Shown: positions 1 through 64,000 of the stretch, piece after piece
How the letters are laid out: every line of letters begins with the position of its first letter
How positions within the stretch are numbered: position 1 is the stretch's first letter
Origin: a virus
Length of the DNA stretch: 64,000 nt
Direction: 5' to 3' (one strand)
IMG/VR virus record: IMGVR_UViG_3300032093_000002
Coordinates: 1 to 64,000 of that record
Translations under genes and position numbers: made by a program
The notes under the pieces: model-generated
Told to the model about the DNA's origin: nothing
The model's input: only the letters and a program-made list of their open reading frames with translations
The model's database searches: none

Positions 1-1570
1 CTGATGTTCCACTTGTGCCTGAAGAACCTGAGCTACCAGATGAACCCGATGTTCCACTAGTTCCTGAAGTTCCGTCCATTCCGCTAGTTCCTGAAGAACC
101 ACTTGAACCTGATGTTCCGCTAGTTCCCGAAGTGCCGTCTGTCCCACTTGAGCCAGATGAACCTGAAGTTCCACTAGTTCCCGAAGTGCCGTCTGTCCCA
201 CTTGTTCCAGAAGAACCTGATGTTCCACTTGTGCCTGAAGAACCACTTGAACCTGATGTCCCACTTGTTCCTGAAGTGCCGTCTATTCCGCTAGTTCCTG
301 AACTACCGTCTGTTCCACTTGAGCCTGAAGAACCTGAGCTACCAGATGAACCTGATGTTCCACTAGTTCCTGAAGAACCATCTGTTCCACTGGAACCAGA
401 TGAACCTGATGTTCCACTAGTTCCTGAAGAACCATCTGTTCCACTAGAACCAGATGAACCTGATGTTCCACTTGTGCCTGAAGAACCTGAGCTACCAGAT
501 GAACCCGATGTTCCACTAGTTCCTGAAGTTCCGTCCATTCCGCTAGTTCCTGAAGAACCACTTGAACCTGATGTTCCGCTAGTTCCTGAAGTTCCATCAA
601 TACCACTAGTTCCTGAAGTTCCATCAATACCACTAGTTCCTGAAGAACCTGATGTTCCATCGATACCACTTGTTCCAGAAGTTCCATCTAATCCGCTTGT
701 TCCTGAAGTTCCATCAATACCACTAGTTCCTGAAGTTCCATCGATACCACTTGTTCCTGATGAACCTGATGTTCCATCGATACCACTTGTTCCTGATGAA
801 CCTGATGTTCCACTTGTTCCCGACGAACCACTTGAGCCTGAAGTTCCACTAATTCCTGAAGTTCCAGATGTTCCGTCTATTCCGCTAGTCCCAGATGTTC
901 CGTCTATTCCGCTAGTCCCAGATGTTCCGTCTATTCCGCTAGTTCCTGATGTTCCATCTGTTCCACTGGAACCAGATGAACCTGATGTTCCACTAGTTCC
1001 TGAAGAACCATCTGTTCCACTAGAACCAGATGAACCTGAAGAACCTGATGTCCCATCAATTCCACTTGTTCCTGATGTCCCATCAATTCCACTAGTCCCT
1101 GATGTTCCGTCTAAACCGCTTGTTCCAGAAGAACCAGATGTTCCATCTAATCCACTTGTTCCTGATGTCCCATCAATTCCACTAGTTCCTGAGGTTCCAT
1201 CAATTCCACTAGTTCCTGAGGTTCCATCTATGCCACTTGAACCAGACGTTCCGTCTACTCCACTTGTTCCTGAAGTGCCATCTATTCCAGATGTTCCACT
1301 CGAACCAGAAGTTCCGGATGTTCCGTCTAATCCGCTTGTTCCTGAAGTTCCATCAATTCCACTAGTTCCTGATGTTCCGTCTATTCCGCTAGTTCCAGAA
1401 GAGCCTGATGTTCCGTCTAAACCACTTGTTCCTGAAGTGCCATCTACCCCAGATGTTCCACTCGAACCAGAAGTTCCGTTGATACCACTTGAGCCAGAAG
1501 TCCCGTCGATTCCTGATGAACCACTTGAACCAGATGTTCCACTAGTCCCTGATGTTCCTCCTGTTATACT
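1..1570 (-). repeat. Coding tandem repeat for the GTSG shaft
   Basis: About 1.5 kb of degenerate 9-nt periodic sequence (variants of GGAACATCT, GGTTCAAGT and GGAATCGAT on the coding strand) encodes Gly-Thr/Ser-Ser triplets. Larger blocks of 60-100 bases recur nearly unchanged, for example around 30-110 and 480-560, which points to recent duplication or recombination within the shaft. Confidence 0.85.
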
Positions 1571-1705
1571 TTCCGTCAAGGCTGAAAACGTAATTTGCCC
1601 CGAAGTTCCTGATGTGCCTCCAGTATAGTCTGTAACTATATATAACCTATCGTCTGGGGCTGCCGATAGGACTATAGGTAAATCCGTTATTCTTGTTGTT
1701 GCCAT
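1..1705 (-). CDS. GTSG-repeat (collagen-like) tail fibre protein, partial at the C-terminus
   Basis: The reading frame starts at the ATG at 1705 and stays open through the window edge, so at least 568 residues are present and the C-terminus is missing. The first ~45 residues (MATTRITDLPIVLSAAPDDR, then a short beta-like stretch ending near FSALTESI) look like the attachment domain of a phage fibre. Almost everything after is GTSG, GSSG and G-I/L/V/N-DG units, a glycine every third residue like bacterial and phage collagen-like stalks. By analogy it should form a long trimeric shaft with a receptor-binding tip outside the window. It is the last gene of the baseplate/fibre cluster and has its own TATTTAT promoter. 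The overlapping plus-strand frame rich in Pro, Glu and Val is the shadow of this repeat. Fibre role is inferred. Confidence 0.8.
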   Translation of the reverse strand, partial: MATTRITDLPIVLSAAPDDRLYIVTDYTGGTSGTSGQITFSALTESITGGTSGTSGTSGSSGSSGIDGTSGSSGINGTSGSSGTSGVDGTSGTSGLDGTSGSSGTSGIDGTSGTSGIDGTSGTSGLDGTSGTSGSSGTSGIDGTSGTSGVDGTSGSSGIDGTSGTSGIDGTSGTSGIDGTSGTSGLDGTSGSSGTSGLDGTSGTSGIDGTSGTSGIDGTSGSSGSSGSSGTDGSSGTSGTSGSSGSSGTDGTSGTSGIDGTSGTSGIDGTSGTSGIDGTSGTSGISGTSGSSGSSGTSGTSGSSGTSGIDGTSGSSGTSGIDGTSGTSGIDGTSGTSGLDGTSGTSGIDGTSGSSGTSGIDGTSGTSGIDGTSGTSGTSGSSGSSGTSGMDGTSGTSGTSGSSGSSGSSGTSGTSGSSGSSGTDGSSGTSGTSGSSGSSGTDGSSGTSGTSGSSGSSGSSGSSGTDGSSGTSGIDGTSGTSGTSGSSGSSGTSGTSGSSGTSGTDGTSGTSGTSGSSGSSGTDGTSGTSGTSGSSGSSGTSGMDGTSGTSGTSGSSGSSGSSGTSGTS

Positions 1706-1710
1706 AGCTT

Positions 1711-1717
1711 ATAAATA
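1711..1717 (-). promoter_or_regulatory. Putative TATTTAT phage promoter of the GTSG fibre gene
   Basis: TATTTAT on the coding strand, 5 nt before the ATG at 1705. If it acts as a -10-like element the transcript would be nearly leaderless. Confidence 0.5.
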
Positions 1718-1743
1718 TTTTCTATTAATCTTTTTTATTTGGT

Positions 1744-3231
1744 TTAACATGGTTGCCATAGTCCTCCGACAACAAATCCATCACTATCTATTTGCCAATA
1801 TCCTGTGAGAGAGTCGGTGCTGTTGGTATACCAATAATTATTCCCGTTGAAAGGCGTATTGAATGAACTGTCTGCAAAGAATCTCGTTGCACTATACCAA
1901 TCATTCGATGGACTGTAAATTGTTTGACCCAACGTTTGTGGGTCTATACATATTGGTTGTGTTGTTTCCCCTGATGAAACTAAGAATGATGTAATTTCTT
2001 GTTGAGCACCAATTGGGTCACCATTTTGAGCAATTAATTCTTGACCATCTTGAGTTATAATTAAAATCTCAAATACGGATGGAGTTGCTGTTGGTGAAGG
2101 AGTAAACGAAGGGGTTGGTGTATTAGTTTCTGTTGGAGTTGGTGTGTTAGTTTCTGTTGGAGTTGGTGTGTTAGTTTCTGTTGGAGTAGGAGTCGGAGAT
2201 ATCAAACATCCGTTAGGGTCCGAACTTGTGATTAGACCTGCTCCGCCTGTAACTCTATACCAAGCAACACCGTTGGAATAGTATCCGTCAGGTGCTGGTG
2301 TTGTAAGAGCCGAATCAGTATATAAAGTTTCCCCAATGTTAGGTCCAGGTCCATCTCCAGGTCCACTGTAGAAGTTAGTTGGTGATGAGTAAAAATTACC
2401 ACACGATGTTAATGAGCTAGATAAATCATAACCTAATGAATATTCCCAATATGCTCTTGAAGCTGTAGGTGTTGTTGTCGGTGTTGCGGTTGGAGTTTCA
2501 GTTTGCGTAGGTGTTTGTGTTGGAGTCTCAGTATTTGTTGGGGTTGGAGTCTCTGTAGGCGTCTCGCTTGGTGTTACAGATGGTGTTGGTGTGTTAGTTT
2601 CAGTTGGAGTTTGAGTTGGTGTCTCACCAGGTGTTGCGGTAGGTGATTCTGTAGGTGTTTGTGATGGGGTTTCGGTTGGAGTTCCCGTCTGTGTTGGTGT
2701 AGGAGTTTCAGAAGTAGAAGGGGTCGGTGTAGGAGTTGTTGTTGGTGTCTCCGTTTGTGTTGGGGTCGGCGATTCTGTTGCAGTTGGTGTTTGACCAGGG
2801 CTTGCAGTTATACTTGGAGTTGGTGTTTGTGTCTGAGTTTCAGTTGGAGTTTGTGTTGGAGTCTCTGAAGTTGTTGGAGTCTGTGTTGTTGTTGGTGTTT
2901 CTGTAGGTGTAGAATTAGGGGTTCCTGTATTTGTTGGTGTAGGTGTAAACGTAGGTGTTACAGTAGGAGTAGGTGTAGGTGTAGGGGTAACGCATTCAAA
3001 TGTAATAACAACTCCGTTGAACATTTCGGTTCTTGTCTGTGCAGAGGCATAAAGAGTTGCGGCTGAAAGGTAGGTCGAAGTCCCATAATAGATATCGAAT
3101 GGACCTAAGGCATTAGAATTCTGAGATAATCTTACAATGTAAGTGACACATCCCGTAACCGAGACCTGTTGCGTAACTACTGTATTACAACCTTCAGCAG
3201 TATTGACACAAAAAATATTATAAAGGGACAT
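1744..3231 (-). CDS. Thr/Pro-repeat stalk protein, virion surface or fibre-associated
   Basis: 495 residues. Residues ~1-80 are a beta-rich N-terminal domain, followed by ~180 residues of [13 protein letters not shown] low-complexity sequence. A globular block with aromatic, Gly and Asp residues (~265-350) follows, then a second short TP stretch with three identical TETNTPTP units, and a C-terminal domain of ~110 residues beginning [10 protein letters not shown]. Such Thr/Pro stretches usually form stiff extended linkers, so this reads as two or three binding modules on stalks. No enzyme motif is visible. It lies between the SprB-repeat protein and the GTSG fibre with its own TATTTAT promoter, consistent with an adsorption accessory. 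No family name recognised. Confidence 0.7.
2117..2188 (-). repeat. Three 24-nt tandem repeats coding TETNTPTP
   Basis: Units at 2117-2140, 2141-2164 and 2165-2188 differ by only one base each from the consensus. They form the second Thr/Pro linker of the surrounding gene and could expand or contract by slippage. Confidence 0.85.
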
Positions 3232-3245
3232 CCGCGGTTTTTTTA

Positions 3246-3252
3246 ATAAATA
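3246..3252 (-). promoter_or_regulatory. Putative TATTTAT promoter of the Thr/Pro protein gene
   Basis: TATTTAT on the coding strand, 14 nt before the ATG at 3231, in the 72-nt gap between two fibre-region genes. Confidence 0.5.
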
Positions 3253-3303
3253 CCACGATTATCTATTTGAATATCTCGAAACGAAAAATTATTAAATACT
3301 TTA

Positions 3304-3630
3304 TCATGTACAAATAATATTGAATCCACATACAGCATTTTGAATGTCTATATTTACAACACAACTCTCGAGCTCAACTGTAATATTGAAAGTACAACCA
3401 AATGTACAATCTAGTATTTTTACTGACTCACATCCATTTGCATCAACCAAACGTAACATGATTTCAGGTGCGGTCTGAAATATTGTAGGAATAGTTGTAT
3501 TGTAATAAACAGTTGGTGGAACTCCACTAATTGTACCAAGTAAAAACTGATTATTTCCGTATATGTCGGATATAAAAGCTTGTATTGGAAAAGTGCCCCC
3601 TGTGATTTCTGTTATTCTTACCTGAACCAT
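3304..3630 (-). CDS. Small beta-rich virion protein with an SprB-like motif
   Basis: 108 residues from the ATG at 3630. A longer frame from a TTG at 3642 exists, but the ATG shares one base with the TAA of the upstream gene (TAATG), the coupling used elsewhere in this cluster. The segment LRLVDANGCES resembles the end of each SprB-type unit in the gene upstream, so it may be a detached single module. There are five to six cysteines in the C-terminal half. It is probably a structural accessory to the adhesin-like protein; function unknown. Confidence 0.65.
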   Translation of the reverse strand: MVQVRITEITGGTFPIQAFISDIYGNNQFLLGTISGVPPTVYYNTTIPTIFQTAPEIMLRLVDANGCESVKILDCTFGCTFNITVELESCVVNIDIQNAVCGFNIICT

Positions 3631-5768
3631 TATGTTAAACAAATTATATCATAAACAATCGACAACTCCACAACAATTTCTTGACCATTCAATGAATTGT
3701 TTGCCGGGTTAGTTGCAATTGTTATTTGGTTGTTTATTTGGTCTATTGTTACAGTCAAAATTCCTGGTATGGAAAGTAGTAGACTCTTTATAGTATCATA
3801 CCATAAATTATCACCCGGCGGATTGTTCAGAGTCGTTGCTGTGAAGAAAGTGCTTGATGCACTCAACCCCGCTGGGTTGACATTGACTTTAGCTGTGAAT
3901 ATTGCAGAAATCAAATCACAGTTTGTATTGTCTTGCGTCAAATCAGCGTAACCCTCGTTTAACATTTGTAGTAAACCGAGTTTAGTTGGGGAATCTATGT
4001 TAAAGATTTCTTCTCCCATAACATAACACTGATAAGATGTATAGTTGGTGTCACAGGTAATTGTTGTTGAGCGTGAAAGTGAACATCCATTTGCATCAAC
4101 AATAGAAAGACTGTATGTTCCTCCTGTCAAATTGTAAACTTCAATTTGTTGAGGGTTAGATGGGACGTTATTTGACCAATTGAATTGGAATGGTGGTGTG
4201 CCCGAAGTGATGAATGCGGTAATTTGACCATCGTTTCCTGAGCCACAATTAATACTATATAAACTAAAATCTAAGTTGTCTCCTTTTGGGATGAAAATTG
4301 TTTGAGTTTGTTGACATCCCGTTGAGTCAGTAACAGTAACAACATGGTTTCCAAAAGTTAAGTTATTAAATGTTACCGCTGTTAAATTTGTATCAACAAC
4401 ATTCAATATTCCATCAACTGAATAATCCAATGGTAGAGTATATCCTGGTGATGTAGTAATTCTTACACTTCCGTTGTTTTGATTACACGTTGTTCCTGTG
4501 ATTTCTGTTGAAAGTGTGAATTTATTAATTGCCAATATTATCACTTCTTGACTAAATTGGCATCCTGTAGAATCCTCAACAAATACTGAGTAAGTGTCCG
4601 CAGATAAATTCTCAAAGGTTTGAATTTGTTGTTGTCCTACAATAATTTTTTGGTTTCCTCCGTCGCCAACCAAGGTGTAGGTAAAGGGACCTTGTCCTCC
4701 TATAACTGTGACAGTTATCAATCCATCATTACTTGAACAATAAGAATTAGTTCCAACAACACTTACAGAACTCATCCCGTTTGGTGTTAGTAAAGTAGTC
4801 CCCGTGAATATTTGACACAGTCCAGCATCTGTGACTGAGAAATTGTAATCACCAGCAGATAATCCTGATATCGTAAAATCTTGAGCATATGATATGAGAA
4901 CTTGGCCTGTTGACGCGGAGTAATAATATGGTTGACTTCCACCTGTTATTGTGAGAGTAATTGAGCCATCGCTTTGGAAACAACTTGGATTGGTTTCTGT
5001 TGTGAAAAACGCACCCATTTGGTCGACGTTGACGACAGCAGCATCTTTTATGTTTACACAACCAAAACCATCTTTAACTTCAACCGAATATAATCCTTCA
5101 GTCAATCCTGTTGCAGTTGCACCTGTCTGACCATTAGACCACAAATAAGTAAAAGGTCCTTGTCCCGTTAGTCCCGTGACCATTATCTTACCAATCGGGG
5201 TTCCTCCACAACTCGAATTAGGTATGGAATATAAACCGTAGTTGGTGAGAAGAGATTGTTCAACGATAAAACTTTGGCTAAAACCTGAGCATCCACCTAA
5301 ATCACTAACGGCCAAGTAATATGTTCCGGCCGAAAGATTTTCAAAAATTACGGTTGGGTTGCTTGAAAGGAAAGTTTGAACAAGTGTTCCGTCACCTGAG
5401 AAGACAGAATAATTTGCAGAAGAATAAATCGTATTAGAGGAACCAGTAACAGAACCATTGTTTTCAGCACAAGTGGTGTTCTGAACACCGAGAACACTAC
5501 AACACACTCCACTCGAAATAGGTATGTTAACATTAATTTCTTGATTTGTTGGTAAAGTGCTATCATTCACAGTCATTAGGACGACTGAACTAAATAATCC
5601 TGATTTGGTTACTGGCGCATTTTCAGCTAATGTAACCGTCGGATAATAAGGGTCAACAAATTGGACGGTATATGGTTCTATACCACCTGAGAAAGAGATT
5701 TGGAATGCACCGCTTCCGTTATTTTGACAATCCCCTGTTACTAATAATGTATAATCAAATAATGCCAT
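3630..5768 (-). CDS. SprB-repeat adhesin-like virion protein
   Basis: 712 residues. Six consecutive ~80-residue units, plus a divergent one at the N-terminus, each show the SprB pattern: Cys, N/G-D-G-x-I, a GG-x-x-PF/PY-x-Y block, L-x-x-G-x-Y-x-x-x-V-x-D and GC near the end. SprB repeats are known from Bacteroidetes gliding adhesins and surface proteins, so the unit may have been taken from a host of that phylum. A ~135-residue C-terminal domain without repeats follows and resembles the end of the upstream 992-aa wedge protein. It follows that gene by 5 nt and should share its transcript. Proposed role: tail or baseplate decoration for host-surface contact (inferred). Confidence 0.8.
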   Translation of the reverse strand: MALFDYTLLVTGDCQNNGSGAFQISFSGGIEPYTVQFVDPYYPTVTLAENAPVTKSGLFSSVVLMTVNDSTLPTNQEINVNIPISSGVCCSVLGVQNTTCAENNGSVTGSSNTIYSSANYSVFSGDGTLVQTFLSSNPTVIFENLSAGTYYLAVSDLGGCSGFSQSFIVEQSLLTNYGLYSIPNSSCGGTPIGKIMVTGLTGQGPFTYLWSNGQTGATATGLTEGLYSVEVKDGFGCVNIKDAAVVNVDQMGAFFTTETNPSCFQSDGSITLTITGGSQPYYYSASTGQVLISYAQDFTISGLSAGDYNFSVTDAGLCQIFTGTTLLTPNGMSSVSVVGTNSYCSSNDGLITVTVIGGQGPFTYTLVGDGGNQKIIVGQQQIQTFENLSADTYSVFVEDSTGCQFSQEVIILAINKFTLSTEITGTTCNQNNGSVRITTSPGYTLPLDYSVDGILNVVDTNLTAVTFNNLTFGNHVVTVTDSTGCQQTQTIFIPKGDNLDFSLYSINCGSGNDGQITAFITSGTPPFQFNWSNNVPSNPQQIEVYNLTGGTYSLSIVDANGCSLSRSTTITCDTNYTSYQCYVMGEEIFNIDSPTKLGLLQMLNEGYADLTQDNTNCDLISAIFTAKVNVNPAGLSASSTFFTATTLNNPPGDNLWYDTIKSLLLSIPGILTVTIDQINNQITIATNPANNSLNGQEIVVELSIVYDIICLT

Positions 5769-5773
5769 TCAAT

Positions 5774-8752
5774 TTAACAATTTATGCTTATGTTAATACA
5801 TACGTTTAGTTTGACTGTTTCATTCATGTTTCTTGGTGTGCATGTCGAATTAGTTATTGATAAATTATTTCCATTTAGGAAATATGTAAACCCATAATCG
5901 TAGACTGCTGGTAGATATTGAATCAAAGCATTTCTCCAATTTGAATTTGTTGGAACATCCGTGAATCCATACCCTGTGTAGAAAGGTTGTTGTATAATTT
6001 TTTGTCCCGCAATTTCCAAATCAACATACCAATTTGTTTCAACTGAACTTTGAACACAATCGTTTAAGGTTAATACTTGTGCTTCGAGCATTATGTTTAG
6101 TCTATTTGCTAAAATCGATTGGAAGTTTGATACATTTGTATCACCATTTAACCAAGGATATATGTTGAAGTCAACATATTCTGTTTGACATGTGTAATCA
6201 AAAATGTTTGTTATTATAAAACAAGGCTCAACTGGCACAGGAATTATTTCACAACCTCTTTGTCTTCTATAAACGTATTTTTGTCTGTGTAGTATTGAGT
6301 TTTCGAGTCTTGAACCTGTATTCCATATTGTGGTTGCAGGTATCATTTGCTCTACTAACTTCATCCACCACGGACCCAATCCGTTGATGTAGTCGATTAG
6401 TTTTTGATACGTATATTTGTTGTTTGGTATACCCACTGTTTGTTCTGATTGGATATACTTCCACCAAACCGATTGAAGAGTTGGATATCCTCCTGTTTTA
6501 CCATCAGTGATATATTGTCTGTTTCTAGTATTAATCATATTCTCCCAAAAAGTTTGGTAGAATTCGAAGAATGTTTTCTTTTTTGGTTCGGGTTTGATAA
6601 AAGTTGAGTCGACTCCACCTGGAACTGGATATCCAATTGTCAGACCTGATTCAGGAATCGGGTAGTCGTATTTTCTTGAAGAAACCCAAACGTCGTAAAC
6701 AAGTCCTTGTGAAGCATTCAAAAACAAATCTATGTTTTTAACATTCAATACGAGTTTTTCATTGTCCGCATAATAATAAGCGTTGAAATTAGCATCCCTT
6801 GAAACTCTTATCTTGTCATCCTCTTCAAGCCACGACTTATTATTGTCAACAACTTTTTTAAGTTTGAATCCCTCGGTCATATAAGGAAAATCTCTGAACC
6901 TATCGAGATATTTTTGACCATATGTAAATGGTTGTAGTTGAGTTTGAATATCGTAGTTCTGACCTGTATAGATTTGTCCTGTAATTTGAACCTCATCTGG
7001 ACTTCTATGTTGTGGTGTGCTTTCATACCAACCAGCACCCAATTGGAAGAAATAAGATTCCGTATTTACGGGAGCCTTAGGAAATCCTTGAGCGTCTATT
7101 GGATAATCATCTAGATTTATCTGAACATCTTGATAGGTGTCAACAGTTGTGAAGGCTGTAAAGGTTTTTCCTTTTATTTTATATGTAGAACCTGGTAGAT
7201 AAGCCGGTGTGTTTTGAACATAAGTTCCACCTGTTATGGCCGCATATTGTGTGTCGAACTGTTCCATGTTGATTTTTTGGTCAGCCAAATAGATGTGCTC
7301 GTTGAATTCTATTAACGACTCGGGTGCACCAATCAATCTCATCATAAACTCAACACTTCGTCTCGTTCCTTTTGATTTGAAAAGGTATGCTGAGTTGAGA
7401 ATCAAATTCCTATAAAATGCGTAGTTGATTTCAGTTGGTGTAAGGGCTCTCGCATAACCTGGATATGAAGGTGTTTGTGTATTTCCAAAAATCGAATCTA
7501 AAAAGTCCGTATCAGTAATAGGTGAAAAATTTGAACTCCATCCCAAGGTTTGAGATAGGTTAACTAACAATTGAGATGGGATGTCATTACCAACATTATA
7601 ATTTACAGAGTTCATAAACGCTAAAGCGTCGATGAAGTTTTTGACTTGGTCAAAACTTCTTCCGTAAATTTGAAAAATCTTTTCGGCTTTCCTTCCTAAT
7701 GTATCAAATTCTTTCAATGAATCTGAAACAAAAAATCTTGAAATTAAATTTGTTTTATATGAATCAAGATTTACCGCAATTGTTTCCAATTGTGTCAAAT
7801 ACTCTTCGAATAAGAAAGAACGAATATCTAAATTCCATGGACCGTCCTTAGGCCATGTTACAGATTGGTTGTTTGTATAAAACTGACCCCCTTCCGTTTG
7901 CTGTGGTATTTGGAACACAGCTGTGTATTCAGGTCTAACCAATCTATTCATCAGAAACTTTTCAACCTCATCCAAACTCTCAGCAAAAATTCTGTCAACT
8001 ATGAAATCATTCGGTCTTATTTGATACTCTTGAATACTTGTTGTTGCGGTTTGTCCAAAAGGTGCACCGGAAACAGTGAATTTGATTATACCACTTGATA
8101 ATGTTTGAGAGGGTGTAAATGAAATAACTTTGAAAATATCATCATTGATTGATACGCAGTAATCTAAGTAAGTATTGTAGAGATTCCTATAAGGTGACAC
8201 ACCAATTTCTCTCATGTTTAGGTTTGTGGCCGCACTTACAGAATAATCAACGTCAAATGGGTTTTTGATTCTATTAACACTTACTTCAAAACTTGTTTCA
8301 TCATAAATCGGGTCATACGCGACATTCTGTGCTGTAAATCCAGTTAGGAAATCATCGTTCAAAAATTGAATATCTAAAGAAGCAGGAAATACACTTATAA
8401 TATGAGTAATTGATACTTGAAATCTTTTTGATAGTGAACCATATAATGTGAAATTTGTAACCTGAGACAAATCATAGTTCGGGTAAACCCTGAATTGAGT
8501 CGCTTGAATTCTTCTACTCTCAGCAAGTGTATCAACATCAAGATAATCCAAATCTATAGGCTCCGAAAAAGCACCAACATTAAATCTACGATTCACTTTC
8601 TCCACAATAGAAGTTGTGAATTCGAAGTTACCTTGCGTGAGACCGCCCCCTTCAACTGTCTGCAATCCTACAATATTGTCAGAGAAGGTAGCCGCCCCAC
8701 TTCCTGGTCTTGGCGGATAGAAAAATTTAGTTGTTCTTCTTGATGTCGCCAT
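5774..8752 (-). CDS. Baseplate wedge protein, gp7 / P2 gpI (tail protein I)-like
   Basis: 992 residues, close to T4 gp7 (about 1030). The middle region (~330-480) has the pattern of phage tail protein I: a helical stretch around IFQIYGRSFDQVKNFIDALA, then a lower-case-like loop with LGWSSNF, then LFKSKGTRRSVEFMMRLIGAP. This 'KGT-x-x-x-V-x-x-x-x-x-x-x-G' signature is typical of the protein paired with baseplate J/gp6 in contractile systems. The C-terminal ~130 residues are a separate beta-rich domain with cysteines. Its ATG overlaps the previous stop by one base. gp6 and gp25 lie upstream in the same cluster, which supports a wedge role. The family link is from remembered motifs, not a search. 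Confidence 0.65.
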   Translation of the reverse strand: MATSRRTTKFFYPPRPGSGAATFSDNIVGLQTVEGGGLTQGNFEFTTSIVEKVNRRFNVGAFSEPIDLDYLDVDTLAESRRIQATQFRVYPNYDLSQVTNFTLYGSLSKRFQVSITHIISVFPASLDIQFLNDDFLTGFTAQNVAYDPIYDETSFEVSVNRIKNPFDVDYSVSAATNLNMREIGVSPYRNLYNTYLDYCVSINDDIFKVISFTPSQTLSSGIIKFTVSGAPFGQTATTSIQEYQIRPNDFIVDRIFAESLDEVEKFLMNRLVRPEYTAVFQIPQQTEGGQFYTNNQSVTWPKDGPWNLDIRSFLFEEYLTQLETIAVNLDSYKTNLISRFFVSDSLKEFDTLGRKAEKIFQIYGRSFDQVKNFIDALAFMNSVNYNVGNDIPSQLLVNLSQTLGWSSNFSPITDTDFLDSIFGNTQTPSYPGYARALTPTEINYAFYRNLILNSAYLFKSKGTRRSVEFMMRLIGAPESLIEFNEHIYLADQKINMEQFDTQYAAITGGTYVQNTPAYLPGSTYKIKGKTFTAFTTVDTYQDVQINLDDYPIDAQGFPKAPVNTESYFFQLGAGWYESTPQHRSPDEVQITGQIYTGQNYDIQTQLQPFTYGQKYLDRFRDFPYMTEGFKLKKVVDNNKSWLEEDDKIRVSRDANFNAYYYADNEKLVLNVKNIDLFLNASQGLVYDVWVSSRKYDYPIPESGLTIGYPVPGGVDSTFIKPEPKKKTFFEFYQTFWENMINTRNRQYITDGKTGGYPTLQSVWWKYIQSEQTVGIPNNKYTYQKLIDYINGLGPWWMKLVEQMIPATTIWNTGSRLENSILHRQKYVYRRQRGCEIIPVPVEPCFIITNIFDYTCQTEYVDFNIYPWLNGDTNVSNFQSILANRLNIMLEAQVLTLNDCVQSSVETNWYVDLEIAGQKIIQQPFYTGYGFTDVPTNSNWRNALIQYLPAVYDYGFTYFLNGNNLSITNSTCTPRNMNETVKLNVCINISINC

Positions 8753-9660
8753 TAACTAGTAATTGATGTAAAATTCTTACTGAAATCAATATTATCACCT
8801 CTGTTCTGTCTAACCTCATATAATAATGCATTGAATTGGTCTCTAATTTCATACAAGTTATACTGTCTGTAAATGTTATTTTGACTATCATAGATGGTGT
8901 AGATTCCATCGTCGATAGATTTGGTTTGATTACCATAAAGTGCAATTGCAAGAGATGATATATCGTATTCGACCATTTCAATTTCAACAGTTACAGGATT
9001 GAAAAAGGTGTTTGTTATTATTATTCCTTGGTCAGGTTGTCCAATATACGGTGTTGCATTTGGTCTGTTTGTTGGTGATGAAGATGGTGATACCGTCAGG
9101 AATAACAAGTTAGAATTGTTATCAACGTATCTATATCTGATTGACTTTTGAGATGTATTAACCTCATTTGCAACCACCGCCTCACAGTAGAAACAAGAAG
9201 TTACAACTCTGAAGAAGTTTGGAATCTTCGAACCATCAGGATTAAGATATTCGATTCTGAATCCCACCAACCCTTGTGGAACAAATTTGTTAAGGAATTG
9301 TGGGTCAACGTTGTTTAAGTCAATCACAAGTCCTTTGACATTAGGTAATGCACTTAAAACACCACAATCTGTGATTATTGTTCTTATCTGAGCTGGTCTC
9401 AAATATAGAGTATAGATTCCCAAAGCATTGAACTGATTTGCAGGAAGAGTTAGATTATATAATCCTCCTATTACTTCAACCCCTGAGTTTCCTCCTGTTT
9501 CAGTGTTTTCGAAATATGGTCTCAATATTGTTTGAGCATCGAGTTTACTTAAAACGAAGTTATCTGTGGCGTCTCTTGTCGGGGTATAATTCATTATGAT
9601 TTCAACATCTTCTGGTGAAACATCTGAAGGTCTTATCGTGCCATATGAGCCAATTGCCAT
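8752..9660 (-). CDS. Virion structural protein of unknown fold, baseplate cluster
   Basis: 302 residues, not recognised. It is a mixed alpha/beta sequence without signal peptide or membrane segment; residues ~10-55 contain SDVSPEDVEIIMNY, a short helical start. A CFYC pair sits near residue 158. It is the first gene after a TATTTAT promoter and overlaps the gp7-like gene by one base (TAATG), so the two are probably made together and may interact. Position suggests a baseplate component such as a gp8-like wedge part, but nothing in the sequence proves that. Confidence 0.6.
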   Translation of the reverse strand: MAIGSYGTIRPSDVSPEDVEIIMNYTPTRDATDNFVLSKLDAQTILRPYFENTETGGNSGVEVIGGLYNLTLPANQFNALGIYTLYLRPAQIRTIITDCGVLSALPNVKGLVIDLNNVDPQFLNKFVPQGLVGFRIEYLNPDGSKIPNFFRVVTSCFYCEAVVANEVNTSQKSIRYRYVDNNSNLLFLTVSPSSSPTNRPNATPYIGQPDQGIIITNTFFNPVTVEIEMVEYDISSLAIALYGNQTKSIDDGIYTIYDSQNNIYRQYNLYEIRDQFNALLYEVRQNRGDNIDFSKNFTSITS

Positions 9661-9676
9661 ATAAAATTATTTTTCT

Positions 9677-9683
9677 ATAAATA
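9677..9683 (-). promoter_or_regulatory. Putative TATTTAT promoter of the gp7-like/SprB operon
   Basis: CTATTTATAG on the coding strand, 16 nt before the ATG at 9660, in the 25-nt gap. It would serve the genes from 9660 down to 3304. The downstream bases GAAAAATAAT also follow the motif before 42664. Confidence 0.55.
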
Positions 9684-9685
9684 GT

Positions 9686-10792
9686 TTATGTATCTTTTTT
9701 AATGACATTAAAAAAACCATAACCATAGTTTATCATGTCACCCAAGTTGTCCACCTCACCAAGTCTTTGGACCCTTTCGTAAGCACTGTTCTTCCCTCTC
9801 TCAACAAATACGTTTGTTTGAATCTGAGGTTGGTCCATTACTTTAAGCAAAGTTTCATTTTTTGTTATCGGCACCGCGGTTATGTTATATTCGGTTAAAC
9901 CAGATGATGGTTGATAGAAAATTGTAGTTCCATCTCCATAGTCAATATAGTTGGTGTCTTGGATAGTGTAAGCAGTAAAACCATTTCCAACATTAGTAAT
10001 TGAACCCCACAGCACCCCATTATTTATGATTGGTAAATTGATTCTTTGATTAATTGTTAAATTACCGTAAGGTTTCAATTCTGTGATTCTAGACCTACTT
10101 ACCCCTGACACCGTAAACGGAATTGTTATATATTTCGAACTCACTTGGTCTTGAACATTGTTTTCTGCATCACCTGAAAATATATAATCATATGAAACAG
10201 GGGTTCCAATCCAATTACCAAATGATGGTGCAAAGAAACATTCACCTTGTGGATTGAATATTGTTACTTTACTGTAAGGAACTGAAATTGTTTTAGTGAC
10301 AGTTGTTACACCCCAAGGGTTGATTTGTTCCAACGTGATTTTGTAATCTTTTGTAGTTCCAACTGGCGGAGTGGGATATGTATGGTTTATTGAATTGGGT
10401 GCATAATTTGTAATTGATTGTTTTGGTGAATTATCACCCCAATCGACTCTGTAGGCAGAGAGCTGCAAGAAATTTTGGAATTGGTCCGAAGTATTATAAA
10501 CATAATATGTCATTGGACTTCCAGTAGTTGCTGAGAACAAAAAATTCGCCACAACATCTTTCTGTAATACCGCTCCGTCAAAAGGACTATAATAGCCACA
10601 ATCAACCGCACTTTGTCTAAGTAATATCGGAACCGACACCTCCTTCAATAACGAGGACCCACCAGGTCCTGAACTCACAACCTTGGTCATTGCAGAATAT
10701 ACACCGACTGAAGTATTATTGTAATTTACAACAGCAATATCCCCTTTTACGGTCTCAGGTGAAATAATAACCTTATAGTAATCTTGACTCAT
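9686..10792 (-). CDS. PKD-like domain virion protein
   Basis: 368 residues. Around residues 105-170 the sequence VDWGDNSPKQSI followed by INHTYPTPPVGTTKDY matches the PKD/Ig-like pattern (W/x-D-x-GD-x-S ... x-H-x-Y ... G-x-Y-x-x-x-L). A second, weaker copy, IDYGDGTTIFYQ, is near residue 295. Such beta-sandwiches decorate phage tails and bind cell surfaces. ATGA junction with the upstream gene at 10789-10792 indicates translational coupling. It is the last gene of the transcript that starts at 18470. Exact role unknown. Confidence 0.65.
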   Translation of the reverse strand: MSQDYYKVIISPETVKGDIAVVNYNNTSVGVYSAMTKVVSSGPGGSSLLKEVSVPILLRQSAVDCGYYSPFDGAVLQKDVVANFLFSATTGSPMTYYVYNTSDQFQNFLQLSAYRVDWGDNSPKQSITNYAPNSINHTYPTPPVGTTKDYKITLEQINPWGVTTVTKTISVPYSKVTIFNPQGECFFAPSFGNWIGTPVSYDYIFSGDAENNVQDQVSSKYITIPFTVSGVSRSRITELKPYGNLTINQRINLPIINNGVLWGSITNVGNGFTAYTIQDTNYIDYGDGTTIFYQPSSGLTEYNITAVPITKNETLLKVMDQPQIQTNVFVERGKNSAYERVQRLGEVDNLGDMINYGYGFFNVIKKDT

Positions 10793-11721
10793 GGATTTAT
10801 ATATTCAAACCATTTTATGGGTATACTTGTTCCCAATCTTTGTCCAGCAGTATTATACACCTGATATGTTTGTGTTGGATAATCTATTTGAACTGTGTAA
10901 TAAAAATATTGTGTGTTGTCGAATGTATTTCTTTCTCCTACCGACATACATGACTGTGGTCCCAAGGTTCTATCAACATTAAATGGAGTTGGCCATTGTT
11001 GTTGACAAGGAGGAGTCGAACTTTGAGGGTCCCATCCTCTACCTGTCATCATTTTGGTAAATTGACCAGTTCCTGCGTTATAAAACTTGGCTGACATATA
11101 GAATGTTGATATGTTCAAAAATTCTCTTTTCTTTAACCAGTAGATAAAGAAACCCTCTTTGTCTCCGATGAAATCCAAAATAAACTTTGGTTTCTTTACT
11201 GAGACTGTGGCTCTTTGCATTCGAGTGTCCATCTTCAGACCTTGTTGGGTTGGTATGATGATTGTTAGGTAGTTTGTTTGTCTTTTTTCATCAGGAGTGT
11301 CATAAAGGTCCAACTTAAAAAACGAGTTCGTAAATGAGTTATTATAGTAGTATAAGTCTTGAGGTGTAAATCCTTCTCCTAAGTAGTTAATCTGCCAATT
11401 ATTCAAATCATTAATCGAACCACCTGAATAAAAATAAAATTCATAATTACATACAGTAGAGTCTGAACCTCCAACTATATTTGATTGAGTTACTTGGCCC
11501 GTCGTTGGATTGATAAAGATTGAGGGGCTGTTATGTGGGGCGTGACTAAATCTTGTTACCTCAAAGTCTCTACCATCACCAATAACCTCTTTAACTATTT
11601 GAGTTTCATATTCATCAATAGAGTCATCCAAACCCAAATAATCCCAAGTCATCTGAATCGGAATATTAATTTGTTTGGATATTCCCCCCTCTCTTAAAAT
11701 TTGAAATTTATTCACATCCAT
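10789..11721 (-). CDS. Virion structural protein, baseplate cluster, unknown fold
   Basis: 310 residues, beta-rich, not recognised. The N-terminus (FQILREGGISKQINIPIQMT) and the phrase IPTQQGLKMDTRMQRATV have no motif I can name. Its start lies within the last 14 nt of the upstream gene and its stop overlaps the next ATG (ATGA), so it belongs to a tightly coupled set of four baseplate genes. Likely a peripheral baseplate or fibre-connector part (by position only). Confidence 0.6.
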   Translation of the reverse strand: MDVNKFQILREGGISKQINIPIQMTWDYLGLDDSIDEYETQIVKEVIGDGRDFEVTRFSHAPHNSPSIFINPTTGQVTQSNIVGGSDSTVCNYEFYFYSGGSINDLNNWQINYLGEGFTPQDLYYYNNSFTNSFFKLDLYDTPDEKRQTNYLTIIIPTQQGLKMDTRMQRATVSVKKPKFILDFIGDKEGFFIYWLKKREFLNISTFYMSAKFYNAGTGQFTKMMTGRGWDPQSSTPPCQQQWPTPFNVDRTLGPQSCMSVGERNTFDNTQYFYYTVQIDYPTQTYQVYNTAGQRLGTSIPIKWFEYINP

Positions 11722-13402
11722 CTATCAAAGGTTTAATTGGTTCATCTACACCTAAAATAGATTCATTGTAATCTATTCCCTCAGGTATTAATCTAAATAC
11801 GGCAGATACAAAAGGGTAATGCGCCGTGTTAAAGAAAGGATAATCCACACCCCTGTTTGAACTATCTTTGAATCCATATGTGTATAGGTCTCTCCATCTG
11901 AATTCTCTGTCTTGGGTAGAATAAAAAGCCCAGCTTGGTATATTCTCAATCGCGTCGACATTTCCTGTTTCGATGTAATCTGAAAATATTCTTATGGTCA
12001 TAGGGATATGTGGCTCATAGTAAAAACCAGGTGAGTTCGTATTACTGTTATTTGTTGTTTGAAACACACTTTGATTGTATTTTATTTTTTGATAGTATTT
12101 TGATATGACCCTTTCGATTTGTTCATAATCATTCCACTCACAAAAATCACCATCAATAACATCTGCTCTTTTCAAGTCTAAATTATAAGTGAATGTCTTT
12201 GTTACACCACTTGTCAAAGTATATGCTGATGTTTGAATAGATGAGTTTGACTGTGTGTTATTCAAATCCCACCACGGATTAATATTTTTTGAAAGATTGA
12301 ATTCCCATCCCTGTTTTATTCCGACACCATTATTAGGCTGATTGAAATAACCTGAATAACCTTTATTTATCACAGTTAGATTAATCTCGTTTAACGGTCT
12401 ACCGTTGTTATCTTTTAGGGAAGCGAAATCCAAATCGTATGCGGACGTGAACGAATAAGCGTTACTACTTGTCTTCTGAGAAACCCTCGTGACTTTATTG
12501 GGAGTAATCGAACTGTATTCAAATTTTCTTTCTTCACCAAAAACATTTTTTTCAAAACCAGCTTTTGTTACAATGATATCGTCCAAATTTGTCACAACCT
12601 TTAGTTTTTTGATGTAGTATTTCGATTTAGTCTCATTAAGATTATCTGGATTGATAACTCTTTTAAAAGTTCCTCTAGTTCCGTTGTTGAAAGTAGAGCC
12701 AGTGTATCCAACATTTAAAACATTGAAGATATAAGGGTCAGATTCAACTAATCCGTTACCTAAAGAATATACTTGGAAAATCTTTTCATTCCTATATGTG
12801 AGTGATAGTTCGACATATTCATTAGGTAAAACTCCATGAGGAGCAATACATCTAAAACTTATTATGTTGTCACCATTTTGTTGTGAGTTAAATATTTCAA
12901 ATGGAATTCCGTCTCCTGCAACCCAATTGATTGGTGTGTTATTAGAATAATATGTTAATTGTTTATTATATTGGTTTTCGTAAGGATATGTTAGATAATA
13001 TGTCCAATTGTAGGTATAAGCACTTTTAGATTTATATGGAAAATGTTGGTCTTTAACATCGGGTCTGTAGAAATCAAACTCATAAAACTGAGGGAATCCT
13101 TTCCAAATTGTGCTGACCGTTGAAACCTCAGGGTTTACATAAAACAGATTATTTCTAAATGGAATGTATTCAGTTGTTCCTGTATAAGTGTTGGAATACA
13201 AATAACTAAGTTTGAATGTCGGTCTGAAGACTGTAGATTCCTGTCTCTCATCGTCATAAACCTGAGCTAAACTTATTGTTTGACTTCTATCATATTCAGT
13301 AATTTCTTGTTGTTTTTCTTGTAAGGTCAAGGTGATTTCCTGGTCAACAAAAGGAGCACTTTGGAAAGTCAGACTACTCGGTATAATTTTATAGTTATTC
13401 AT
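11708..13402 (-). CDS. Virion structural protein, baseplate cluster
   Basis: 564 residues from the ATG at 13402 (MNNYKIIPSSLTFQ). A longer frame from 13450 would overlap the previous gene by 56 nt, whereas the ATG gives an 8-nt overlap like its neighbours. The protein is rich in Tyr, Asn, Ser and Thr, typical of beta-structured tail proteins, with no enzyme motif or membrane segment. It sits between the 1684-aa membrane-segment protein and two smaller virion proteins. Function unknown; possibly a fibre connector. Confidence 0.6.
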   Translation of the reverse strand: MNNYKIIPSSLTFQSAPFVDQEITLTLQEKQQEITEYDRSQTISLAQVYDDERQESTVFRPTFKLSYLYSNTYTGTTEYIPFRNNLFYVNPEVSTVSTIWKGFPQFYEFDFYRPDVKDQHFPYKSKSAYTYNWTYYLTYPYENQYNKQLTYYSNNTPINWVAGDGIPFEIFNSQQNGDNIISFRCIAPHGVLPNEYVELSLTYRNEKIFQVYSLGNGLVESDPYIFNVLNVGYTGSTFNNGTRGTFKRVINPDNLNETKSKYYIKKLKVVTNLDDIIVTKAGFEKNVFGEERKFEYSSITPNKVTRVSQKTSSNAYSFTSAYDLDFASLKDNNGRPLNEINLTVINKGYSGYFNQPNNGVGIKQGWEFNLSKNINPWWDLNNTQSNSSIQTSAYTLTSGVTKTFTYNLDLKRADVIDGDFCEWNDYEQIERVISKYYQKIKYNQSVFQTTNNSNTNSPGFYYEPHIPMTIRIFSDYIETGNVDAIENIPSWAFYSTQDREFRWRDLYTYGFKDSSNRGVDYPFFNTAHYPFVSAVFRLIPEGIDYNESILGVDEPIKPLIDGCE

Positions 13403-16400
13403 CTGCACTATATTTTGTCTTAAATTTATCCAAAGCAGACGCACCTGCAACTAATCCAAAGTAAAACTGGTTTGGAGCACCAATCATAAAATTGTTTGTC
13501 CAAGTTCCAGCCGTTGCAGAATATTGTTGGTTTTGGTTAACAGCAAAAATATAACCTCTTTGATATATGTCACTTACGTTGTTGTATGAACCACTGAAAT
13601 AAGATGGTGCATTCGTAAATCTTCTACTCAAAGATTGATATTCGTAAGAGATAATACCATCTGATATGTTCGTTTTCCAATTATTTTTTTCAGTTCCAAA
13701 AATTGAATTACCGCCTTCTAAACCCCACTGATAAAAAGGAACTCTTTGTGATTTAATACCGAAAGGATATGTCAGTGCATTTGCGTTAGATGCTGGTCTG
13801 AAGTTAATAACCCCTGGTGAAATATAGTCTTTTATCTGTAAATCTGCAGTTGAGGATGAGAAGAATATTCCCATAACATTATTACCTGCGGTTTGTAAAA
13901 CTACAACAGCATTGTTCGGGTCATTTGCATCAAAAGGATAAAATTCTGTGCTGAAAGGAACTATTCCAATTTCACTATTAATTGACATCATTTGAACCAA
14001 GTCGGCATCCACCCTATTCTTAGGTTGAATAATTCCAACTGTCGATGACCTCGTGAATAAACTATTGATTGAGTTATCTCTCAATCCCAACATTTGTTGT
14101 AAGAAAGTCGCACTCGTGATTCTAGAAAGAACAAATAGGTTTACAATATCTGATGTGTCGGAGTAACTTGTAGGATTCAGATTTGACATCACATAAGCCT
14201 TTGCGGATGCCTCCATTATAATTTCTTGGTAAAACGAATCCTTCATACCCAAATTTATGATTGTTGTTGGAAATAAAAGATTTCTCGAATTAATTGAATA
14301 TTGTGGCCCTAATGTATTTGCGGGGGAACCTATAAATCTCGAAGATGTTGAACCACTTAAAAATGGACTACTTCTAAAATAAAAATTGTTTGTATCACTA
14401 TCAAAATAAGTTAACCTTGAAGGATACTTTGGTGCCAAAGGTTTATTGTTCAAATCAAAAAATACATCTATTTGGATTGGGAACATAAATAAAGAACCGT
14501 TTATCCAATTATTCGTAAATGATTGAGACAAAACCCCTCTACACAAACCATAGTTAAATCGGAATCTATATGCCCACTCATTAAAATTTCTAATATCTTT
14601 TCCAATATCCAAAAGTGGTCTTCGTAAGAACTGGTAACATCCGCTTACTACTGCATCAGTTTCAGTGCATCCTGTATTCACTTTAAATGTCGTTCCATTT
14701 CCCTCGTAACATTTGAGTGAAACTATTTGTGAACAAAGATTTAATGTATCTATAACGTTGGTGTAACTGTATTGTCCTACAATATCTGCGGTTGTTATGT
14801 CCGCACCTGTGCTGTAAGCATCCACTGAAATTGCACCTTCACCATACGCAGAGATTTGATAAATTGCAAAACCAATGTTTTGTTGTAACAAAGCGGGATT
14901 CAATGTCCAAGTTCCACCATCCAAGTTATCTGAAGAGGGTAATCTGTCGGTTCTCATCACATTTAGAGTGTTAGTGGAAATATTCATTGGATTACCTGTA
15001 AATGATGGTAAGAACACATTTGTGTAATAGGTTATTTCTACATCTTTGGGTCTCCTTCCAGATTCTTGAACATAAAAGAAAGCTGCACCAGAAATATCTT
15101 CAGCTGTATTATATTTTCCAACACGTTGTGAAGGTGTTGTTACAATAGATGAGTATGCACCATTATATGGGCTAGAAACGACTCCGTTTGAAAAATCTAA
15201 TGAACCAGATGGATTAGTTGTTCTATCCAAACTACTATAATATCCCACGTTGAAAGTTGTGAATGCTGACCACTGTTTTCCTATTTCAGTCGTGTTATTT
15301 ATACCACCCCTGAAGAAATGAGATGGGTAAAATATTTCAGATTGACCATTTTGTGTGAATGGTTGAACGCTCATTATATTGGAATTAAGTTTCTGGATTG
15401 GAATATTAAGTCTTGTTTCTGCGGTCAAGGTTAATGCATCAGGGTCATTGAAACCAAAAAGAACTCCTAAACCGTATTTGTTCACGTAGGTTGGTGAATA
15501 CGGGTCAACACCTCTTTGTAAGATTGTGATATACTGATTTCCATAATCTTGGAAAATTTGTGAATAAGGAATTTCGTTGGTGTAATATCCGTTGAGCCAA
15601 CCAGTGTTGATACAAATACCAAGAATTTTAATGTGTTTCTGATTATTTCCAATAATAACCGTCCCTGAATTTACAATTTGCGGTAAAGATTCATCTGGAG
15701 CTCCACCAAATAAGTTTATCGCTTGATTTATTGTTAGTGCAGTAATTACTTGATAATATTCGATATCCGCCGGATATGTATACCCCGTTATCTCGGAACC
15801 TCTATTTAATTGGTAGGTTGTTGTGAGGTTACTATAAGGGTTGTTAGGGTCACAATATCCCACATTATATGTTGATGGACCAGGATTAAGAGCCTGTCCA
15901 TAAATACCACTTGTTTGTGGTGTATTTCCTGTGAAATTAAAGTTAACGTCGGTTGTATCTAAGGGGTTAACAAAACTTAACAATGTGCCAGTTTCAAGTT
16001 TGTCTGACAAAAAGATTGTAAGTGTATTATCCAAGTGATTAACCAAATTATTTGGTGAATTAAATGTAACTTTGATACGATTAACACCATCAAAATATTT
16101 TTTTCTCGTGTTAAAAATATTAACTCTTTCACCTAAGGGGAGATAATTTGAGTAAGCGAAAAAATCAACAGGACAACCATCTATAAAAATACTACCATCA
16201 TCCCCTGAATCCATAACCTTGTATGAGTTTCTACTGAATGGGTCACCGTCATTTCCACCCGCAGCACTTGCGAATGCAAGTGCCACCGCATCTCTACTAT
16301 CCTCATCGAACGACTGAACATAAGGGCTTGCTAATAATTTTTCATAATATTGAATTGAATCTGAGAATCTTGAGAGTAATCCACTTTGACTTGATGTTAA

Positions 16401-18449
16401 TGATTGGTCTTGAGATATATCTTTTGGTTTACACTCGCAACCTTGGCAGTCTGGATATGTTAATACCGGTAGGGATATAACTTTTATTTTCTGACCTCGG
16501 AAAATTTGGTATATTTTATTTATAGCAAAAATAGATAATCCATATTTTATTGAAATTGCTAAGTTTTTCCCTGCAATTGCTAAAGTATCTTTTGCTTCTG
16601 TAGTTTTTTGACCTGCCAAAAATTTTAAAGCAGCACCAGCAATAGATGCAACTCCAGTTCCAACCAAGTTTGCACCAGCCGCAGTTAACTTACCAGCTTC
16701 AATATAAAGTTTAATACCTTTAATAACACCTTTTCCGAAAAGGTATAAATGATATCCAACTAAAGCCGCAAATAAACCAATAAGGATATTTTTCAAACCC
16801 AACAAAAGATTTAAAAAGAAGACTATAAAATGGAGTGCAATTAAAAGTGGGATTGAAACAATCTGAAGGAGTTGAAGTAAAAGTGAGACAATAAAAAATA
16901 AAAAGTCAAAGTTTTTGAACCCTTCGTTTACCGGAAATTTATTCACTGTGTCAGAACATGAATCATCATCAATTTCTTTGATTCCTATAAACCTTCCTCT
17001 ACCCCCATCTTTATATTGGTCTATCAAACCTGAAACTGTATAAACTCTATTATATTCGAATTGATAAAATGTGTCTTCACAGTTTATCATCTCATTAAGT
17101 TTTGTTGTTGCGTCCTGAACAGAAAACCCGTTAGTATAACCTGACCAATCTAGCCCAAAATAATAAGAACTTTTTAGTTGATTTCTTTGTTGTAAAGGAG
17201 GGTTAACATTAGGATTGTTTGGGTCAACCGCAGTGCTACTCCAACCATACTCTCTAACGTTTGGAACTAAAAAATACGGTCTTTTGACAGATTCACTTAG
17301 ACTATTTGATTGTTGCCATTTAATTTTAAATCTATATTTTCCCTTAGTGGGAATTCCAATCGTTGGGTCGTTTGATAGAATTTTTTCACCAAACTCGTTT
17401 GTGACTAAATAATCCAAATTCATTGGGAGTTCTACCAACCATACCCCATTTTCGTCTATTAAATTTCCACTTTGTTCCAATCTGTATTCTTCAAGAATTG
17501 GATTGCCGCTCAAGTCAGTATTAATTGTTTGTCTTACTGCAAGTATTTGACCAGGTCCTGCAACAAGTGAACATAGGTTACCGAAATTATCTCTCGGTTT
17601 ACCACCCCTTATTGTTATAGAACCTAATTTCAAATCGGGTCTTAACCTAAACTTGTCAGGTGTGGAATAAACCGAACCCATGAAAACAGAAGTAGGCTGT
17701 ATGTCAATGTTTGCATCATCCCTCAAATCAAAATCAAGTCGGTTGATTGCTATTTGACAAACATCAGGGTCACCCCATAAAGGACTAACTTCAATTGTTC
17801 TATTCAAATTTACAATTTGAGGAAGAGAATTCAAATCAGTTGAGCTTCTAAATCTATTTCCCGCCACTTGTGATTCCGTTGCCCTTCCAATTCTAATTAA
17901 ATCTTGTGGTGTCAATGAGAATTCACCCATGTCCGACAAATCAACGTCCATCACAAATTGTTGATTACCAACCGGAACTCCCATTATCATGTAGTCCCCA
18001 CTTTCGTTTGTTTTTGCGGTAAATTTGTAATACCTATCGTATAACTCAACAACCGTAGACGCGGTCAATGCATCAAGCCTACTTGGTAAAGTTCCTGTAG
18101 GATTGTGTCCGCTATGTGACCTTTCGTAAGGTAGGAGATTGTATCGATATCCATCTTCATTTTTGTCTTCAGGAGACTTATAAGGATATATACTTGAAAT
18201 GATAGGGTTCGATTGGTCTACCTCAGTGATAGGAACAAAAACCGAGACCCTTGCGTTGGGTAATCCAAATCCGTTATTAGCAGTAACTCTTCCTACAACC
18301 ACACCGTAATCAGCACAAGCTCTTATATAAACATCCGTTTGTTGTATTGTCAAAGACAGAATTTCTAAAAATTCAAAGTCTTGGTCGAGTTGAACATTAA
18401 TTGTTTTGTTTACACCTAATTCGGTTCTTATTCTATAGGATTGACCCAT
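13395..18449 (-). CDS. Giant baseplate-cluster protein with CarboxypepD-reg-like domain and hydrophobic helices
   Basis: 1684 residues from the ATG at 18449; the in-frame TTG just before it is less likely. Residues ~50-170 carry a transthyretin-like pattern (VVVGRVTANNGFGLPNARVS ... GDYMIMGVPVGN), the carboxypeptidase regulatory-like fold common in Bacteroidetes outer-surface proteins. Residues ~510-580 are strongly hydrophobic (FLFFIVSLLLQLLQIVSIPL and onward), enough for two or three membrane helices, followed by an Ala/Gly-rich amphipathic stretch to ~650 and a C-x2-C-x-C cluster near 669. The remaining ~1000 residues are beta-rich and Asn/Ser/Tyr-rich. It directly follows gp6 and has its own TATTTAT promoter. 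A membrane-active role in infection is possible but inferred. Family not recognised. Confidence 0.65.
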   Translation of the reverse strand: MGQSYRIRTELGVNKTINVQLDQDFEFLEILSLTIQQTDVYIRACADYGVVVGRVTANNGFGLPNARVSVFVPITEVDQSNPIISSIYPYKSPEDKNEDGYRYNLLPYERSHSGHNPTGTLPSRLDALTASTVVELYDRYYKFTAKTNESGDYMIMGVPVGNQQFVMDVDLSDMGEFSLTPQDLIRIGRATESQVAGNRFRSSTDLNSLPQIVNLNRTIEVSPLWGDPDVCQIAINRLDFDLRDDANIDIQPTSVFMGSVYSTPDKFRLRPDLKLGSITIRGGKPRDNFGNLCSLVAGPGQILAVRQTINTDLSGNPILEEYRLEQSGNLIDENGVWLVELPMNLDYLVTNEFGEKILSNDPTIGIPTKGKYRFKIKWQQSNSLSESVKRPYFLVPNVREYGWSSTAVDPNNPNVNPPLQQRNQLKSSYYFGLDWSGYTNGFSVQDATTKLNEMINCEDTFYQFEYNRVYTVSGLIDQYKDGGRGRFIGIKEIDDDSCSDTVNKFPVNEGFKNFDFLFFIVSLLLQLLQIVSIPLLIALHFIVFFLNLLLGLKNILIGLFAALVGYHLYLFGKGVIKGIKLYIEAGKLTAAGANLVGTGVASIAGAALKFLAGQKTTEAKDTLAIAGKNLAISIKYGLSIFAINKIYQIFRGQKIKVISLPVLTYPDCQGCECKPKDISQDQSLTSSQSGLLSRFSDSIQYYEKLLASPYVQSFDEDSRDAVALAFASAAGGNDGDPFSRNSYKVMDSGDDGSIFIDGCPVDFFAYSNYLPLGERVNIFNTRKKYFDGVNRIKVTFNSPNNLVNHLDNTLTIFLSDKLETGTLLSFVNPLDTTDVNFNFTGNTPQTSGIYGQALNPGPSTYNVGYCDPNNPYSNLTTTYQLNRGSEITGYTYPADIEYYQVITALTINQAINLFGGAPDESLPQIVNSGTVIIGNNQKHIKILGICINTGWLNGYYTNEIPYSQIFQDYGNQYITILQRGVDPYSPTYVNKYGLGVLFGFNDPDALTLTAETRLNIPIQKLNSNIMSVQPFTQNGQSEIFYPSHFFRGGINNTTEIGKQWSAFTTFNVGYYSSLDRTTNPSGSLDFSNGVVSSPYNGAYSSIVTTPSQRVGKYNTAEDISGAAFFYVQESGRRPKDVEITYYTNVFLPSFTGNPMNISTNTLNVMRTDRLPSSDNLDGGTWTLNPALLQQNIGFAIYQISAYGEGAISVDAYSTGADITTADIVGQYSYTNVIDTLNLCSQIVSLKCYEGNGTTFKVNTGCTETDAVVSGCYQFLRRPLLDIGKDIRNFNEWAYRFRFNYGLCRGVLSQSFTNNWINGSLFMFPIQIDVFFDLNNKPLAPKYPSRLTYFDSDTNNFYFRSSPFLSGSTSSRFIGSPANTLGPQYSINSRNLLFPTTIINLGMKDSFYQEIIMEASAKAYVMSNLNPTSYSDTSDIVNLFVLSRITSATFLQQMLGLRDNSINSLFTRSSTVGIIQPKNRVDADLVQMMSINSEIGIVPFSTEFYPFDANDPNNAVVVLQTAGNNVMGIFFSSSTADLQIKDYISPGVINFRPASNANALTYPFGIKSQRVPFYQWGLEGGNSIFGTEKNNWKTNISDGIISYEYQSLSRRFTNAPSYFSGSYNNVSDIYQRGYIFAVNQNQQYSATAGTWTNNFMIGAPNQFYFGLVAGASALDKFKTKYSADE

Positions 18450-18463
18450 CAACTAGTTTTTCA

Positions 18464-18470
18464 ATAAATA
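18464..18470 (-). promoter_or_regulatory. Putative TATTTAT promoter of the 18449-9686 operon
   Basis: CTATTTATTGAAAAA on the coding strand, 14 nt before the ATG at 18449, in the 94-nt gap after gp6. It would drive four overlapping genes. Confidence 0.55.
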
Positions 18471-18543
18471 GTTTAACTGTAATTTTCAAAGACGAAATCA
18501 CACACCACTTAAAAATAAGTGAATTGATTACGAAATAAACTAA

Positions 18544-20382
18544 TTAAGAAAAGGTTACAGATTGGAAATTCTTAACTAAGATTTTGATATCTTTTGTTGG
18601 GTATCTAACTTGGTAAACCTGTGAGGGTTGTGCAAAGATTGTATTGTCTACAGGTTGTATCTGTTTTGTTTCTGGGTCTGAATATTCCATTGACGTTTCG
18701 GCTGAAGAATATTGACCACCTACTTTATTAAAAACTTTTACGTCAGCAACTGTCAGAACTCCGTTTTGGTTTTGAACAATACTTTCGAGTTCAGATAAAT
18801 TTACATTCTGACCCATTTCTCTTCCGAGTGGGTCCATGTATGCAGAGATTCTATCCACTACAGCGGTAATAACTTGTCCTGAATTTTGTGCGGAGTCGAG
18901 AACAATTGAAATTTCAAAAGAAAGGTCAATTACTTCTGCAGTCAAAATCGAAATATAGTCGTTCATCATTCTGTAATTAGAAAGATAAGTTGCAACATTT
19001 TGTCTCAACGTGTTTGAGACAATACTTGTTAGTTTTCCTGAGGTGTCATATGATAATAATTGGATGAGAATCTTATTATCATTTTCGGTAATTGAAACTT
19101 TGGCAGGTGCACCATATTGTGATGGCATTGTTCTTATCAATGATTCATAATCTTGAACCGTAACAGCTCTTTTTTGTGCCGAAAAGTTGAATGAAACATA
19201 GTTTCTAACCTCTTCTACTGTTGGAACTCCAGCACCTCCAACAGCTGCTGTTACGTTATTACATCTCAATGAGTTAACCACTGACGAATTAGTCGATTCT
19301 GATGGTCCGTTAACATAAAACGAAACCGTTCCGATTTGATTGATTACATTTGTTCCCAAGTTTGTTGCCAATCCACCACCGATTCTATATTGAATAAACA
19401 GTGTCGAATTAGGGACTAAAGCCGCACCCAAAGACATATTATTAGAGTATCTTTGTATTTCAGCAGTCAAACCTAAAGTTGTAAATTCATCTAATGCATC
19501 TTGTGCGGTATTTGTTCCGCCTCCGAAAGTTAATTTTTTGAATCCTTCGGCTGTGTATTCTGAAATAAACCTATTCTGAGTTTGAATATATCTTCCTACT
19601 TTTATACCAGGCTGGTCTGAAACTTTGGTCGGGTCTTCAACAAAGATTCTGTCTTCGGCCAATGAGTCAACTTCATACCACCTATTCTGTGCCCCCAAGA
19701 ATTCAGCAACTGAAGGGATGTTAGTATATTCAGTTCCATTTTTCAACAATACACTTGTGATACCTAGAACATTTTTTTCAGGTAGGAATAACTCTAAGAA
19801 TGGTCTTACATCATTCGGGGTAATAACCCTTTTGAAAACCTTTGTAATACCATTTACGACAAGTTCTCTCTTGGTAATTGTATAATTTATCAAGACATTG
19901 TTTGCGTTGAAATTTGGTATCTTCAATCTGTTTGGAAAACCTTGAGAGTTGTATGGTGATGCAAAATCAATATCATTAATATTTTCAAAAACAATCCCAC
20001 CACCGGTAAACTGTGAACCTCTCGTTAAAACTCCGAGGTATCTTTCATCTTCTTTGTCTCCAAAGGCTGGAACGGTAATTGAAAAGTCAACAAGTGCAAC
20101 TGAAGGTCTTTGACCAGGAACCTTTAATCCATAAGTTCTTGCTATGTTATAAACAGATGACCTTTGTTGTGCGTATTGTAATACTGTTTCTTGAATACTT
20201 CTATCGATATTGTAATGTAAATTGTCGGCAATCGCGGCATTCATGTCTAAGAACACTGAAAAAACAGATGCATCATTAAAGTCCTGAATTAATTCAGGGT
20301 AGAATGTTCTGACGTAATTAAGAAGCTCGGTTCTTATTGCTTGATAATCTCTTGTAGTATATGATATTTTTCTGTTCGCCAT
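18544..20382 (-). CDS. 6: Baseplate wedge subunit gp6 (baseplate J-like)
   Basis: 612 residues versus about 660 for T4 gp6. The N-terminus (ISYTTRDYQAIRTELLNYVR) and the block DASVFSVFLDMNAAIADNLH, followed by a heptad-like helix with QQRSSVYNIARTYG, are the standard gp6/baseplate J opening. Later TAAVGGAGVPTVEEVRNYVS and RAVTVQDYESLIRTMPSQYG match the conserved central part. gp6 dimers form the inner iris of the baseplate and tie wedges together. It follows gp25 by 5 nt, the usual gp25-gp6 pairing of contractile tails. Confidence 0.92.
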   Translation of the reverse strand: MANRKISYTTRDYQAIRTELLNYVRTFYPELIQDFNDASVFSVFLDMNAAIADNLHYNIDRSIQETVLQYAQQRSSVYNIARTYGLKVPGQRPSVALVDFSITVPAFGDKEDERYLGVLTRGSQFTGGGIVFENINDIDFASPYNSQGFPNRLKIPNFNANNVLINYTITKRELVVNGITKVFKRVITPNDVRPFLELFLPEKNVLGITSVLLKNGTEYTNIPSVAEFLGAQNRWYEVDSLAEDRIFVEDPTKVSDQPGIKVGRYIQTQNRFISEYTAEGFKKLTFGGGTNTAQDALDEFTTLGLTAEIQRYSNNMSLGAALVPNSTLFIQYRIGGGLATNLGTNVINQIGTVSFYVNGPSESTNSSVVNSLRCNNVTAAVGGAGVPTVEEVRNYVSFNFSAQKRAVTVQDYESLIRTMPSQYGAPAKVSITENDNKILIQLLSYDTSGKLTSIVSNTLRQNVATYLSNYRMMNDYISILTAEVIDLSFEISIVLDSAQNSGQVITAVVDRISAYMDPLGREMGQNVNLSELESIVQNQNGVLTVADVKVFNKVGGQYSSAETSMEYSDPETKQIQPVDNTIFAQPSQVYQVRYPTKDIKILVKNFQSVTFS

Positions 20383-20387
20383 CTATT

Positions 20388-20858
20388 TTAAATATTGACA
20401 ATTATAAAATCACTTTGACCAAACGCATTCCTTTCGGTTGAATAGTCAATTCTTAATTTTGCGGTATATTCAGAAGTCCCTTTACCCGGGAAACGATATA
20501 TTGATATATCACCAGGACCTGCGATGTTTGGAGTATTGGCTGAATCGATTTCCTCTTGGATATCAGCAGGTTCTATTGTTATATTATTCAAAAGTAACTC
20601 TGGCATAAATTGGGAAACCGCATCTCTGATATCTGATTCGATTGCTGCAAATGTCAACCCATCGAAAGGTTCAAATATAAATTCATAAAGTCTCGTTCCG
20701 AATTCTGGTAGAAAATATCTCGAACCCTTTCTTGTAAGAATTAAATGTAGAAGGTCAGCTTTGATTTCCTGAGCCTCAAATTCAGTAAGTGCTAAGTAGT
20801 CTCCTTTCCTCGAATCCCTAAAGGGGAAATTTATACCATATGTAATTCCATCTGCCAT
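20388..20858 (-). CDS. 25: Baseplate wedge subunit gp25 (GPW/gp25 family)
   Basis: 156 residues; T4 gp25 is 132. It has the family pattern EIKADLLHLILTRKGSRYFL, PEFGTRLYEFIFEPFD and a downstream acidic helix (IESDIRDAVSQFMPEL). gp25 sits at the baseplate core and nucleates sheath polymerisation. The C-terminal extension after ~110 ends in beta strands. First gene of a two-gene operon with gp6, preceded by a TATTTAT motif 5 nt upstream. Confidence 0.92.
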   Translation of the reverse strand: MADGITYGINFPFRDSRKGDYLALTEFEAQEIKADLLHLILTRKGSRYFLPEFGTRLYEFIFEPFDGLTFAAIESDIRDAVSQFMPELLLNNITIEPADIQEEIDSANTPNIAGPGDISIYRFPGKGTSEYTAKLRIDYSTERNAFGQSDFIIVNI

Positions 20859-20863
20859 ATTGT

Positions 20864-20870
20864 ATAAATA
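20864..20870 (-). promoter_or_regulatory. Putative TATTTAT promoter of gp25-gp6
   Basis: TATATTTATACAATATG on the coding strand; motif-to-ATG spacing is 5 nt, as before 1705 and 56800. Confidence 0.55.
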
Positions 20871-20878
20871 TAGTTGGA

Positions 20879-21067
20879 TTATTTTTTTAATATAGTATTT
20901 CCTCTTTCAGCTCTCGGTTCGAATGGACAATGTCTACAATTATTTCCACAACAATATCCTCTGTTAGTGTGATAATTCTCTGTGAACACTATTCTACCGT
21001 TCTCTTCGTAGAAATAAGAAGGGTCAAGTTTTTTAGGCTCGACCCTTTTATCTTCATTATTTTTCAT
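20879..21067 (-). CDS. DUF5522-like small cysteine-rich protein
   Basis: 62 residues. FYEENGRIVFTENYHTNRG followed by YCCGNNCRHCPF matches the short Bacteroidetes family DUF5522, which has a CCGxxCRHCP cluster suited to metal binding. It begins 3 nt after the ribonucleotide reductase stop, so it is co-transcribed with it; a thiol or metal role linked to the reductase is possible but untested. The family's function is unknown. Its presence supports a Bacteroidetes host range. Confidence 0.75.
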   Translation of the reverse strand: MKNNEDKRVEPKKLDPSYFYEENGRIVFTENYHTNRGYCCGNNCRHCPFEPRAERGNTILKK

Positions 21068-21070
21068 AGG

Positions 21071-22933
21071 TTATACCAATGTAATCTCACAAGCTCCTCC
21101 AGCACATGCTAGTTCTCCACTTAAATCAGTATCATCATCATTTTCAACAATTTTTGACAAATCAACATCTTTTAGCGTTTGTAATAGCTCTTCGTATTTT
21201 TCTTTTGTGCAATCTTCAAAAGGTGCTTGAATATATGTTCCACCATTGTAAGGTAAAACTGAAAGTCCATTATAATGTTCCTTATTTTCCCACATCCATT
21301 CACCAACTGCCGGCCATTCATGTTCACGAATAGAAACTGTTGCAGATACGTTATGTGCATTTGAACCATTTCTATGACCTGGTTTAATCCATTCTTGTTG
21401 AACCTTTTTAACTCTTTCTAAGAGTTGAATGGGTGATTCATTTCTTAAGATAGACCCTTCAGGTGCCTTTTGTGGTATACTAATAACTGCAGTGTCATGT
21501 GGTCTGAAATATTCATCTTCAACAAGTTCAGGATGATTATTCTTTAGGTGTGTGTATATTGCTTCGTTTTTACCAACTCTAACTCTTCTGATATAGTAAT
21601 CGTTATGCCATGCGTGAATACCTGATGAAGTTCCAAGTGTTAGTGAGGTAGTTCCTGCCGGTTTTACTGTTGTGGTTCTAGCCGACTTATTAATACCAAT
21701 TAGGGATGTTACTCTTTCATTTTCTTCTTTTACCACTTTAGCCGCTGATTTCATGTTGAGACCCATAACCGCTCCTGAGCCAATTCCTGTCATTGAGATA
21801 CCAATAAGGGCATCTTTTTCTGTAGTTCTTTGCCAAATTGGTCTTAGATAATGGAAATCAGTATATCCTGCCTGAAGAGTGCCAATGAAAGAAGCAGCCT
21901 TAACTCTATCTTCGTAATCTTCTTGAGATACGACATTTGAAACGTTCACTTCAGTCAAGTTACAGAATTGGAAAGGACGAAGTGCAATTTCACAACATGG
22001 GTTAGTTCCCCAATCTTTGTCATTACTTAAGTAGATACCAGGTTCGCCAGCACCACTTGCTTCGATTCTTTTCCAAAGGTCCATAAAATAGTCCTTTGTA
22101 ATTTTGTGTCTCATCAATACTGCTGAGTTATTAGCTCTTCCTCTTTGTGGATTTTGTTCCCACCAAGCACCACTTTTACAACCAATCATATCTTCATCAG
22201 TTGCTGAGAATAAACAAATCAAAGCCGCTCTTCTGATACCACCAGCTAACACTGCGTCCGCAATGTGACATACCATGTCATGAACTTCGATTGGAGTTAA
22301 TTTTTCTCCATCTTCTTTCGCTTCTAAAATACCTTCTAATTTGATTAGACATTCTTTCAGTGGTTGAGGACCAGGAGCCTTACCACCCGATGTTACAAGT
22401 CTAGCACCTTTTGGTCTGATATCACTATAATCAAACTCGATATGAGAACCACCAAAGAAGTATGACTTGACTAATACTTTAACAGCATCAGCCCATCCCT
22501 CGATAGAGTCTGCAACTAACCATCTTCTACCTCTCTCTTTATTTGGTTTTCTAACCTCAGGTAACAACTCAACATGGTGTTTTTGAACTGAGTATCCAAC
22601 ACCTGTTCCACCTAAGAGTAAGAACATGATTTCAGAAAATACTCTCCAATCATCAATCGGTGCAAATGCACAGTTGTAAATTCTGTTTGGAGAAATTTCA
22701 ATGGGTTTACCTGCAAATTGCATTGACCTCATTGAAGGAAGAACTTGTTTTCTATAAACGTATTTATAGTTCTCTCTGATTTCTTCTTCTAGTTTGGGAT
22801 ACTTTTTGATATGCATCTCCATGTTTCTTGTGACTAATTCTTGCCACGTTTCTCTTCTCTTAAGTTCGGGAATATACTTAGCATACTTCATGTATACTGT
22901 AATCTCCGATAAAATCCTGTTCGAAATGTCCAT
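21071..22933 (-). CDS. nrdJ: Class II (adenosylcobalamin-dependent) ribonucleotide reductase
   Basis: 620 residues. Makes deoxyribonucleotides for phage replication. The site N311-P-C313-C-E315 matches the catalytic Asn/Cys/Glu of monomeric class II triphosphate reductases. C88 (YNCAFAPIDD) and C324 (FCNLTEV, exactly 11 after C313) fit the redox pair, and C610/C615 near the C-terminus (ACAGGACEITLV) fit the shuttling thiols. The phosphate-site strand GTTSLTLGTSSGIHAWH is present. At 620 residues it is shorter than the ~740-residue Lactobacillus enzyme. No radical-generating tyrosyl subunit or glycyl domain is seen, so vitamin B12 from the host is expected. It heads a two-gene unit with the DUF5522 gene. 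Confidence 0.9.
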   Translation of the reverse strand: MDISNRILSEITVYMKYAKYIPELKRRETWQELVTRNMEMHIKKYPKLEEEIRENYKYVYRKQVLPSMRSMQFAGKPIEISPNRIYNCAFAPIDDWRVFSEIMFLLLGGTGVGYSVQKHHVELLPEVRKPNKERGRRWLVADSIEGWADAVKVLVKSYFFGGSHIEFDYSDIRPKGARLVTSGGKAPGPQPLKECLIKLEGILEAKEDGEKLTPIEVHDMVCHIADAVLAGGIRRAALICLFSATDEDMIGCKSGAWWEQNPQRGRANNSAVLMRHKITKDYFMDLWKRIEASGAGEPGIYLSNDKDWGTNPCCEIALRPFQFCNLTEVNVSNVVSQEDYEDRVKAASFIGTLQAGYTDFHYLRPIWQRTTEKDALIGISMTGIGSGAVMGLNMKSAAKVVKEENERVTSLIGINKSARTTTVKPAGTTSLTLGTSSGIHAWHNDYYIRRVRVGKNEAIYTHLKNNHPELVEDEYFRPHDTAVISIPQKAPEGSILRNESPIQLLERVKKVQQEWIKPGHRNGSNAHNVSATVSIREHEWPAVGEWMWENKEHYNGLSVLPYNGGTYIQAPFEDCTKEKYEELLQTLKDVDLSKIVENDDDTDLSGELACAGGACEITLV

Positions 22934-22960
22934 TTTTTGTAGTTTTTGTTGTGTAAGTTT

Positions 22961-22990
22961 TTATCAAAAAATCGTCGATTTTTATGATAA
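22961..22990 (-). repeat. Inverted repeat in the reductase leader
   Basis: TTATCAAAAAATCG (22961-22974) and CGATTTTTATGATAA (22976-22990) pair over about 14 bp with one bulged base and almost no loop. It overlaps the TATTTAT motif at 22987-22993, so it could be an operator or a 5'-leader hairpin that controls reductase expression. Confidence 0.6.
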
Positions 22991-22993
22991 ATA
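22987..22993 (-). promoter_or_regulatory. Putative TATTTAT promoter of the reductase operon
   Basis: CATATTTATCATAAAAA on the coding strand, 53 nt before the ATG at 22933, leaving an untranslated leader that holds an inverted repeat. It lies in the 134-nt gap after the helicase gene; the rest of that gap is A/T runs with a small GGTCG/CGACC hairpin. Confidence 0.5.
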
Positions 22994-23067
22994 TGCGGTC
23001 GAACACTTTCCGACCACAAAATTAATTAAAAAAAAATAAGTTTTTTTGTTATAAAGTAGATATTTAA

Positions 23068-24447
23068 TTATGGATTTTTTTGTTGCTCTCTTTCTTTTCT
23101 TTTCTCGAGAAGCTCCTTAACTCTATCTCTTTTTCTTTCTTCTTGTTGTTCTTCAAAACCTAAGAAGGTTACAGATGATTCCGTATCTATTTCAAGTAAT
23201 TCGTTGTTGAATTTACAGTTTTCGAATACAACACCATCTTTACCTAAACGAGACTTAGTAATTGCAATAGTTGCTAAGTTCATTTCTTTTTGTTGTAGTG
23301 TTTTTGCCACGGTTATGATGACGTGACCGACTTGGGCTTTCTTAATTGAACCTCCCATTTGGTCAGTAGTAACAACCTCAGATGAGATTGAACTTCTATT
23401 ACCTTGGGTTGCTGTCCAACCAGCTATGTCAAGTTCATGACACATGGCTTCGAATGCTCTCATAATTGAACCTTCGGCTTTCCATTCGTCTTTAGCACTT
23501 GATTCTGGTAGAACACAATCAATATAGTCCATTACTATCATATCAATCCTTGTTCCATCCGCTATCATTTTTCTGACCTGATTCTTTATTTGATTCATGG
23601 TCATTGTATCTGAAGCTAATTTCTTAAGAACTAATTTGTTTTGCATCGTTTCCTTAATCTCAGTAATTTTTTCCATAACTTTTTCTTTATGGAAAACCAA
23701 GTTATCGGGTTCTATGCCAGTCCAAATGGTAAAATGTTTTCTTTGGATAATTTTTGGGTTGTCCTCAAAAAATATTTGAAGAACGTTATATCCCATATTG
23801 AAAGCTGTATTAGAAATTTTTGTGAGGACGGTTGTCTTACCAACACCTGTTGGTGCCAAGATAACACCAATCTCACCTTTCGCTAAACCACCTTTGAGTA
23901 GTTTGTCAATTCCTGCAATACCCATTGGAATTGGGTGTCTATAATCTTCAACAAGAACATTTTCCAAATCGTTGAATACGTCTGATTGTCCTTTCTCGAT
24001 TTCACCAACTTGAAGAGCCTCTCTAACAAGACCTTCGACTTTATCGTAGGATTCGAAATCACCCTCAGTGATTATCTTTTGTGCCTTGTCCATTGCTTTC
24101 TGTAACTCTTGTTGTTTACAGAATTTCAATGCCTTCTCTTGAACGAACTGAGTTCCTTCTAATGGTGCATCTTTTACTTGATTGAGAGTATCTAAAACAA
24201 TTTTAGCTACAAGTTCTTGACTAACCTCGGACTTTATAATTTGTTCTAAAGTTTCGAAGTTTGGTGTTGATTCATATTTTACATAATACTCTTTAATCAT
24301 TTGAATAATGATTTTAAAGTATTTGTTATCGAAATATGAACTCTCAATAACATCCAAGATTGAACTTGAAAAGTCCTTATCAAGGATTATTTGATTTATT
24401 AATTGTATCTGAAATGTATTACCTAAGTAGTCAAAATTCTTATTCAT
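23068..24447 (-). CDS. 41: Replicative DNA helicase, gp41/DnaB-like
   Basis: 459 residues, near T4 gp41 (475). Walker A is APTGVGKTT at ~198-206, Walker B is MIVMDYIDCV at ~303-312, and the RecA-type core continues through TDQMGGSIKKAQVGHVIITV. The N-terminal ~150 residues are helical, as in DnaB-family collars. It should unwind the fork 5'-3' as a hexamer with a primase not found in this window. The C-terminal tail is basic and repetitive (ERKRDRVKELLEKRKEREQQ). No TATTTAT motif precedes it. Confidence 0.88.
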   Translation of the reverse strand: MNKNFDYLGNTFQIQLINQIILDKDFSSSILDVIESSYFDNKYFKIIIQMIKEYYVKYESTPNFETLEQIIKSEVSQELVAKIVLDTLNQVKDAPLEGTQFVQEKALKFCKQQELQKAMDKAQKIITEGDFESYDKVEGLVREALQVGEIEKGQSDVFNDLENVLVEDYRHPIPMGIAGIDKLLKGGLAKGEIGVILAPTGVGKTTVLTKISNTAFNMGYNVLQIFFEDNPKIIQRKHFTIWTGIEPDNLVFHKEKVMEKITEIKETMQNKLVLKKLASDTMTMNQIKNQVRKMIADGTRIDMIVMDYIDCVLPESSAKDEWKAEGSIMRAFEAMCHELDIAGWTATQGNRSSISSEVVTTDQMGGSIKKAQVGHVIITVAKTLQQKEMNLATIAITKSRLGKDGVVFENCKFNNELLEIDTESSVTFLGFEEQQEERKRDRVKELLEKRKEREQQKNP

Positions 24448-24486
24448 AAACTCTCTGTGATTCCCCCCTTATAATTTAAATAGTCC

Positions 24487-24936
24487 TTAGATAAGGTCAA
24501 ATTCCAAATACTCGTGAGTTAATTTTTTTGCTGAAAAAATGTCAGTTAATTCTCTAAGTAATTCTTTCAAGAATGGTCTTACGTCAACTGTATAACGAAC
24601 TTTTGGTGGATAAAGTTTTCCATCAATTCTTCTATGACAAATTGTCGTGTCGCCCAACTTGACATAAAGGTTGAAAAATTCAGGACCTTCTGTGAACGAT
24701 GTTTCCATAATTGCTGGATTATCATTGATGGCGTCCTTGTTATCCATCATGTAAATCACAGTCTTCATTTTTAGATAATAATGGAGTTCCTCACTGAATG
24801 CCTTCATGAATCCATAAAGTTCCATAGAGTTCTTAGCTTTCGGGTTGTAACCACGAACATTAAAAAACCTCTGAACAACAATGTTTTCATTGAGGGTCAA
24901 TAGAAATTCCATTTTTGTGCTGTCTTGCTCTTTCAT
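24487..24936 (-). CDS. Hypothetical protein in the replication cluster
   Basis: 149 residues, not recognised. It has a well-formed alpha/beta composition with FLLTLNENIVVQRFFNVRGY near the start and a helical C-terminus (VRPFLKELLRELTDIF). No catalytic motif, membrane segment or cysteine cluster. It lies between a 2OG oxygenase and the helicase gene with 27- and 39-nt gaps, so it is likely transcribed with DNA metabolism genes. Confidence 0.65.
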   Translation of the reverse strand: MKEQDSTKMEFLLTLNENIVVQRFFNVRGYNPKAKNSMELYGFMKAFSEELHYYLKMKTVIYMMDNKDAINDNPAIMETSFTEGPEFFNLYVKLGDTTICHRRIDGKLYPPKVRYTVDVRPFLKELLRELTDIFSAKKLTHEYLEFDLI

Positions 24937-24963
24937 GTTTGTTTAATTTTTGTTTGTATTTGC

Positions 24964-25704
24964 TTAAAATTTAAATAAGTTATCTGTTTCATTTATACCC
25001 AATTCTTCTTCTTTGTAGAAGATAACTGTGTGTTTGTTTTTTACTTCTTCATCGGTGAAGTAATAAAGTGCTAATGAATATCTTGACACATCATCAGGTG
25101 TTTTTAATGGTAGTGGATGCCCATGAGGTGCATCTTCAATAGAAAAAATAACCGCTCTATTGAATATTGGTTCTATCTCTATTTCTTTTTTCCAAGGGTC
25201 TCCACCCCATAACTCTAAATTACCTCCCCATTCTTTCAACCAAGTTTCATTTAAATAAAGTAATAGATTTAAGTTACGTTTCCATTTTTTACCAGGGTGT
25301 TGGTTATAATCAATGTGAATAGATAACTTACCCCCTTTATTTATTTTATGTATTCCCCCTCCCAACATTATAGGGTCTCTATATAATTTCTCAAACCCTG
25401 TTAAATTTTCTAAAAATTTAATAAATGGTTCTGAATTCATATACTCTGTAATCATATTGGTAATAGGAAGGTAGTTTTTAAACTCTTCCATATCGGTAGA
25501 ATGTGTTGGGTAATATAATTTGTTTTTCTCAAACTCTTCAACCCATTCTTCTTCATTAGAAAACCATTTCTTGTGTTTTTTAATTTCTTCTAAACAACTT
25601 TTTAGTAAGAAGTCTGGTAAAAAATTATCAATCACAATGTATGGAAAAGGTTTCGCAGTTTGATACTGAATTTTCAGTTTATCTGATAAAGTGTAGTCTA
25701 TCAT
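24964..25704 (-). CDS. 2-oxoglutarate/Fe(II)-dependent oxygenase, prolyl 4-hydroxylase type
   Basis: 246 residues. The iron triad is H130-x-D132 (KLSIHIDYN) and H194 (DAPHGHP), and R208 in SRYSLALYYF is placed to bind 2-oxoglutarate. The double-stranded beta-helix is visible as NLNLLLYLN, GGNLELW and NRAVIFS. Enzymes of this family hydroxylate protein side chains or modified bases; many T4-like phages carry one of unknown substrate. The ATG overlaps the stop of the exonuclease gene (ATGA), so it is coupled to DNA metabolism genes. Substrate unknown. Confidence 0.85.
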   Translation of the reverse strand: MIDYTLSDKLKIQYQTAKPFPYIVIDNFLPDFLLKSCLEEIKKHKKWFSNEEEWVEEFEKNKLYYPTHSTDMEEFKNYLPITNMITEYMNSEPFIKFLENLTGFEKLYRDPIMLGGGIHKINKGGKLSIHIDYNQHPGKKWKRNLNLLLYLNETWLKEWGGNLELWGGDPWKKEIEIEPIFNRAVIFSIEDAPHGHPLPLKTPDDVSRYSLALYYFTDEEVKNKHTVIFYKEEELGINETDNLFKF

Positions 25705-26693
25705 TTCTTTCGTTTTTCTTTTCTTATTAATTTTAAAAAAGGTTTGAGGAAATTAACCCATGCCTCATCATTTGTGGGGAGATATTTGAAGAGTCCGTCC
25801 TCCATCATCAATCTCATTAAGTTTTTATATCCCCTATCTGTTGGGTCTATGGTGTCTGTGTAGATTTGTTCTACTAAGGTTTTACCTTCGTCGGTTATTA
25901 GGGGTGTATTCAAATCAACAATTTGTTTATTTATTCTGTAGAACTGTTCTCCAAGTATACCGCTTTTTGTCTTTCCTGTCAAAATATTAGATAAACTTTT
26001 AATAGGTTTTTTTTGCGGGATATTTCGTGCATAATCCAATATTTCTTCGATAGTGCATTGTTTTTCAAGCATAATCGGAAAAAGTTTTACTAAAGTTTTT
26101 TCACCCAGGCCTTCGATACCATCTATATTATCTGACTTATCACCTGTCATGATTTTTGTCAAAGTAACGTTGTAATGTGGAATATCCACTTTATTGATTG
26201 TTACCTTATCCCCGTTCTTTAGATAACCTTTACCTACGGGTGAATAGATGGTCACCCTTGGGTTAATTAACTGTGTTAAGTCTTTGTCTGCCGAGAATAT
26301 GATAATCTCTTCATCGGTCGCTATTTGAGTATAATAGGATATTAGGTCGTCAGCTTCATTGTTAATCATTTCGACTTGTCGCACATAGACCTCCTCCAAA
26401 TACATCTTTACTCTTGCCTTTTGTTGCAAGTAAGATTCGTATTTGTATTCATTCATGTCTTGACGACGATTACCCTTGTATTGTGGGTATAAAGATTTTC
26501 TGATTGATGAGTTAGAATCACCGTCCCAAAATACAATCACTTTATCGTGATTATGCATCTCTAAAAATCTCCTGATTGTGTTGATGAAGTGATATACTCC
26601 ACCTATATGAGAACCGTCACTATAAAGGTCTCTGACCCCGTGAAATCCAATTTTGAATAGGTTGTCCCCATCCACCAACAATGTCTTCGTCAC
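25701..26693 (-). CDS. rnh: 5'-3' exonuclease, RNase H/FEN1-like (T4 Rnh type)
   Basis: 330 residues from a GTG start at 26693; no in-frame ATG fits. T4 RNase H has 305. The acidic metal-site residues are in place: D8 (LLVDGDNL), D57 (FWDGDSN), E113/D115/D116 (NNEADDLI), D136/D138 (SADKDL) and D185/D188 (GDKSDNI), followed by a helix-hairpin-helix (GIEGLGEKTLVKLF). It should remove RNA primers and trim 5' flaps on the lagging strand. It lies just downstream of uvsX. The C-terminus is basic. Confidence 0.88.
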   Translation of the reverse strand: MTKTLLVDGDNLFKIGFHGVRDLYSDGSHIGGVYHFINTIRRFLEMHNHDKVIVFWDGDSNSSIRKSLYPQYKGNRRQDMNEYKYESYLQQKARVKMYLEEVYVRQVEMINNEADDLISYYTQIATDEEIIIFSADKDLTQLINPRVTIYSPVGKGYLKNGDKVTINKVDIPHYNVTLTKIMTGDKSDNIDGIEGLGEKTLVKLFPIMLEKQCTIEEILDYARNIPQKKPIKSLSNILTGKTKSGILGEQFYRINKQIVDLNTPLITDEGKTLVEQIYTDTIDPTDRGYKNLMRLMMEDGLFKYLPTNDEAWVNFLKPFLKLIRKEKRKK

Positions 26694-26716
26694 ATATTCA
26701 ATTTAATGGTGAACAA

Positions 26717-27718
26717 TCAATCTTCTTTTTCTTCTGTGAGTGTAAAATCCCCTTCAGCACCGATAATATCTTTCCAATAGTCGGCGTATTCTTTTTTGTA
26801 GGCCTCGATAGACGCTTTTTCTTCGGTTGAATCTTTACCAGCCAAGAACCCGTGAGGAGTAACAATAATCTTTCCGTCATCAAAACCCAATCCGTTGATG
26901 TGATTTTTCATAACTGAGATTTTACTTCTTACTGCAAATTTCACTGAGCGTTTGTCTTTGGTAGCAGTAATCTTGGTAGTTCCAGCACCTTTTTGATTTC
27001 CGAAAAGGAAAACTAATGATGAGTTTAACCAAACTGATTCTCCACCTTTAGCCTTAATCTTTGGTTGACCAAAAGGATTGTCGGGTAGTTCTACCCATGG
27101 TTGGTTGATAATAATAAGTGTATTTTCGTATTCGGTGTCTGCCTTTCTAGAGCCTGAGATTCTTTGGTTGATACCCATACCAATTTTATCTGATAACACA
27201 GATGCGTTGTGTTGTTTACCACCTTTACCTTCGTATGTCATTTTACAAGGAACAGAACCAACTGAATCCCATATAAAACATAAACTGTAATTCAATTCCC
27301 CTTTTTCTTGTGCATCAAGGAGTTGATTGATGTAGTCTGTGATTTGTTCAATGTAACTGAAATTGTTATTGAATAAGAAAAATCCATCCCAATCAAGTTC
27401 GCCTGTTTCTTTATCAACAACTTCTTCGCATTGGAAACCCATAAGTTTGGCGTGGTCAAAACTCCATTTCTGTTCTGTGATTATGAATACAGGAAGTATT
27501 TCTTTCTTCTGAGCATCTACCGCAGCTTTGATGGCTGCAGTTGTTTTACCTGTATCTGAGTGCCCGAGGAACATGTTGATATGTCCAACTGCGGGACCTG
27601 GAAGTCCAACTGCATCCAAAAAGTCAGAACCTAAGTCCAAAAATCTTTGTGGTTTATATCTTGCTGAAGTTGAGAACTTCTTTTTTAAATTACCGAAATC
27701 GTTTTTCTTAATAGCCAT
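26717..27718 (-). CDS. uvsX: UvsX/RecA-like recombinase
   Basis: 333 residues versus 391 for T4 UvsX. Walker A is LGHSDTGKTT (~51-60), Walker B LCFIWDSVGSVP (~146-157), then the RecA-type L2-region sequence with NQRISGSRKADTEYENTLII and INQPWVELP. It forms filaments on single-stranded DNA for recombination-dependent replication, working with gp32. It follows a strong terminator after the gp32 gene, so expression would rely on read-through or an unseen promoter. The C-terminus is acidic. Confidence 0.87.
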   Translation of the reverse strand: MAIKKNDFGNLKKKFSTSARYKPQRFLDLGSDFLDAVGLPGPAVGHINMFLGHSDTGKTTAAIKAAVDAQKKEILPVFIITEQKWSFDHAKLMGFQCEEVVDKETGELDWDGFFLFNNNFSYIEQITDYINQLLDAQEKGELNYSLCFIWDSVGSVPCKMTYEGKGGKQHNASVLSDKIGMGINQRISGSRKADTEYENTLIIINQPWVELPDNPFGQPKIKAKGGESVWLNSSLVFLFGNQKGAGTTKITATKDKRSVKFAVRSKISVMKNHINGLGFDDGKIIVTPHGFLAGKDSTEEKASIEAYKKEYADYWKDIIGAEGDFTLTEEKED

Positions 27719-27730
27719 ATTGTGTTACAT

Positions 27731-27759
27731 AAAAATAAGGGCGGCTCAACACCGCCCTT
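27731..27759 (-). terminator. Rho-independent terminator after gp32
   Basis: Stem AAGGGCGG/CCGCCCTT (27737-27744 with 27752-27759), 7-nt loop, then UUAUUUUU in the minus transcript. Very stable GC stem in an AT-rich genome. Confidence 0.85.
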
Positions 27760-27768
27760 GTTATAAAA

Positions 27769-28626
27769 TTAGAATGGTAAATCTTCGTCTACTTCAGAAT
27801 CTGCTTGTGGGTCTTGAACCTTTTTGGTAGTTGGTTTTGATGAACCACCGAGTGTTTCCTCAGAAACTGTGCTGTCACCATAAACATATCCACCTTTTTC
27901 AGTATCCCACTTTGGAGTTTCACCTCTTGCGATTGCCTCAAGGTACTCAACAGGTTTCTTACTGTATACATCAGTCCAACTTAACTCATCGTTAATCCAC
28001 TCTTTAGCTTGGTCCTTGTCTGTATGAACAGGAGCCGGGTCATCATACATAATCGCAGATACGGTTGTGTATTCTTTACCCTTAGGTGTTTTGGATTTAG
28101 CAAGTTCGATGATAAGGTCACGACCATTCTCAGGGTCAGTAACATCACCTTTGTTTCTCCAAATTGGAATGATTTTATCTAAGATACCTTCGTTCTTGTA
28201 GTTGTGTTTGAATCTCCAAAACTTTGGTCCATCAGCTTCGTTATCTCTGTCGATAACTTTTACGATGTAAAACTTACGAGATTTGTATTGCTTAGCAAGT
28301 TCCTTGTCAGATTCCTTACCTGTGCTCATCAATTCTTCATAAACTTCGTTAAGTGGAGAACGCTCATTGTCGTTTTTTCCTGGGTCATAGAACTTTTGCC
28401 ATTGACCTCCTACTTGGATTTCGTGATACCAAGCCTCTTTGAATGGTGAGGAACCATCTTGTGTAGGGAGAATTCTAATTCTTCTCTGACCTGATTTCTC
28501 TTTATCACCAAGGATTAAAGCGAAATACTTTTTCATTCTTTCGTCTTGCGACATTTTGGATTGGGCCCCGCCCCCGATTTGATTTTTTTCATACTGCGCC
28601 AATACGGCATCTAATACATTTGTCAT
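27769..28626 (-). CDS. 32: Single-stranded DNA-binding protein, gp32-like
   Basis: 285 residues (T4 gp32 is 301). The order is a basic N-terminal helix for cooperativity, an OB-fold core (RRIRILPTQDG ... AWYHEIQVGGQWQKFYDP ... KFYIVKVIDRDNEADGPKFW), and an acidic tail ending DPQADSEVDEDLPF that would recruit partners. The protein has no cysteine at all, so the zinc site of T4 gp32 is absent. It is flanked by strong terminators and preceded by a consensus sigma70-type promoter, consistent with high and separately controlled expression. Confidence 0.85.
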   Translation of the reverse strand: MTNVLDAVLAQYEKNQIGGGAQSKMSQDERMKKYFALILGDKEKSGQRRIRILPTQDGSSPFKEAWYHEIQVGGQWQKFYDPGKNDNERSPLNEVYEELMSTGKESDKELAKQYKSRKFYIVKVIDRDNEADGPKFWRFKHNYKNEGILDKIIPIWRNKGDVTDPENGRDLIIELAKSKTPKGKEYTTVSAIMYDDPAPVHTDKDQAKEWINDELSWTDVYSKKPVEYLEAIARGETPKWDTEKGGYVYGDSTVSEETLGGSSKPTTKKVQDPQADSEVDEDLPF

Positions 28627-28651
28627 TTTGAATTGTTTTTATTGTTTATTA

Positions 28652-28680
28652 ATTATAATTGGGAAATCCCTATATGTCAA
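28652..28680 (-). promoter_or_regulatory. Consensus sigma70-type promoter of gp32
   Basis: TTGACA (28675-28680), a 17-nt spacer and TATAAT (28652-28657), all on the coding strand, 26 nt before the ATG at 28626. The spacer contains GGGATTTCCC, an inverted-repeat-like operator candidate. No other promoter in the window matches this well. Confidence 0.8.
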
Positions 28681-28681
28681 A

Positions 28682-28707
28682 TTAAAAAGGGACCTTTCAG
28701 TCCCTTT
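28682..28707 (-). terminator. Rho-independent terminator before the gp32 promoter
   Basis: Stem AAAGGGAC/GTCCCTTT (28686-28693 with 28700-28707), 6-nt loop, then UUUUUAAU in the minus transcript. It closes the 29611-28711 unit just upstream of the gp32 promoter. Confidence 0.8.
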
Positions 28708-28710
28708 ATT

Positions 28711-29394
28711 TTATCTGTTAAATTCGTTTTCGTAACTATCTACATCACCAGGTTGGAATGAGTTTTTGATATCATTCACGTTGATGTTTTTAACATCATC
28801 CGTTGTTAACACATAATCATGTTTACCTGTTTTTTCCATCTCTTCTTTTTTATCCTCAAAAAAGTCTGTAAGTTTTTGATTGAATGGATATGAATCATAT
28901 GTTCTTAGTTCTAACTTTTCTTGTGGAGTTTTCTCTCTATACTTTTCAATCTTCATCTCCAAAGAGTTAAGTTTAGACATAAGTCCATCCATTTCCTTGA
29001 GCTTGGATTCGAGGTTATTTAATTGACCAAATAAATTATTAAAATACTCATCTTGTTTCTTTTCGATGTTTTTTTGACTATCCACTAAATCAGTAACTTC
29101 TACCTCTTCAGTTCCATCACCTTCACCCTCTTCTGATTTTCCCTCATCGTCAATTTTCTCTACGTCAGGGTCATTCTCTACATCAATAGGTTGAGGTGCT
29201 GTGTCTGTAGCTGGTTCCTCACCAGCTGGTGGTGGGGGAACCGCTCCGGCTTCGGGTGCTGCTGGCGGAGGAGGAATTGCACCTGGGTCTTCAGGTAATG
29301 GTAGTTCTGCTTGTTCTACAATGTATTTGTTAATTTGTCTGTAGCGTTCAATCTCGCTAATAATTTTTCTATCTAAACTCATAGTTTTAACCAT
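28711..29394 (-). CDS. Hypothetical coiled-coil protein with Pro-rich linker
   Basis: 227 residues, or 223 if the second ATG at 29382 is used. After a short helix (RKIISEIERYRQINKYIVEQ) comes a Pro/Ala/Gly-rich linker (~30-70), an acidic stretch (~75-100), and a coiled coil (~105-160, NIEKKQDEYFNNLFGQLNNL and onward). The C-terminus is globular and acidic. Overlaps the 74-aa gene by 8 nt. The composition would suit a scaffold or internal head protein, but I cannot assign it. The N-terminal IVEQ lies in a spot that could be a prohead protease site. Confidence 0.6.
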   Translation of the reverse strand: MVKTMSLDRKIISEIERYRQINKYIVEQAELPLPEDPGAIPPPPAAPEAGAVPPPPAGEEPATDTAPQPIDVENDPDVEKIDDEGKSEEGEGDGTEEVEVTDLVDSQKNIEKKQDEYFNNLFGQLNNLESKLKEMDGLMSKLNSLEMKIEKYREKTPQEKLELRTYDSYPFNQKLTDFFEDKKEEMEKTGKHDYVLTTDDVKNINVNDIKNSFQPGDVDSYENEFNR

Positions 29395-29611
29395 TTAGTA
29401 ATTGCTTTATACCTCTTGAAGTTTCAACCCTTACTTTTCTGTTTGCAGTTTGCATGTGTCCGGCTCTTTCGATTAGACCATCTCTTTCTCTAACTACGTA
29501 ACAGTCTCCTGTTTCTAAGTCGCAAACTTGTTTAGTTCCATCACCCAAATCTTCTTCAGAAAATTTAACCGATTTTCCTAAATAATTGTCCAATGTTGAT
29601 TTTAAACTCAT
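29387..29611 (-). CDS. Small hypothetical protein
   Basis: 74 residues: MSLKSTLDNYLGKSVKFSEE, then a beta-hairpin-like CDLETGDCYVVRERDGLIER and a basic C-terminus. Two cysteines five residues apart could bind metal or form a disulfide. Preceded by a TATTTAT motif at 13 nt and followed by the coiled-coil gene with an 8-nt overlap, so expressed with virion genes. No family recognised. Confidence 0.6.
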   Translation of the reverse strand: MSLKSTLDNYLGKSVKFSEEDLGDGTKQVCDLETGDCYVVRERDGLIERAGHMQTANRKVRVETSRGIKQLLNG

Positions 29612-29624
29612 AAAATTCTTTATT

Positions 29625-29631
29625 ATAAATA
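29625..29631 (-). promoter_or_regulatory. Putative TATTTAT promoter of the 29611-28711 unit
   Basis: ATATATTTATAATAAAG on the coding strand, 13 nt before the ATG at 29611, directly after the giant hub gene. Confidence 0.55.
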
Positions 29632-29641
29632 TATTGTTATG

Positions 29642-32600
29642 TTATAAAGTGAAAGGAGGACTTGTTGCTCCGGCATTTATAGGAACAGGGTCTGATGTGT
29701 TCGGGAAGATGTGTGTATAACTGCTCGATTTATATCTTACGGAAGCTTGGAATCTACCTTTTGCACTTGTCTCAACCAAATTAGTATATTTTGTGCCAGG
29801 ATTATTTGTTATTACAATGGACTGAATTTCTATCTCAGGTATTAAAACTAACTCAAATTCACCTTTCTGAATCAAGTTCGGACAACTGAATTGTAAAGTA
29901 ACATAACCTCCCGTAGGTTTTTTAATATTGTAGATGTCGGGTCCCGAAAAATTAGGTAGTTCACCACTGTTAGTATTACTCACTATAACTAATGAGCCTG
30001 GCGGTGTTTGGGTCGATGGGGTTGCAGGTGGAACATAAATTAAAAAATTGTAATTTTGTCGGACTGTTTCCTGTGTTGACGTATTATTAGCTAATATCTT
30101 AATTTGTGTTGTTATTTCTATTTCGTCGCCCTCATAGTCCTCAAGTTCACCCTGAAACTCAGCACTTATTAATGCCGCTCTCGAACAGGTGAATGTTTGT
30201 TTATCTTGAGAAACGAAACCAACAAGTCTAGTGTTTTGTCTACTTTCAACAGTTCTTGTGATTGAATTATTTGGACCCTTCTTTATTGTATATAATGTGT
30301 AGGACATTACGGGTTGGTCATCCATCTCCCACGTTCCACTATTAGGAGATATTTTAACAACTAACAACTCATCACCACCAATTGTGTTTTTGGTTTGAGT
30401 TATAATCTCAAGAGGATTTGGTCCAGTCTGTTGTGGATTAGTAATAACACCTGATGCAGCCGCAGTAACATTACTTGCGTTGTTTACATATGAACCTGGA
30501 GATGAAGCCGCTGATGGTGAAATTGATGGGTCAAAATTGAAAGTAGAAACTGTTGTAAATGTTCCATAGAAAGTATCGACTTTAATGTTTCCTGTTGATA
30601 CTGTAGTTCCCACTTCGGGGACAACTACTCTAATAGTTTGAGGATTGACTATGGTTATATTTCTCGGTTCAACTTGAACACCGTTTATGAATACGGCTAT
30701 TGTTGAATCCAAGCAGTTACCTTTGATTTGAACTATTGTTCCTGAGTTACCAATCGTTGGCGCAAATGTTGTTATGATTGGAGGTGGGCATGTTTGTCCA
30801 GGATTAGGTGGTGGAGGTGTAGGGACTGTTGTATCTTTTTGAATCTCTTTTGCTTCCTTATCATTCTTTTCTGCTAATTCTTTTGGTATTATTCCAAGTT
30901 GAACCGCAGAAACATAGGCTTCTTGCATTGTTCCAATCACCGTTGAAAATTCTGACTCGGCATTCAACTCGTAGTAGTTCTCAGCAACACTCTCTTTCGG
31001 CCAATAACACACGTAATATTTTGTTAATTTCAATTGTCTAATTCTTTCCAAATTGTTTTCCAATCTAGACCTCATAAAACCAATATATTCCTTGAGACTA
31101 TTGAATGCAGCAATTGGTAATGAATTTGACGAACCTGAGGATGTCACGTTAACACAACAATATTTTTTATTGAAATATAAATTTGTTGTTTGAATTGGTT
31201 GGAAATTTTTATCGAGTGATAATAATGAAAAGTTGTGATTATATCCAACAAACTTTCCCGCATCTGTGTTCGAGCTTTTGACAAAACTATTCACATATGA
31301 AATCGCATATATGTAGAATCTCAATAATGTGTTGTCTGAACCAGGAATTTCTCTTTCCAATGCCTCCTTGAACTTCTGAGGTGTGAGTTCTGTTACGGTT
31401 CCAGATTGAACCTCATATCCTTGATATGTTATCACGTCAACTTTTGATGTGCAACTATTTTGAGCATCCAATGTATTATTTGAAACCTGAACTACTTCGT
31501 CTGTTTTCTGTTGTTGTGTATTAGCAATAGGTTTAGGAACGTCTTTCTTAATTTTCAAAATTGCCTCCAATCTTGTTAATAAGTTTTGATTAATACTTTG
31601 TAGGAAAGAATCAATTGCAGGTAAATCATAAATTCCTTGTCTGATACCAGTAAAGGTTGTTTGGAAATTTCCAGGCTGTATAGAGTGGTTGATACTATCA
31701 ATCAGATAAGGTCCGTTAAACATTGGGACATGTCTCAAATTGAAATACATTGTTGGTTGAATAATAGCATTTCCTAAACAAACCACAGAACATTTATAAC
31801 TTCTTTGTTTATAAAGATTATAGAGTGACACGTTTTGTGTTGCGACATTTCTACCTGTGGATTGGTTTACAATATTCAATTGAGTGTTAATTGATTCCGA
31901 GGTTGCCACTCCTGACGCTTGCTCGACTTGGAATGAATAGAATATGTTTTGATTTCTATTTCCGATATCGACATTAAAACCAACGCACTTATTTGATGTC
32001 GCCCAGTCTTTTTTTCCCTCCTGATTCTCAATCAAAGGATTTTCAGACGCCCTTCTCATTTCAAATCCATCATCACGAAATCTGAAATTTCCTTTTGGTA
32101 AATCCAAATATTGTGATGGTTTTCCAACATATGTGCAAACCATTTTAGGTGATGAATTTCTATAATCAACATTCAAGAAAGTTCCCCACATGTTATTTGC
32201 AAATTCCAAAGAACCCTCAGGTTGAGGTATTGTTGTTCCGTCCACATCTTGAATATTATAGAAGTTTACATAAGCCGGAAGGTTCATTACTGTAAAGTTA
32301 TTCTTAATTAGAATACCACTTATCAAAGTGAAGATACTCATGGCATTATTCAGAGAGTTTCTTCCAATCATATTTTTCAACTCGAAGATATCTAAGAGAA
32401 CGGTCTGTCCAATGTTTCTTGAAGCCCTATCCAAGAATAAAATGTCTTCGAATAGAGTTTTTGTTTTGTAATCACCACCAGCAATCCATTTATCATTTAA
32501 GGCTTTGAACACTTCCCAGTTCTCGACTTTACTTTGTTGTCCCGTAAAAACACTATTTATCGTTCCTTGAGGTATTTGACTTTGATTTGGTAATGCCTTG

Positions 32601-35600
32601 TTAAGCTTAGCCAATAGGTCATTCAAGAAATTACTTTGTAATAATTCCTCAGAATTTAGTAAATCCTGTAGAGCGTTCTTGAACTGAGCGACGGTAGAAT
32701 TTGGATTACTCAACTTATAAGTTGCATACATCTTTATTATAGGACTCAGTATTGTAACGTTGGGTAAGGTAAATTCGATGTTGTTATCTATGAAGAAATC
32801 AGTTATGTAAGAACCATTCGAAGAATACTCAACACTCGGTATGGATGAGAATCCAACTTCAAGTTCCAAAGCTAACCAAGCATCAACATTTTGTGTCTTT
32901 GAAAGAGTCAATGTTGTTGACCCGCCTATACTCGGTAAAGAACCTTGAACATATGGTTGAAATTGTATAGGGTCAGTAACCTCAGGTTGTCCACCATGTG
33001 AAAGGTAGGAATCCAAAGTTCTTCTCTTGTAATTTGAAGGATTTCCATATTTAAAAAGAACATCATATTCCATGAAGGCTCTGAGTGTGTTCTGAGAATT
33101 TGAATATTGTAAATTTATAACTTCGTTGAAATACTCTGTTTCATTTGTTGCCGGAAGTTGTGGAATCACGGTAATCAAACTTTTGAATAAGGATTGGAAG
33201 TTTCTAAAATTAATATCACCTGATACTGAGGTTTCACCAATACCAAGATTTGTTGGTGCTGTATCTGCATCAGTAATTGGCTTACAGAAGTTTAAAAACT
33301 CTTGTTCAAAACTATCTAATATTTTTTTATCGAAAACCGAAAAAATCTCTTCAATGTTCGAATACTCATTAGAATCTAATAATATGAATGGTGATTGTTC
33401 GTCAGTGTTAGGTAAAATTCTATTAACGTATTGTTCTGGAGTTGGTTTGACAACCGCTGAACCGTCAAAATACCCATAGTTAGGAGCCGACCACATTGTT
33501 CTTACAGAACCGTTGTAAACCGCACTATTATTATTTAAATTAACAACTGTACTTGATTGATTATTTGTATTTACAATACACTCGTCTGATGTTTGGTTAA
33601 CGGAAGAACCGAAGGATGGAACAACAAAATAAATTGTTTGTTTCGTCACACTATCAGTTCCACAATTTTCCTCAGTAGATGAAATCCCACCAGGGATTAG
33701 AACGGACCAAGTTGTAAGTCTCAGAACTTTATCTTCCTGTTGGGTTTGTATATTCGATTGAACGTAGTTGTAGACTTTCATACCACCTTTAATGGTGTTC
33801 TGAATTTCGGCATTTGTATAGTCTTTATATACATCATAACCTATACAAAACTTATAAAAATCATTTATCACTTTAGGGTAAAATCCAACCTGTAGATTCA
33901 CATTAGTTGTATCTGTTTTTTCCAAAGCAATTTCTCTATCAGCAGTTCCATATTTGAATGAATAAGTTTGACTTGGAGAGTTCTGTATTGGCGAAAAGTT
34001 TTGAACTTGATTAAAATTTGTCCACGCTGTTTGTAATATATCTGTATTCGATTGCTTGTAGACTTTGTATCTATGCCATATCGAACCAAATTTCAAAATC
34101 CAAGCATAGGGTAGTTTGTGAATTGCACCAAATTTTTTGAAACATGATGCAATATAATCTAAATCAGTTTGGGCACCATTGGCTTGTGTTTTATATTTTT
34201 CTCTCAAGGAAGCTAAAGGTAAAGAATTTATAAAAAGATAACCTGCTTGAACGTATGGATACGCTAAGCTCGCTCTTTGGTTCTGAACCCCATTCTGTAT
34301 TGCATTAACAAAATATGGTGTGTTCAACATTGACGTAGTTGTCAATCTCGGAAACTCGTTTTCTAACGGGACATCTTCAGAAAAAGTTGGTGGGGTGTGA
34401 ATATAGTAACCCTCGGTCGCCATGAAGTCAATCGGGGTTCTCGTTTGATAAAAAGAACTCAAACTAACATCATTGTCAGCCAAATCAGTAACTGTTGAAT
34501 TAGGGTTGTCATTTTTTAGATATGAAAAATTTGTAACTGGTCTTTTTTCATTGACGTTATAAATGTTGTTGAAATTTGATATTATTTTTCTAGCGTCAAA
34601 AATTGTAAGAACTCGGTTGGTGTTATATACTTCATCCAAAGTTGACCCATCTCCGTTCGATAAATTTTTTATATTCCACTGAGGGTCCGTGAAAGGGATA
34701 GTATCTGTCACATTTGGTATGTTCGTTGAATTTGTTACCAAACTTTCCAATGCTAAAGACTGTGCTGTGGATTGAGGTAGCTTACCCTGTTCATCTAAAT
34801 TCAGAATTGCAAATGAATTTTCAGTCAAATTTCTCAAGTATGGTGTTACATAAAAATCCCTAATAAAATCTTGCCATGCTCTTCCAGTCCCTTGGTTTGA
34901 TATGTTCTCCAAAAATGACAAATAATTACTTGAGTTAATTGCGTAATTCTTCAACTTCATTGTTATGTATGGAGAATTTAATCCTAAACTTTTAACAATA
35001 TTGTTAACTTCTGTTTCTGTATTTAACTTAATTAACTCATCTATTTGATTTTGATTAGCCCTAATGTAATTAGAGTATCTCGATGTTACCAATTGTCTTT
35101 CATAGATTTCATAGAAGAACTTAATCTCTTCTTTATTAGTGTATGCAACCCCAACTGTTGGAAATTCAATTGCGTTAATGTTAATAAGATTTGTTTCTAT
35201 TTGGTTGTCTAAAGGTGGCGGCGCTAATGGGGGATTAAATTTCATGGTGAGACCTCTCATATATTCTTCCACAAATTGCACCTCTGGCCATTTAGAATAG
35301 TCCCAACCTCCCGTTAACTCAACAACAGTCGGGTCTGCAATATATTTGAGTTGGAATCTACCTTTTTTATCCTCCGGTGTTTCAACAAAAAACTGTGGCC
35401 ATGGGTAAACAGGTATTTCAGCGTATTTTAAACCTGTTGAACTTTCAATCGCTTGTCTTGTTATTTTAATTTCATCAACGGTATCTGAACCAGGTGCTGA
35501 CGATGGATTTTCTAGAATCGCCTTTTTTCTGACATCATCATATTTTAAAGCCCAAGCCGAAGTGTGAACATCGTCTAAAAGTCTTATGAATGCCTCTGCT

Positions 35601-37330
35601 GATGCCATAAGAACTGCGATAATATTTCTAACTGTTGGTTTGAAGCCAATACCGTTTGTTCCACTCTCAATTTTTTCTAAGAGTTTCTTCGTAATTGAGT
35701 CTTCAAACTCTGAAAGTTTTTTATTTGCTTGGGTTTCAAGAAGTGCAATTATTTTGTCAAATCTGTTTTTACCCTCAAAAACAAAAAAAGGAGGTCTTAC
35801 ATCTTCTAATGTTGTTTGACCGTTTACATTTTTTGTTTCATATATTGGTGTTGTTAAGTTTTTTAGCTGGTCTTTCAATTGATTAATCTGCGTAGGATTC
35901 GGTTTCAAAATACCCGTTTGGATTTTTGTTGTTTCCTCCCAATTAATCTGACTTTCTGTAGGTGCTGGTTTGATACTAATTGTAGAATATACAATCGGGT
36001 TAGTAATTTTAGATGGTCCGTCATCCCCTAAAGTTGGATTTTTTGAAAGTTGTAAATTATATTCTGTAATAATTTTCTGTAACTGTGATTCGGCCTCTAA
36101 CTTAGCTTTCAAATCAATTTCTTTGAAGAAATACGCTCTCTCACCTGTTTTTAGAATAACTGGGTTAGGGTTCAAGTATCTATTGAACCATGACGTTTGA
36201 CCTCCCCTTACACCTTCAAAATAGTTTCTGAGTGAAGTTTTATAGTTTCGAATGTTAGTCAAAGGCGCAACTTCAACAGGGTTAAACTGACTAGCAACGT
36301 TTTGTTCAAATAACTCAAGAGCGTTTACAAATTGTGGGAATGAATACTCAGGGAAGTCAGGAGGTATCAAACCCTTGGATTTATATTCACTATAAACTTC
36401 TCGTATTTTTTGATACCCTCTCTCTGCAGTTATTTGGACAGTATTCTCATTTTGTCTTCCGTCTGTGGCGGTAAGAAGTTTAGTTTGGGTTGCAGCATTT
36501 GTTTCCTGTGATTTCAGATTAGATTGTGGACCAACAGGGTTTGTTGTTACATTGAATTGTTGAGAATACATGTGCGGTGTCGCAATAAGATGTCCTACCG
36601 CAATCTCATTTAATATATTAAACTTATATCCTTTGAAATCTAAATCAATTTGATAATTCCCACTAAACGTGTTGAACCTGGCATTAAAGGTTTCCAAATT
36701 CAATTGATATCTTATTGCTTGACCATAAAAACCTTTGAGTGTTAGATAAAATGGTGGATATGGTAAGTTAAAGAAAGCCGCATAGGGTGAGTTATTACCC
36801 AACTGAAATAAGGCTCTTCCTTGAATATCCTCCAAAGAAATTCTCACACTTGGTATGAAGGACATGTTTGTGTCGATAGTGATTTGTGTAATCCCCAACA
36901 AACCGTTATCCAACACATCAGATAAATCATTTGGTCTATCGACTATATAAGCCTTAGTCCCATCTTTAGGAACAACAGTTCCCGTATACATTTGATTGAC
37001 CCCTTTAAACTTTGTTGTGTTGTCTCCAGTAATCTCATCATAATAACCTGTTCCTAAGAATGAATCTTTTGTCGGTTTTAAAAAATTCATTTTCGCTATT
37101 GAAACAATTCTTACTCTATCTTCGGGTGATGCCCCCACAGCAAGTTTTGTTCTTGGTAACACTTCGGCTTCCAAGTTAGCATACATAACTAAATTTTCGT
37201 GGTCGACTAATCTTTCTCTTATCTTTCCGAAAGCATCAATTGTTTTGTTTGGGTCGACTACGATAATGTTGTTATAATCAAACTCGACAAGGATATTCCC
37301 ACTGTTGTCCGCTTGTACATTACCTGCCAT
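29642..37330 (-). CDS. Giant baseplate hub-like protein with TIG domain (2562 aa)
   Basis: 2562 residues, the largest gene here. The N-terminal ~260 residues (IPSVRISLEDIQGRALFQLG and PYPPFYLTLKGFYGQAIRYQ) resemble phage hub domains that contact the tube. Around 1840-1900 the sequence IQPTMYFNLRHVPMFNGPYL and NHSIQPGNFQTTFTGIRQGI fits the gp27/late-control-D type hub fold. Near 2180-2270 an IPT/TIG immunoglobulin-like domain (ITTFAPTIGNSGTIVQIKGN) is clear, and the last ~290 residues are beta-rich. It follows the LysM protein with an 11-nt overlap. It may merge several T4 hub parts (gp27 and others) in one chain; assignment rests on motif memory. Confidence 0.6.
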   Translation of the reverse strand: MAGNVQADNSGNILVEFDYNNIIVVDPNKTIDAFGKIRERLVDHENLVMYANLEAEVLPRTKLAVGASPEDRVRIVSIAKMNFLKPTKDSFLGTGYYDEITGDNTTKFKGVNQMYTGTVVPKDGTKAYIVDRPNDLSDVLDNGLLGITQITIDTNMSFIPSVRISLEDIQGRALFQLGNNSPYAAFFNLPYPPFYLTLKGFYGQAIRYQLNLETFNARFNTFSGNYQIDLDFKGYKFNILNEIAVGHLIATPHMYSQQFNVTTNPVGPQSNLKSQETNAATQTKLLTATDGRQNENTVQITAERGYQKIREVYSEYKSKGLIPPDFPEYSFPQFVNALELFEQNVASQFNPVEVAPLTNIRNYKTSLRNYFEGVRGGQTSWFNRYLNPNPVILKTGERAYFFKEIDLKAKLEAESQLQKIITEYNLQLSKNPTLGDDGPSKITNPIVYSTISIKPAPTESQINWEETTKIQTGILKPNPTQINQLKDQLKNLTTPIYETKNVNGQTTLEDVRPPFFVFEGKNRFDKIIALLETQANKKLSEFEDSITKKLLEKIESGTNGIGFKPTVRNIIAVLMASAEAFIRLLDDVHTSAWALKYDDVRKKAILENPSSAPGSDTVDEIKITRQAIESSTGLKYAEIPVYPWPQFFVETPEDKKGRFQLKYIADPTVVELTGGWDYSKWPEVQFVEEYMRGLTMKFNPPLAPPPLDNQIETNLININAIEFPTVGVAYTNKEEIKFFYEIYERQLVTSRYSNYIRANQNQIDELIKLNTETEVNNIVKSLGLNSPYITMKLKNYAINSSNYLSFLENISNQGTGRAWQDFIRDFYVTPYLRNLTENSFAILNLDEQGKLPQSTAQSLALESLVTNSTNIPNVTDTIPFTDPQWNIKNLSNGDGSTLDEVYNTNRVLTIFDARKIISNFNNIYNVNEKRPVTNFSYLKNDNPNSTVTDLADNDVSLSSFYQTRTPIDFMATEGYYIHTPPTFSEDVPLENEFPRLTTTSMLNTPYFVNAIQNGVQNQRASLAYPYVQAGYLFINSLPLASLREKYKTQANGAQTDLDYIASCFKKFGAIHKLPYAWILKFGSIWHRYKVYKQSNTDILQTAWTNFNQVQNFSPIQNSPSQTYSFKYGTADREIALEKTDTTNVNLQVGFYPKVINDFYKFCIGYDVYKDYTNAEIQNTIKGGMKVYNYVQSNIQTQQEDKVLRLTTWSVLIPGGISSTEENCGTDSVTKQTIYFVVPSFGSSVNQTSDECIVNTNNQSSTVVNLNNNSAVYNGSVRTMWSAPNYGYFDGSAVVKPTPEQYVNRILPNTDEQSPFILLDSNEYSNIEEIFSVFDKKILDSFEQEFLNFCKPITDADTAPTNLGIGETSVSGDINFRNFQSLFKSLITVIPQLPATNETEYFNEVINLQYSNSQNTLRAFMEYDVLFKYGNPSNYKRRTLDSYLSHGGQPEVTDPIQFQPYVQGSLPSIGGSTTLTLSKTQNVDAWLALELEVGFSSIPSVEYSSNGSYITDFFIDNNIEFTLPNVTILSPIIKMYATYKLSNPNSTVAQFKNALQDLLNSEELLQSNFLNDLLAKLNKALPNQSQIPQGTINSVFTGQQSKVENWEVFKALNDKWIAGGDYKTKTLFEDILFLDRASRNIGQTVLLDIFELKNMIGRNSLNNAMSIFTLISGILIKNNFTVMNLPAYVNFYNIQDVDGTTIPQPEGSLEFANNMWGTFLNVDYRNSSPKMVCTYVGKPSQYLDLPKGNFRFRDDGFEMRRASENPLIENQEGKKDWATSNKCVGFNVDIGNRNQNIFYSFQVEQASGVATSESINTQLNIVNQSTGRNVATQNVSLYNLYKQRSYKCSVVCLGNAIIQPTMYFNLRHVPMFNGPYLIDSINHSIQPGNFQTTFTGIRQGIYDLPAIDSFLQSINQNLLTRLEAILKIKKDVPKPIANTQQQKTDEVVQVSNNTLDAQNSCTSKVDVITYQGYEVQSGTVTELTPQKFKEALEREIPGSDNTLLRFYIYAISYVNSFVKSSNTDAGKFVGYNHNFSLLSLDKNFQPIQTTNLYFNKKYCCVNVTSSGSSNSLPIAAFNSLKEYIGFMRSRLENNLERIRQLKLTKYYVCYWPKESVAENYYELNAESEFSTVIGTMQEAYVSAVQLGIIPKELAEKNDKEAKEIQKDTTVPTPPPPNPGQTCPPPIITTFAPTIGNSGTIVQIKGNCLDSTIAVFINGVQVEPRNITIVNPQTIRVVVPEVGTTVSTGNIKVDTFYGTFTTVSTFNFDPSISPSAASSPGSYVNNASNVTAAASGVITNPQQTGPNPLEIITQTKNTIGGDELLVVKISPNSGTWEMDDQPVMSYTLYTIKKGPNNSITRTVESRQNTRLVGFVSQDKQTFTCSRAALISAEFQGELEDYEGDEIEITTQIKILANNTSTQETVRQNYNFLIYVPPATPSTQTPPGSLVIVSNTNSGELPNFSGPDIYNIKKPTGGYVTLQFSCPNLIQKGEFELVLIPEIEIQSIVITNNPGTKYTNLVETSAKGRFQASVRYKSSSYTHIFPNTSDPVPINAGATSPPFTL

Positions 37331-37643
37331 AATAAAAGAATTGGTTGTCTATTGCCGCTTTATAATCTTGTAATGATGGTATCAATGGAAATGGAATACT
37401 CAAAATTGCACCATCGAAAATATTATTTTCTAAACCCCCAAACTGAGGGTTGGCTTGTAATATCAACCAACCAAAAAATGGTGAGTTGTAATATTCTTGT
37501 GAGACTCTATCTAACCTACTTCTACCAACTTTATAAATGTAAGCCTTATCGGTTGGTTTTGAAGGCAATTGAACATAAGGGACAACTGTTTGTTCTCCAT
37601 TAATGATAAATTGACTATATCTATTCCAATATGGATACGCCAT
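37320..37643 (-). CDS. LysM-like baseplate protein (gp53 / P2 gpX-like)
   Basis: 107 residues. The segment YIYKVGRSRLDRVSQEYYNS, then WLILQANPQFGGLENNIFDG and ILSIPFP follows the LysM pattern (x-Y-x-V-x-x-G-D/S-x-L-x-x-I-x-x-x-x-Y, then W-x-I-x-x-A-N, then G-x-x-L-x-I-P). Small LysM-fold proteins such as T4 gp53 and P2 gpX hold baseplate wedges to the hub. Sandwiched with a one-base overlap after the 1673-aa gene and an 11-nt overlap before the hub gene, which fits that place. Confidence 0.72.
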   Translation of the reverse strand: MAYPYWNRYSQFIINGEQTVVPYVQLPSKPTDKAYIYKVGRSRLDRVSQEYYNSPFFGWLILQANPQFGGLENNIFDGAILSIPFPLIPSLQDYKAAIDNQFFYYGR

Positions 37644-40600
37644 TAGTTAAGTTTTGCTTTAGATATTAATGCCCCTGAAATGTCATCATTCCAAGTGGCT
37701 TGGTCGTTCGAGCTGTTTGTTTGTGCAGCCAAACTTTTAATCCAAGATTTTTCAAGGTCGAACAAACTTGGGTCAGGAAACACGTTTTCCGTTGAAAATC
37801 CAAGGATTCTATTCTTTTTGGGGAATGGTGTATAGATTAAGAAATCTTTCAACTCATTCTTAGCCACACTATCCAAGAATCCTTTAGTTATGTTATTTTC
37901 CTCAATATATAAAGGTTTGGATTTTACAATCCAAAAGTCGTCAAAAATCTTACTAACGTCGGCTGTTGAATCTCCTATGAGTGCAGTGTTATTAATAACG
38001 TCTCCGATAATTGATTGTTTGAATGTTTGATATTTCTTGTCATCCAAAATGTCATCAGAGAATATCATATATTGTCTTTTGAAATTACCGTTTGTGAACT
38101 CATCCTTTTTTGAAAAAGGTTCAAACACTACGTCGGTTGAAGGTGCTCCGTCTGCAATTCCATTCTCAGTTTTATAAACCATAACACCATCATAAGTTAA
38201 ATTGTCTTGAGAATAAACAAAAGAATTTGTCGCCCAAATAATATCATTAAATTCTGAAATATTATCTCTCACTTTTTGTAAATCAATCACCAACTCATCC
38301 AAGGTATCAGTTGCAGAAGTGGATGAAACATCTACTTCAGATAATCCTGATATTTCATAAACCGTCACATCACCTTTCGCTGATTGGAATCCATCGAAAG
38401 CAAAACCAGTCGTATAATCATAAGTAATTATGTTGGCTCTTGACCAACTTTGAATATATTGTGTCTCCAGTGTAACCAACTCTTGTGTTATTTGGGTTAC
38501 GGCATTTTGGAAAACACCCCTCTTGTTTTTAATAACATTTGAATAGTTTGTCTTAATTGCATTTATTACTCTTGGAGTCAGATTTTTTGTGGTATCTGAA
38601 ATGAAGTTGATAAATTGGTCATCATCATTTGTAATGTCTTCCTCCAAATTAGCAAATATCTGATTGAATCTGTTCTCAACATTATTTGGTTTTCCAAAAA
38701 TGTATATTGATACTGGTGCGGTATCCACAGATGTTCCTCCGTATGTATAATTTCTCTCAGCCATCCATTGTTGCCTTACCGCGTTATTATACTGAGATGT
38801 GATTGTAATTTGTTTGTTAACAACATTTTGAAAATAAGTTTGAGTTTGATTGACAAAATTTACCATGAAATCAGAATATGAAATAGTTCCGTTTTCACCA
38901 AAAGGTTGATTCGTTCTGTTTAGAATACTACCGATTGTTTGGTTATTATTTTGTCCATTATTTGGTGCCGCTTGATTAGCTGCAGGTGGTTTTGGTGGAA
39001 CCGCCATTGCCAGAAACTCGTCATCTAAGACTTTCAAGAAATCCTCTTGTGCTGTAACATCGGCTCTGTCATCATATATCTCAGTATTCGCATAATAATT
39101 GAATGTCAAAGCGTTTTGTAATCTATCAACAGATTCTTTTAGACCGCTACCCCCAACGAACTTGAAATTCAAACTAACATTTGCAATCATTGGTTGAACC
39201 CCTATACCCTCAGGATTTATGTCCAACTCCTCATATTGTAATGATAAACTCTCAGGTATGATTTTGGTATTATAAAAATCACCAATTCTCAAAACTAAAA
39301 CTGGAGGTGCTCCAAATGTTGTGTTTACAGCATTGTTGTATTGTAACACAGGTGAACCATTGACTTCTTTGATTGTAGGAATTGTGTCACCAGGTCTCAT
39401 ACACTGTTGTAAGAATGTTAACCTCGAGTTTAATCCCTCTGGTGTCATTGAGTGGAATGCCGGTGTGAAGAACTTTAGTTTGTCTTTTAGGTTGTCAAAA
39501 ACCATAGGTGTTTCTGCCTTTATTGTCTCAAAGTAATCACACTCAGATAGAAGGGACCTAATAACCCTTTTAGTAATGTTATCTCTTCTTCTCCATTCTC
39601 TTGAAATCTCCTCTGTCTCAGTTGTTGTTACAACTGTATTAGACACTAATACATCGGTATATTGAGGTGTGGGAACTGGTTCAGGGGTGTTGTCGGTGGT
39701 ATTATCTATGATATTATAGATATAAGCCCTCCTACAGGCCATTGCTCCTGGTGTGAAAACATCTTTAGCTTGAACTTGTATATCTCCACCCACAACGCTA
39801 CTATCGGTGTCAGTGCAATTATATGAGTTTCCCAAATTTTTAACAGATAAATCATATGGTTCAGGTCCTTCAAACTTTCTTGGTTGAGAAATGAAAGATT
39901 CTCCAAACCCTTTACCAGCTTGAACTAATAATCTCCCTTCACTAACGTATTGGGACAATTTAGGGTTTTTATTGAAAAATAATTGAGCAGACTCAATTCT
40001 TCTTTTTGATAACTCTACGTTATAACTTTGTGTTTGTGGTGCGGAACAACTTGAGTCAATTACGATTGTAATAGACCCTTTAGTTTGTTTTAATTTTGCA
40101 ACTAAATCATCAATTAGTTTTTGAGCAACTTTAAAGTTAGTATCTACAACAACATCGAAAAAACTTTTTGTATCTGCACTTGTGTCATACTTTGCACGTT
40201 GACCATCATATATCAGTTTCTGCTGGTCATATCCTGTAACGTCCCCTTTTTTTGGATAATCATTTGCGAAATACAAACCAACATCTTTATATTTTAATAG
40301 TTCACTTTCAGTGGGTCCAGGTTGACTGATGTCTTGACCTTGTCCACCATCAACCCCTGTTTGAATCTCAAGTTTAGACCATTCAATTTGTTCTCTTGTC
40401 AACTTCTTTGAGGTAATAGCTTCTTGTAATTGATACAAGTCATTCGGATTGATTGTGTAATACTTCTTAGCTAATTCATATAAATCGTATTTCCTACATC
40501 CCGCAAAGAATGAATCTATAATACTATTAACTCTTGTTCTATTGGTTTCATTTGCAAGAACCTTGTTGACTATAACATTCAAAACTGAAGGATGGTCAAC

Positions 40601-42664
40601 AACTATCTTCCAAGCCAAAGTCCCACCTCTACTTGTTGACTTATATGTATATATTGGCTCTGGTCTACCAAGGAACTCACTAGTGTTCCATGACGCAGAT
40701 ACGTTTTCATTAAAGGTAAGTCCATAAGGTGGGAACCACATAACCCTTCCTCCATTAGGTCCTCTCTCACAAACAGGTAAATCAGAGACTGATGCTCCTG
40801 GTGTAGAAGAGGTTCTCCAAGCAAGATTTTCCAATGAGAACATGTATTTTTTTGCAAATGCGGTATTTGTAGTTCCTATTAAATTTGTAGAACTTTGACC
40901 ACCTTCTTGTTTGTTTGGAGCAATGTTCAAATTATATGTGTTATCTAAAACTGAATCTACAAATCTTCTTCCATTAATTGTTATACCATCTACCTTTTGT
41001 AAATCATTATATTGAAGATATGGAGTATCCTTAGCAAAAACTCTACAATATTCTGTTCCAACTTCCTGTCCTACAGCCCCTTCGTATCTATAAACTCTAG
41101 AACCCTTTGTCATTTCTTTATATCCGTCGTTGAAAACTTTGGATACTTGGTCTATGGCATTACCTACGTGTTGTAATCTTTTTCCTCCTTGTGGTTGACT
41201 GTCTATTAATCTTTGAGTGTCATCAAGAATTGAACCCTCTCTAAATCTTCTTTCAGTTGATTCTGTTGAGTTATAGGATGATGGTCTGAAATCTTCATCT
41301 TCTCTTGTCACCTCCCCACCAAGACCCACTCTCTTACCAGCATTTCCCTTGTATTTCGGTGAAACCCAAGTAAACCCACCTTCGATACCACCACCGTCAC
41401 TATACGTTGGTCCATTAGCACCTAATTTTACATCTTGACTAGGTCCTTCATAAAGTTGAGCTAACTCAGTTGGTCCAAAAACAGGAGATTGTTGGACTAC
41501 CCCAAACTCATTTACGGGTAATGCACCCGCAGGAGAAAAGACTTGTGATGGTTCTGATGTTCTTGAACCAACATAATAGTTACTATTGTCTGATAAACCA
41601 CCAACAATTGCACCAGCGGCTCTGTCCAAGAAAGTTCTTTCGTAGTTCGGTTTGAATTTGTTAAAATCGATGTTGGCGAAAAGTCTAGACTTTTGTCCTC
41701 CACCTGTGTTATTAAGGAAGAGTTGAGAACCTGATTGAGGGGCACCTAAAAGTCTATTGAAAAAGTTTCCAACAGCACTTCTTCTAAATGCATTCTGTAG
41801 TTGTTGTATTGTTGTTGGCTGTCCTGAATTTATTGATGGGTCCCAATAAGAACCTGGGATTGGGGATACAGGTAATATACTTCCAGCAAGTCTGAGCGCA
41901 AAATCTGTTGCGGCTAATATTGGGTTACTTGGGGTTGTAATAGTCCAGTTTGGTTCCAACAATGGAACTCTTCCTGTTATTAAATTCAAAACATCGTTCC
42001 CGCTGTCAACATTGAATAGATTTACTCTACCTAATGTATTTTGTCTTATTTGTGCAGCAATTCTTTCCTCAAAAGATTTCCTCAAGGTTTGAGCTCCCAA
42101 CTTGGCAATGAAGGAATCTTGACTCAATAACCCATTACTACCCAGTGGGTCTTTGGTTAATAGAATAGTAACAGGTCCATATAATGAAGGGACGAATGTT
42201 GTCGGGTAGGGTTGATTATTATATAATCTTGTTCCACCTATAACAAAATTAGGTTCAGTAATATATTCCCCACTGTCTAACAGAGCTTCAGAACCATTTG
42301 AATATGCGTTAACCGTTTTCCATCTCAACGATTCAGGTTCGGCCTGACCAAGTAATCTTGCATCTTGTTGACCTGGTCCATATTCTCCTTGATTTGACTT
42401 CGTATTAAGTAATCCTGTCGGGTCTGGTGCTTGTTTATATCCACCGTCTGACCCCCATTGGTTGAGAGGGTAGAGTCTGTTAGCAAAACTAGGTTCATCA
42501 ATAAGTTGGTCTGGACTGTCTTGAACAGAAGAATCGCTTTGGATATATTCCGTGTCTATCGGTTGTGACGGTCTATTAGGAGCCTTAGCATATGGTGTAA
42601 GGTTCCTTGTGAGTAACTTTTTTCTGAATCCTGAGGAAGATGAAAATTCTAATAAACTCGCCAT
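37643..42664 (-). CDS. Giant tail-tube-initiator-like protein with embedded OmpA-like domain
   Basis: 1673 residues from the ATG at 42664; the TTG just upstream in frame is less likely. Two regions resemble tail-tube or tube-initiator beta-barrels: ~600-725 (MWFPPYGLTFNENVSASWNT ... SRGGTLAWKIVVDHPS) and ~1090-1210 (PPVLVLRIGDFYNTKIIPES ... GVQPMIANVSLNFKF). Between them, ~795-990 looks like an OmpA C-terminal peptidoglycan-binding domain: SITIVIDSSCSAPQTQSYNV, ELSKRRIESAQLFF and a late MACRRAYIYNI. The N-terminal ~500 residues are disordered-looking. Position after the tape measure fits gp48/gp54-type tube initiation. The OmpA-like part could anchor to peptidoglycan during penetration (inference). 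Confidence 0.6.
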   Translation of the reverse strand: MASLLEFSSSSGFRKKLLTRNLTPYAKAPNRPSQPIDTEYIQSDSSVQDSPDQLIDEPSFANRLYPLNQWGSDGGYKQAPDPTGLLNTKSNQGEYGPGQQDARLLGQAEPESLRWKTVNAYSNGSEALLDSGEYITEPNFVIGGTRLYNNQPYPTTFVPSLYGPVTILLTKDPLGSNGLLSQDSFIAKLGAQTLRKSFEERIAAQIRQNTLGRVNLFNVDSGNDVLNLITGRVPLLEPNWTITTPSNPILAATDFALRLAGSILPVSPIPGSYWDPSINSGQPTTIQQLQNAFRRSAVGNFFNRLLGAPQSGSQLFLNNTGGGQKSRLFANIDFNKFKPNYERTFLDRAAGAIVGGLSDNSNYYVGSRTSEPSQVFSPAGALPVNEFGVVQQSPVFGPTELAQLYEGPSQDVKLGANGPTYSDGGGIEGGFTWVSPKYKGNAGKRVGLGGEVTREDEDFRPSSYNSTESTERRFREGSILDDTQRLIDSQPQGGKRLQHVGNAIDQVSKVFNDGYKEMTKGSRVYRYEGAVGQEVGTEYCRVFAKDTPYLQYNDLQKVDGITINGRRFVDSVLDNTYNLNIAPNKQEGGQSSTNLIGTTNTAFAKKYMFSLENLAWRTSSTPGASVSDLPVCERGPNGGRVMWFPPYGLTFNENVSASWNTSEFLGRPEPIYTYKSTSRGGTLAWKIVVDHPSVLNVIVNKVLANETNRTRVNSIIDSFFAGCRKYDLYELAKKYYTINPNDLYQLQEAITSKKLTREQIEWSKLEIQTGVDGGQGQDISQPGPTESELLKYKDVGLYFANDYPKKGDVTGYDQQKLIYDGQRAKYDTSADTKSFFDVVVDTNFKVAQKLIDDLVAKLKQTKGSITIVIDSSCSAPQTQSYNVELSKRRIESAQLFFNKNPKLSQYVSEGRLLVQAGKGFGESFISQPRKFEGPEPYDLSVKNLGNSYNCTDTDSSVVGGDIQVQAKDVFTPGAMACRRAYIYNIIDNTTDNTPEPVPTPQYTDVLVSNTVVTTTETEEISREWRRRDNITKRVIRSLLSECDYFETIKAETPMVFDNLKDKLKFFTPAFHSMTPEGLNSRLTFLQQCMRPGDTIPTIKEVNGSPVLQYNNAVNTTFGAPPVLVLRIGDFYNTKIIPESLSLQYEELDINPEGIGVQPMIANVSLNFKFVGGSGLKESVDRLQNALTFNYYANTEIYDDRADVTAQEDFLKVLDDEFLAMAVPPKPPAANQAAPNNGQNNNQTIGSILNRTNQPFGENGTISYSDFMVNFVNQTQTYFQNVVNKQITITSQYNNAVRQQWMAERNYTYGGTSVDTAPVSIYIFGKPNNVENRFNQIFANLEEDITNDDDQFINFISDTTKNLTPRVINAIKTNYSNVIKNKRGVFQNAVTQITQELVTLETQYIQSWSRANIITYDYTTGFAFDGFQSAKGDVTVYEISGLSEVDVSSTSATDTLDELVIDLQKVRDNISEFNDIIWATNSFVYSQDNLTYDGVMVYKTENGIADGAPSTDVVFEPFSKKDEFTNGNFKRQYMIFSDDILDDKKYQTFKQSIIGDVINNTALIGDSTADVSKIFDDFWIVKSKPLYIEENNITKGFLDSVAKNELKDFLIYTPFPKKNRILGFSTENVFPDPSLFDLEKSWIKSLAAQTNSSNDQATWNDDISGALISKAKLN

Positions 42665-42677
42665 CAATTATTTTTCT

Positions 42678-42684
42678 ATAAATA
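42678..42684 (-). promoter_or_regulatory. Putative TATTTAT promoter of the 42664-29642 operon
   Basis: CTATTTATAGAAAAATAAT on the coding strand, 13 nt before the ATG at 42664. The 19-base context is nearly identical to that before 9660. Confidence 0.6.
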
Positions 42685-42700
42685 GGTTATATAGTATTTT

Positions 42701-44551
42701 TTATTTGGCTTTGGCTATACCAGATGCTGTTGAAGGATTCTTTTGGCTAACCTGAACCATATAATTTTGGACCCCAATTTCTCTAAATTTATCACTTAAA
42801 ATTTTAACTATCTCTTGTTTTTGCGTTTCGTTTAAGGTTTGGTTTCCTTGGATGTTCAAATCAACTTTCAATACACCAAACTCCACTTTTGAATTTACCT
42901 GTGTCCCATAAGGAATCTTACCTTCTTTGGCTAAAGATTCTGCTTTTTTCGAAGCGTCATTCAAAATTTCAGCTTGTTTACTTGCCTTTGTGTTAGTTGT
43001 TTCTTGACCAAGAACTTTACCGAGCACCCACGAACCAGCAGCTTCAACTTTATTATCTGTATTGAGTTTGTTTTTTGATTTTTCTAAAGCACTTTTTATT
43101 GCTTTATTCAAATCATTTTTTATATCATCAAGTTCAGTTCCAAAACTTGCCATGTATTTTTGGATAACCGACAACTTATTTGTGTTTGGGTCTGCTAATT
43201 CATCAACAATACTTCCCATACCCGACATGAATTTTTGAACCTTTTCTCTAACTTCTTTTGTTCCACCTATATCCGAAAGTTCACCACCAATTGTAGAGAT
43301 AACATTTCTTGCACCCTCAAATCCTCTTAAGACAGGAGAAGCAGAGGCAAGTCCACCAACCAACTTATTTCTTATTGCAGATACGTCAGCCTCAATTGAC
43401 TCCGTATAATTCATTTGACTTCTAACCAAATCCTCTAAAGTTTTTGGTCCTTTTTTTTGTTCCTGTATCAATTTGTCAAATTCTGTTTGAGTAACTTGTG
43501 AAAGTTCTTTTGTAATATACTCACCAGACTTTTCATCTTTGATTTTTACTTCATAGGTCCCCTCACTCGTCATTGTGGCTATGTTAGCTAAGTATTGTTT
43601 GTCCTCTTCACTTGCAATAGAAAGACCTGCAGCACTTACCGCAGATAATCTCCTGTCCAATTCTAAAGCAGCTAAAGACATTTCTCTAAGTTCTTTAGCA
43701 CTCATTTGAGTTTGATTTGCAATCTCATTAATTGTCAGAACTCCCTGTGGATTGATTTTGAATGTTTTAGTTTCCTCATCGAAATAAGAAAACTGTTTTG
43801 TCATTTGGGCTAAACTATCTTGTAAACCTGATGGGTCGTTGATGGATTGATTCATCAGTTGAAAAGGGTCAACTAAGTTTCCTACGGAAACACCTAATCT
43901 TTGGAATGCTGATGCTACTTGAATTGCACCCTCAGGGCTCAGAACCTTTTCCGCCAATTGAAAAGTTTGGTTCATGTCAAACCTTAACATTGAGGCTTGT
44001 GCTGCCATTTTTGTTAAACCTTTCACACCACCCTCAAACTGATAACGGTTGAGTTGGTCCATGTTTGCAGTCATGTCTTTGACAACCTCAGCAGCGTTTC
44101 CTCCTATACTTTGAACATACTGTATTGATGACTCTAAATTCTTTCCAATGTCTTTCACAGACATACCAACATTCATGAAACTGTTGGTAAGACTCTCTGC
44201 ACTCAGGTCTAGAATTTTATTTGCAGCATATAACTTTTCGATTTGTTCTTGTGTTGCCAACACATTCCTGTTTGCCGCTTTGGCAACTCCTTCGATTGCA
44301 CTACTAACATCTTGAACTGAACCTCCAAGTCTAAGAACGTCAGGAACTGAATCCGCAACTGCCTGCTGAAGTTCAACTACTCTTTGTCTTCCTTGGGTGA
44401 ATACCTTATTGATATCGGTTGAGGCCTGACTCAATCTTGTGACCGCTGAAGCAAAGTCTTCTACACCAATATCTAAAAGCGATTTTATCCTTGCGGCAAA
44501 TCCTTCTGGTGTTGTTTCCCCGCCTATTTGTCCTCCGTAATCTGCTTGCAT
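42701..44551 (-). CDS. Tail tape measure protein (gp29-like by size and position)
   Basis: 616 residues, close to T4 gp29 (590), which sets tail length of a T4-sized tail. Almost wholly helical: N-terminal coiled coil (DFASAVTRLSQASTDINKVF and onward), Ala/Ser/Gln-rich helices with AANRNVLATQEQIEKLYAAN, and an amphipathic second half. The C-terminal ~70 residues turn to beta (VEFGVLKVDLNIQGNQTLNE). Downstream of the gp26-like chaperone and upstream of the tube-initiator-like gene, the usual tape measure place. It has its own TATTTAT promoter. Confidence 0.72.
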   Translation of the reverse strand: MQADYGGQIGGETTPEGFAARIKSLLDIGVEDFASAVTRLSQASTDINKVFTQGRQRVVELQQAVADSVPDVLRLGGSVQDVSSAIEGVAKAANRNVLATQEQIEKLYAANKILDLSAESLTNSFMNVGMSVKDIGKNLESSIQYVQSIGGNAAEVVKDMTANMDQLNRYQFEGGVKGLTKMAAQASMLRFDMNQTFQLAEKVLSPEGAIQVASAFQRLGVSVGNLVDPFQLMNQSINDPSGLQDSLAQMTKQFSYFDEETKTFKINPQGVLTINEIANQTQMSAKELREMSLAALELDRRLSAVSAAGLSIASEEDKQYLANIATMTSEGTYEVKIKDEKSGEYITKELSQVTQTEFDKLIQEQKKGPKTLEDLVRSQMNYTESIEADVSAIRNKLVGGLASASPVLRGFEGARNVISTIGGELSDIGGTKEVREKVQKFMSGMGSIVDELADPNTNKLSVIQKYMASFGTELDDIKNDLNKAIKSALEKSKNKLNTDNKVEAAGSWVLGKVLGQETTNTKASKQAEILNDASKKAESLAKEGKIPYGTQVNSKVEFGVLKVDLNIQGNQTLNETQKQEIVKILSDKFREIGVQNYMVQVSQKNPSTASGIAKAK

Positions 44552-44567
44552 AATTTAGTAATATTAT

Positions 44568-44574
44568 ATAAATA
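44568..44574 (-). promoter_or_regulatory. Putative TATTTAT promoter of the tape measure gene
   Basis: GTATTTATATAATATTA on the coding strand, 16 nt before the ATG at 44551 and only 1 nt after the hairpin ending at 44576. Confidence 0.5.
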
Positions 44575-44575
44575 C

Positions 44576-44601
44576 AAAAGGACTGATTTTTCAGTCCTTT
44601 T
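44576..44601 (-). terminator. Hairpin terminator after the chaperone frameshift frame
   Basis: Perfect 11-bp stem AAAAGGACTGA/TCAGTCCTTTT (44576-44586 with 44591-44601), TTTT loop. The TGA of the frameshifted frame lies inside the stem. The U tract after it is short on minus (UUUUGUAUUU), so termination may be partial. Confidence 0.6.
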
Positions 44602-44746
44602 GATTTTCTTCAACCCATTTATCCAAAATATATCTTCTCACAAAAAGAGGCATTTTTTCAAAATCGGTCCAACTTATATTCAACAATCTATTCAAATAAT
44701 AGAATTCATCAATTTGACCTTTCCTATAATCCGAAGAAAGGGCGAA
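44591..44746 (-). CDS. C-terminal extension of the tail chaperone reached by +1 frameshift
   Basis: A 51-residue reading frame begins in the last codons of the 249-aa chaperone gene, one base out of phase, and runs FALSSDYRKGQIDEFYYLNR then LLNISWTDFEKMPLFVRRYI and ends VEENQKD. It lacks its own ATG and fills an otherwise empty 130-nt stretch. The sentence-like helices and the MP-x-x-x-R motif resemble second frames seen after gp26/gp51-type genes in other phages. Translation through the slip at 44744-44750 would give a fused protein of about 293 residues. Confidence 0.7.
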   Translation of the reverse strand, partial: FALSSDYRKGQIDEFYYLNRLLNISWTDFEKMPLFVRRYILDKWVEENQKD

Positions 44747-45473
44747 AAAATTCAACCCCAAAACCAACGTTGACTGTTAGTCTTTCTCCTGATGGGGCTA
44801 TTACTTCTCTTCTCAAATCCAATTTAGGTTCATTTTCATCCATGAACTTACGAATATACTTGGAGTCCATAATTGGCATTTGTTCTACAAACTTGGCAAT
44901 TTCCGCTCTGTCACTAGTTCCATTTACCTCAACAATTTCTTTATTAAGCCTGAGAGTAACTTTTGGTGCAACTCTCCCTTGGGGATATGTATCTATGATT
45001 TTTTGTATTTCGTTTATCTCACCATATGTAATAGGTTTGAGTTTGACTGTTGAATTTGATTTTGGTAAAGTAGTGATAAAAGTTCCGTCTTCATTTGGTT
45101 TTTGTCCTTTATTTACATTCAATTCGTCCAATACAATTGTCGCAGGAAAAGTCTTTTTGGTTTGTGGGTCGGTAAGGTTTAAGTTCATCTCTGGTCCAAA
45201 ACCTGTGTTTCTTAAAAATACTAAAATAGCTTCCACATCTCCTTCCAATAAATCATCAATCCTCATGTCAGGTTCGTATAATTTATTTCTCAAAAGATTA
45301 GTGGTAATATCCAATCCACCAGCCATAAGAATGTTTTCATCAGCTGCGGTCAGATAACCAACCTTCACAGATTTCTTTTTATTCTTGTAAAATACCCCTT
45401 CAGATGGTAAGGGCACGATATCGTGAGGTAATGTTAAATTACTCTGTGCATAATTTCTTGTTTGTTCATCCAT
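44724..45473 (-). CDS. Tail assembly chaperone / hub assembly protein, T4 gp26-gp51 (T4_baseplate) family
   Basis: 249 residues. The opening DIVPLPSEGVFYKNKKKSVK then VGYLTAADENILMAGG, followed by LLRNKLYEPDMRIDDLLEGD and ILVFLRNTGFGPEM, fits the T4 baseplate-protein family that includes gp26 and gp51. Members act before hub assembly and are probably tail chaperones rather than virion parts. Its last residues (GVEFFRPFFGL) sit over the frameshift site described separately. Between the tube and tape measure genes, exactly where chaperones with frameshifts lie in long-tailed phages. A perfect 10-bp hairpin with a U-run directly precedes the ATG; a TATTTAA variant lies at 45508-45514. Confidence 0.75.
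   Translation of the reverse strand: MDEQTRNYAQSNLTLPHDIVPLPSEGVFYKNKKKSVKVGYLTAADENILMAGGLDITTNLLRNKLYEPDMRIDDLLEGDVEAILVFLRNTGFGPEMNLNLTDPQTKKTFPATIVLDELNVNKGQKPNEDGTFITTLPKSNSTVKLKPITYGEINEIQKIIDTYPQGRVAPKVTLRLNKEIVEVNGTSDRAEIAKFVEQMPIMDSKYIRKFMDENEPKLDLRREVIAPSGERLTVNVGFGVEFFRPFFGL
44744..44750 (-). other. Candidate +1 ribosomal frameshift site UUUUUUC
   Basis: The zero frame reads GAA UUU UUU CGC; a +1 slip of tRNA-Phe from UUU to UUC gives GAA UUU UUC GCC, entering the downstream frame without changing the last phenylalanine. A -1 slip here leads to a stop soon after and does not reach the coding-like frame. Confidence 0.6.
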
Positions 45474-45510
45474 AAAAAAAAAATAACCGTAGAGTTTATG
45501 TCTACGGTTA
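45474..45510 (-). terminator. Terminator after the tube gene
   Basis: Perfect 10-bp stem TAACCGTAGA/TCTACGGTTA (45484-45493 with 45501-45510), 7-nt loop, then ten U residues in the minus transcript. The U-run ends exactly at the ATG of the chaperone gene, so it may limit chaperone expression relative to tube protein. Confidence 0.85.
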
Positions 45511-45543
45511 AATATAATTAGAAACGATTTTTTATAAAGAGTA

Positions 45544-46032
45544 TTAGTAAACTAACACACATCTATCCATTCTCAATCCACAAGTAATATCTGCAAGAGC
45601 GTCCTGACTGTAAGACAGACTTCCGAAGTTTGCACTTGTTAGGAAGGTTCCATAGAGAATCCATTTTTCTACCACCACCCCTGTTGGGTCCAACATCTCA
45701 AGGTCAATATCTTTTTTATAACCCGCTGCGTAACCCATACGACCTGTTACCGACTCAGCGTGTAGACGAACCCATTCCATAAGTGCTTGTGCAGCTGAAG
45801 GACCAATTGGGTCTCTAAATTTTACCTGAATTTCATCCCAGTTAAATCTACCTGCAACAAATGTTGAAGTGTTTAAGAATTGAATTTCAGTTGAGTTTAT
45901 CTTGATAGATGGTCTTGAAGCAGACTCCACGAACCACTCATTAATACCTAAACTTGACGGAAACCTTAGAATGAATCGATTCTGACGTTTCGGTTCGTAA
46001 GGTATGGGCATTTTCATCAGTAAATCAGCCAT
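45544..46032 (-). CDS. 19: Tail tube protein, gp19-like
   Basis: 162 residues; T4 gp19 is 163. The pattern PIPYEPKRQNRFILRFPSSL, then VESASRPSIK, WDEIQVKFRDPIGPSAAQAL, MEWVRLHAESVTGRMGYAAG and DLEMLDPTGVVVEKWILYG is the tube fold signature. It forms the stacked hexameric rings that guide DNA. It carries its own TATTTAT promoter and a strong terminator, consistent with very high late expression. A HAD hydrolase gene separates it from the sheath gene. Confidence 0.93.
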   Translation of the reverse strand: MADLLMKMPIPYEPKRQNRFILRFPSSLGINEWFVESASRPSIKINSTEIQFLNTSTFVAGRFNWDEIQVKFRDPIGPSAAQALMEWVRLHAESVTGRMGYAAGYKKDIDLEMLDPTGVVVEKWILYGTFLTSANFGSLSYSQDALADITCGLRMDRCVLVY

Positions 46033-46066
46033 ATAATTAATTTTTTGTTTTCAGTGTTTATATGTT

Positions 46067-46073
46067 ATAAATA
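46067..46073 (-). promoter_or_regulatory. Putative TATTTAT promoter of the tube gene
   Basis: TATATTTATAACA on the coding strand, 34 nt before the ATG at 46032, in a 92-nt AT-rich gap. Confidence 0.5.
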
Positions 46074-46124
46074 TAGTCTGTTAGAAAATATTTCTCTTTA
46101 CTTTAATTTTTAAAAAAAGTATTC

Positions 46125-46955
46125 TTATTGCACTTCCTTCTTAGTTCCTCCAGCAGTAGAATATGTTTTAACTAAATTATCTGGTTTATCTTTAAAGGCT
46201 TTTCTCATTACTTCTACATTTCTTGGGTCATCGTCTGAAAAACCAATTGATGGTTTAGATGGTGTAAATTTGTTTCCTATGTCGTTTTTTAACCATGCTC
46301 TTTTATTAAGTAATGCTGCCATATTCTTAATGTAGTCCACAAAATCATTCATCGCTCTAACCTTCGCCTCCTCGGGATTTGTGGCACCCGACTCATCTCC
46401 AAAAGAAACGGGATGGTATTTGTTTAAATCCAAATAAAGGTCGATAAGTTCTTTATCAGATAAATCTTCTTCACCTGTAAAGTTCCTATATTTTTTTAAA
46501 TTTTTGATTAGTTCATCTTTGGATATCCCGCCGAAATCATTTACAATATAATTGTAGACGGATTGTTTCAGGGTTTCGGGATTATGACCCCTTGCAGTGA
46601 TTATTGCAAATATTGAACCATTATTTATTGCTTCTCTAAAGTCATCAAAAGCTGGTCCCTTCTTTGCTTGCATAGAATCAATCAAAAAGTCTTTGTCTCC
46701 TTCAGTTCGAAAGTTTCTAAACGGATTGTCACCGAACCCAACAATCTTATGTCCGTTATATTCAAAATCTTCTTTTCCTACAATGTGTCGGTATTCTGCA
46801 AAATCTTCGGTTGACATACCTACCTCTTCTCCGTCTGAATCTTTCAGAATTATCTTTGTCGGCATGTGCACAATATTGTCATCCCAGTCGAAAGCGTAAT
46901 ATTTTAAATCCGGGGTTTTCTCGTCTTTGAAACCTTCTGTAATCTCTTTTCTCAT
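46125..46955 (-). CDS. HAD-superfamily hydrolase
   Basis: 276 residues. Motif I is FDWDDN with D23/D25, motif II is IITARG with T120, K198 may be the motif III lysine, and motif IV is GFSDDDPRN with D241-D243. The acid nucleophile and helper are therefore present. HAD phosphatases in phages act on nucleic acid 3' ends, nucleotides or sugars; the substrate here is unknown. It sits between the sheath and tube genes, an odd place for an enzyme, right after the sheath terminator. The N-terminal MRKEITEGF contains an I-x-E site like those cut by T4-type prohead protease, so it may be packaged (inference). Confidence 0.78.
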   Translation of the reverse strand: MRKEITEGFKDEKTPDLKYYAFDWDDNIVHMPTKIILKDSDGEEVGMSTEDFAEYRHIVGKEDFEYNGHKIVGFGDNPFRNFRTEGDKDFLIDSMQAKKGPAFDDFREAINNGSIFAIITARGHNPETLKQSVYNYIVNDFGGISKDELIKNLKKYRNFTGEEDLSDKELIDLYLDLNKYHPVSFGDESGATNPEEAKVRAMNDFVDYIKNMAALLNKRAWLKNDIGNKFTPSKPSIGFSDDDPRNVEVMRKAFKDKPDNLVKTYSTAGGTKKEVQ

Positions 46956-46966
46956 TTAGTATGGCT

Positions 46967-46992
46967 AAAAAATGGGGGGATTTTGTCCCCCC
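46967..46992 (-). terminator. Terminator after the sheath gene
   Basis: Stem of seven pairs GGGGGGA/TCCCCCC (46974-46980 with 46986-46992), 5-nt loop, then AUUUUUU in the minus transcript, starting 8 nt after the sheath stop. Confidence 0.85.
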
Positions 46993-46999
46993 GTTTTTA

Positions 47000-49900
47000 T
47001 TAGATATTTTCGAACGAAGCTCCTGTTGGTGTAATAAAGAATTCAATATCTATGAATTCGAGAGCCTTCGTTGGTTTTAAGTAAATCTTTCCTGTTAATG
47101 TGTTTCTGTCTAAATCTTCAGGTGAAGAAGATACTGTCACACGGAAATCATATAGACCTCTATCTCTTCTAATTGAATCAAGGATTGGGTTCACACTATC
47201 CAAGAATTGTTGTCTTACTACTTGGTCGTTCTGTTCGAACAGTAATCTTACAGCCACCGCTGAAATTAACTTACGAGCCTGAAGTAACAATCTTCTTACG
47301 TTAAGTCTGTTTAGAGCGGTATCCGCAACCTGTAGGGTTTTGTTACCCCAAATTACAGTTCCAACGTCCGCAAAAGTTGCAATAGGGTTGATTCTTCCTT
47401 GATAAAGAGTATCTCTATCCTCTTGAGTCAACTTCAATCTTGCCTTTATTGAATTTACAAGACCTCTTGTGTAACCCGCTGACGCGAACCATGGGAAGGA
47501 TATGTTATCTGTAAGAGCTAAATTTCTACAAACTTCACCTGTTGGTGGTAAGTAAATCTGTGTATTGTTTACTGTATCTCTCACCAAAATCCAAGGATAG
47601 TAAGTAGATGTATAGTTAGAATCAATTCCTGTGTTATCTAAGTTATCAACCGCTTCCTGAGGATAAATAATATCCAAAGAGTTTGTTCCATCAGGAGTAT
47701 ACATGTTATAATCTGGTGTCGTTGCTATATAAACAGAATCAGCCCTTTGGAACTGAATCATGTCGATAGCTTCTTCAACAAGGTTTGAGTTATTGTAATA
47801 ATCGATACTTGAAGTTGCAAATACATTGATATTAGTAGCTTCAGGATTTCTGAACGTAAGAATACCTAATAGATAAGCATAATAGTCAGTGTTAGCAAAA
47901 TCTTGTGTATTGTTTTCAACCACAATTCTCTTAAATAAACCTTGACCAGTTGCTGAAGGATATCTTGATGATGCAGATGCACCCGCCAAGTAACCTGATG
48001 CTCCCAATTGGAATCTATCTTGGTTTGTTCTATATTCTCTATAAATGTCCCAACCATCAAACCCACCAGCGAAACATACTGTGTATTTTCTTGAGTAGAT
48101 AAAGTAGTAAGGATTTTCTTGTGTTTCTGGGTCAAATCTGAAATCAGCAACCCCACACTCAAATGCCGGTGTTCCACTTGTTTGATAAACATTACCAATA
48201 GTAACTACAGTTGCACCTGAGTCCATATGGAAACCTTTACTTAAGTAGTTCCAAGTAGCACCCTCGACAGGGATTGGAGCAATGACCCAAGAAGGTGGAT
48301 TTTGTTTACCTTTATAAGAAAGGAATGATTCGTCAATTCCGAACTGAGTTGAAAAACCTAAGTAACTTCTTCTCACTATATCACCAGGTGACTCGACTAA
48401 ATTATCACCTCCAGTTGCTGCACCGAAAGGTGGGTTATAGATAACTTCACCAGGGAAGTAGTATTTTGTTTTGAACTTTGGAACAGGAGATGGATTACTA
48501 ACAGATGCATATTCTCTTTGAGTGTATCCGTAGAATCCACAAGGAAGTGCATCTATTGGTGCCTCTTCAGACATTTCAACCATCACATATTTTGATATTA
48601 AAGCAAACTCACCATTAGAAGAACCAATCTTTTTAGCCACAAAGTTATTTGAAGCTGGGTCCATAGTGCAATTTGTGAATTTCTCAATCACAACAGGGTT
48701 CGCATCGGTGTCAAAGAAATTTCTAACTAAAACATCAAATGTCATGTTGTTAAAAGACAAGTTCGCGATTGAAACTTTTACTTCAACGTTAGCTGCATCT
48801 CCATCAGAGATTGATATGAATCTGAATAATTTATAAACTTTATTACCTCTCAACTCTGAAACCAAGAATGGTGTCATAGGTGATTGATATTTTTCTACGT
48901 TATAAGCAATTGAACTTGGGTCTTCTGTTCTTGCTCCAGGTAAACCAATCAACTGACAATCTAATCCACGGATATAACTTTGATTATAAGCATAAGCCAA
49001 AGAAGCTGGATAAACTTCCTCAACGAATACAGGAACCTCCTGTCTAGATTTTCCGAAATTGTCCGTCCCTAATACTTTAGTTATAAACTTAGAAGAAAGT
49101 GCCGACAATGAAACTTCAAAACTGAAATTATCATTATCTTTCGTTATACCTGATAACAAGAAGGTTTCGTAAGGATTAATTGTAACCCCTGAGTATTGTC
49201 CCGAACAAACCATAGTTAATGCACTCAATCCTGAAACAGTTCCACCCGAGTTTACCTCGTAAATTGGACCGTGAGCATTACTTGCTGCACTATTTTCAAA
49301 AAGTGATATACCTCTTGAACGGATTGTCGCTACAACCATGTTATTATATTCACTGAAAGCAGTTCCTGACCATGTATATACATTACCAGAAATACTACCC
49401 GAGAAACTATTAGAAGCTCCTGTTGCTATTGATGAAACAATATAGTCCATAGAATAACCTGAATAGTTATCATTGGAATAGTTGTTAAAGTTTGCATAGA
49501 ACCAAGAATCATTCAAACCACTTGTTAAATCATTAAGAGGATAATTTATATTATCACAATTATATACGTTGACTAAGTTACGTCCTGTAGACAAACTATA
49601 ATAGTCACTTTCTGGAATTGCACCATATACATTTGCAGTTGTTGAAGACAATGAATTTGTTGTTAGAACATCTTTCACAAACCCTAAAATATCGGATTGG
49701 ATATTAGATGTGCTTCCGTCACTCATTCTATAAAGTGAAGTCAACGAATTGTTAATTTGTGAAGGGAATGAATTAAGAAAAGAAATTGTATTCCCTGTCG
49801 AACTTCCTGTAAAGTTTACCACCCAAGGGGTAGCTGTTGCAGGATTGAAACCAACCGTAGTTGGGTCAACATTAGCAACAACTTTGATACTCCAAGACGG

Positions 49901-50224
49901 ACCTGCGTCGTATCCTGAAAGACCAAGGATTCTTGTTACGAACAATTGATTAGATTGTTGTAAGTAAGATTTGGCAATGTAAGCCGCTTCATATTTAGGG
50001 ATTTGTGTATTAACAAATTTTACAGGCTCGGACCCCCCGAAATATGCCTGAAATTCATCGTAGTTCGTTATAAAAATCGGTTCAAATGCGGGACCCTTAA
50101 TTGTTTCCCCAACTAAACCTAACGTAGTAACACCCACACTCTGAGCCACGAATGATAAATCCGTTTCAGAGGTATAAACACCAGGTGAAACATAAACTTT
50201 TTGATTTGCTTGTGCTGTTGCCAT
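47000..50224 (-). CDS. 18: Tail sheath protein, gp18-like, enlarged (1074 aa)
   Basis: 1074 residues compared with 659 in T4. The N-terminus (KVYVSPGVYTSETDLSFVAQ, GLVGETIKGPAFEPIFITNY, EFQAYFGG) and the C-terminal third (NLALTDNISFPWFASAGYTR, FADVGTVIWGNKTL, LNVRRLLLQARKLI, VNPILDSIRRDRGL) are classic sheath. The extra length is in the middle (~130-640), beta-rich and Ser/Asn/Tyr-rich, likely surface domains facing outward from the sheath. It contracts to drive the tube through the envelope. Own TATTTAT promoter and terminator. Confidence 0.93.
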   Translation of the reverse strand: MATAQANQKVYVSPGVYTSETDLSFVAQSVGVTTLGLVGETIKGPAFEPIFITNYDEFQAYFGGSEPVKFVNTQIPKYEAAYIAKSYLQQSNQLFVTRILGLSGYDAGPSWSIKVVANVDPTTVGFNPATATPWVVNFTGSSTGNTISFLNSFPSQINNSLTSLYRMSDGSTSNIQSDILGFVKDVLTTNSLSSTTANVYGAIPESDYYSLSTGRNLVNVYNCDNINYPLNDLTSGLNDSWFYANFNNYSNDNYSGYSMDYIVSSIATGASNSFSGSISGNVYTWSGTAFSEYNNMVVATIRSRGISLFENSAASNAHGPIYEVNSGGTVSGLSALTMVCSGQYSGVTINPYETFLLSGITKDNDNFSFEVSLSALSSKFITKVLGTDNFGKSRQEVPVFVEEVYPASLAYAYNQSYIRGLDCQLIGLPGARTEDPSSIAYNVEKYQSPMTPFLVSELRGNKVYKLFRFISISDGDAANVEVKVSIANLSFNNMTFDVLVRNFFDTDANPVVIEKFTNCTMDPASNNFVAKKIGSSNGEFALISKYVMVEMSEEAPIDALPCGFYGYTQREYASVSNPSPVPKFKTKYYFPGEVIYNPPFGAATGGDNLVESPGDIVRRSYLGFSTQFGIDESFLSYKGKQNPPSWVIAPIPVEGATWNYLSKGFHMDSGATVVTIGNVYQTSGTPAFECGVADFRFDPETQENPYYFIYSRKYTVCFAGGFDGWDIYREYRTNQDRFQLGASGYLAGASASSRYPSATGQGLFKRIVVENNTQDFANTDYYAYLLGILTFRNPEATNINVFATSSIDYYNNSNLVEEAIDMIQFQRADSVYIATTPDYNMYTPDGTNSLDIIYPQEAVDNLDNTGIDSNYTSTYYPWILVRDTVNNTQIYLPPTGEVCRNLALTDNISFPWFASAGYTRGLVNSIKARLKLTQEDRDTLYQGRINPIATFADVGTVIWGNKTLQVADTALNRLNVRRLLLQARKLISAVAVRLLFEQNDQVVRQQFLDSVNPILDSIRRDRGLYDFRVTVSSSPEDLDRNTLTGKIYLKPTKALEFIDIEFFITPTGASFENI

Positions 50225-50257
50225 TATTAAATTATTCTATGCAGATTTATTTTAATG

Positions 50258-50264
50258 ATAAATA
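50258..50264 (-). promoter_or_regulatory. Putative TATTTAT promoter of the sheath gene
   Basis: AATATTTATCATTAAAA on the coding strand, 33 nt before the ATG at 50224, in the 86-nt divergent gap shared with the small plus-strand gene. Confidence 0.5.
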
Positions 50265-50310
50265 TTCTAATCTGAATGAAAAAACTTGACTTTTGAATAT
50301 CTATTTGTAA

Positions 50311-50505
50311 ATGGTGAGAATAAATTCTACCTTTTTTCTACCTATGAATAAAAAGAAAGAAATAAAGAATATAAAGATAGCACCTGAGGTTCACGAGGTA
50401 TTGAAAAAATACTGTGATAAAAGGGGGATAAAGATTTATAAATTCTTAGAAAATTTAATATTAGAGAAGTGTAAAGAAAAGAAAGATTTGTATGGGGAGG
50501 ACTAA
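50311..50505 (+). CDS. Small ribbon-helix-helix-like protein
   Basis: 64 residues from the ATG at 50311, or 53 from the ATG at 50344. The core KNIKIAPEVHEVLKKYCDKR then GIKIYKFLENLILEKC has the strand-helix-turn-helix spacing of small MetJ/Arc-type DNA-binding proteins. It is the only plus-strand gene between 1 and 52.8 kb. It diverges from the sheath gene, and its stop codon overlaps the stop of the converging minus gene by two bases. It could be a phage regulator expressed apart from late genes. No partner toxin is present. Confidence 0.65.
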   Translation: MVRINSTFFLPMNKKKEIKNIKIAPEVHEVLKKYCDKRGIKIYKFLENLILEKCKEKKDLYGED

Positions 50506-51542
50506 ACCAACTTACTATCAAACTTTATAGAACCTTCTTTCAGGTTGTCTTGTTTCATTACGGATATTGTAAGAATGTCGTTGGTTGTTATTTGTATTTT
50601 ATTAACATTCGAACCGAAATAATCTCCATTAATAAAGACATCAAAATTAGAGATGTTCTCAGAACCAACCCAAGTCATATCTGCAGTGAAATCAATGAAC
50701 TCAGACAAAGAGTCATTACCAACCACGTATTGAAAATTTGACAAAAACTCGTCAGGATTTTCAGGAAACTTCCTTCTTCTTTTACTAATCGTAGATGTGT
50801 CAAGTTCCACAACTTGAGCGACGCGAGCAATGGCTGGTTTCACCTGAAACTCCTCCTCATCAATCAAGTAACCCAACATTGTAAAATCATATGATTGAAC
50901 ATAATACTTCCTTGACTCCAATGTCATTTGTGATTCATCTGAAATATTGTTCATAATTATCGGAACATACTGCCCTTTTATGAAGGTATAGGCTTGACGC
51001 GAAGAAAACTTCTGAAGTGTAATTTTATTTAACTGATTCAATTCTCTCATTCTGTTACACACAATCTTCACACTATAATTAATATCAACAGGAACTGGTT
51101 GTGGAATTGTATATATGTCCATACCTTGTTCGTTACCATTCCAAGTCGGAACAGATGCATAATAAAATTGTTTTCTGTTTGGTATTGTGTATTGTAAAGA
51201 TGGATTGGTTCCGTATTTCACCTCAGGATTTCTCACAACAGTAACGAATGGAGGTTCGACATTATAATCTAAGTTAACAAATGTTGCAGTTTCAACATAC
51301 TGACTCCAATTTTGTGTTGTCAATAGTATGTCAATCATCGGAACAGTTTTACCTCCAGTAACAACCTTCAAATCGTTTTTTACAAAGTCCAACATACCTC
51401 TGTCCAAATCCGCATGTAATACTGATTTAGGAAGATAAGTCCCATCCTTATTAATATATTCTAAGAGTTGCTCCCTCCTTGCAGAAAGAGTCTTCTTGGG
51501 AACTAATGGTAAAGTTGGTATGACTTGTTTTGGTAATGGCAT
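50502..51542 (-). CDS. Probable tail terminator/sheath completion protein, gp15-like
   Basis: 346 residues (T4 gp15 is 272). The region IPQPVPVDINYSVKIVCNRM, then LNKITLQKFSSRQAYTFIKG, YVPIIMNNISD and RKYYVQSYDFTMLGYL follows the gp15 layout of a strand pair, a long helix and a final strand ending in G-(W/Y)-(M/L). It is encoded just upstream of the sheath gene and after a gp14-like gene, the expected neck order. The C-terminal ~80 residues are an added beta domain. Assignment from remembered pattern and synteny. Confidence 0.5.
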   Translation of the reverse strand: MPLPKQVIPTLPLVPKKTLSARREQLLEYINKDGTYLPKSVLHADLDRGMLDFVKNDLKVVTGGKTVPMIDILLTTQNWSQYVETATFVNLDYNVEPPFVTVVRNPEVKYGTNPSLQYTIPNRKQFYYASVPTWNGNEQGMDIYTIPQPVPVDINYSVKIVCNRMRELNQLNKITLQKFSSRQAYTFIKGQYVPIIMNNISDESQMTLESRKYYVQSYDFTMLGYLIDEEEFQVKPAIARVAQVVELDTSTISKRRRKFPENPDEFLSNFQYVVGNDSLSEFIDFTADMTWVGSENISNFDVFINGDYFGSNVNKIQITTNDILTISVMKQDNLKEGSIKFDSKLV

Positions 51543-51543
51543 A

Positions 51544-52236
51544 TTAATTATTTTTAGTCATTGAACCCACAGTTTTAAGTGCATTCCAATGAGAGTCTGA
51601 CTTGGATGAACTCGCCCCAATCACAATCCCTTGTCCTCTCCCGACTGAGTTTCCAACAAAAACATTTGAAGCAGGAACTCCGTTGTTCACAGCATTTCTT
51701 ACATTATTTTTCGTTTCACTTCCAGCAGCATATGGCTCAATGATGAACAAGTTATTTTTATTTTGACCCAAGACATTTGAAATCTCATTAGATTTCCTGC
51801 ATCCCGCACTGAAAAGATAAATCGGGATTCCTGGGTTTTTATTGATAAAATCTATAATTGTAGAGGATGGTGTGTTAAACCTAAAACCTTTAACATTCTT
51901 TTCAGTTCCAATCCCCTGTTTCAATAAACTTACTTGTGAATCTATATTTAAGTCACCAGACCTATTATCTAACCCCCCAACTAAAATTGCATCATACTCA
52001 CCAGATGTTTTTTGTGATGAGGAACCTTTTCTCACAATTTTCAAACCAAACTCTTGTTCCATCGCACCTCTTGTCAAAGGTCCTAACTTACCATCCACTC
52101 CATCTTTGTTTGGACCATACTTACCCAAATCATACCCCTTTTTTATCAGATACTTTTGTATGATTTCAACATTTGGGTCATAGGATATTTGTTCTAATAA
52201 AAAACCCAATTGTGATTCTTTTAAAATAAATCTCAT
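51544..52236 (-). CDS. Peptidoglycan-binding-domain protein between neck genes
   Basis: 230 residues. Residues ~20-66 (IIQKYLIKKGYDLGKYGPNK, then DGVDGKLGPLTRGAMEQEFG) match the PG_binding_1 three-helix fold, with the D-G-x-x-G-x-x-T-x-x-A signature. Residues ~78-230 form an alpha/beta domain (YDAILVGGLDNRSGDLN ... PIYLFSAGCRKSN) that I cannot name; no classic lysozyme or amidase residues are seen. The first residues MRFILKESQL hold an L-x-E-S site like T4 prohead protease targets. It has 2-nt gaps to both neck genes. It may be a virion protein that touches the cell wall. Confidence 0.65.
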   Translation of the reverse strand: MRFILKESQLGFLLEQISYDPNVEIIQKYLIKKGYDLGKYGPNKDGVDGKLGPLTRGAMEQEFGLKIVRKGSSSQKTSGEYDAILVGGLDNRSGDLNIDSQVSLLKQGIGTEKNVKGFRFNTPSSTIIDFINKNPGIPIYLFSAGCRKSNEISNVLGQNKNNLFIIEPYAAGSETKNNVRNAVNNGVPASNVFVGNSVGRGQGIVIGASSSKSDSHWNALKTVGSMTKNN

Positions 52237-52238
52237 AA

Positions 52239-52754
52239 TTAGATTCCGTTAAATTCGTTTTCACTAACCCATGTGGCAACAACAGTTCTATAGAAAGGTT
52301 TGTAACCACCATAGGTGTGTTTATTGTCTGACTTTACATATCCATCATCACTAACAACATAATATCTTACTCTATCTTCACTTTCATAATATCCAAAATA
52401 ATCACCCATGAATATATCAACACCCATGTCATCCAAAGTTTTTTGGTAAATACTAAATCTCATATTACCTGGTTCTTGTAACTCAACTCTAGAGTTACCA
52501 ACAGTTTTATTTGTAGGAGCCATAACCTGAACGTAACCCTTCAATTCAACGGGAGCTAAGAACTGAATACCATCTTCCAAAACTTCACCATATACATCAT
52601 CAGTTTTGGTTTTGTATCTATCTATTCTATATAAAATTACGGTGAAATTCATATCACCAATTAACCACTCCTCACCCATACCAATGTCGAGAGCGTAATC
52701 CTCACCGCCAAAAAATTTACCGAGTCTTGTAATTGGAACTAATTTCTCTGCCAT
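52239..52754 (-). CDS. Probable neck protein, gp14-like
   Basis: 171 residues (T4 gp14 is 256). The run DDVYGEVLEDGIQFLAPVEL, a basic loop, LDDMGVDIFMGDYFGYYESE and VRYYVVSDDG follows the gp14 pattern in which an F/Y-G-E site precedes a beta barrel and a D-x-I/F-x-Y segment. It starts the neck-tail operon upstream of the gp15-like gene and diverges from the SET gene. Proposed head-tail connector; family call is tentative. Confidence 0.5.
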   Translation of the reverse strand: MAEKLVPITRLGKFFGGEDYALDIGMGEEWLIGDMNFTVILYRIDRYKTKTDDVYGEVLEDGIQFLAPVELKGYVQVMAPTNKTVGNSRVELQEPGNMRFSIYQKTLDDMGVDIFMGDYFGYYESEDRVRYYVVSDDGYVKSDNKHTYGGYKPFYRTVVATWVSENEFNGI

Positions 52755-52775
52755 AGTCAGCTGAACTTGTTTATA

Positions 52776-52804
52776 TTGATAAATACTTTTAAGTTTATTA
52801 TATT
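52776..52804 (+). promoter_or_regulatory. Sigma70-like promoter of the SET/SNF2 operon
   Basis: TTGATA (52776-52781), a 17-nt spacer, then TATATT (52799-52804), ending 8 nt before the ATG at 52813. The same bases include TATTTAA (52801-52807), a one-base variant of the phage motif, so either reading is possible. Confidence 0.45.
52779..52785 (-). promoter_or_regulatory. Putative TATTTAT promoter of the neck operon
   Basis: GTATTTATCAATATAAAC on the coding strand, 24 nt before the ATG at 52754, inside the 58-nt divergent gap with the SET gene. Confidence 0.5.
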
Positions 52805-52812
52805 TAATCCAA

Positions 52813-53208
52813 ATGGAAATTCAAAGAAATACAAAACTACAAGTAAGAAAAAGTTCAATTCACGGTTGGGGGGTTTTCGCATGTGAAGACATAAACGAGG
52901 GTGAGGTTATTGAAGAGTGTCCGATTCTTAGATTACCTGTTCAAAGAGGAGAAACAAACTACACCTTAATTGACTATACATTTGTATTTCCAAAAGGAGA
53001 GAATTGGCAAAACCACGTTATTGCTCTTGGATATGGTTCACTATATAACCATTCCGAAAACTATAACGCAACATGGGAAGACGATTTGGACAAAGACATT
53101 TTAAGATTTAAAGCAACAAAACCAATTTCGAAAGATGAGGAAGTCACAACTTATTATGGTGATGAAAGTTATTGGTCTGACGGTAGAAGTCACATTGAAG
53201 TAAAATGA
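52813..53208 (+). CDS. SET-domain protein, putative lysine methyltransferase
   Basis: 131 residues, a minimal SET domain. SSIHGWGVFACEDINEGEVI gives the N-terminal G-x-G SAM-binding loop, GYGSLYNHSEN carries the NHS motif (H80), and DEEVTTYYGD supplies the E-x-x-x-x-Y-G motif. SET proteins transfer methyl groups from SAM to protein lysines; bacterial and phage targets are mostly unknown. The last four bases overlap the start of the SNF2 helicase gene (ATGA), so both should be made together. It lacks pre- and post-SET cysteine clusters, as in other small bacterial forms. Confidence 0.88.
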   Translation: MEIQRNTKLQVRKSSIHGWGVFACEDINEGEVIEECPILRLPVQRGETNYTLIDYTFVFPKGENWQNHVIALGYGSLYNHSENYNATWEDDLDKDILRFKATKPISKDEEVTTYYGDESYWSDGRSHIEVK

Positions 53209-54965
53209 GCTTATCAGAAATATCACTCGAGTCAAAAGCACTAACACTTCTTGAACAATATGAGGGGTATAACAATTATATCTTGGAACTACAAAGGAAA
53301 TCCCAAGTAAATAAAAAATTCTACCCAACAAGAAGTCAATCAGAATACATAATCAATAACCACGACAAACAACCCAAAGTTGCCAAAAAGTGGGTAATTT
53401 TAGACGCATATTTTGCACAGAAATTAGCTGACGACAAGATGTATACTGAAATCCCACAAAAAGTCTGGGTTGAAAAACTTCTAGCGGAGAAGGACAAAGC
53501 TTATCATATTTGGGGAAAGATTTGGGACTCTGAACAACTACATGATTTTTGGTTACCCAAGGCTTCTATAATAAAAGACAACACCGTTAAAGACGTTGTC
53601 ATCGATTTTGAAAAATATTCAAACAGACCCCCGTTAAACCATCAAAAAGAATCCATTCAGAAACTGGTTGAAAATAAAAAATATATTTTGGCCGATGATA
53701 TGGGTTTGGGTAAAACAACCTCAACTATAATTGCAGCCTTAGAAACAGGGGCTAAAAAGGTTTTAATCATATGTCCCGCAACTTTGAAGATAAACTGGAA
53801 GCGTGAAATTGAAAATTACTCTGACAGGACAATATACATAGCGGAGGGTAAAAACTTTAGCACAGAACACGACTTTGTAATCATAAACTACGACATTCTA
53901 AAAAACTTCCATGACCCTAAAAAGAAAGATGATTCGCAAATTCTTAGAGCCAATTTTGATTTGGTTGTTATTGATGAAGCACACTATATCAAAAATGCTC
54001 AAGCACAAAGAACCAAACTTATAAACGACTTCATAAAAAAAATTGACAGACTTTGGTTATTAACAGGAACACCGATGACATCAAGACCAATTGATTATTA
54101 TAATTTATTGAGTCTCGTAGATTCCCCTGTTGCCAAGAACTGGATGGCCTACGTCATAAGATATTGCAGTGGATATCAATTCAAGGTCGGAGCAAGGAAA
54201 GTATGGAACGTAATGGGTGCGTCTAATTTAGATGAACTAAGGGATAGAACCTCGAATACAATCCTAAGGAGATTGAAAGAAGACGTTTTGGATTTACCTG
54301 AAAAAATTATCACACCTGTTTATCTCAGACTCAAATCAAAGGACTATGAAGAACTCATGGGGGAATATTATAATTGGTATGATAAAAACCCCGACGAGTC
54401 AAAATCGTTAACAGTTCAATTTTCAAAACTTACAAAAGTTAGACAAGTTATTGCCAACGAGAAAATATCTCAAACAATAGAACTTGCCGAAAACATATTA
54501 GAGCAGGACAAAAAAGTTATCATATTTTGTAACTTCACAGATTCACTAAATCAAATTGTTCAACATTTTGGAAAAACTGCCGTCAAAGTTGATGGGTCAA
54601 TGACAAAACAAGATAGACAATTTAGTGTTGACCAATTTCAAGAAAATGATAAAATAAAAGTTTTTGTCGGTAACATAAAGGCTGCGGGTGTTGGACTTAC
54701 TTTGACTTCCGCAGAAGCGGTTATTATGAACGACTTATCATTCCTACCATCGGACCACTCTCAGGCTGAAGATAGGGCATACAGATTTGGACAAAAAAAT
54801 AATGTGTTAGTCTATTATCCAATATTTGAAAACACAATCGAAGGCGCGATATATGACATACTTAATAATAAGAAGCAAGTCATCGCGACCGTTATGGGTG
54901 ACAATCAAAACATCGGTGACACTGCCGAAGAAATTCTGAAAAGAATAAACGAATTACGCCCTTAA
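53205..54965 (+). CDS. SNF2-family DEAH helicase/translocase
   Basis: 586 residues. Motif I ADDMGLGKTT (163-172), motif II DEAH (257-260), motif III LLTGTPM (285-291) and motif VI near 518-530 (QAEDRAYRFGQ) show a complete two-domain SNF2 motor. It most resembles small SMARCAL1/HARP-like annealing motors; in T4-like phages UvsW plays the corresponding recombination-repair role. The ~145-residue N-terminal region is unassigned. Coupled to the SET gene by ATGA. Possibly remodels forks or protein-DNA complexes during replication. Confidence 0.88.
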   Translation: MSLSEISLESKALTLLEQYEGYNNYILELQRKSQVNKKFYPTRSQSEYIINNHDKQPKVAKKWVILDAYFAQKLADDKMYTEIPQKVWVEKLLAEKDKAYHIWGKIWDSEQLHDFWLPKASIIKDNTVKDVVIDFEKYSNRPPLNHQKESIQKLVENKKYILADDMGLGKTTSTIIAALETGAKKVLIICPATLKINWKREIENYSDRTIYIAEGKNFSTEHDFVIINYDILKNFHDPKKKDDSQILRANFDLVVIDEAHYIKNAQAQRTKLINDFIKKIDRLWLLTGTPMTSRPIDYYNLLSLVDSPVAKNWMAYVIRYCSGYQFKVGARKVWNVMGASNLDELRDRTSNTILRRLKEDVLDLPEKIITPVYLRLKSKDYEELMGEYYNWYDKNPDESKSLTVQFSKLTKVRQVIANEKISQTIELAENILEQDKKVIIFCNFTDSLNQIVQHFGKTAVKVDGSMTKQDRQFSVDQFQENDKIKVFVGNIKAAGVGLTLTSAEAVIMNDLSFLPSDHSQAEDRAYRFGQKNNVLVYYPIFENTIEGAIYDILNNKKQVIATVMGDNQNIGDTAEEILKRINELRP

Positions 54966-54970
54966 CATAG

Positions 54971-55183
54971 ATGGAGAAAGTAACTAATCACCAAGGAGTT
55001 GAATTGAGAGTTGGTGATAGAATTAAAATTATATCAGACAAATTACATTCAAAATTACTAGCTAACGTTGACCTAAATGAAGAGGTTGTCATAACAAGTT
55101 TTTCAGAAAACGGAAAAATTATATATCATCATAATACATTAGCCCTACCAACCAACAGTGACATTTATGTTAAAATAAATTAA
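54971..55183 (+). CDS. Small beta-rich hypothetical protein
   Basis: 70 residues, GVELRVGDRIKIISDKLHSK then LNEEVVITSFSENGKIIYHH. The strand-turn pattern resembles an SH3-like or KOW-type barrel, but nothing is diagnostic. It starts 5 nt after the helicase stop and so belongs to the SET-SNF2 operon. Confidence 0.6.
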   Translation: MEKVTNHQGVELRVGDRIKIISDKLHSKLLANVDLNEEVVITSFSENGKIIYHHNTLALPTNSDIYVKIN

Positions 55184-55209
55184 AGTCAATCAAACCTTAA
55201 AACAATTCT

Positions 55210-55237
55210 GAGTTATTTATATAAAACGAATAACTCG
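55210..55237 (+). repeat. Inverted repeat around the SOD promoter
   Basis: GAGTTATT (55210-55217) and AATAACTC (55230-55237) are perfect 8-bp arms with a 12-nt centre. They enclose most of the TATTTAT motif. Could be an operator or a weak terminator of the preceding operon. Confidence 0.55.
55214..55220 (+). promoter_or_regulatory. Putative TATTTAT promoter of the SOD-nuclease gene
   Basis: GAGTTATTTATATAAAACG on the plus (coding) strand, 22 nt before the ATG at 55243. Confidence 0.55.
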
Positions 55238-55242
55238 CCAAT

Positions 55243-56781
55243 ATGAAAAAAATAGAAGAAAGAATTCAACAAATTGAAAAACAAATTACCGAAAACCATA
55301 TCGAAACAGAAAAACAATTGTTGATTACAGAAATGAAAAAAATTGGAATAGAAAAACTACCCTATTCTTATTCAGCCCTCAAAGGATTCATCGACGCAGA
55401 AACGATGAATTTCCACTACAACAAACACTATAAGGGATATGTAGATAAATTAAATGCCGCCCTGTCAAAGAAAAAACATGGAGATTTAGACTTAGAAAAA
55501 ATTGTCAAAAACATTAGTCGATACGACCAAGTAGTAAGGAACAACGCTGGAGGAGCATTCAATCACGCACTTTTTTGGAATATGTTGTCTCCAACACCAA
55601 AAAAATTAACAGGGGAATTGTATAAAAAAATTACCAAAGAATACGGTAGTTTCAATCTATTCAAAAAGAAATTTGAAACTGTTGCAAAGGATAGATTTGG
55701 CTCAGGTTGGGTATGGTTAATTTTAACCTCAAAAAATACTTTGAAAATAATGTCGACACCAAATCAAGACAATCCACTTATGAATGTTATCGAAGGTGGA
55801 GGTTTCCCTCTATTAGGTTTGGACCTTTGGGAACACGCCTACTATTTGAAATACAGAAATAAGAGAGACGAATACATTTCAAATTTTTGGAAGGTGGTCA
55901 ATTGGGATTTTGTTCAGAAACTTTATGAAATGAAAGTTGAAACAAAACTACTAGAGTCGAACAAATTTCAAGGAATAATTACTGAATCAAAAGAACCACA
56001 ATTCTGTAATCCAAAAGAAGTATTGTTCTATAGAGACTTGATTAATAATTACGCAATCAAAAAAAGATATCAGGAGGGAGTATCCTACGTTCTAAAAAAA
56101 GTATTTTCACATTTTTGGGTTGAGGGTAATACTGAAGAGATGTCAGGATTTTATGGTGTAGAATCACCCGAGGGTAGGTCTATACTCAATAACCTTAATA
56201 CAAATTTCAATACATTTTGTTTATTGGTAAAAGCAGTAAACAAACAGATTGAATTAATTGGAAGGTCAGAAAAGAAGTTTGATTTTTCAAAAAAAGAAAA
56301 AAGAACTCTAAAGGAAACAACTAGATTTATTTCAGCATTGGACCACTTCAGAAACGAAATCTTTACAGAGAATAACGAAGACTTTATCAATATAATCAAA
56401 GTCCTTAAAAAACTTTGGGATAGGGGTCAAAAGTCTGAAGACAACGCAATTAAAAAAATAGAAGACTATTTTGATGGTAATGCTAAAATTGAAAAGATTG
56501 GTTCACATGGTGGAAAACAAGACGCCTTCAAAGGTATTGATGTAAATGTGATTTTAGATGGAAAAAAGTTTTCTGCACAGGTTAAACCATTCTCTAATGT
56601 TTCAATAATCGAGGACAGAGTTAAACTTTTGGATACAGGAAATGTTAAGCATTACGAAGTCGATTGGTATATTTTTATTAATCCTAAAACAAATAAGATA
56701 CTTATATTCAAAAACGACCCTATAAGTGATAAAAACCAATATGTCTTCAACGTTAGTTCACTACTACACGAAATAGAATAA
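55243..56781 (+). CDS. Superoxide dismutase (Mn/Fe type) fused to a PD-(D/E)XK nuclease-like domain
   Basis: 512 residues. Residues ~35-232 are a full Mn/Fe superoxide dismutase: ligands H58 (NFHYNKHY), H108 (GGAFNHALFWN), D194 and H198 (LDLWEHAYY), with GSGWVWL and the N-P-N-Q-D turn. Gly before H108 and Gln175 in NQD suit the Mn or cambialistic type. Residues ~250-512 are a different domain: helices, then E407, G-I-D433, and Q446-V-K448 spaced like the E...D...(E/Q)-x-K site of restriction-type nucleases. The junction IITE248-S249 resembles a T4 prohead protease site. Start preceded by a coiled-coil-like 30-residue helix. A phage SOD fused this way is new to me; nuclease activity is inferred. 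Confidence 0.8.
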   Translation: MKKIEERIQQIEKQITENHIETEKQLLITEMKKIGIEKLPYSYSALKGFIDAETMNFHYNKHYKGYVDKLNAALSKKKHGDLDLEKIVKNISRYDQVVRNNAGGAFNHALFWNMLSPTPKKLTGELYKKITKEYGSFNLFKKKFETVAKDRFGSGWVWLILTSKNTLKIMSTPNQDNPLMNVIEGGGFPLLGLDLWEHAYYLKYRNKRDEYISNFWKVVNWDFVQKLYEMKVETKLLESNKFQGIITESKEPQFCNPKEVLFYRDLINNYAIKKRYQEGVSYVLKKVFSHFWVEGNTEEMSGFYGVESPEGRSILNNLNTNFNTFCLLVKAVNKQIELIGRSEKKFDFSKKEKRTLKETTRFISALDHFRNEIFTENNEDFINIIKVLKKLWDRGQKSEDNAIKKIEDYFDGNAKIEKIGSHGGKQDAFKGIDVNVILDGKKFSAQVKPFSNVSIIEDRVKLLDTGNVKHYEVDWYIFINPKTNKILIFKNDPISDKNQYVFNVSSLLHEIE

Positions 56782-56787
56782 TAAAGA

Positions 56788-56794
56788 TATTTAT
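56788..56794 (+). promoter_or_regulatory. Putative TATTTAT promoter of the gp13-like gene
   Basis: GATATTTATTTGATATG on the plus strand; motif ends 5 nt before the ATG at 56800. Confidence 0.55.
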
Positions 56795-56799
56795 TTGAT

Positions 56800-57927
56800 A
56801 TGGCAGCACTACCAGAACCAGAAAGAAGTAAAATTTATACAAGAGTCAAACACTTGTTGGGAGCACCCTTAAGAAGTGTAGAATTAGAAGACGAAATGAT
56901 GGACTCGCTAATGGAATTATCTATTGGTGATTATGAAGAATATATTCTACAATGGCTAATCGATTCACAATGGGTTAACTTAGTAAACCTCAATATGAAT
57001 GAAAAGTCTGTTGCCAGAGCTTTGGTTACAAGGACAATGGACTTCGAACAACAATTTGCATATTCGTATTCTAAGATTGTTGGACTTCAGACCGTAGGAC
57101 CATGGGTCTTGAAGAAAGATTATTTCATAATTGAAAAGAATGTTCAGACATACGAAATACCAGCCAACAGAGAAGTCAATGAACTTCTTTGGTTTAGTAA
57201 TCAGGCTTGGACAGCATTCGGACTTGGAGGTCTTGGTGGATTTGGATTCGGTGGTATAGGTTTGGGTGCCAATGAAGCAGGATACGCTCAGATGGGATAC
57301 CAAGGTTCTTATTTTATGATGTCTGGTTTTGATTACCTCATCAGAATGCAAGAAGCAAATATCTTGAATAGAATTCTCGGTGGTTCTATGACATATAGGA
57401 TTACCGCATTACCTGATGGTAAAAAGTTGATACACTTGATGAATACCCCTGGTGGTAAATTTAACTGGGCTAATTTCAACATGTATGCTGGTAAAGCGGT
57501 TTGGTATTGGTATTATGATGTAACACCAGACAGTAGAGCTGATTGTCTTAAAAACAATCCTGACATTATCAAACTACCGACTGACGTTCCTCTTGAATCC
57601 TTGAGTTGGGAAGATATCAATGTTCCTGGACAACAATGGATAAGAAGATGGTTTACAGCATATTGTAAAGAAACCTTAGCAAGAGTGAGAGGTAAATACA
57701 GTGGGAATCTTAAGACACCTGATTCTGAAATTACAATGGATTACACCAGTCTTTTAACTGAAGCCAAGGATGAAAAATCTAAACTGATGGAAGAATTGAC
57801 GGGCGCTGAAGGATGGCTTACAAGACTAAGACCTGAAAAGGTTATGGAAAGAGAAGCACAAATTGCTGAAAATTTAAATAAACAAATGAAATTCAGAGCA
57901 ATGCCTCGTCAAATCTACGTAATCTAA
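56800..57927 (+). CDS. Probable neck/head completion protein, gp13-like
   Basis: 375 residues (T4 gp13 is 309). The opening IYTRVKHLLGAPLRSVELED, then SIGDYEEYILQWLIDSQW, WVLKKDYFIIEKNVQTYEIP and NREVNELLWF, and the C-terminal AYCKETLARVRGKYSGNLKT, recur in neck proteins of T4-like phages as I remember them. A Gly-rich patch GLGGLGGFGFGGIGLG (~137-152) may be a flexible loop. Followed by a 111-aa gene at 1 nt. Probably closes the head for tail joining. It is on the opposite strand from the gp14/gp15-like genes. Confidence 0.55.
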   Translation: MAALPEPERSKIYTRVKHLLGAPLRSVELEDEMMDSLMELSIGDYEEYILQWLIDSQWVNLVNLNMNEKSVARALVTRTMDFEQQFAYSYSKIVGLQTVGPWVLKKDYFIIEKNVQTYEIPANREVNELLWFSNQAWTAFGLGGLGGFGFGGIGLGANEAGYAQMGYQGSYFMMSGFDYLIRMQEANILNRILGGSMTYRITALPDGKKLIHLMNTPGGKFNWANFNMYAGKAVWYWYYDVTPDSRADCLKNNPDIIKLPTDVPLESLSWEDINVPGQQWIRRWFTAYCKETLARVRGKYSGNLKTPDSEITMDYTSLLTEAKDEKSKLMEELTGAEGWLTRLRPEKVMEREAQIAENLNKQMKFRAMPRQIYVI

Positions 57928-57928
57928 T

Positions 57929-58264
57929 ATGGCAATAGTAAAATCAATCCCATCCAAAAGAATTATTAATGGTCATGCAATCAATACATCTGAACTTTCA
58001 GTTGTATCCGAATTGGATTATAGAACCAACGGTGAATTTTGTATAATTGTTAGAGGAATCCCACAATCATTTTTAGTCTTAGATTCAAAAACAACAGACC
58101 ATGTTGTAGTCAAAGCTATGACTATGGTAACAGTAAGACCCGATGTCGGAAAAATTGACGAGGAATGGGACGAAATTGTATTAGATAAGTTTGCCTGTGT
58201 AGAATTCCAATACGTTGGAGGTAATTGGTATATTCTTTCTTCAGACGGTCTTAAGCAATCCTAA
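57929..58264 (+). CDS. Small beta-rich hypothetical virion protein
   Basis: 111 residues, mostly strands: NGEFCIIVRGIPQSFLVLDS, VVVKAMTMVTVRP and ends CVEFQYVGGNWYILSS, a pattern often seen in small phage structural proteins. Starts 1 nt after the gp13-like stop. Its last 24 nt overlap the 3' end of the converging DNA polymerase gene on the other strand. No family recognised. Confidence 0.6.
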   Translation: MAIVKSIPSKRIINGHAINTSELSVVSELDYRTNGEFCIIVRGIPQSFLVLDSKTTDHVVVKAMTMVTVRPDVGKIDEEWDEIVLDKFACVEFQYVGGNWYILSSDGLKQS

Positions 58265-60973
58265 TTTAGTTTCCCAATTTTCTTCGGCTAATTCATACAT
58301 GTAATTAGGGTCAAGTCCACGTTTTTCCCAATAAGATAGTTCATCCGATGTTATATCTAAAACATCTTCTTGAAGTTTATCTTGGTCTCCATCTTCGAAT
58401 GGCATACCGTTGATTAGTTCACATTGTTCTCCCGTAAAAATTCCCCTTTCTTCAGGATTCGTAACAAGTAGTTGGTCACGAACGTCTTGTTTATAAACAA
58501 CAAGTAAAGGTTCAATTCTTTTGTTGAAAGTTACAATTGCTCTTGGAACATTATATTCACCTGTCAGATTGGGGTTATTTTCTAATATGTTTGCATCCAA
58601 CATGTAACAATTAATCTGAACACTGTCTCCCTTTTTTTGGACATCACCATGAGAGGCTTTGACACCATTATTAACATACATAATAACATCTCCCAAGTTT
58701 ACACCTATCCCCGTTTGAAGTGCAAGTTCCATGTGTGCCATACGGGACATTGTATTCCCTGCTTTAGTCTTTTGGGTTAATCTTTTTTTATAATCCTCGA
58801 GTGTTAACTTAACTTTCGCTCTTTGTGCAATCTTTGAAAGGGGAATTTGTTGGTTGAATATTTTTTGAAGATACTCATAATAATATTCCACGAAGTCTTT
58901 ACCCTTACCCTCCAAAAGTAATTTGATACCTTTATCCAAAAACTCCTCGATATACAATGGAAGTTTTTTTGATTTGATGGAATTGCCAGTCAATTTAATC
59001 TTTCCTTTGGCGTCCATGACCGCATAATTTTTTCTGGCAAGATTAATACATGAAGGCCACACACCATCAGTATCGAGAGCCATCTCACCCCTCATGAATA
59101 TGTCATTGTATTCTGCAACGTCCGCTTCAGGACCTTTATAAACTTTTCCCGCCTTTACCTTCCAATTCAACCCACGACCAACATAGTGATGACTTTCCAC
59201 ATCATCGGGACTGGAGAAGTTTACACCGTCTGTATCCATTACAAGTGGGACATAACCCTTAGACATAAAAAATTTAATCATTTGTCTCAGATATTGTCTA
59301 CCTGTGCAAGTAATCTGTTCCCCCATATACATGTCACCCCAAGCAAAAACTTGTGGAGCAGACAAAGCACCAAACATGGAGTTGATGAATATTTTGATGG
59401 GCAATTGTTTGTTTGAATATGATGCGGACTTTTGTGGGTCAGACTTTTCAAACTCTTCCGCAAGTTGTTTGTAACGAATACGTGTGTCACGGAAATACTT
59501 CAACATTCCTTTCATCGCACCTGTCACATCACAATCAGGAAATACATCATGCACAAGCTGAATAGAGGGGTATAGAGAGGAGAAGTCGAGCTTTAATACA
59601 TTCTTACTATAACCAACCTTAAGTAGTCGAGAAAGACCTCCTACGAAGTCTGTCTTCGATTGTTTGGCAGGGATTGCCAGTCCGTGTTTGTATGACCAAG
59701 CAAGCATCAGCATTTTCCAAAGAGTCGCAGTTCCCATGGTTGATACTCTTTCGTAAGTCGTAGGAATCATAGATGCAAGTAGAAATGACGCTTGGTTAAA
59801 TTCTTTATCCACAGCCAAGGTTTCTTCCAAGTCATCATCAAGATATCTCTCAACAAGATTGTCACCAGTAGTTTTGATATAAATGTCATTTCTTTTTTCA
59901 CATACCTCATCAATCTTTGGGTCCAAACCAACCTTCTTGTAATTACCGTTTTTAATATTTAACCAATATTCTTCCTTAGCGGCATAAAATTTTCCAATGT
60001 CCGTGTGTTCGATATAAACACGGTCAGGAGCCTCTTTATTAATAAACTTTGTGATATACTTCAAACCAGCCGCCTTGATATTTGAATTGATGGCTTGAGC
60101 TCTTCGAACAGCATGAATTATATCGATTACATTATATCCCCAAATTGATGTTTGAAGAAAATCTTCGACTTCATTTGCTAATTTGAGAATCGTATCTTTT
60201 CTTGTGTATGAGTGTTGGGGATGTAAGGATTTAATCGCCTTCCTCATATCTAAACCAAGTCTTTGACCTCTTTCGAATATCCAGTGCCAGTCGAAGTTTG
60301 CCGAATTATATCCACCTATGATTGATGGTTTGAGTTGGTCAATCACATTGAAGAACTCCTGTATAGCACCCTTCTCTTGTGATTCATCCAAACATTCAAT
60401 TACTCTATGATATCCTTTATTGGTCTTAATTCCTATCATGAATATTCTACCATCTTTGGGGTCTAACGCATTTGTTTCCAAGTCAAATACAAGACGTGTC
60501 ACATCATCATAATCAGTAAACCCCTTGAATAATCTTTTTTCTTTAGAGACCAAATATTGTTCTACAGGTGGAAGGATTAATATTTTATCTTTCGTTTTTT
60601 CTCCCCATGGGTCGCATCCACCATCTCTAAAAAACTGAATCAGTTCTCTGTATCCCTTGAGCGATTTTACCATATAGGTCAAACCGTTTTCTAATCTTTC
60701 ATTATCCTTTGTATCTAATTTTTGTATTACAATTCCATATTTTGTCATGGCTTCTTTTTGAGCCATTTTGGAATCGTTGTAGAAATTTACACCACGTAAA
60801 TCACCGACCCATGCGAATGGGATAAAAGTGTCTTTACGTATTTCCTTACCTTTACCAGGTATTTCTTTTACCTTGAAAATTGAATTGGAGACGTAGTCAA
60901 ATTCTATTGCTACAATAAATTCTTCGGGGTCGTTTCCTAATAGGAAAGACTCAATTGCTTCGTGACTGAACAT
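58241..60973 (-). CDS. 43: DNA polymerase, family B (gp43-like)
   Basis: 910 residues; T4 gp43 has 898. Proofreading exonuclease: Exo I FDLETNA (~163), Exo II GGYNSANFDWHW (~220-231) and Exo III around YLDDDLEETLAVD (~377-389). Polymerase: motif A LDFSSLYPS (~462-470), motif B KIFINSMFGAL (~527-537), motif C MDTDGV (~579-584). The usual YxDTDS is MDTDG here and NSxYG is NSMFG, small deviations that keep the two catalytic aspartates. Replicates the phage genome. The mRNA leader of at least 64 nt contains a hairpin; T4 gp43 controls its own mRNA through a leader hairpin. Confidence 0.92.
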   Translation of the reverse strand: MFSHEAIESFLLGNDPEEFIVAIEFDYVSNSIFKVKEIPGKGKEIRKDTFIPFAWVGDLRGVNFYNDSKMAQKEAMTKYGIVIQKLDTKDNERLENGLTYMVKSLKGYRELIQFFRDGGCDPWGEKTKDKILILPPVEQYLVSKEKRLFKGFTDYDDVTRLVFDLETNALDPKDGRIFMIGIKTNKGYHRVIECLDESQEKGAIQEFFNVIDQLKPSIIGGYNSANFDWHWIFERGQRLGLDMRKAIKSLHPQHSYTRKDTILKLANEVEDFLQTSIWGYNVIDIIHAVRRAQAINSNIKAAGLKYITKFINKEAPDRVYIEHTDIGKFYAAKEEYWLNIKNGNYKKVGLDPKIDEVCEKRNDIYIKTTGDNLVERYLDDDLEETLAVDKEFNQASFLLASMIPTTYERVSTMGTATLWKMLMLAWSYKHGLAIPAKQSKTDFVGGLSRLLKVGYSKNVLKLDFSSLYPSIQLVHDVFPDCDVTGAMKGMLKYFRDTRIRYKQLAEEFEKSDPQKSASYSNKQLPIKIFINSMFGALSAPQVFAWGDMYMGEQITCTGRQYLRQMIKFFMSKGYVPLVMDTDGVNFSSPDDVESHHYVGRGLNWKVKAGKVYKGPEADVAEYNDIFMRGEMALDTDGVWPSCINLARKNYAVMDAKGKIKLTGNSIKSKKLPLYIEEFLDKGIKLLLEGKGKDFVEYYYEYLQKIFNQQIPLSKIAQRAKVKLTLEDYKKRLTQKTKAGNTMSRMAHMELALQTGIGVNLGDVIMYVNNGVKASHGDVQKKGDSVQINCYMLDANILENNPNLTGEYNVPRAIVTFNKRIEPLLVVYKQDVRDQLLVTNPEERGIFTGEQCELINGMPFEDGDQDKLQEDVLDITSDELSYWEKRGLDPNYMYELAEENWETKLGLLKTV

Positions 60974-60999
60974 ATGATTAAGACGAGTGGTTTATTGGC

Positions 61000-61017
61000 T
61001 TTCACACTATCGTGAAA
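61000..61017 (-). promoter_or_regulatory. Hairpin in the DNA polymerase mRNA leader
   Basis: Six-pair stem TTTCAC/GTGAAA (61000-61005 with 61012-61017) with a 6-nt loop, between the TATTTAT motif and the ATG at 60973. Possible translational operator by analogy with T4 gene 43; it is farther from the start than in T4. Confidence 0.35.
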
Positions 61018-61037
61018 TTCACCTTACTCATTCAATA

Positions 61038-61044
61038 ATAAATA
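61038..61044 (-). promoter_or_regulatory. Putative TATTTAT promoter of the DNA polymerase gene
   Basis: TATATTTATTATTG on the coding strand, 64 nt before the ATG at 60973, the longest leader among these sites. Confidence 0.4.
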
Positions 61045-61069
61045 TAAAAAAAATTAAGTCTTAATCAAA

Positions 61070-61447
61070 TCAACAACACGCAGTTTCGGAAATGAAACTT
61101 GGTTGAATATTAATATAAAGTTGTTCTCTGATTGGAAGAATTAAATTTCCTTCATCATTTTTGATTAAGAATTGTCCTTCGTATCTTCCTGGCGTATCAG
61201 TATCTCTCGAAGTAAATTTGAAATAAATGTAGTATTCTGCAGGAGCACCAGGGTCCAAAATGAGATTAACTATTTCACATGGGGCTGAAACTATTTTTGG
61301 AATCCCAGTCTCATAATCTATCATAGTGAAATATATTGTGGAAACCTCCAACGCTTCCATAAACTGAATATACCCCGCTCTACCGTCTTTTACGACTTGC
61401 ATTTTCAAAACTGGTAACGTAGCATTTTGTTTGATATAAAATTCCAT
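61070..61447 (-). CDS. Small beta-sandwich protein, BppU N-terminal-like
   Basis: 125 residues: ATLPVLKMQVVKDGRAGYIQ, ALEVSTIYFTMID and a long final hairpin GRYEGQFLIKNDEGNLILPI. This resembles the N-terminal baseplate-attachment domain of lactococcal phage BppU and related fibre adaptors, but the match is only by eye. Ends in a CC pair. Preceded by TATTTAT at 4 nt, so likely a virion gene, alone between polymerase and glycosylation genes. Confidence 0.5.
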   Translation of the reverse strand: MEFYIKQNATLPVLKMQVVKDGRAGYIQFMEALEVSTIYFTMIDYETGIPKIVSAPCEIVNLILDPGAPAEYYIYFKFTSRDTDTPGRYEGQFLIKNDEGNLILPIREQLYINIQPSFISETACC

Positions 61448-61451
61448 AACA

Positions 61452-61458
61452 ATAAATA
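61452..61458 (-). promoter_or_regulatory. Putative TATTTAT promoter of the BppU-like gene
   Basis: ATATATTTATTGTTATG on the coding strand; 4 nt to the ATG at 61447, overlapping the gap after the HtrL-like gene. Confidence 0.5.
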
Positions 61459-61463
61459 TATTG

Positions 61464-63137
61464 TTAGGACTCTTTACGTAACTCTCTGTTGTAATGTTCG
61501 AAACGGTCGTGTTCAGTTGGTGTCATTAGAAGTAAACCAGGATTTAATTTTTCTTCTTTTGTCAGTTGATACATATGACTCATCCACGTTTGTTCAAATG
61601 GATGTGCCCAAGTAACATCCAAAAACATTTTTTTGTTACCTGGTCTTGAAATAATTTGAGGCCAGTTACAATAATATATGTCGCCTGTCGCATATGGAAC
61701 TTTTCTGTGTGAAAGAACTTTTTTGAACTCTGTCTTTGGCGCATTCGGGTCCAATCCTATTTGTGGTAATCTTGGATTTAAGGGCCAATACTTTGACCTA
61801 ACATCTTGAGGAACATTATACCAAGACCATTGAGTCCCGTTATCTCCGTAGAATTCAGAATAATTCAATTTTAAGAAATCAAAGTTTTCCTTTTGCATTA
61901 TTTGCATCGAGATTGAAAATAGATTTGGTTCGTATCTTGAAAAACCGTTTTTACATTTCGAACCTTCATTCGGATAAAAAAACATGTCATCTTCAAAAAA
62001 CAAATAATAATCCAAATCTGTTTCTTCAAAATGTTCTGCAATCCACTGCCTTCCTCCACAAATACCCAAGTTATCTTTTTTGATATGTTCAAAATTATAT
62101 TCATCACAAAGTTGTTTATACTCTTCTGTTGTTGACAAATCACTTGAGTTATCAAGTAAGAATTTTTTTGTTTTAAGTATGAATTCTTTATCATACATTA
62201 ACATTGAATTAATCAACGTTTTGAATTGGTTTGGACTATTGAAAGTTATAACATATAGACCAACTTTGTTAATATCCAAATTTGAAACTTGTCTATGAAC
62301 TGATTCTGTTTTTACTTTCAAATCATCGTTCTTCAAATCCTCAAAAAATTTACCTAACAAACCATTTGATTCTATTTCAAAATAATTTATTAACTCGGAG
62401 TGTCTATAACACATTATGCTGAATAAAGATTCTTCAGTTCCCATATATCCCGAATCCAAGGTTTCTTTCATCAGAGAATAATATATTGAATTGATTTCTG
62501 ATATTGAGTGTTTTGGTCCACCGAAGAACCCACCTCTAGCAACCCTCTCAACTTTAGCACCTGCCATAGAGTTCATCTTATCGAAATTGAACCCGTGGAC
62601 TTCTGTATTAGCTTCATAAGGAAAACAAACGAAACTGAATTTGGAGATATATTTTACTAATTTATCCAAAACCTTGTCGTGTGTAAAGTAACCAGGATGC
62701 ACAGTATTTGTCAACCCACCGTCAATCCAAAACAGATATTCTGAATCAAACCTATCCATTATTTTTGCATCATTCAAAAGATAAACTTTTGACATAACCA
62801 ACGGGTTATAGTTTTCCAATCTCGATTGAGTTGAATCTTTTAACCAACCAACTTGATTATACCACTCAGGGTTATTTCTTATGTTTTGGATTTTATCAAA
62901 AAATTCATTATTCCTGAACCAAGACATGTCTCTTACAATAAATTGTGTATTTGACTTATCCCTTTTTGAAAAAACAAATTCCTCTAAACTTTTATCACCA
63001 TAGATAATCATATTGGTATTGACATCCAATAGTTTTTCAAATTTATCCAAATAATGTTGAAAAGGTCTTGACCAACCTTCACTTAAATCACCTCTTCCGA
63101 TGTCCCAAATTCCTGTTACAAGTGTTATATTACTCAT
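61464..63137 (-). CDS. HtrL/YibB-like domain fused to a family 2 glycosyltransferase domain
   Basis: 557 residues. Residues ~1-270 follow the HtrL/YibB family: TLVTGIWDIGRGDLSEGWSR, NPLVMSKVYLL, FWIDGGLTNTVHP and GGFFGGP. Residues ~292-480 are a GT-A fold: VGLYVITFNSPNQFKTLINS, NLGICGGRQWIAEHF and the nucleotide-sugar/metal motif FFEDDMFFY (E382-D384). The C-terminal part has a family-specific WAHPFEQTWMSHMYQL. A sugar-transferring role on DNA, virion glycoproteins or host surface is plausible. Overlaps the next gene upstream, another HtrL/YibB relative, by 8 nt. Confidence 0.75.
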   Translation of the reverse strand: MSNITLVTGIWDIGRGDLSEGWSRPFQHYLDKFEKLLDVNTNMIIYGDKSLEEFVFSKRDKSNTQFIVRDMSWFRNNEFFDKIQNIRNNPEWYNQVGWLKDSTQSRLENYNPLVMSKVYLLNDAKIMDRFDSEYLFWIDGGLTNTVHPGYFTHDKVLDKLVKYISKFSFVCFPYEANTEVHGFNFDKMNSMAGAKVERVARGGFFGGPKHSISEINSIYYSLMKETLDSGYMGTEESLFSIMCYRHSELINYFEIESNGLLGKFFEDLKNDDLKVKTESVHRQVSNLDINKVGLYVITFNSPNQFKTLINSMLMYDKEFILKTKKFLLDNSSDLSTTEEYKQLCDEYNFEHIKKDNLGICGGRQWIAEHFEETDLDYYLFFEDDMFFYPNEGSKCKNGFSRYEPNLFSISMQIMQKENFDFLKLNYSEFYGDNGTQWSWYNVPQDVRSKYWPLNPRLPQIGLDPNAPKTEFKKVLSHRKVPYATGDIYYCNWPQIISRPGNKKMFLDVTWAHPFEQTWMSHMYQLTKEEKLNPGLLLMTPTEHDRFEHYNRELRKES

Positions 63138-64000
63138 AAATTCTTTTAAATTCTTCTAATATTTTATAGAAACTTTTATTTTTCTGAAATAACTCATCTG
63201 TTACACCTTGAGGTGCATTATCCCTGCACCACCAAATATCAAAATGTTTTCTCTCAAATAACTCAATATGATTGAAATACATAAGAGTCATTATTTGTTC
63301 TTCATGAGGTAAACCCTCATCGTTAGATAAAACTTCTTGGACATAGTTTTCGAATATATTGACTATATTATCCCACTTGTCCCTGTGACCACCAAACAAT
63401 CCTCCTATGATATGAATACTTCTATCATAATTTTTATACCATCTTGGACTTACAGTTCCTGACCAATAGTTTCTTTCATTTTCTTTTCCTAAAATTAAAA
63501 ATTTGTCTTTAGTGTCTTCTATCAAATTTTTCAAAAAATCATTATCAAACAAATTGCTTTCATAAAATCTTCTTAAGGCATGTTTTGTTTCAGTCAAATA
63601 CTTGAGAGGTATTAAACCACAATGGGATAATCCCGCGTCTATCCAATAATAGTTATCGTAGGATTTATCCTCATTCCACCACCATGAAAATTTAGAATAT
63701 TGTATTTCGATACATCTATCCCCTCTTTTAATCTCATCGACATTTTTTCTCGAATCAATTAAATGTTTAAACTTGGAATTTGAAATATCGTATGTTGTAA
63801 ATTTCAACTTGGATTCTGGTATATTGTTTTCTTCATAGAAAAATTTCTTTAGGGAATCTATTTCTCTATCCGAGGTATAACATAAAAAATCCGCATCGGT
63901 CATCTTCAATAATGACAATAAACTATATCTATAGTGGGCACCTCTGTTAGGTCTACCACCAAATTCAGTTCCATAAAGGTCACTATAAATTGCGGTTATA
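63130..64000 (-). CDS. HtrL/YibB-like protein, partial at the N-terminus
   Basis: The frame is open to the right edge, at least 289 residues: it enters as AIYSDLYGTEFGGRPNRGAH then YRYSLLSLLKMTDADFLCYT, so the TTG at 63918 or ATG at 63903 are not the true start. YYWIDAGLSHCGLIP and IIGGLFGGHRDKW match the same motifs in the gene downstream (WIDGGLTNTVHP, GGFFGGP), showing tandem paralogues. The family is linked to surface sugars; exact activity is unknown. Its stop overlaps the neighbouring ATG by 8 nt. Confidence 0.75.
   Translation of the reverse strand, partial: ITAIYSDLYGTEFGGRPNRGAHYRYSLLSLLKMTDADFLCYTSDREIDSLKKFFYEENNIPESKLKFTTYDISNSKFKHLIDSRKNVDEIKRGDRCIEIQYSKFSWWWNEDKSYDNYYWIDAGLSHCGLIPLKYLTETKHALRRFYESNLFDNDFLKNLIEDTKDKFLILGKENERNYWSGTVSPRWYKNYDRSIHIIGGLFGGHRDKWDNIVNIFENYVQEVLSNDEGLPHEEQIMTLMYFNHIELFERKHFDIWWCRDNAPQGVTDELFQKNKSFYKILEEFKRIYE

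What the first reader, a model, noticed from the sequence alone, without database searches (positions are those of the whole stretch)
55243..56781. Phage superoxide dismutase fused to a nuclease-like domain, with a protease-like site at the junction
All four Mn/Fe SOD ligands (H58, H108, D194, H198) are intact, followed in the same frame by ~260 residues with E407, D433 and Q446-x-K448 spaced as in PD-(D/E)XK nucleases. The I-x-E-S site at 245-249 lies exactly between the domains and matches the (I/L)-x-E rule of T4 prohead protease. One idea: a packaged polyprotein released with the DNA, pairing oxidative defence with DNA attack. I do not know of a described SOD-nuclease fusion.
Basis: partly seen in the sequence, partly recalled or inferred. 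Interest (0 to 1): 0.85.

Follow-up and report, generated by a model that had tools for sequence, protein, structure and literature searches.

The report
Phage superoxide dismutase–nuclease fusion protein
A large freshwater phage lineage, probably infecting Bacteroidota, carries one gene that joins an apparently intact superoxide dismutase to an apparently intact nuclease domain, with two conserved prohead-protease-like cut sites between them, suggesting that the pair is packed in the virus head, cut apart and injected into the host.

Summary
ORF 55243-56781 (512 aa) is a Mn-type superoxide dismutase (Pfam E 1e-39) followed by a ~260-aa domain that no sequence family claims. Its predicted fold (pLDDT 86) resembles PD-(D/E)XK nucleases; the best solved matches include I-Ssp6803I, SPARDA DREN and Hjc. 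The fusion is universal in its lineage: every complete copy found in IMG/VR is fused. In 72 distinct full-length relatives all SOD ligands and second-shell residues, and nuclease residues E399, D433, Q446 and K448, are invariant. The phage encodes a T4-type S77 prohead protease, and its capsid protein has the matching site. About 36 otherwise unrelated genes of this phage start with short leaders holding the same (I/L)xE motif; several resemble the SOD linker. Best reading: a head-packaged, protease-split SOD + nuclease cargo, working like T4 internal proteins with capsid-targeting sequences. Packaging, cleavage and both activities are inferred, not shown. The same fusion appears already deposited, labelled only 'superoxide dismutase'.

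The parts
55243..56781 (+). SOD-nuclease fusion ORF, 512 aa plus stop
   Evidence: full-length homologues in IMG/VR
55243..55347 (+). aa 1-35, phage-specific N-terminal helical extension with (I/L)xE at 15-17 and 28-30 (E30 and M31 72/72)
55348..55926 (+). aa 36-228, Fe/Mn SOD domain; ligands H58 (55414-55416), H108 (55564-55566), D194 (55822-55824), H198 (55834-55836); Mn-type residues G104 and Q175
55927..56001 (+). aa 229-253, variable linker holding two conserved prohead-protease-like sites
   Evidence: mean entropy 1.12 bits against 0.32 in the SOD domain
55948..55959 (+). site 1: L236-L237-E238|S239
   Evidence: L 72/72, E 72/72, S 67/72
55978..55989 (+). site 2: I246-T247-E248|S249
   Evidence: I/L 71/72, E 69/72, S 59/72
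55990..56778 (+). aa 250-512, predicted PD-(D/Q)XK nuclease-like domain with an N-terminal helical region; E399 (56437-56439), D433 (56539-56541), Q446 (56578-56580), K448 (56584-56586)
   Evidence: AF2 pLDDT 86, pTM 0.72; Foldseek; conservation
56800..57927 (+). next gene, T4 gp13-like neck protein (head-tail adaptor Ad2), 18 nt downstream, syntenic in relatives
53205..54965 (+). upstream SNF2-type helicase, syntenic in relatives
51544..52236 (-). PG_binding_1-like protein starting with a leader of the same type (MRFILKES QLGFLLEQ); comparison for the linker

Best explanation
The gene encodes a two-enzyme head cargo: a Mn-type superoxide dismutase and a PD-(D/Q)XK-type nuclease made as one chain, next to a neck gene. 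During head assembly the chain enters the prohead. The phage's S77 (gp21-type) protease then cuts after E238 and E248, and possibly near the N-terminus after E17/E30, removing a ~10-residue linker peptide and leaving separate SOD and nuclease in the capsid. These would be injected with the DNA to detoxify superoxide and to cut host or competing nucleic acid. Shown here: fusion, conservation of both predicted active sites, conserved (I/L)xE|S sites, and presence of the protease and of a matching site in the capsid protein. Inferred: packaging, cleavage, injection, enzyme activities and purpose.
For: SOD: Pfam E 1e-39; nearest solved structures are Mn SODs; ligands and second shell (H62, Y66, W112, W156, Q175, W196, E197, Y201) 72/72. 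Nuclease: AF2 model pLDDT 86; best PDB matches I-Ssp6803I (E 5e-3, prob 1.0), NhoI, SPARDA DREN, Hjc; E399/D433/Q446/K448 72/72; weak match to phrog_5018 in 38 of 50 members, over the D..QxK region in those inspected; DREN uses D41, Q60, K62 with D and Q binding Mg (PMC12205087), so Q-x-K is a working active site. Cleavage: P3 and P1 fixed at both sites, P2 and flanks variable; S77 protease at G000 103837-104268 (E 1.5e-22) with conserved ELNHP and SSRG blocks; capsid protein HLINE|A aligns with T4 FLTE|A. Cargo logic: [LI]xE[SAQN] is 4.3-fold enriched in the first 30 aa of this phage's ORFs ([LI]xE[SQ] 6.3-fold), while [LI]xD is 0.6-fold and [LI]xK 1.2-fold; 36 genes with such leaders have no homologous bodies. 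In T4 the CTS is processed at positions 8 and 10 (P3, P1), Asp at P1 blocks processing (PMC9026906), and CTS fusions carry foreign proteins into heads (PMC9958956).
Against: No virion proteomics or biochemistry exists. The conserved linker sites are internal, whereas most known targeting leaders are N-terminal; the N-terminal extension (aa 1-35) only partly resembles the leaders and has M at P1'. Two relatives of 72 lack a strict second site (V-I-E). Part of the N-terminal enrichment is a general bias ([LI]..E[SAQN] 2.4-fold here; in the T4 slice the true motif and this control are both about 2.5-fold). Foldseek hits to PDB do not pass 1e-3 and align only about half the domain. The full-length model was poor. 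Synteny with a neck gene does not prove virion location.
Confidence: 0.55

Rival explanations
1. The protein is a real SOD-nuclease fusion that stays intact in the infected cell. The SOD part protects a DNA-processing nuclease, or the DNA it works on, from superoxide during late infection. The linker LxE strings are conserved for folding or partner binding, not for cleavage.
For: Fusion universal in the lineage and both sites intact; nearby genes include a helicase; AF2 gives a helix at aa 240-248 at moderate confidence.
Against: P3/P1 are fixed and P2 free at both sites, which is a protease-recognition pattern; a matching protease and capsid site are present.
Confidence: 0.25
2. The C-terminal domain is a structural head or neck nuclease, for example a functional replacement of T4 gp4 (head closure, TnsA-like endonuclease), and the SOD is a passenger or scaffold.
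For: Gene adjoins the gp13-like neck gene in all inspected relatives with flanking sequence; T4 gp4 is a TnsA-like endonuclease; no phrog_218 (gp4) match in this lineage, while T4 itself matches.
Against: Flavobacterium phage immuto lacks both a detectable gp4 and a SOD, so loss of gp4 does not track with the fusion; a passenger SOD would not be expected to keep every catalytic residue in 72 relatives.
Confidence: 0.1
3. The C-terminal domain has the PD-(D/E)XK fold but acts only as a DNA binder or assembly factor; the useful activity is the SOD.
For: SOD domain is more conserved than the C-terminal domain (mean entropy 0.32 against 0.95 bits); Foldseek match to nucleases is partial.
Against: E399, D433, Q446, K448 are 72/72 in a domain that otherwise varies.
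Confidence: 0.1

Closest known systems
T4 internal proteins and Alt with capsid-targeting sequences, processed by gp21
   Same: (I/L)-x-E cut sites, S77 protease in the genome, short peptides shared by unrelated proteins, gp23-type capsid with the site at the same place
   Different: Cargo here is a SOD plus a nuclease-like domain in one chain with the sites internal; packaging is not shown
Bacterial Mn superoxide dismutase (SodA type; nearest solved 6gsc, 5a9g)
   Same: 46-58% identity to Bacteroidota chromosomal SODs, all ligands and second shell, Mn-type Gly/Gln pair
   Different: N-terminal 35-aa extension, cut-site-like linker and C-terminal 260-aa domain
PD-(D/E)XK nucleases of the Q-x-K variant: SPARDA DREN (DUF4365), and its structural relative I-Ssp6803I
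   Same: Predicted helix-sheet core with invariant E, D, Q-x-K
   Different: No significant sequence match; extra N-terminal helical region; substrate unknown
A0A6J5L953, 501-aa 'superoxide dismutase' of an uncultured Caudovirales phage
   Same: Matches the C-terminal domain (E 3e-17, 30% identity, TMq 0.69) in a protein of the same size named SOD: almost certainly the same fusion
   Different: Sequence not read here; more divergent; no functional description found
Stand-alone phage SODs (PA5oct group, Vibrio phage 2.275.O)
   Same: Phage-borne Fe/Mn SOD
   Different: Only the SOD part matches, 27-28% identity

Membership tests
Fe/Mn superoxide dismutase | His-His-Asp-His metal ligands and Sod_Fe_N + Sod_Fe_C domains | tested here: met
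Fe/Mn superoxide dismutase | Second-shell catalytic residues (Tyr34, His30, Trp, Gln, Glu170 equivalents) | tested here: met
   Y66, H62, W112, Q175, E197 72/72; equivalence to E. coli numbering is from my knowledge
Fe/Mn superoxide dismutase | Dismutase activity | not testable with these tools
   needs assay
[quoted passage not shown]
   AF2 model and Foldseek matches to several members (best I-Ssp6803I prob 1.0, E 5e-3; Hjc prob 0.94, E 0.13); the helix between strands 3 and 4 is not seen in the model
PD-(D/E)XK nuclease | Conserved acidic residue plus (D/E/Q)-x-K on adjacent strands | tested here: met
   D433, Q446, K448 72/72; strands in the model
PD-(D/E)XK nuclease | Match to a curated nuclease family by sequence | tested here: not met
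   no Pfam, PADLOC or PDB profile match; only weak unannotated phrog_5018
T4-type processed internal head protein | (I/L)-x-E sites conserved in relatives | tested here: met
T4-type processed internal head protein | S77 prohead protease and gp23-type capsid in the same genome | tested here: met
T4-type processed internal head protein | Short N-terminal targeting peptide | tested here: inconclusive
   N-terminal extension with IxE sites, but the leader-like motif is in the linker
T4-type processed internal head protein | Presence in the head and cleavage | not testable with these tools
   needs virion proteomics
T4 gp4 head closure | phrog_218 / TnsA-like sequence match | tested here: not met
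   no phrog_218 match anywhere in the genome; C-terminal domain has no TnsA match

The most novel reading that the evidence does not exclude
A phage polyprotein cargo: one chain carrying an antioxidant enzyme and a nuclease, separated inside the capsid by the prohead protease at a doubled internal site that copies the phage's own capsid-targeting leader, within a phage that addresses dozens of unrelated proteins to its head with such leaders.
Probability: 0.45. Interest if true: 0.82.

Novelty: new variant of a known kind. Interest (0 to 1): 0.68.

Why it matters
Phages are known to pack proteins in their heads, but a conserved SOD-nuclease pair built to be cut apart on maturation has, as far as I could find, not been described. 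If true it would show injected oxidative-stress defence in phages, a natural version of engineered T4 fusion cargo, and, through the leader peptides, a way to predict from sequence which of hundreds of unknown jumbo-phage proteins travel in the capsid.

Tried and rejected
C-terminal domain alone gave no match in annotated phages, plasmids or GTDB genomes, so its source is untraced. Pattern and alignment scans of IMG/VR were used to look for copies without the SOD; of the ORFs checked, the two 'C only' ones look like fragments (a truncated one and one split between frames). One pattern scan was mis-spaced and gave only chance hits. The full-length AF2 model was poor over the SOD part, so the two domains could not be placed relative to each other. 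A short-peptide tblastn for the leader returned nothing, and no paper in the library holds the string LTESDL. Defence-system membership rejected (PADLOC). gp4 replacement considered and given low weight. SOD hits in records named Staphylococcus, Enterococcus, Salmonella phage look like host DNA in phage records and were not used. Sigma-70 and terminator scans around the gene were at chance level. Literature on phage SOD gave nothing on a fusion; giant-virus virions do carry SOD (PMC9405923).

Full report
WHAT IS THERE. The ORF at 55243-56781 (+) encodes 512 aa. Residues 36-226 are a Fe/Mn superoxide dismutase (PF02777 E=1.4e-39, PF00081 E=1e-22). The closest solved chains are Mn SODs (6gsc, 5a9g; E about 1e-60), and the closest chromosomal SODs are mostly from Bacteroidota (46-58% identity), suggesting a Bacteroidota source and probably host. 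G104 and Q175 are the Mn-type pair (from my knowledge of SOD families). Residues 250-512 match no Pfam, PADLOC or PDB profile. The window is the first 64 kb of a 317,210-base virus record with a T4-type capsid protein and S77 prohead protease; its capsid protein is nearest to an unannotated 484-kb uncultured phage, Microcystis phage Mel-JY01 and Flavobacterium phage immuto.

THE FUSION IS CONSERVED. The first IMG/VR scan found at least 595 relatives (many may match only by the SOD part), 80 kept, all full length. An independent scan using only a C-terminal motif, pooled with the earlier loci, gave 213 C-terminal ORFs (overlapping loci counted), 211 fused to SOD and two that look like fragments. 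The order helicase, SOD-nuclease, gp13-like neck protein, small gene is kept in the relatives inspected that have enough flank, with about 20 nt between the fusion and the neck gene. Only one SOD is found in each of three records of 317, 321 and 326 kb.

BOTH ACTIVE SITES ARE CONSERVED. In 72 distinct full-length proteins H58, H108, D194, H198 and the second shell (H62, Y66, W112, W156, W158, Q175, W196, E197, Y200, Y201) are invariant. In the C-terminal domain E399, D427, D433, Q446 and K448 are invariant; E407 is 61/72. The AF2 model of the domain alone has pLDDT 86 and pTM 0.72: a long helix (aa 379-409) bearing E399, then a sheet with D433 at the start of one strand and Q446-x-K448 in the next. 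Foldseek's best PDB matches are I-Ssp6803I (E 5e-3, probability 1.0), followed by NhoI, SPARDA DREN and Hjc, with RecU further down; these are PD-(D/E)XK-type nucleases (fold assignments of NhoI, Hjc and RecU from my knowledge). DREN's catalytic residues are D41, Q60 and K62, with D and Q holding Mg, and it resembles I-Ssp6803I (PMC12205087), so Q-x-K is a working arrangement. Limits: E-values are modest, about half the domain aligns, and the expected helix between strands 3 and 4 is not seen.

THE JUNCTION. The linker (aa 229-253) varies (mean entropy 1.12 bits against 0.32 in the SOD domain), yet it holds two sites of the form (I/L)-x-E|S: L236 72/72, E238 72/72, S239 67/72; I/L246 71/72, E248 69/72, S249 59/72. 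P2 takes six residue types at each site and the residues between are mostly free. This is the pattern expected of T4 gp21-type recognition. The phage's protease keeps blocks shared with T4 gp21, and its capsid protein shows HLINE|A where T4 gp23 has FLTE|A. That T4 gp23 is cut there is from my knowledge; processing of the T4 capsid-targeting sequence at its residues 8 and 10, and inhibition by Asp at position 10, are in PMC9026906.

THE LEADERS. Many other genes of this phage begin with short amphipathic peptides such as MSKIVRLTESDLIRLVKRVLKE, MKYLITESQYNFLLEQ and MNLNENISRVKELMG, concentrated at about 180-238 kb. [LI]xE[SAQN] is 4.3-fold more frequent in the first 30 aa than beyond aa 60, and [LI]xE[SQ] 6.3-fold; [LI]xD[SAQN] is 0.6-fold, [LI]xK[SAQN] 1.2-fold and [LI]..E[SAQN] 2.4-fold. 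The 36 genes chosen by leader have no detectably homologous bodies, so the leader behaves as a module. The LTESDL type recurs in the 321- and 326-kb relatives with no control hits. In a 50-kb slice of T4 the same scan recovers gp22, gp24, gp68 and IPI, known gp21 substrates, among other genes that are not, at 2.5-fold enrichment. The SOD linker consensus TKLLESxxLxKLITES resembles these leaders. I infer that it is an internal targeting and cut element; this is an inference.

MECHANISM. Shown: fusion, conservation, protease and sites. Inferred: the chain is packaged, cut after E238 and E248, and the two enzymes enter the host. Overall confidence 0.55. For the steps taken singly, my estimates are: SOD identity 0.97, nuclease fold 0.85, cleavage about 0.6, packaging about 0.6; the purpose (superoxide removal plus nucleic-acid attack) is the weakest step.

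NOVELTY. SODs occur alone in other phages and in giant-virus virions (PMC9405923). A deposited phage protein named superoxide dismutase (A0A6J5L953, 501 aa) matches the C-terminal domain by structure (E 3e-17), so the fusion has almost certainly been sequenced before; no paper on it was found in the open-licence library, which does not cover most subscription journals. I rate it a new variant of a known kind (processed, head-packaged phage cargo).

Noticed in passing
G000 about 180-238 kb (loci L093-L096); in the window 51544-52236 (-): A family of N-terminal leader peptides (LTESDLxRLVxxVxxEQ; MKYIITESQLxxLxxEQ; MNLNENISRVKELMG) sits on about 36 otherwise unrelated genes; candidate capsid-targeting sequences cut by the prohead protease.
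   Followed up: partly
A0A8D9CCA0 (BFVD, not in the window): A 1113-aa uncultured marine phage protein contains a domain matching the C-terminal domain (E 4e-14), so it may occur on other partners.
   Followed up: no
L385, L384, L386 (Flavobacterium phage immuto, MW353175): Different repeated leaders with (I/L)xE: MENFDLKKFLVENKLTTNSKILKEN (three genes) and MKKQILSEQFKRMQxLAGIITES (two genes), each on several proteins.
   Followed up: partly
window 52813-53208: SET-domain protein (PF00856, E 5e-13), a lysine-methyltransferase-like fold in a phage, next to the helicase.
   Followed up: no
one search hits H1-H9, H12: Phage records named for Staphylococcus, Enterococcus, Salmonella and Listeria phages hold stand-alone SOD genes 43-48% identical to the query, several on 1.5-9 kb fragments; probably host DNA in phage records.
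   Followed up: no
L086:9471-11048 (-): Scaffold-like protein upstream of the capsid gene with a long acidic repeat and a C-terminal NLIE|SKTYENP site.
   Followed up: no
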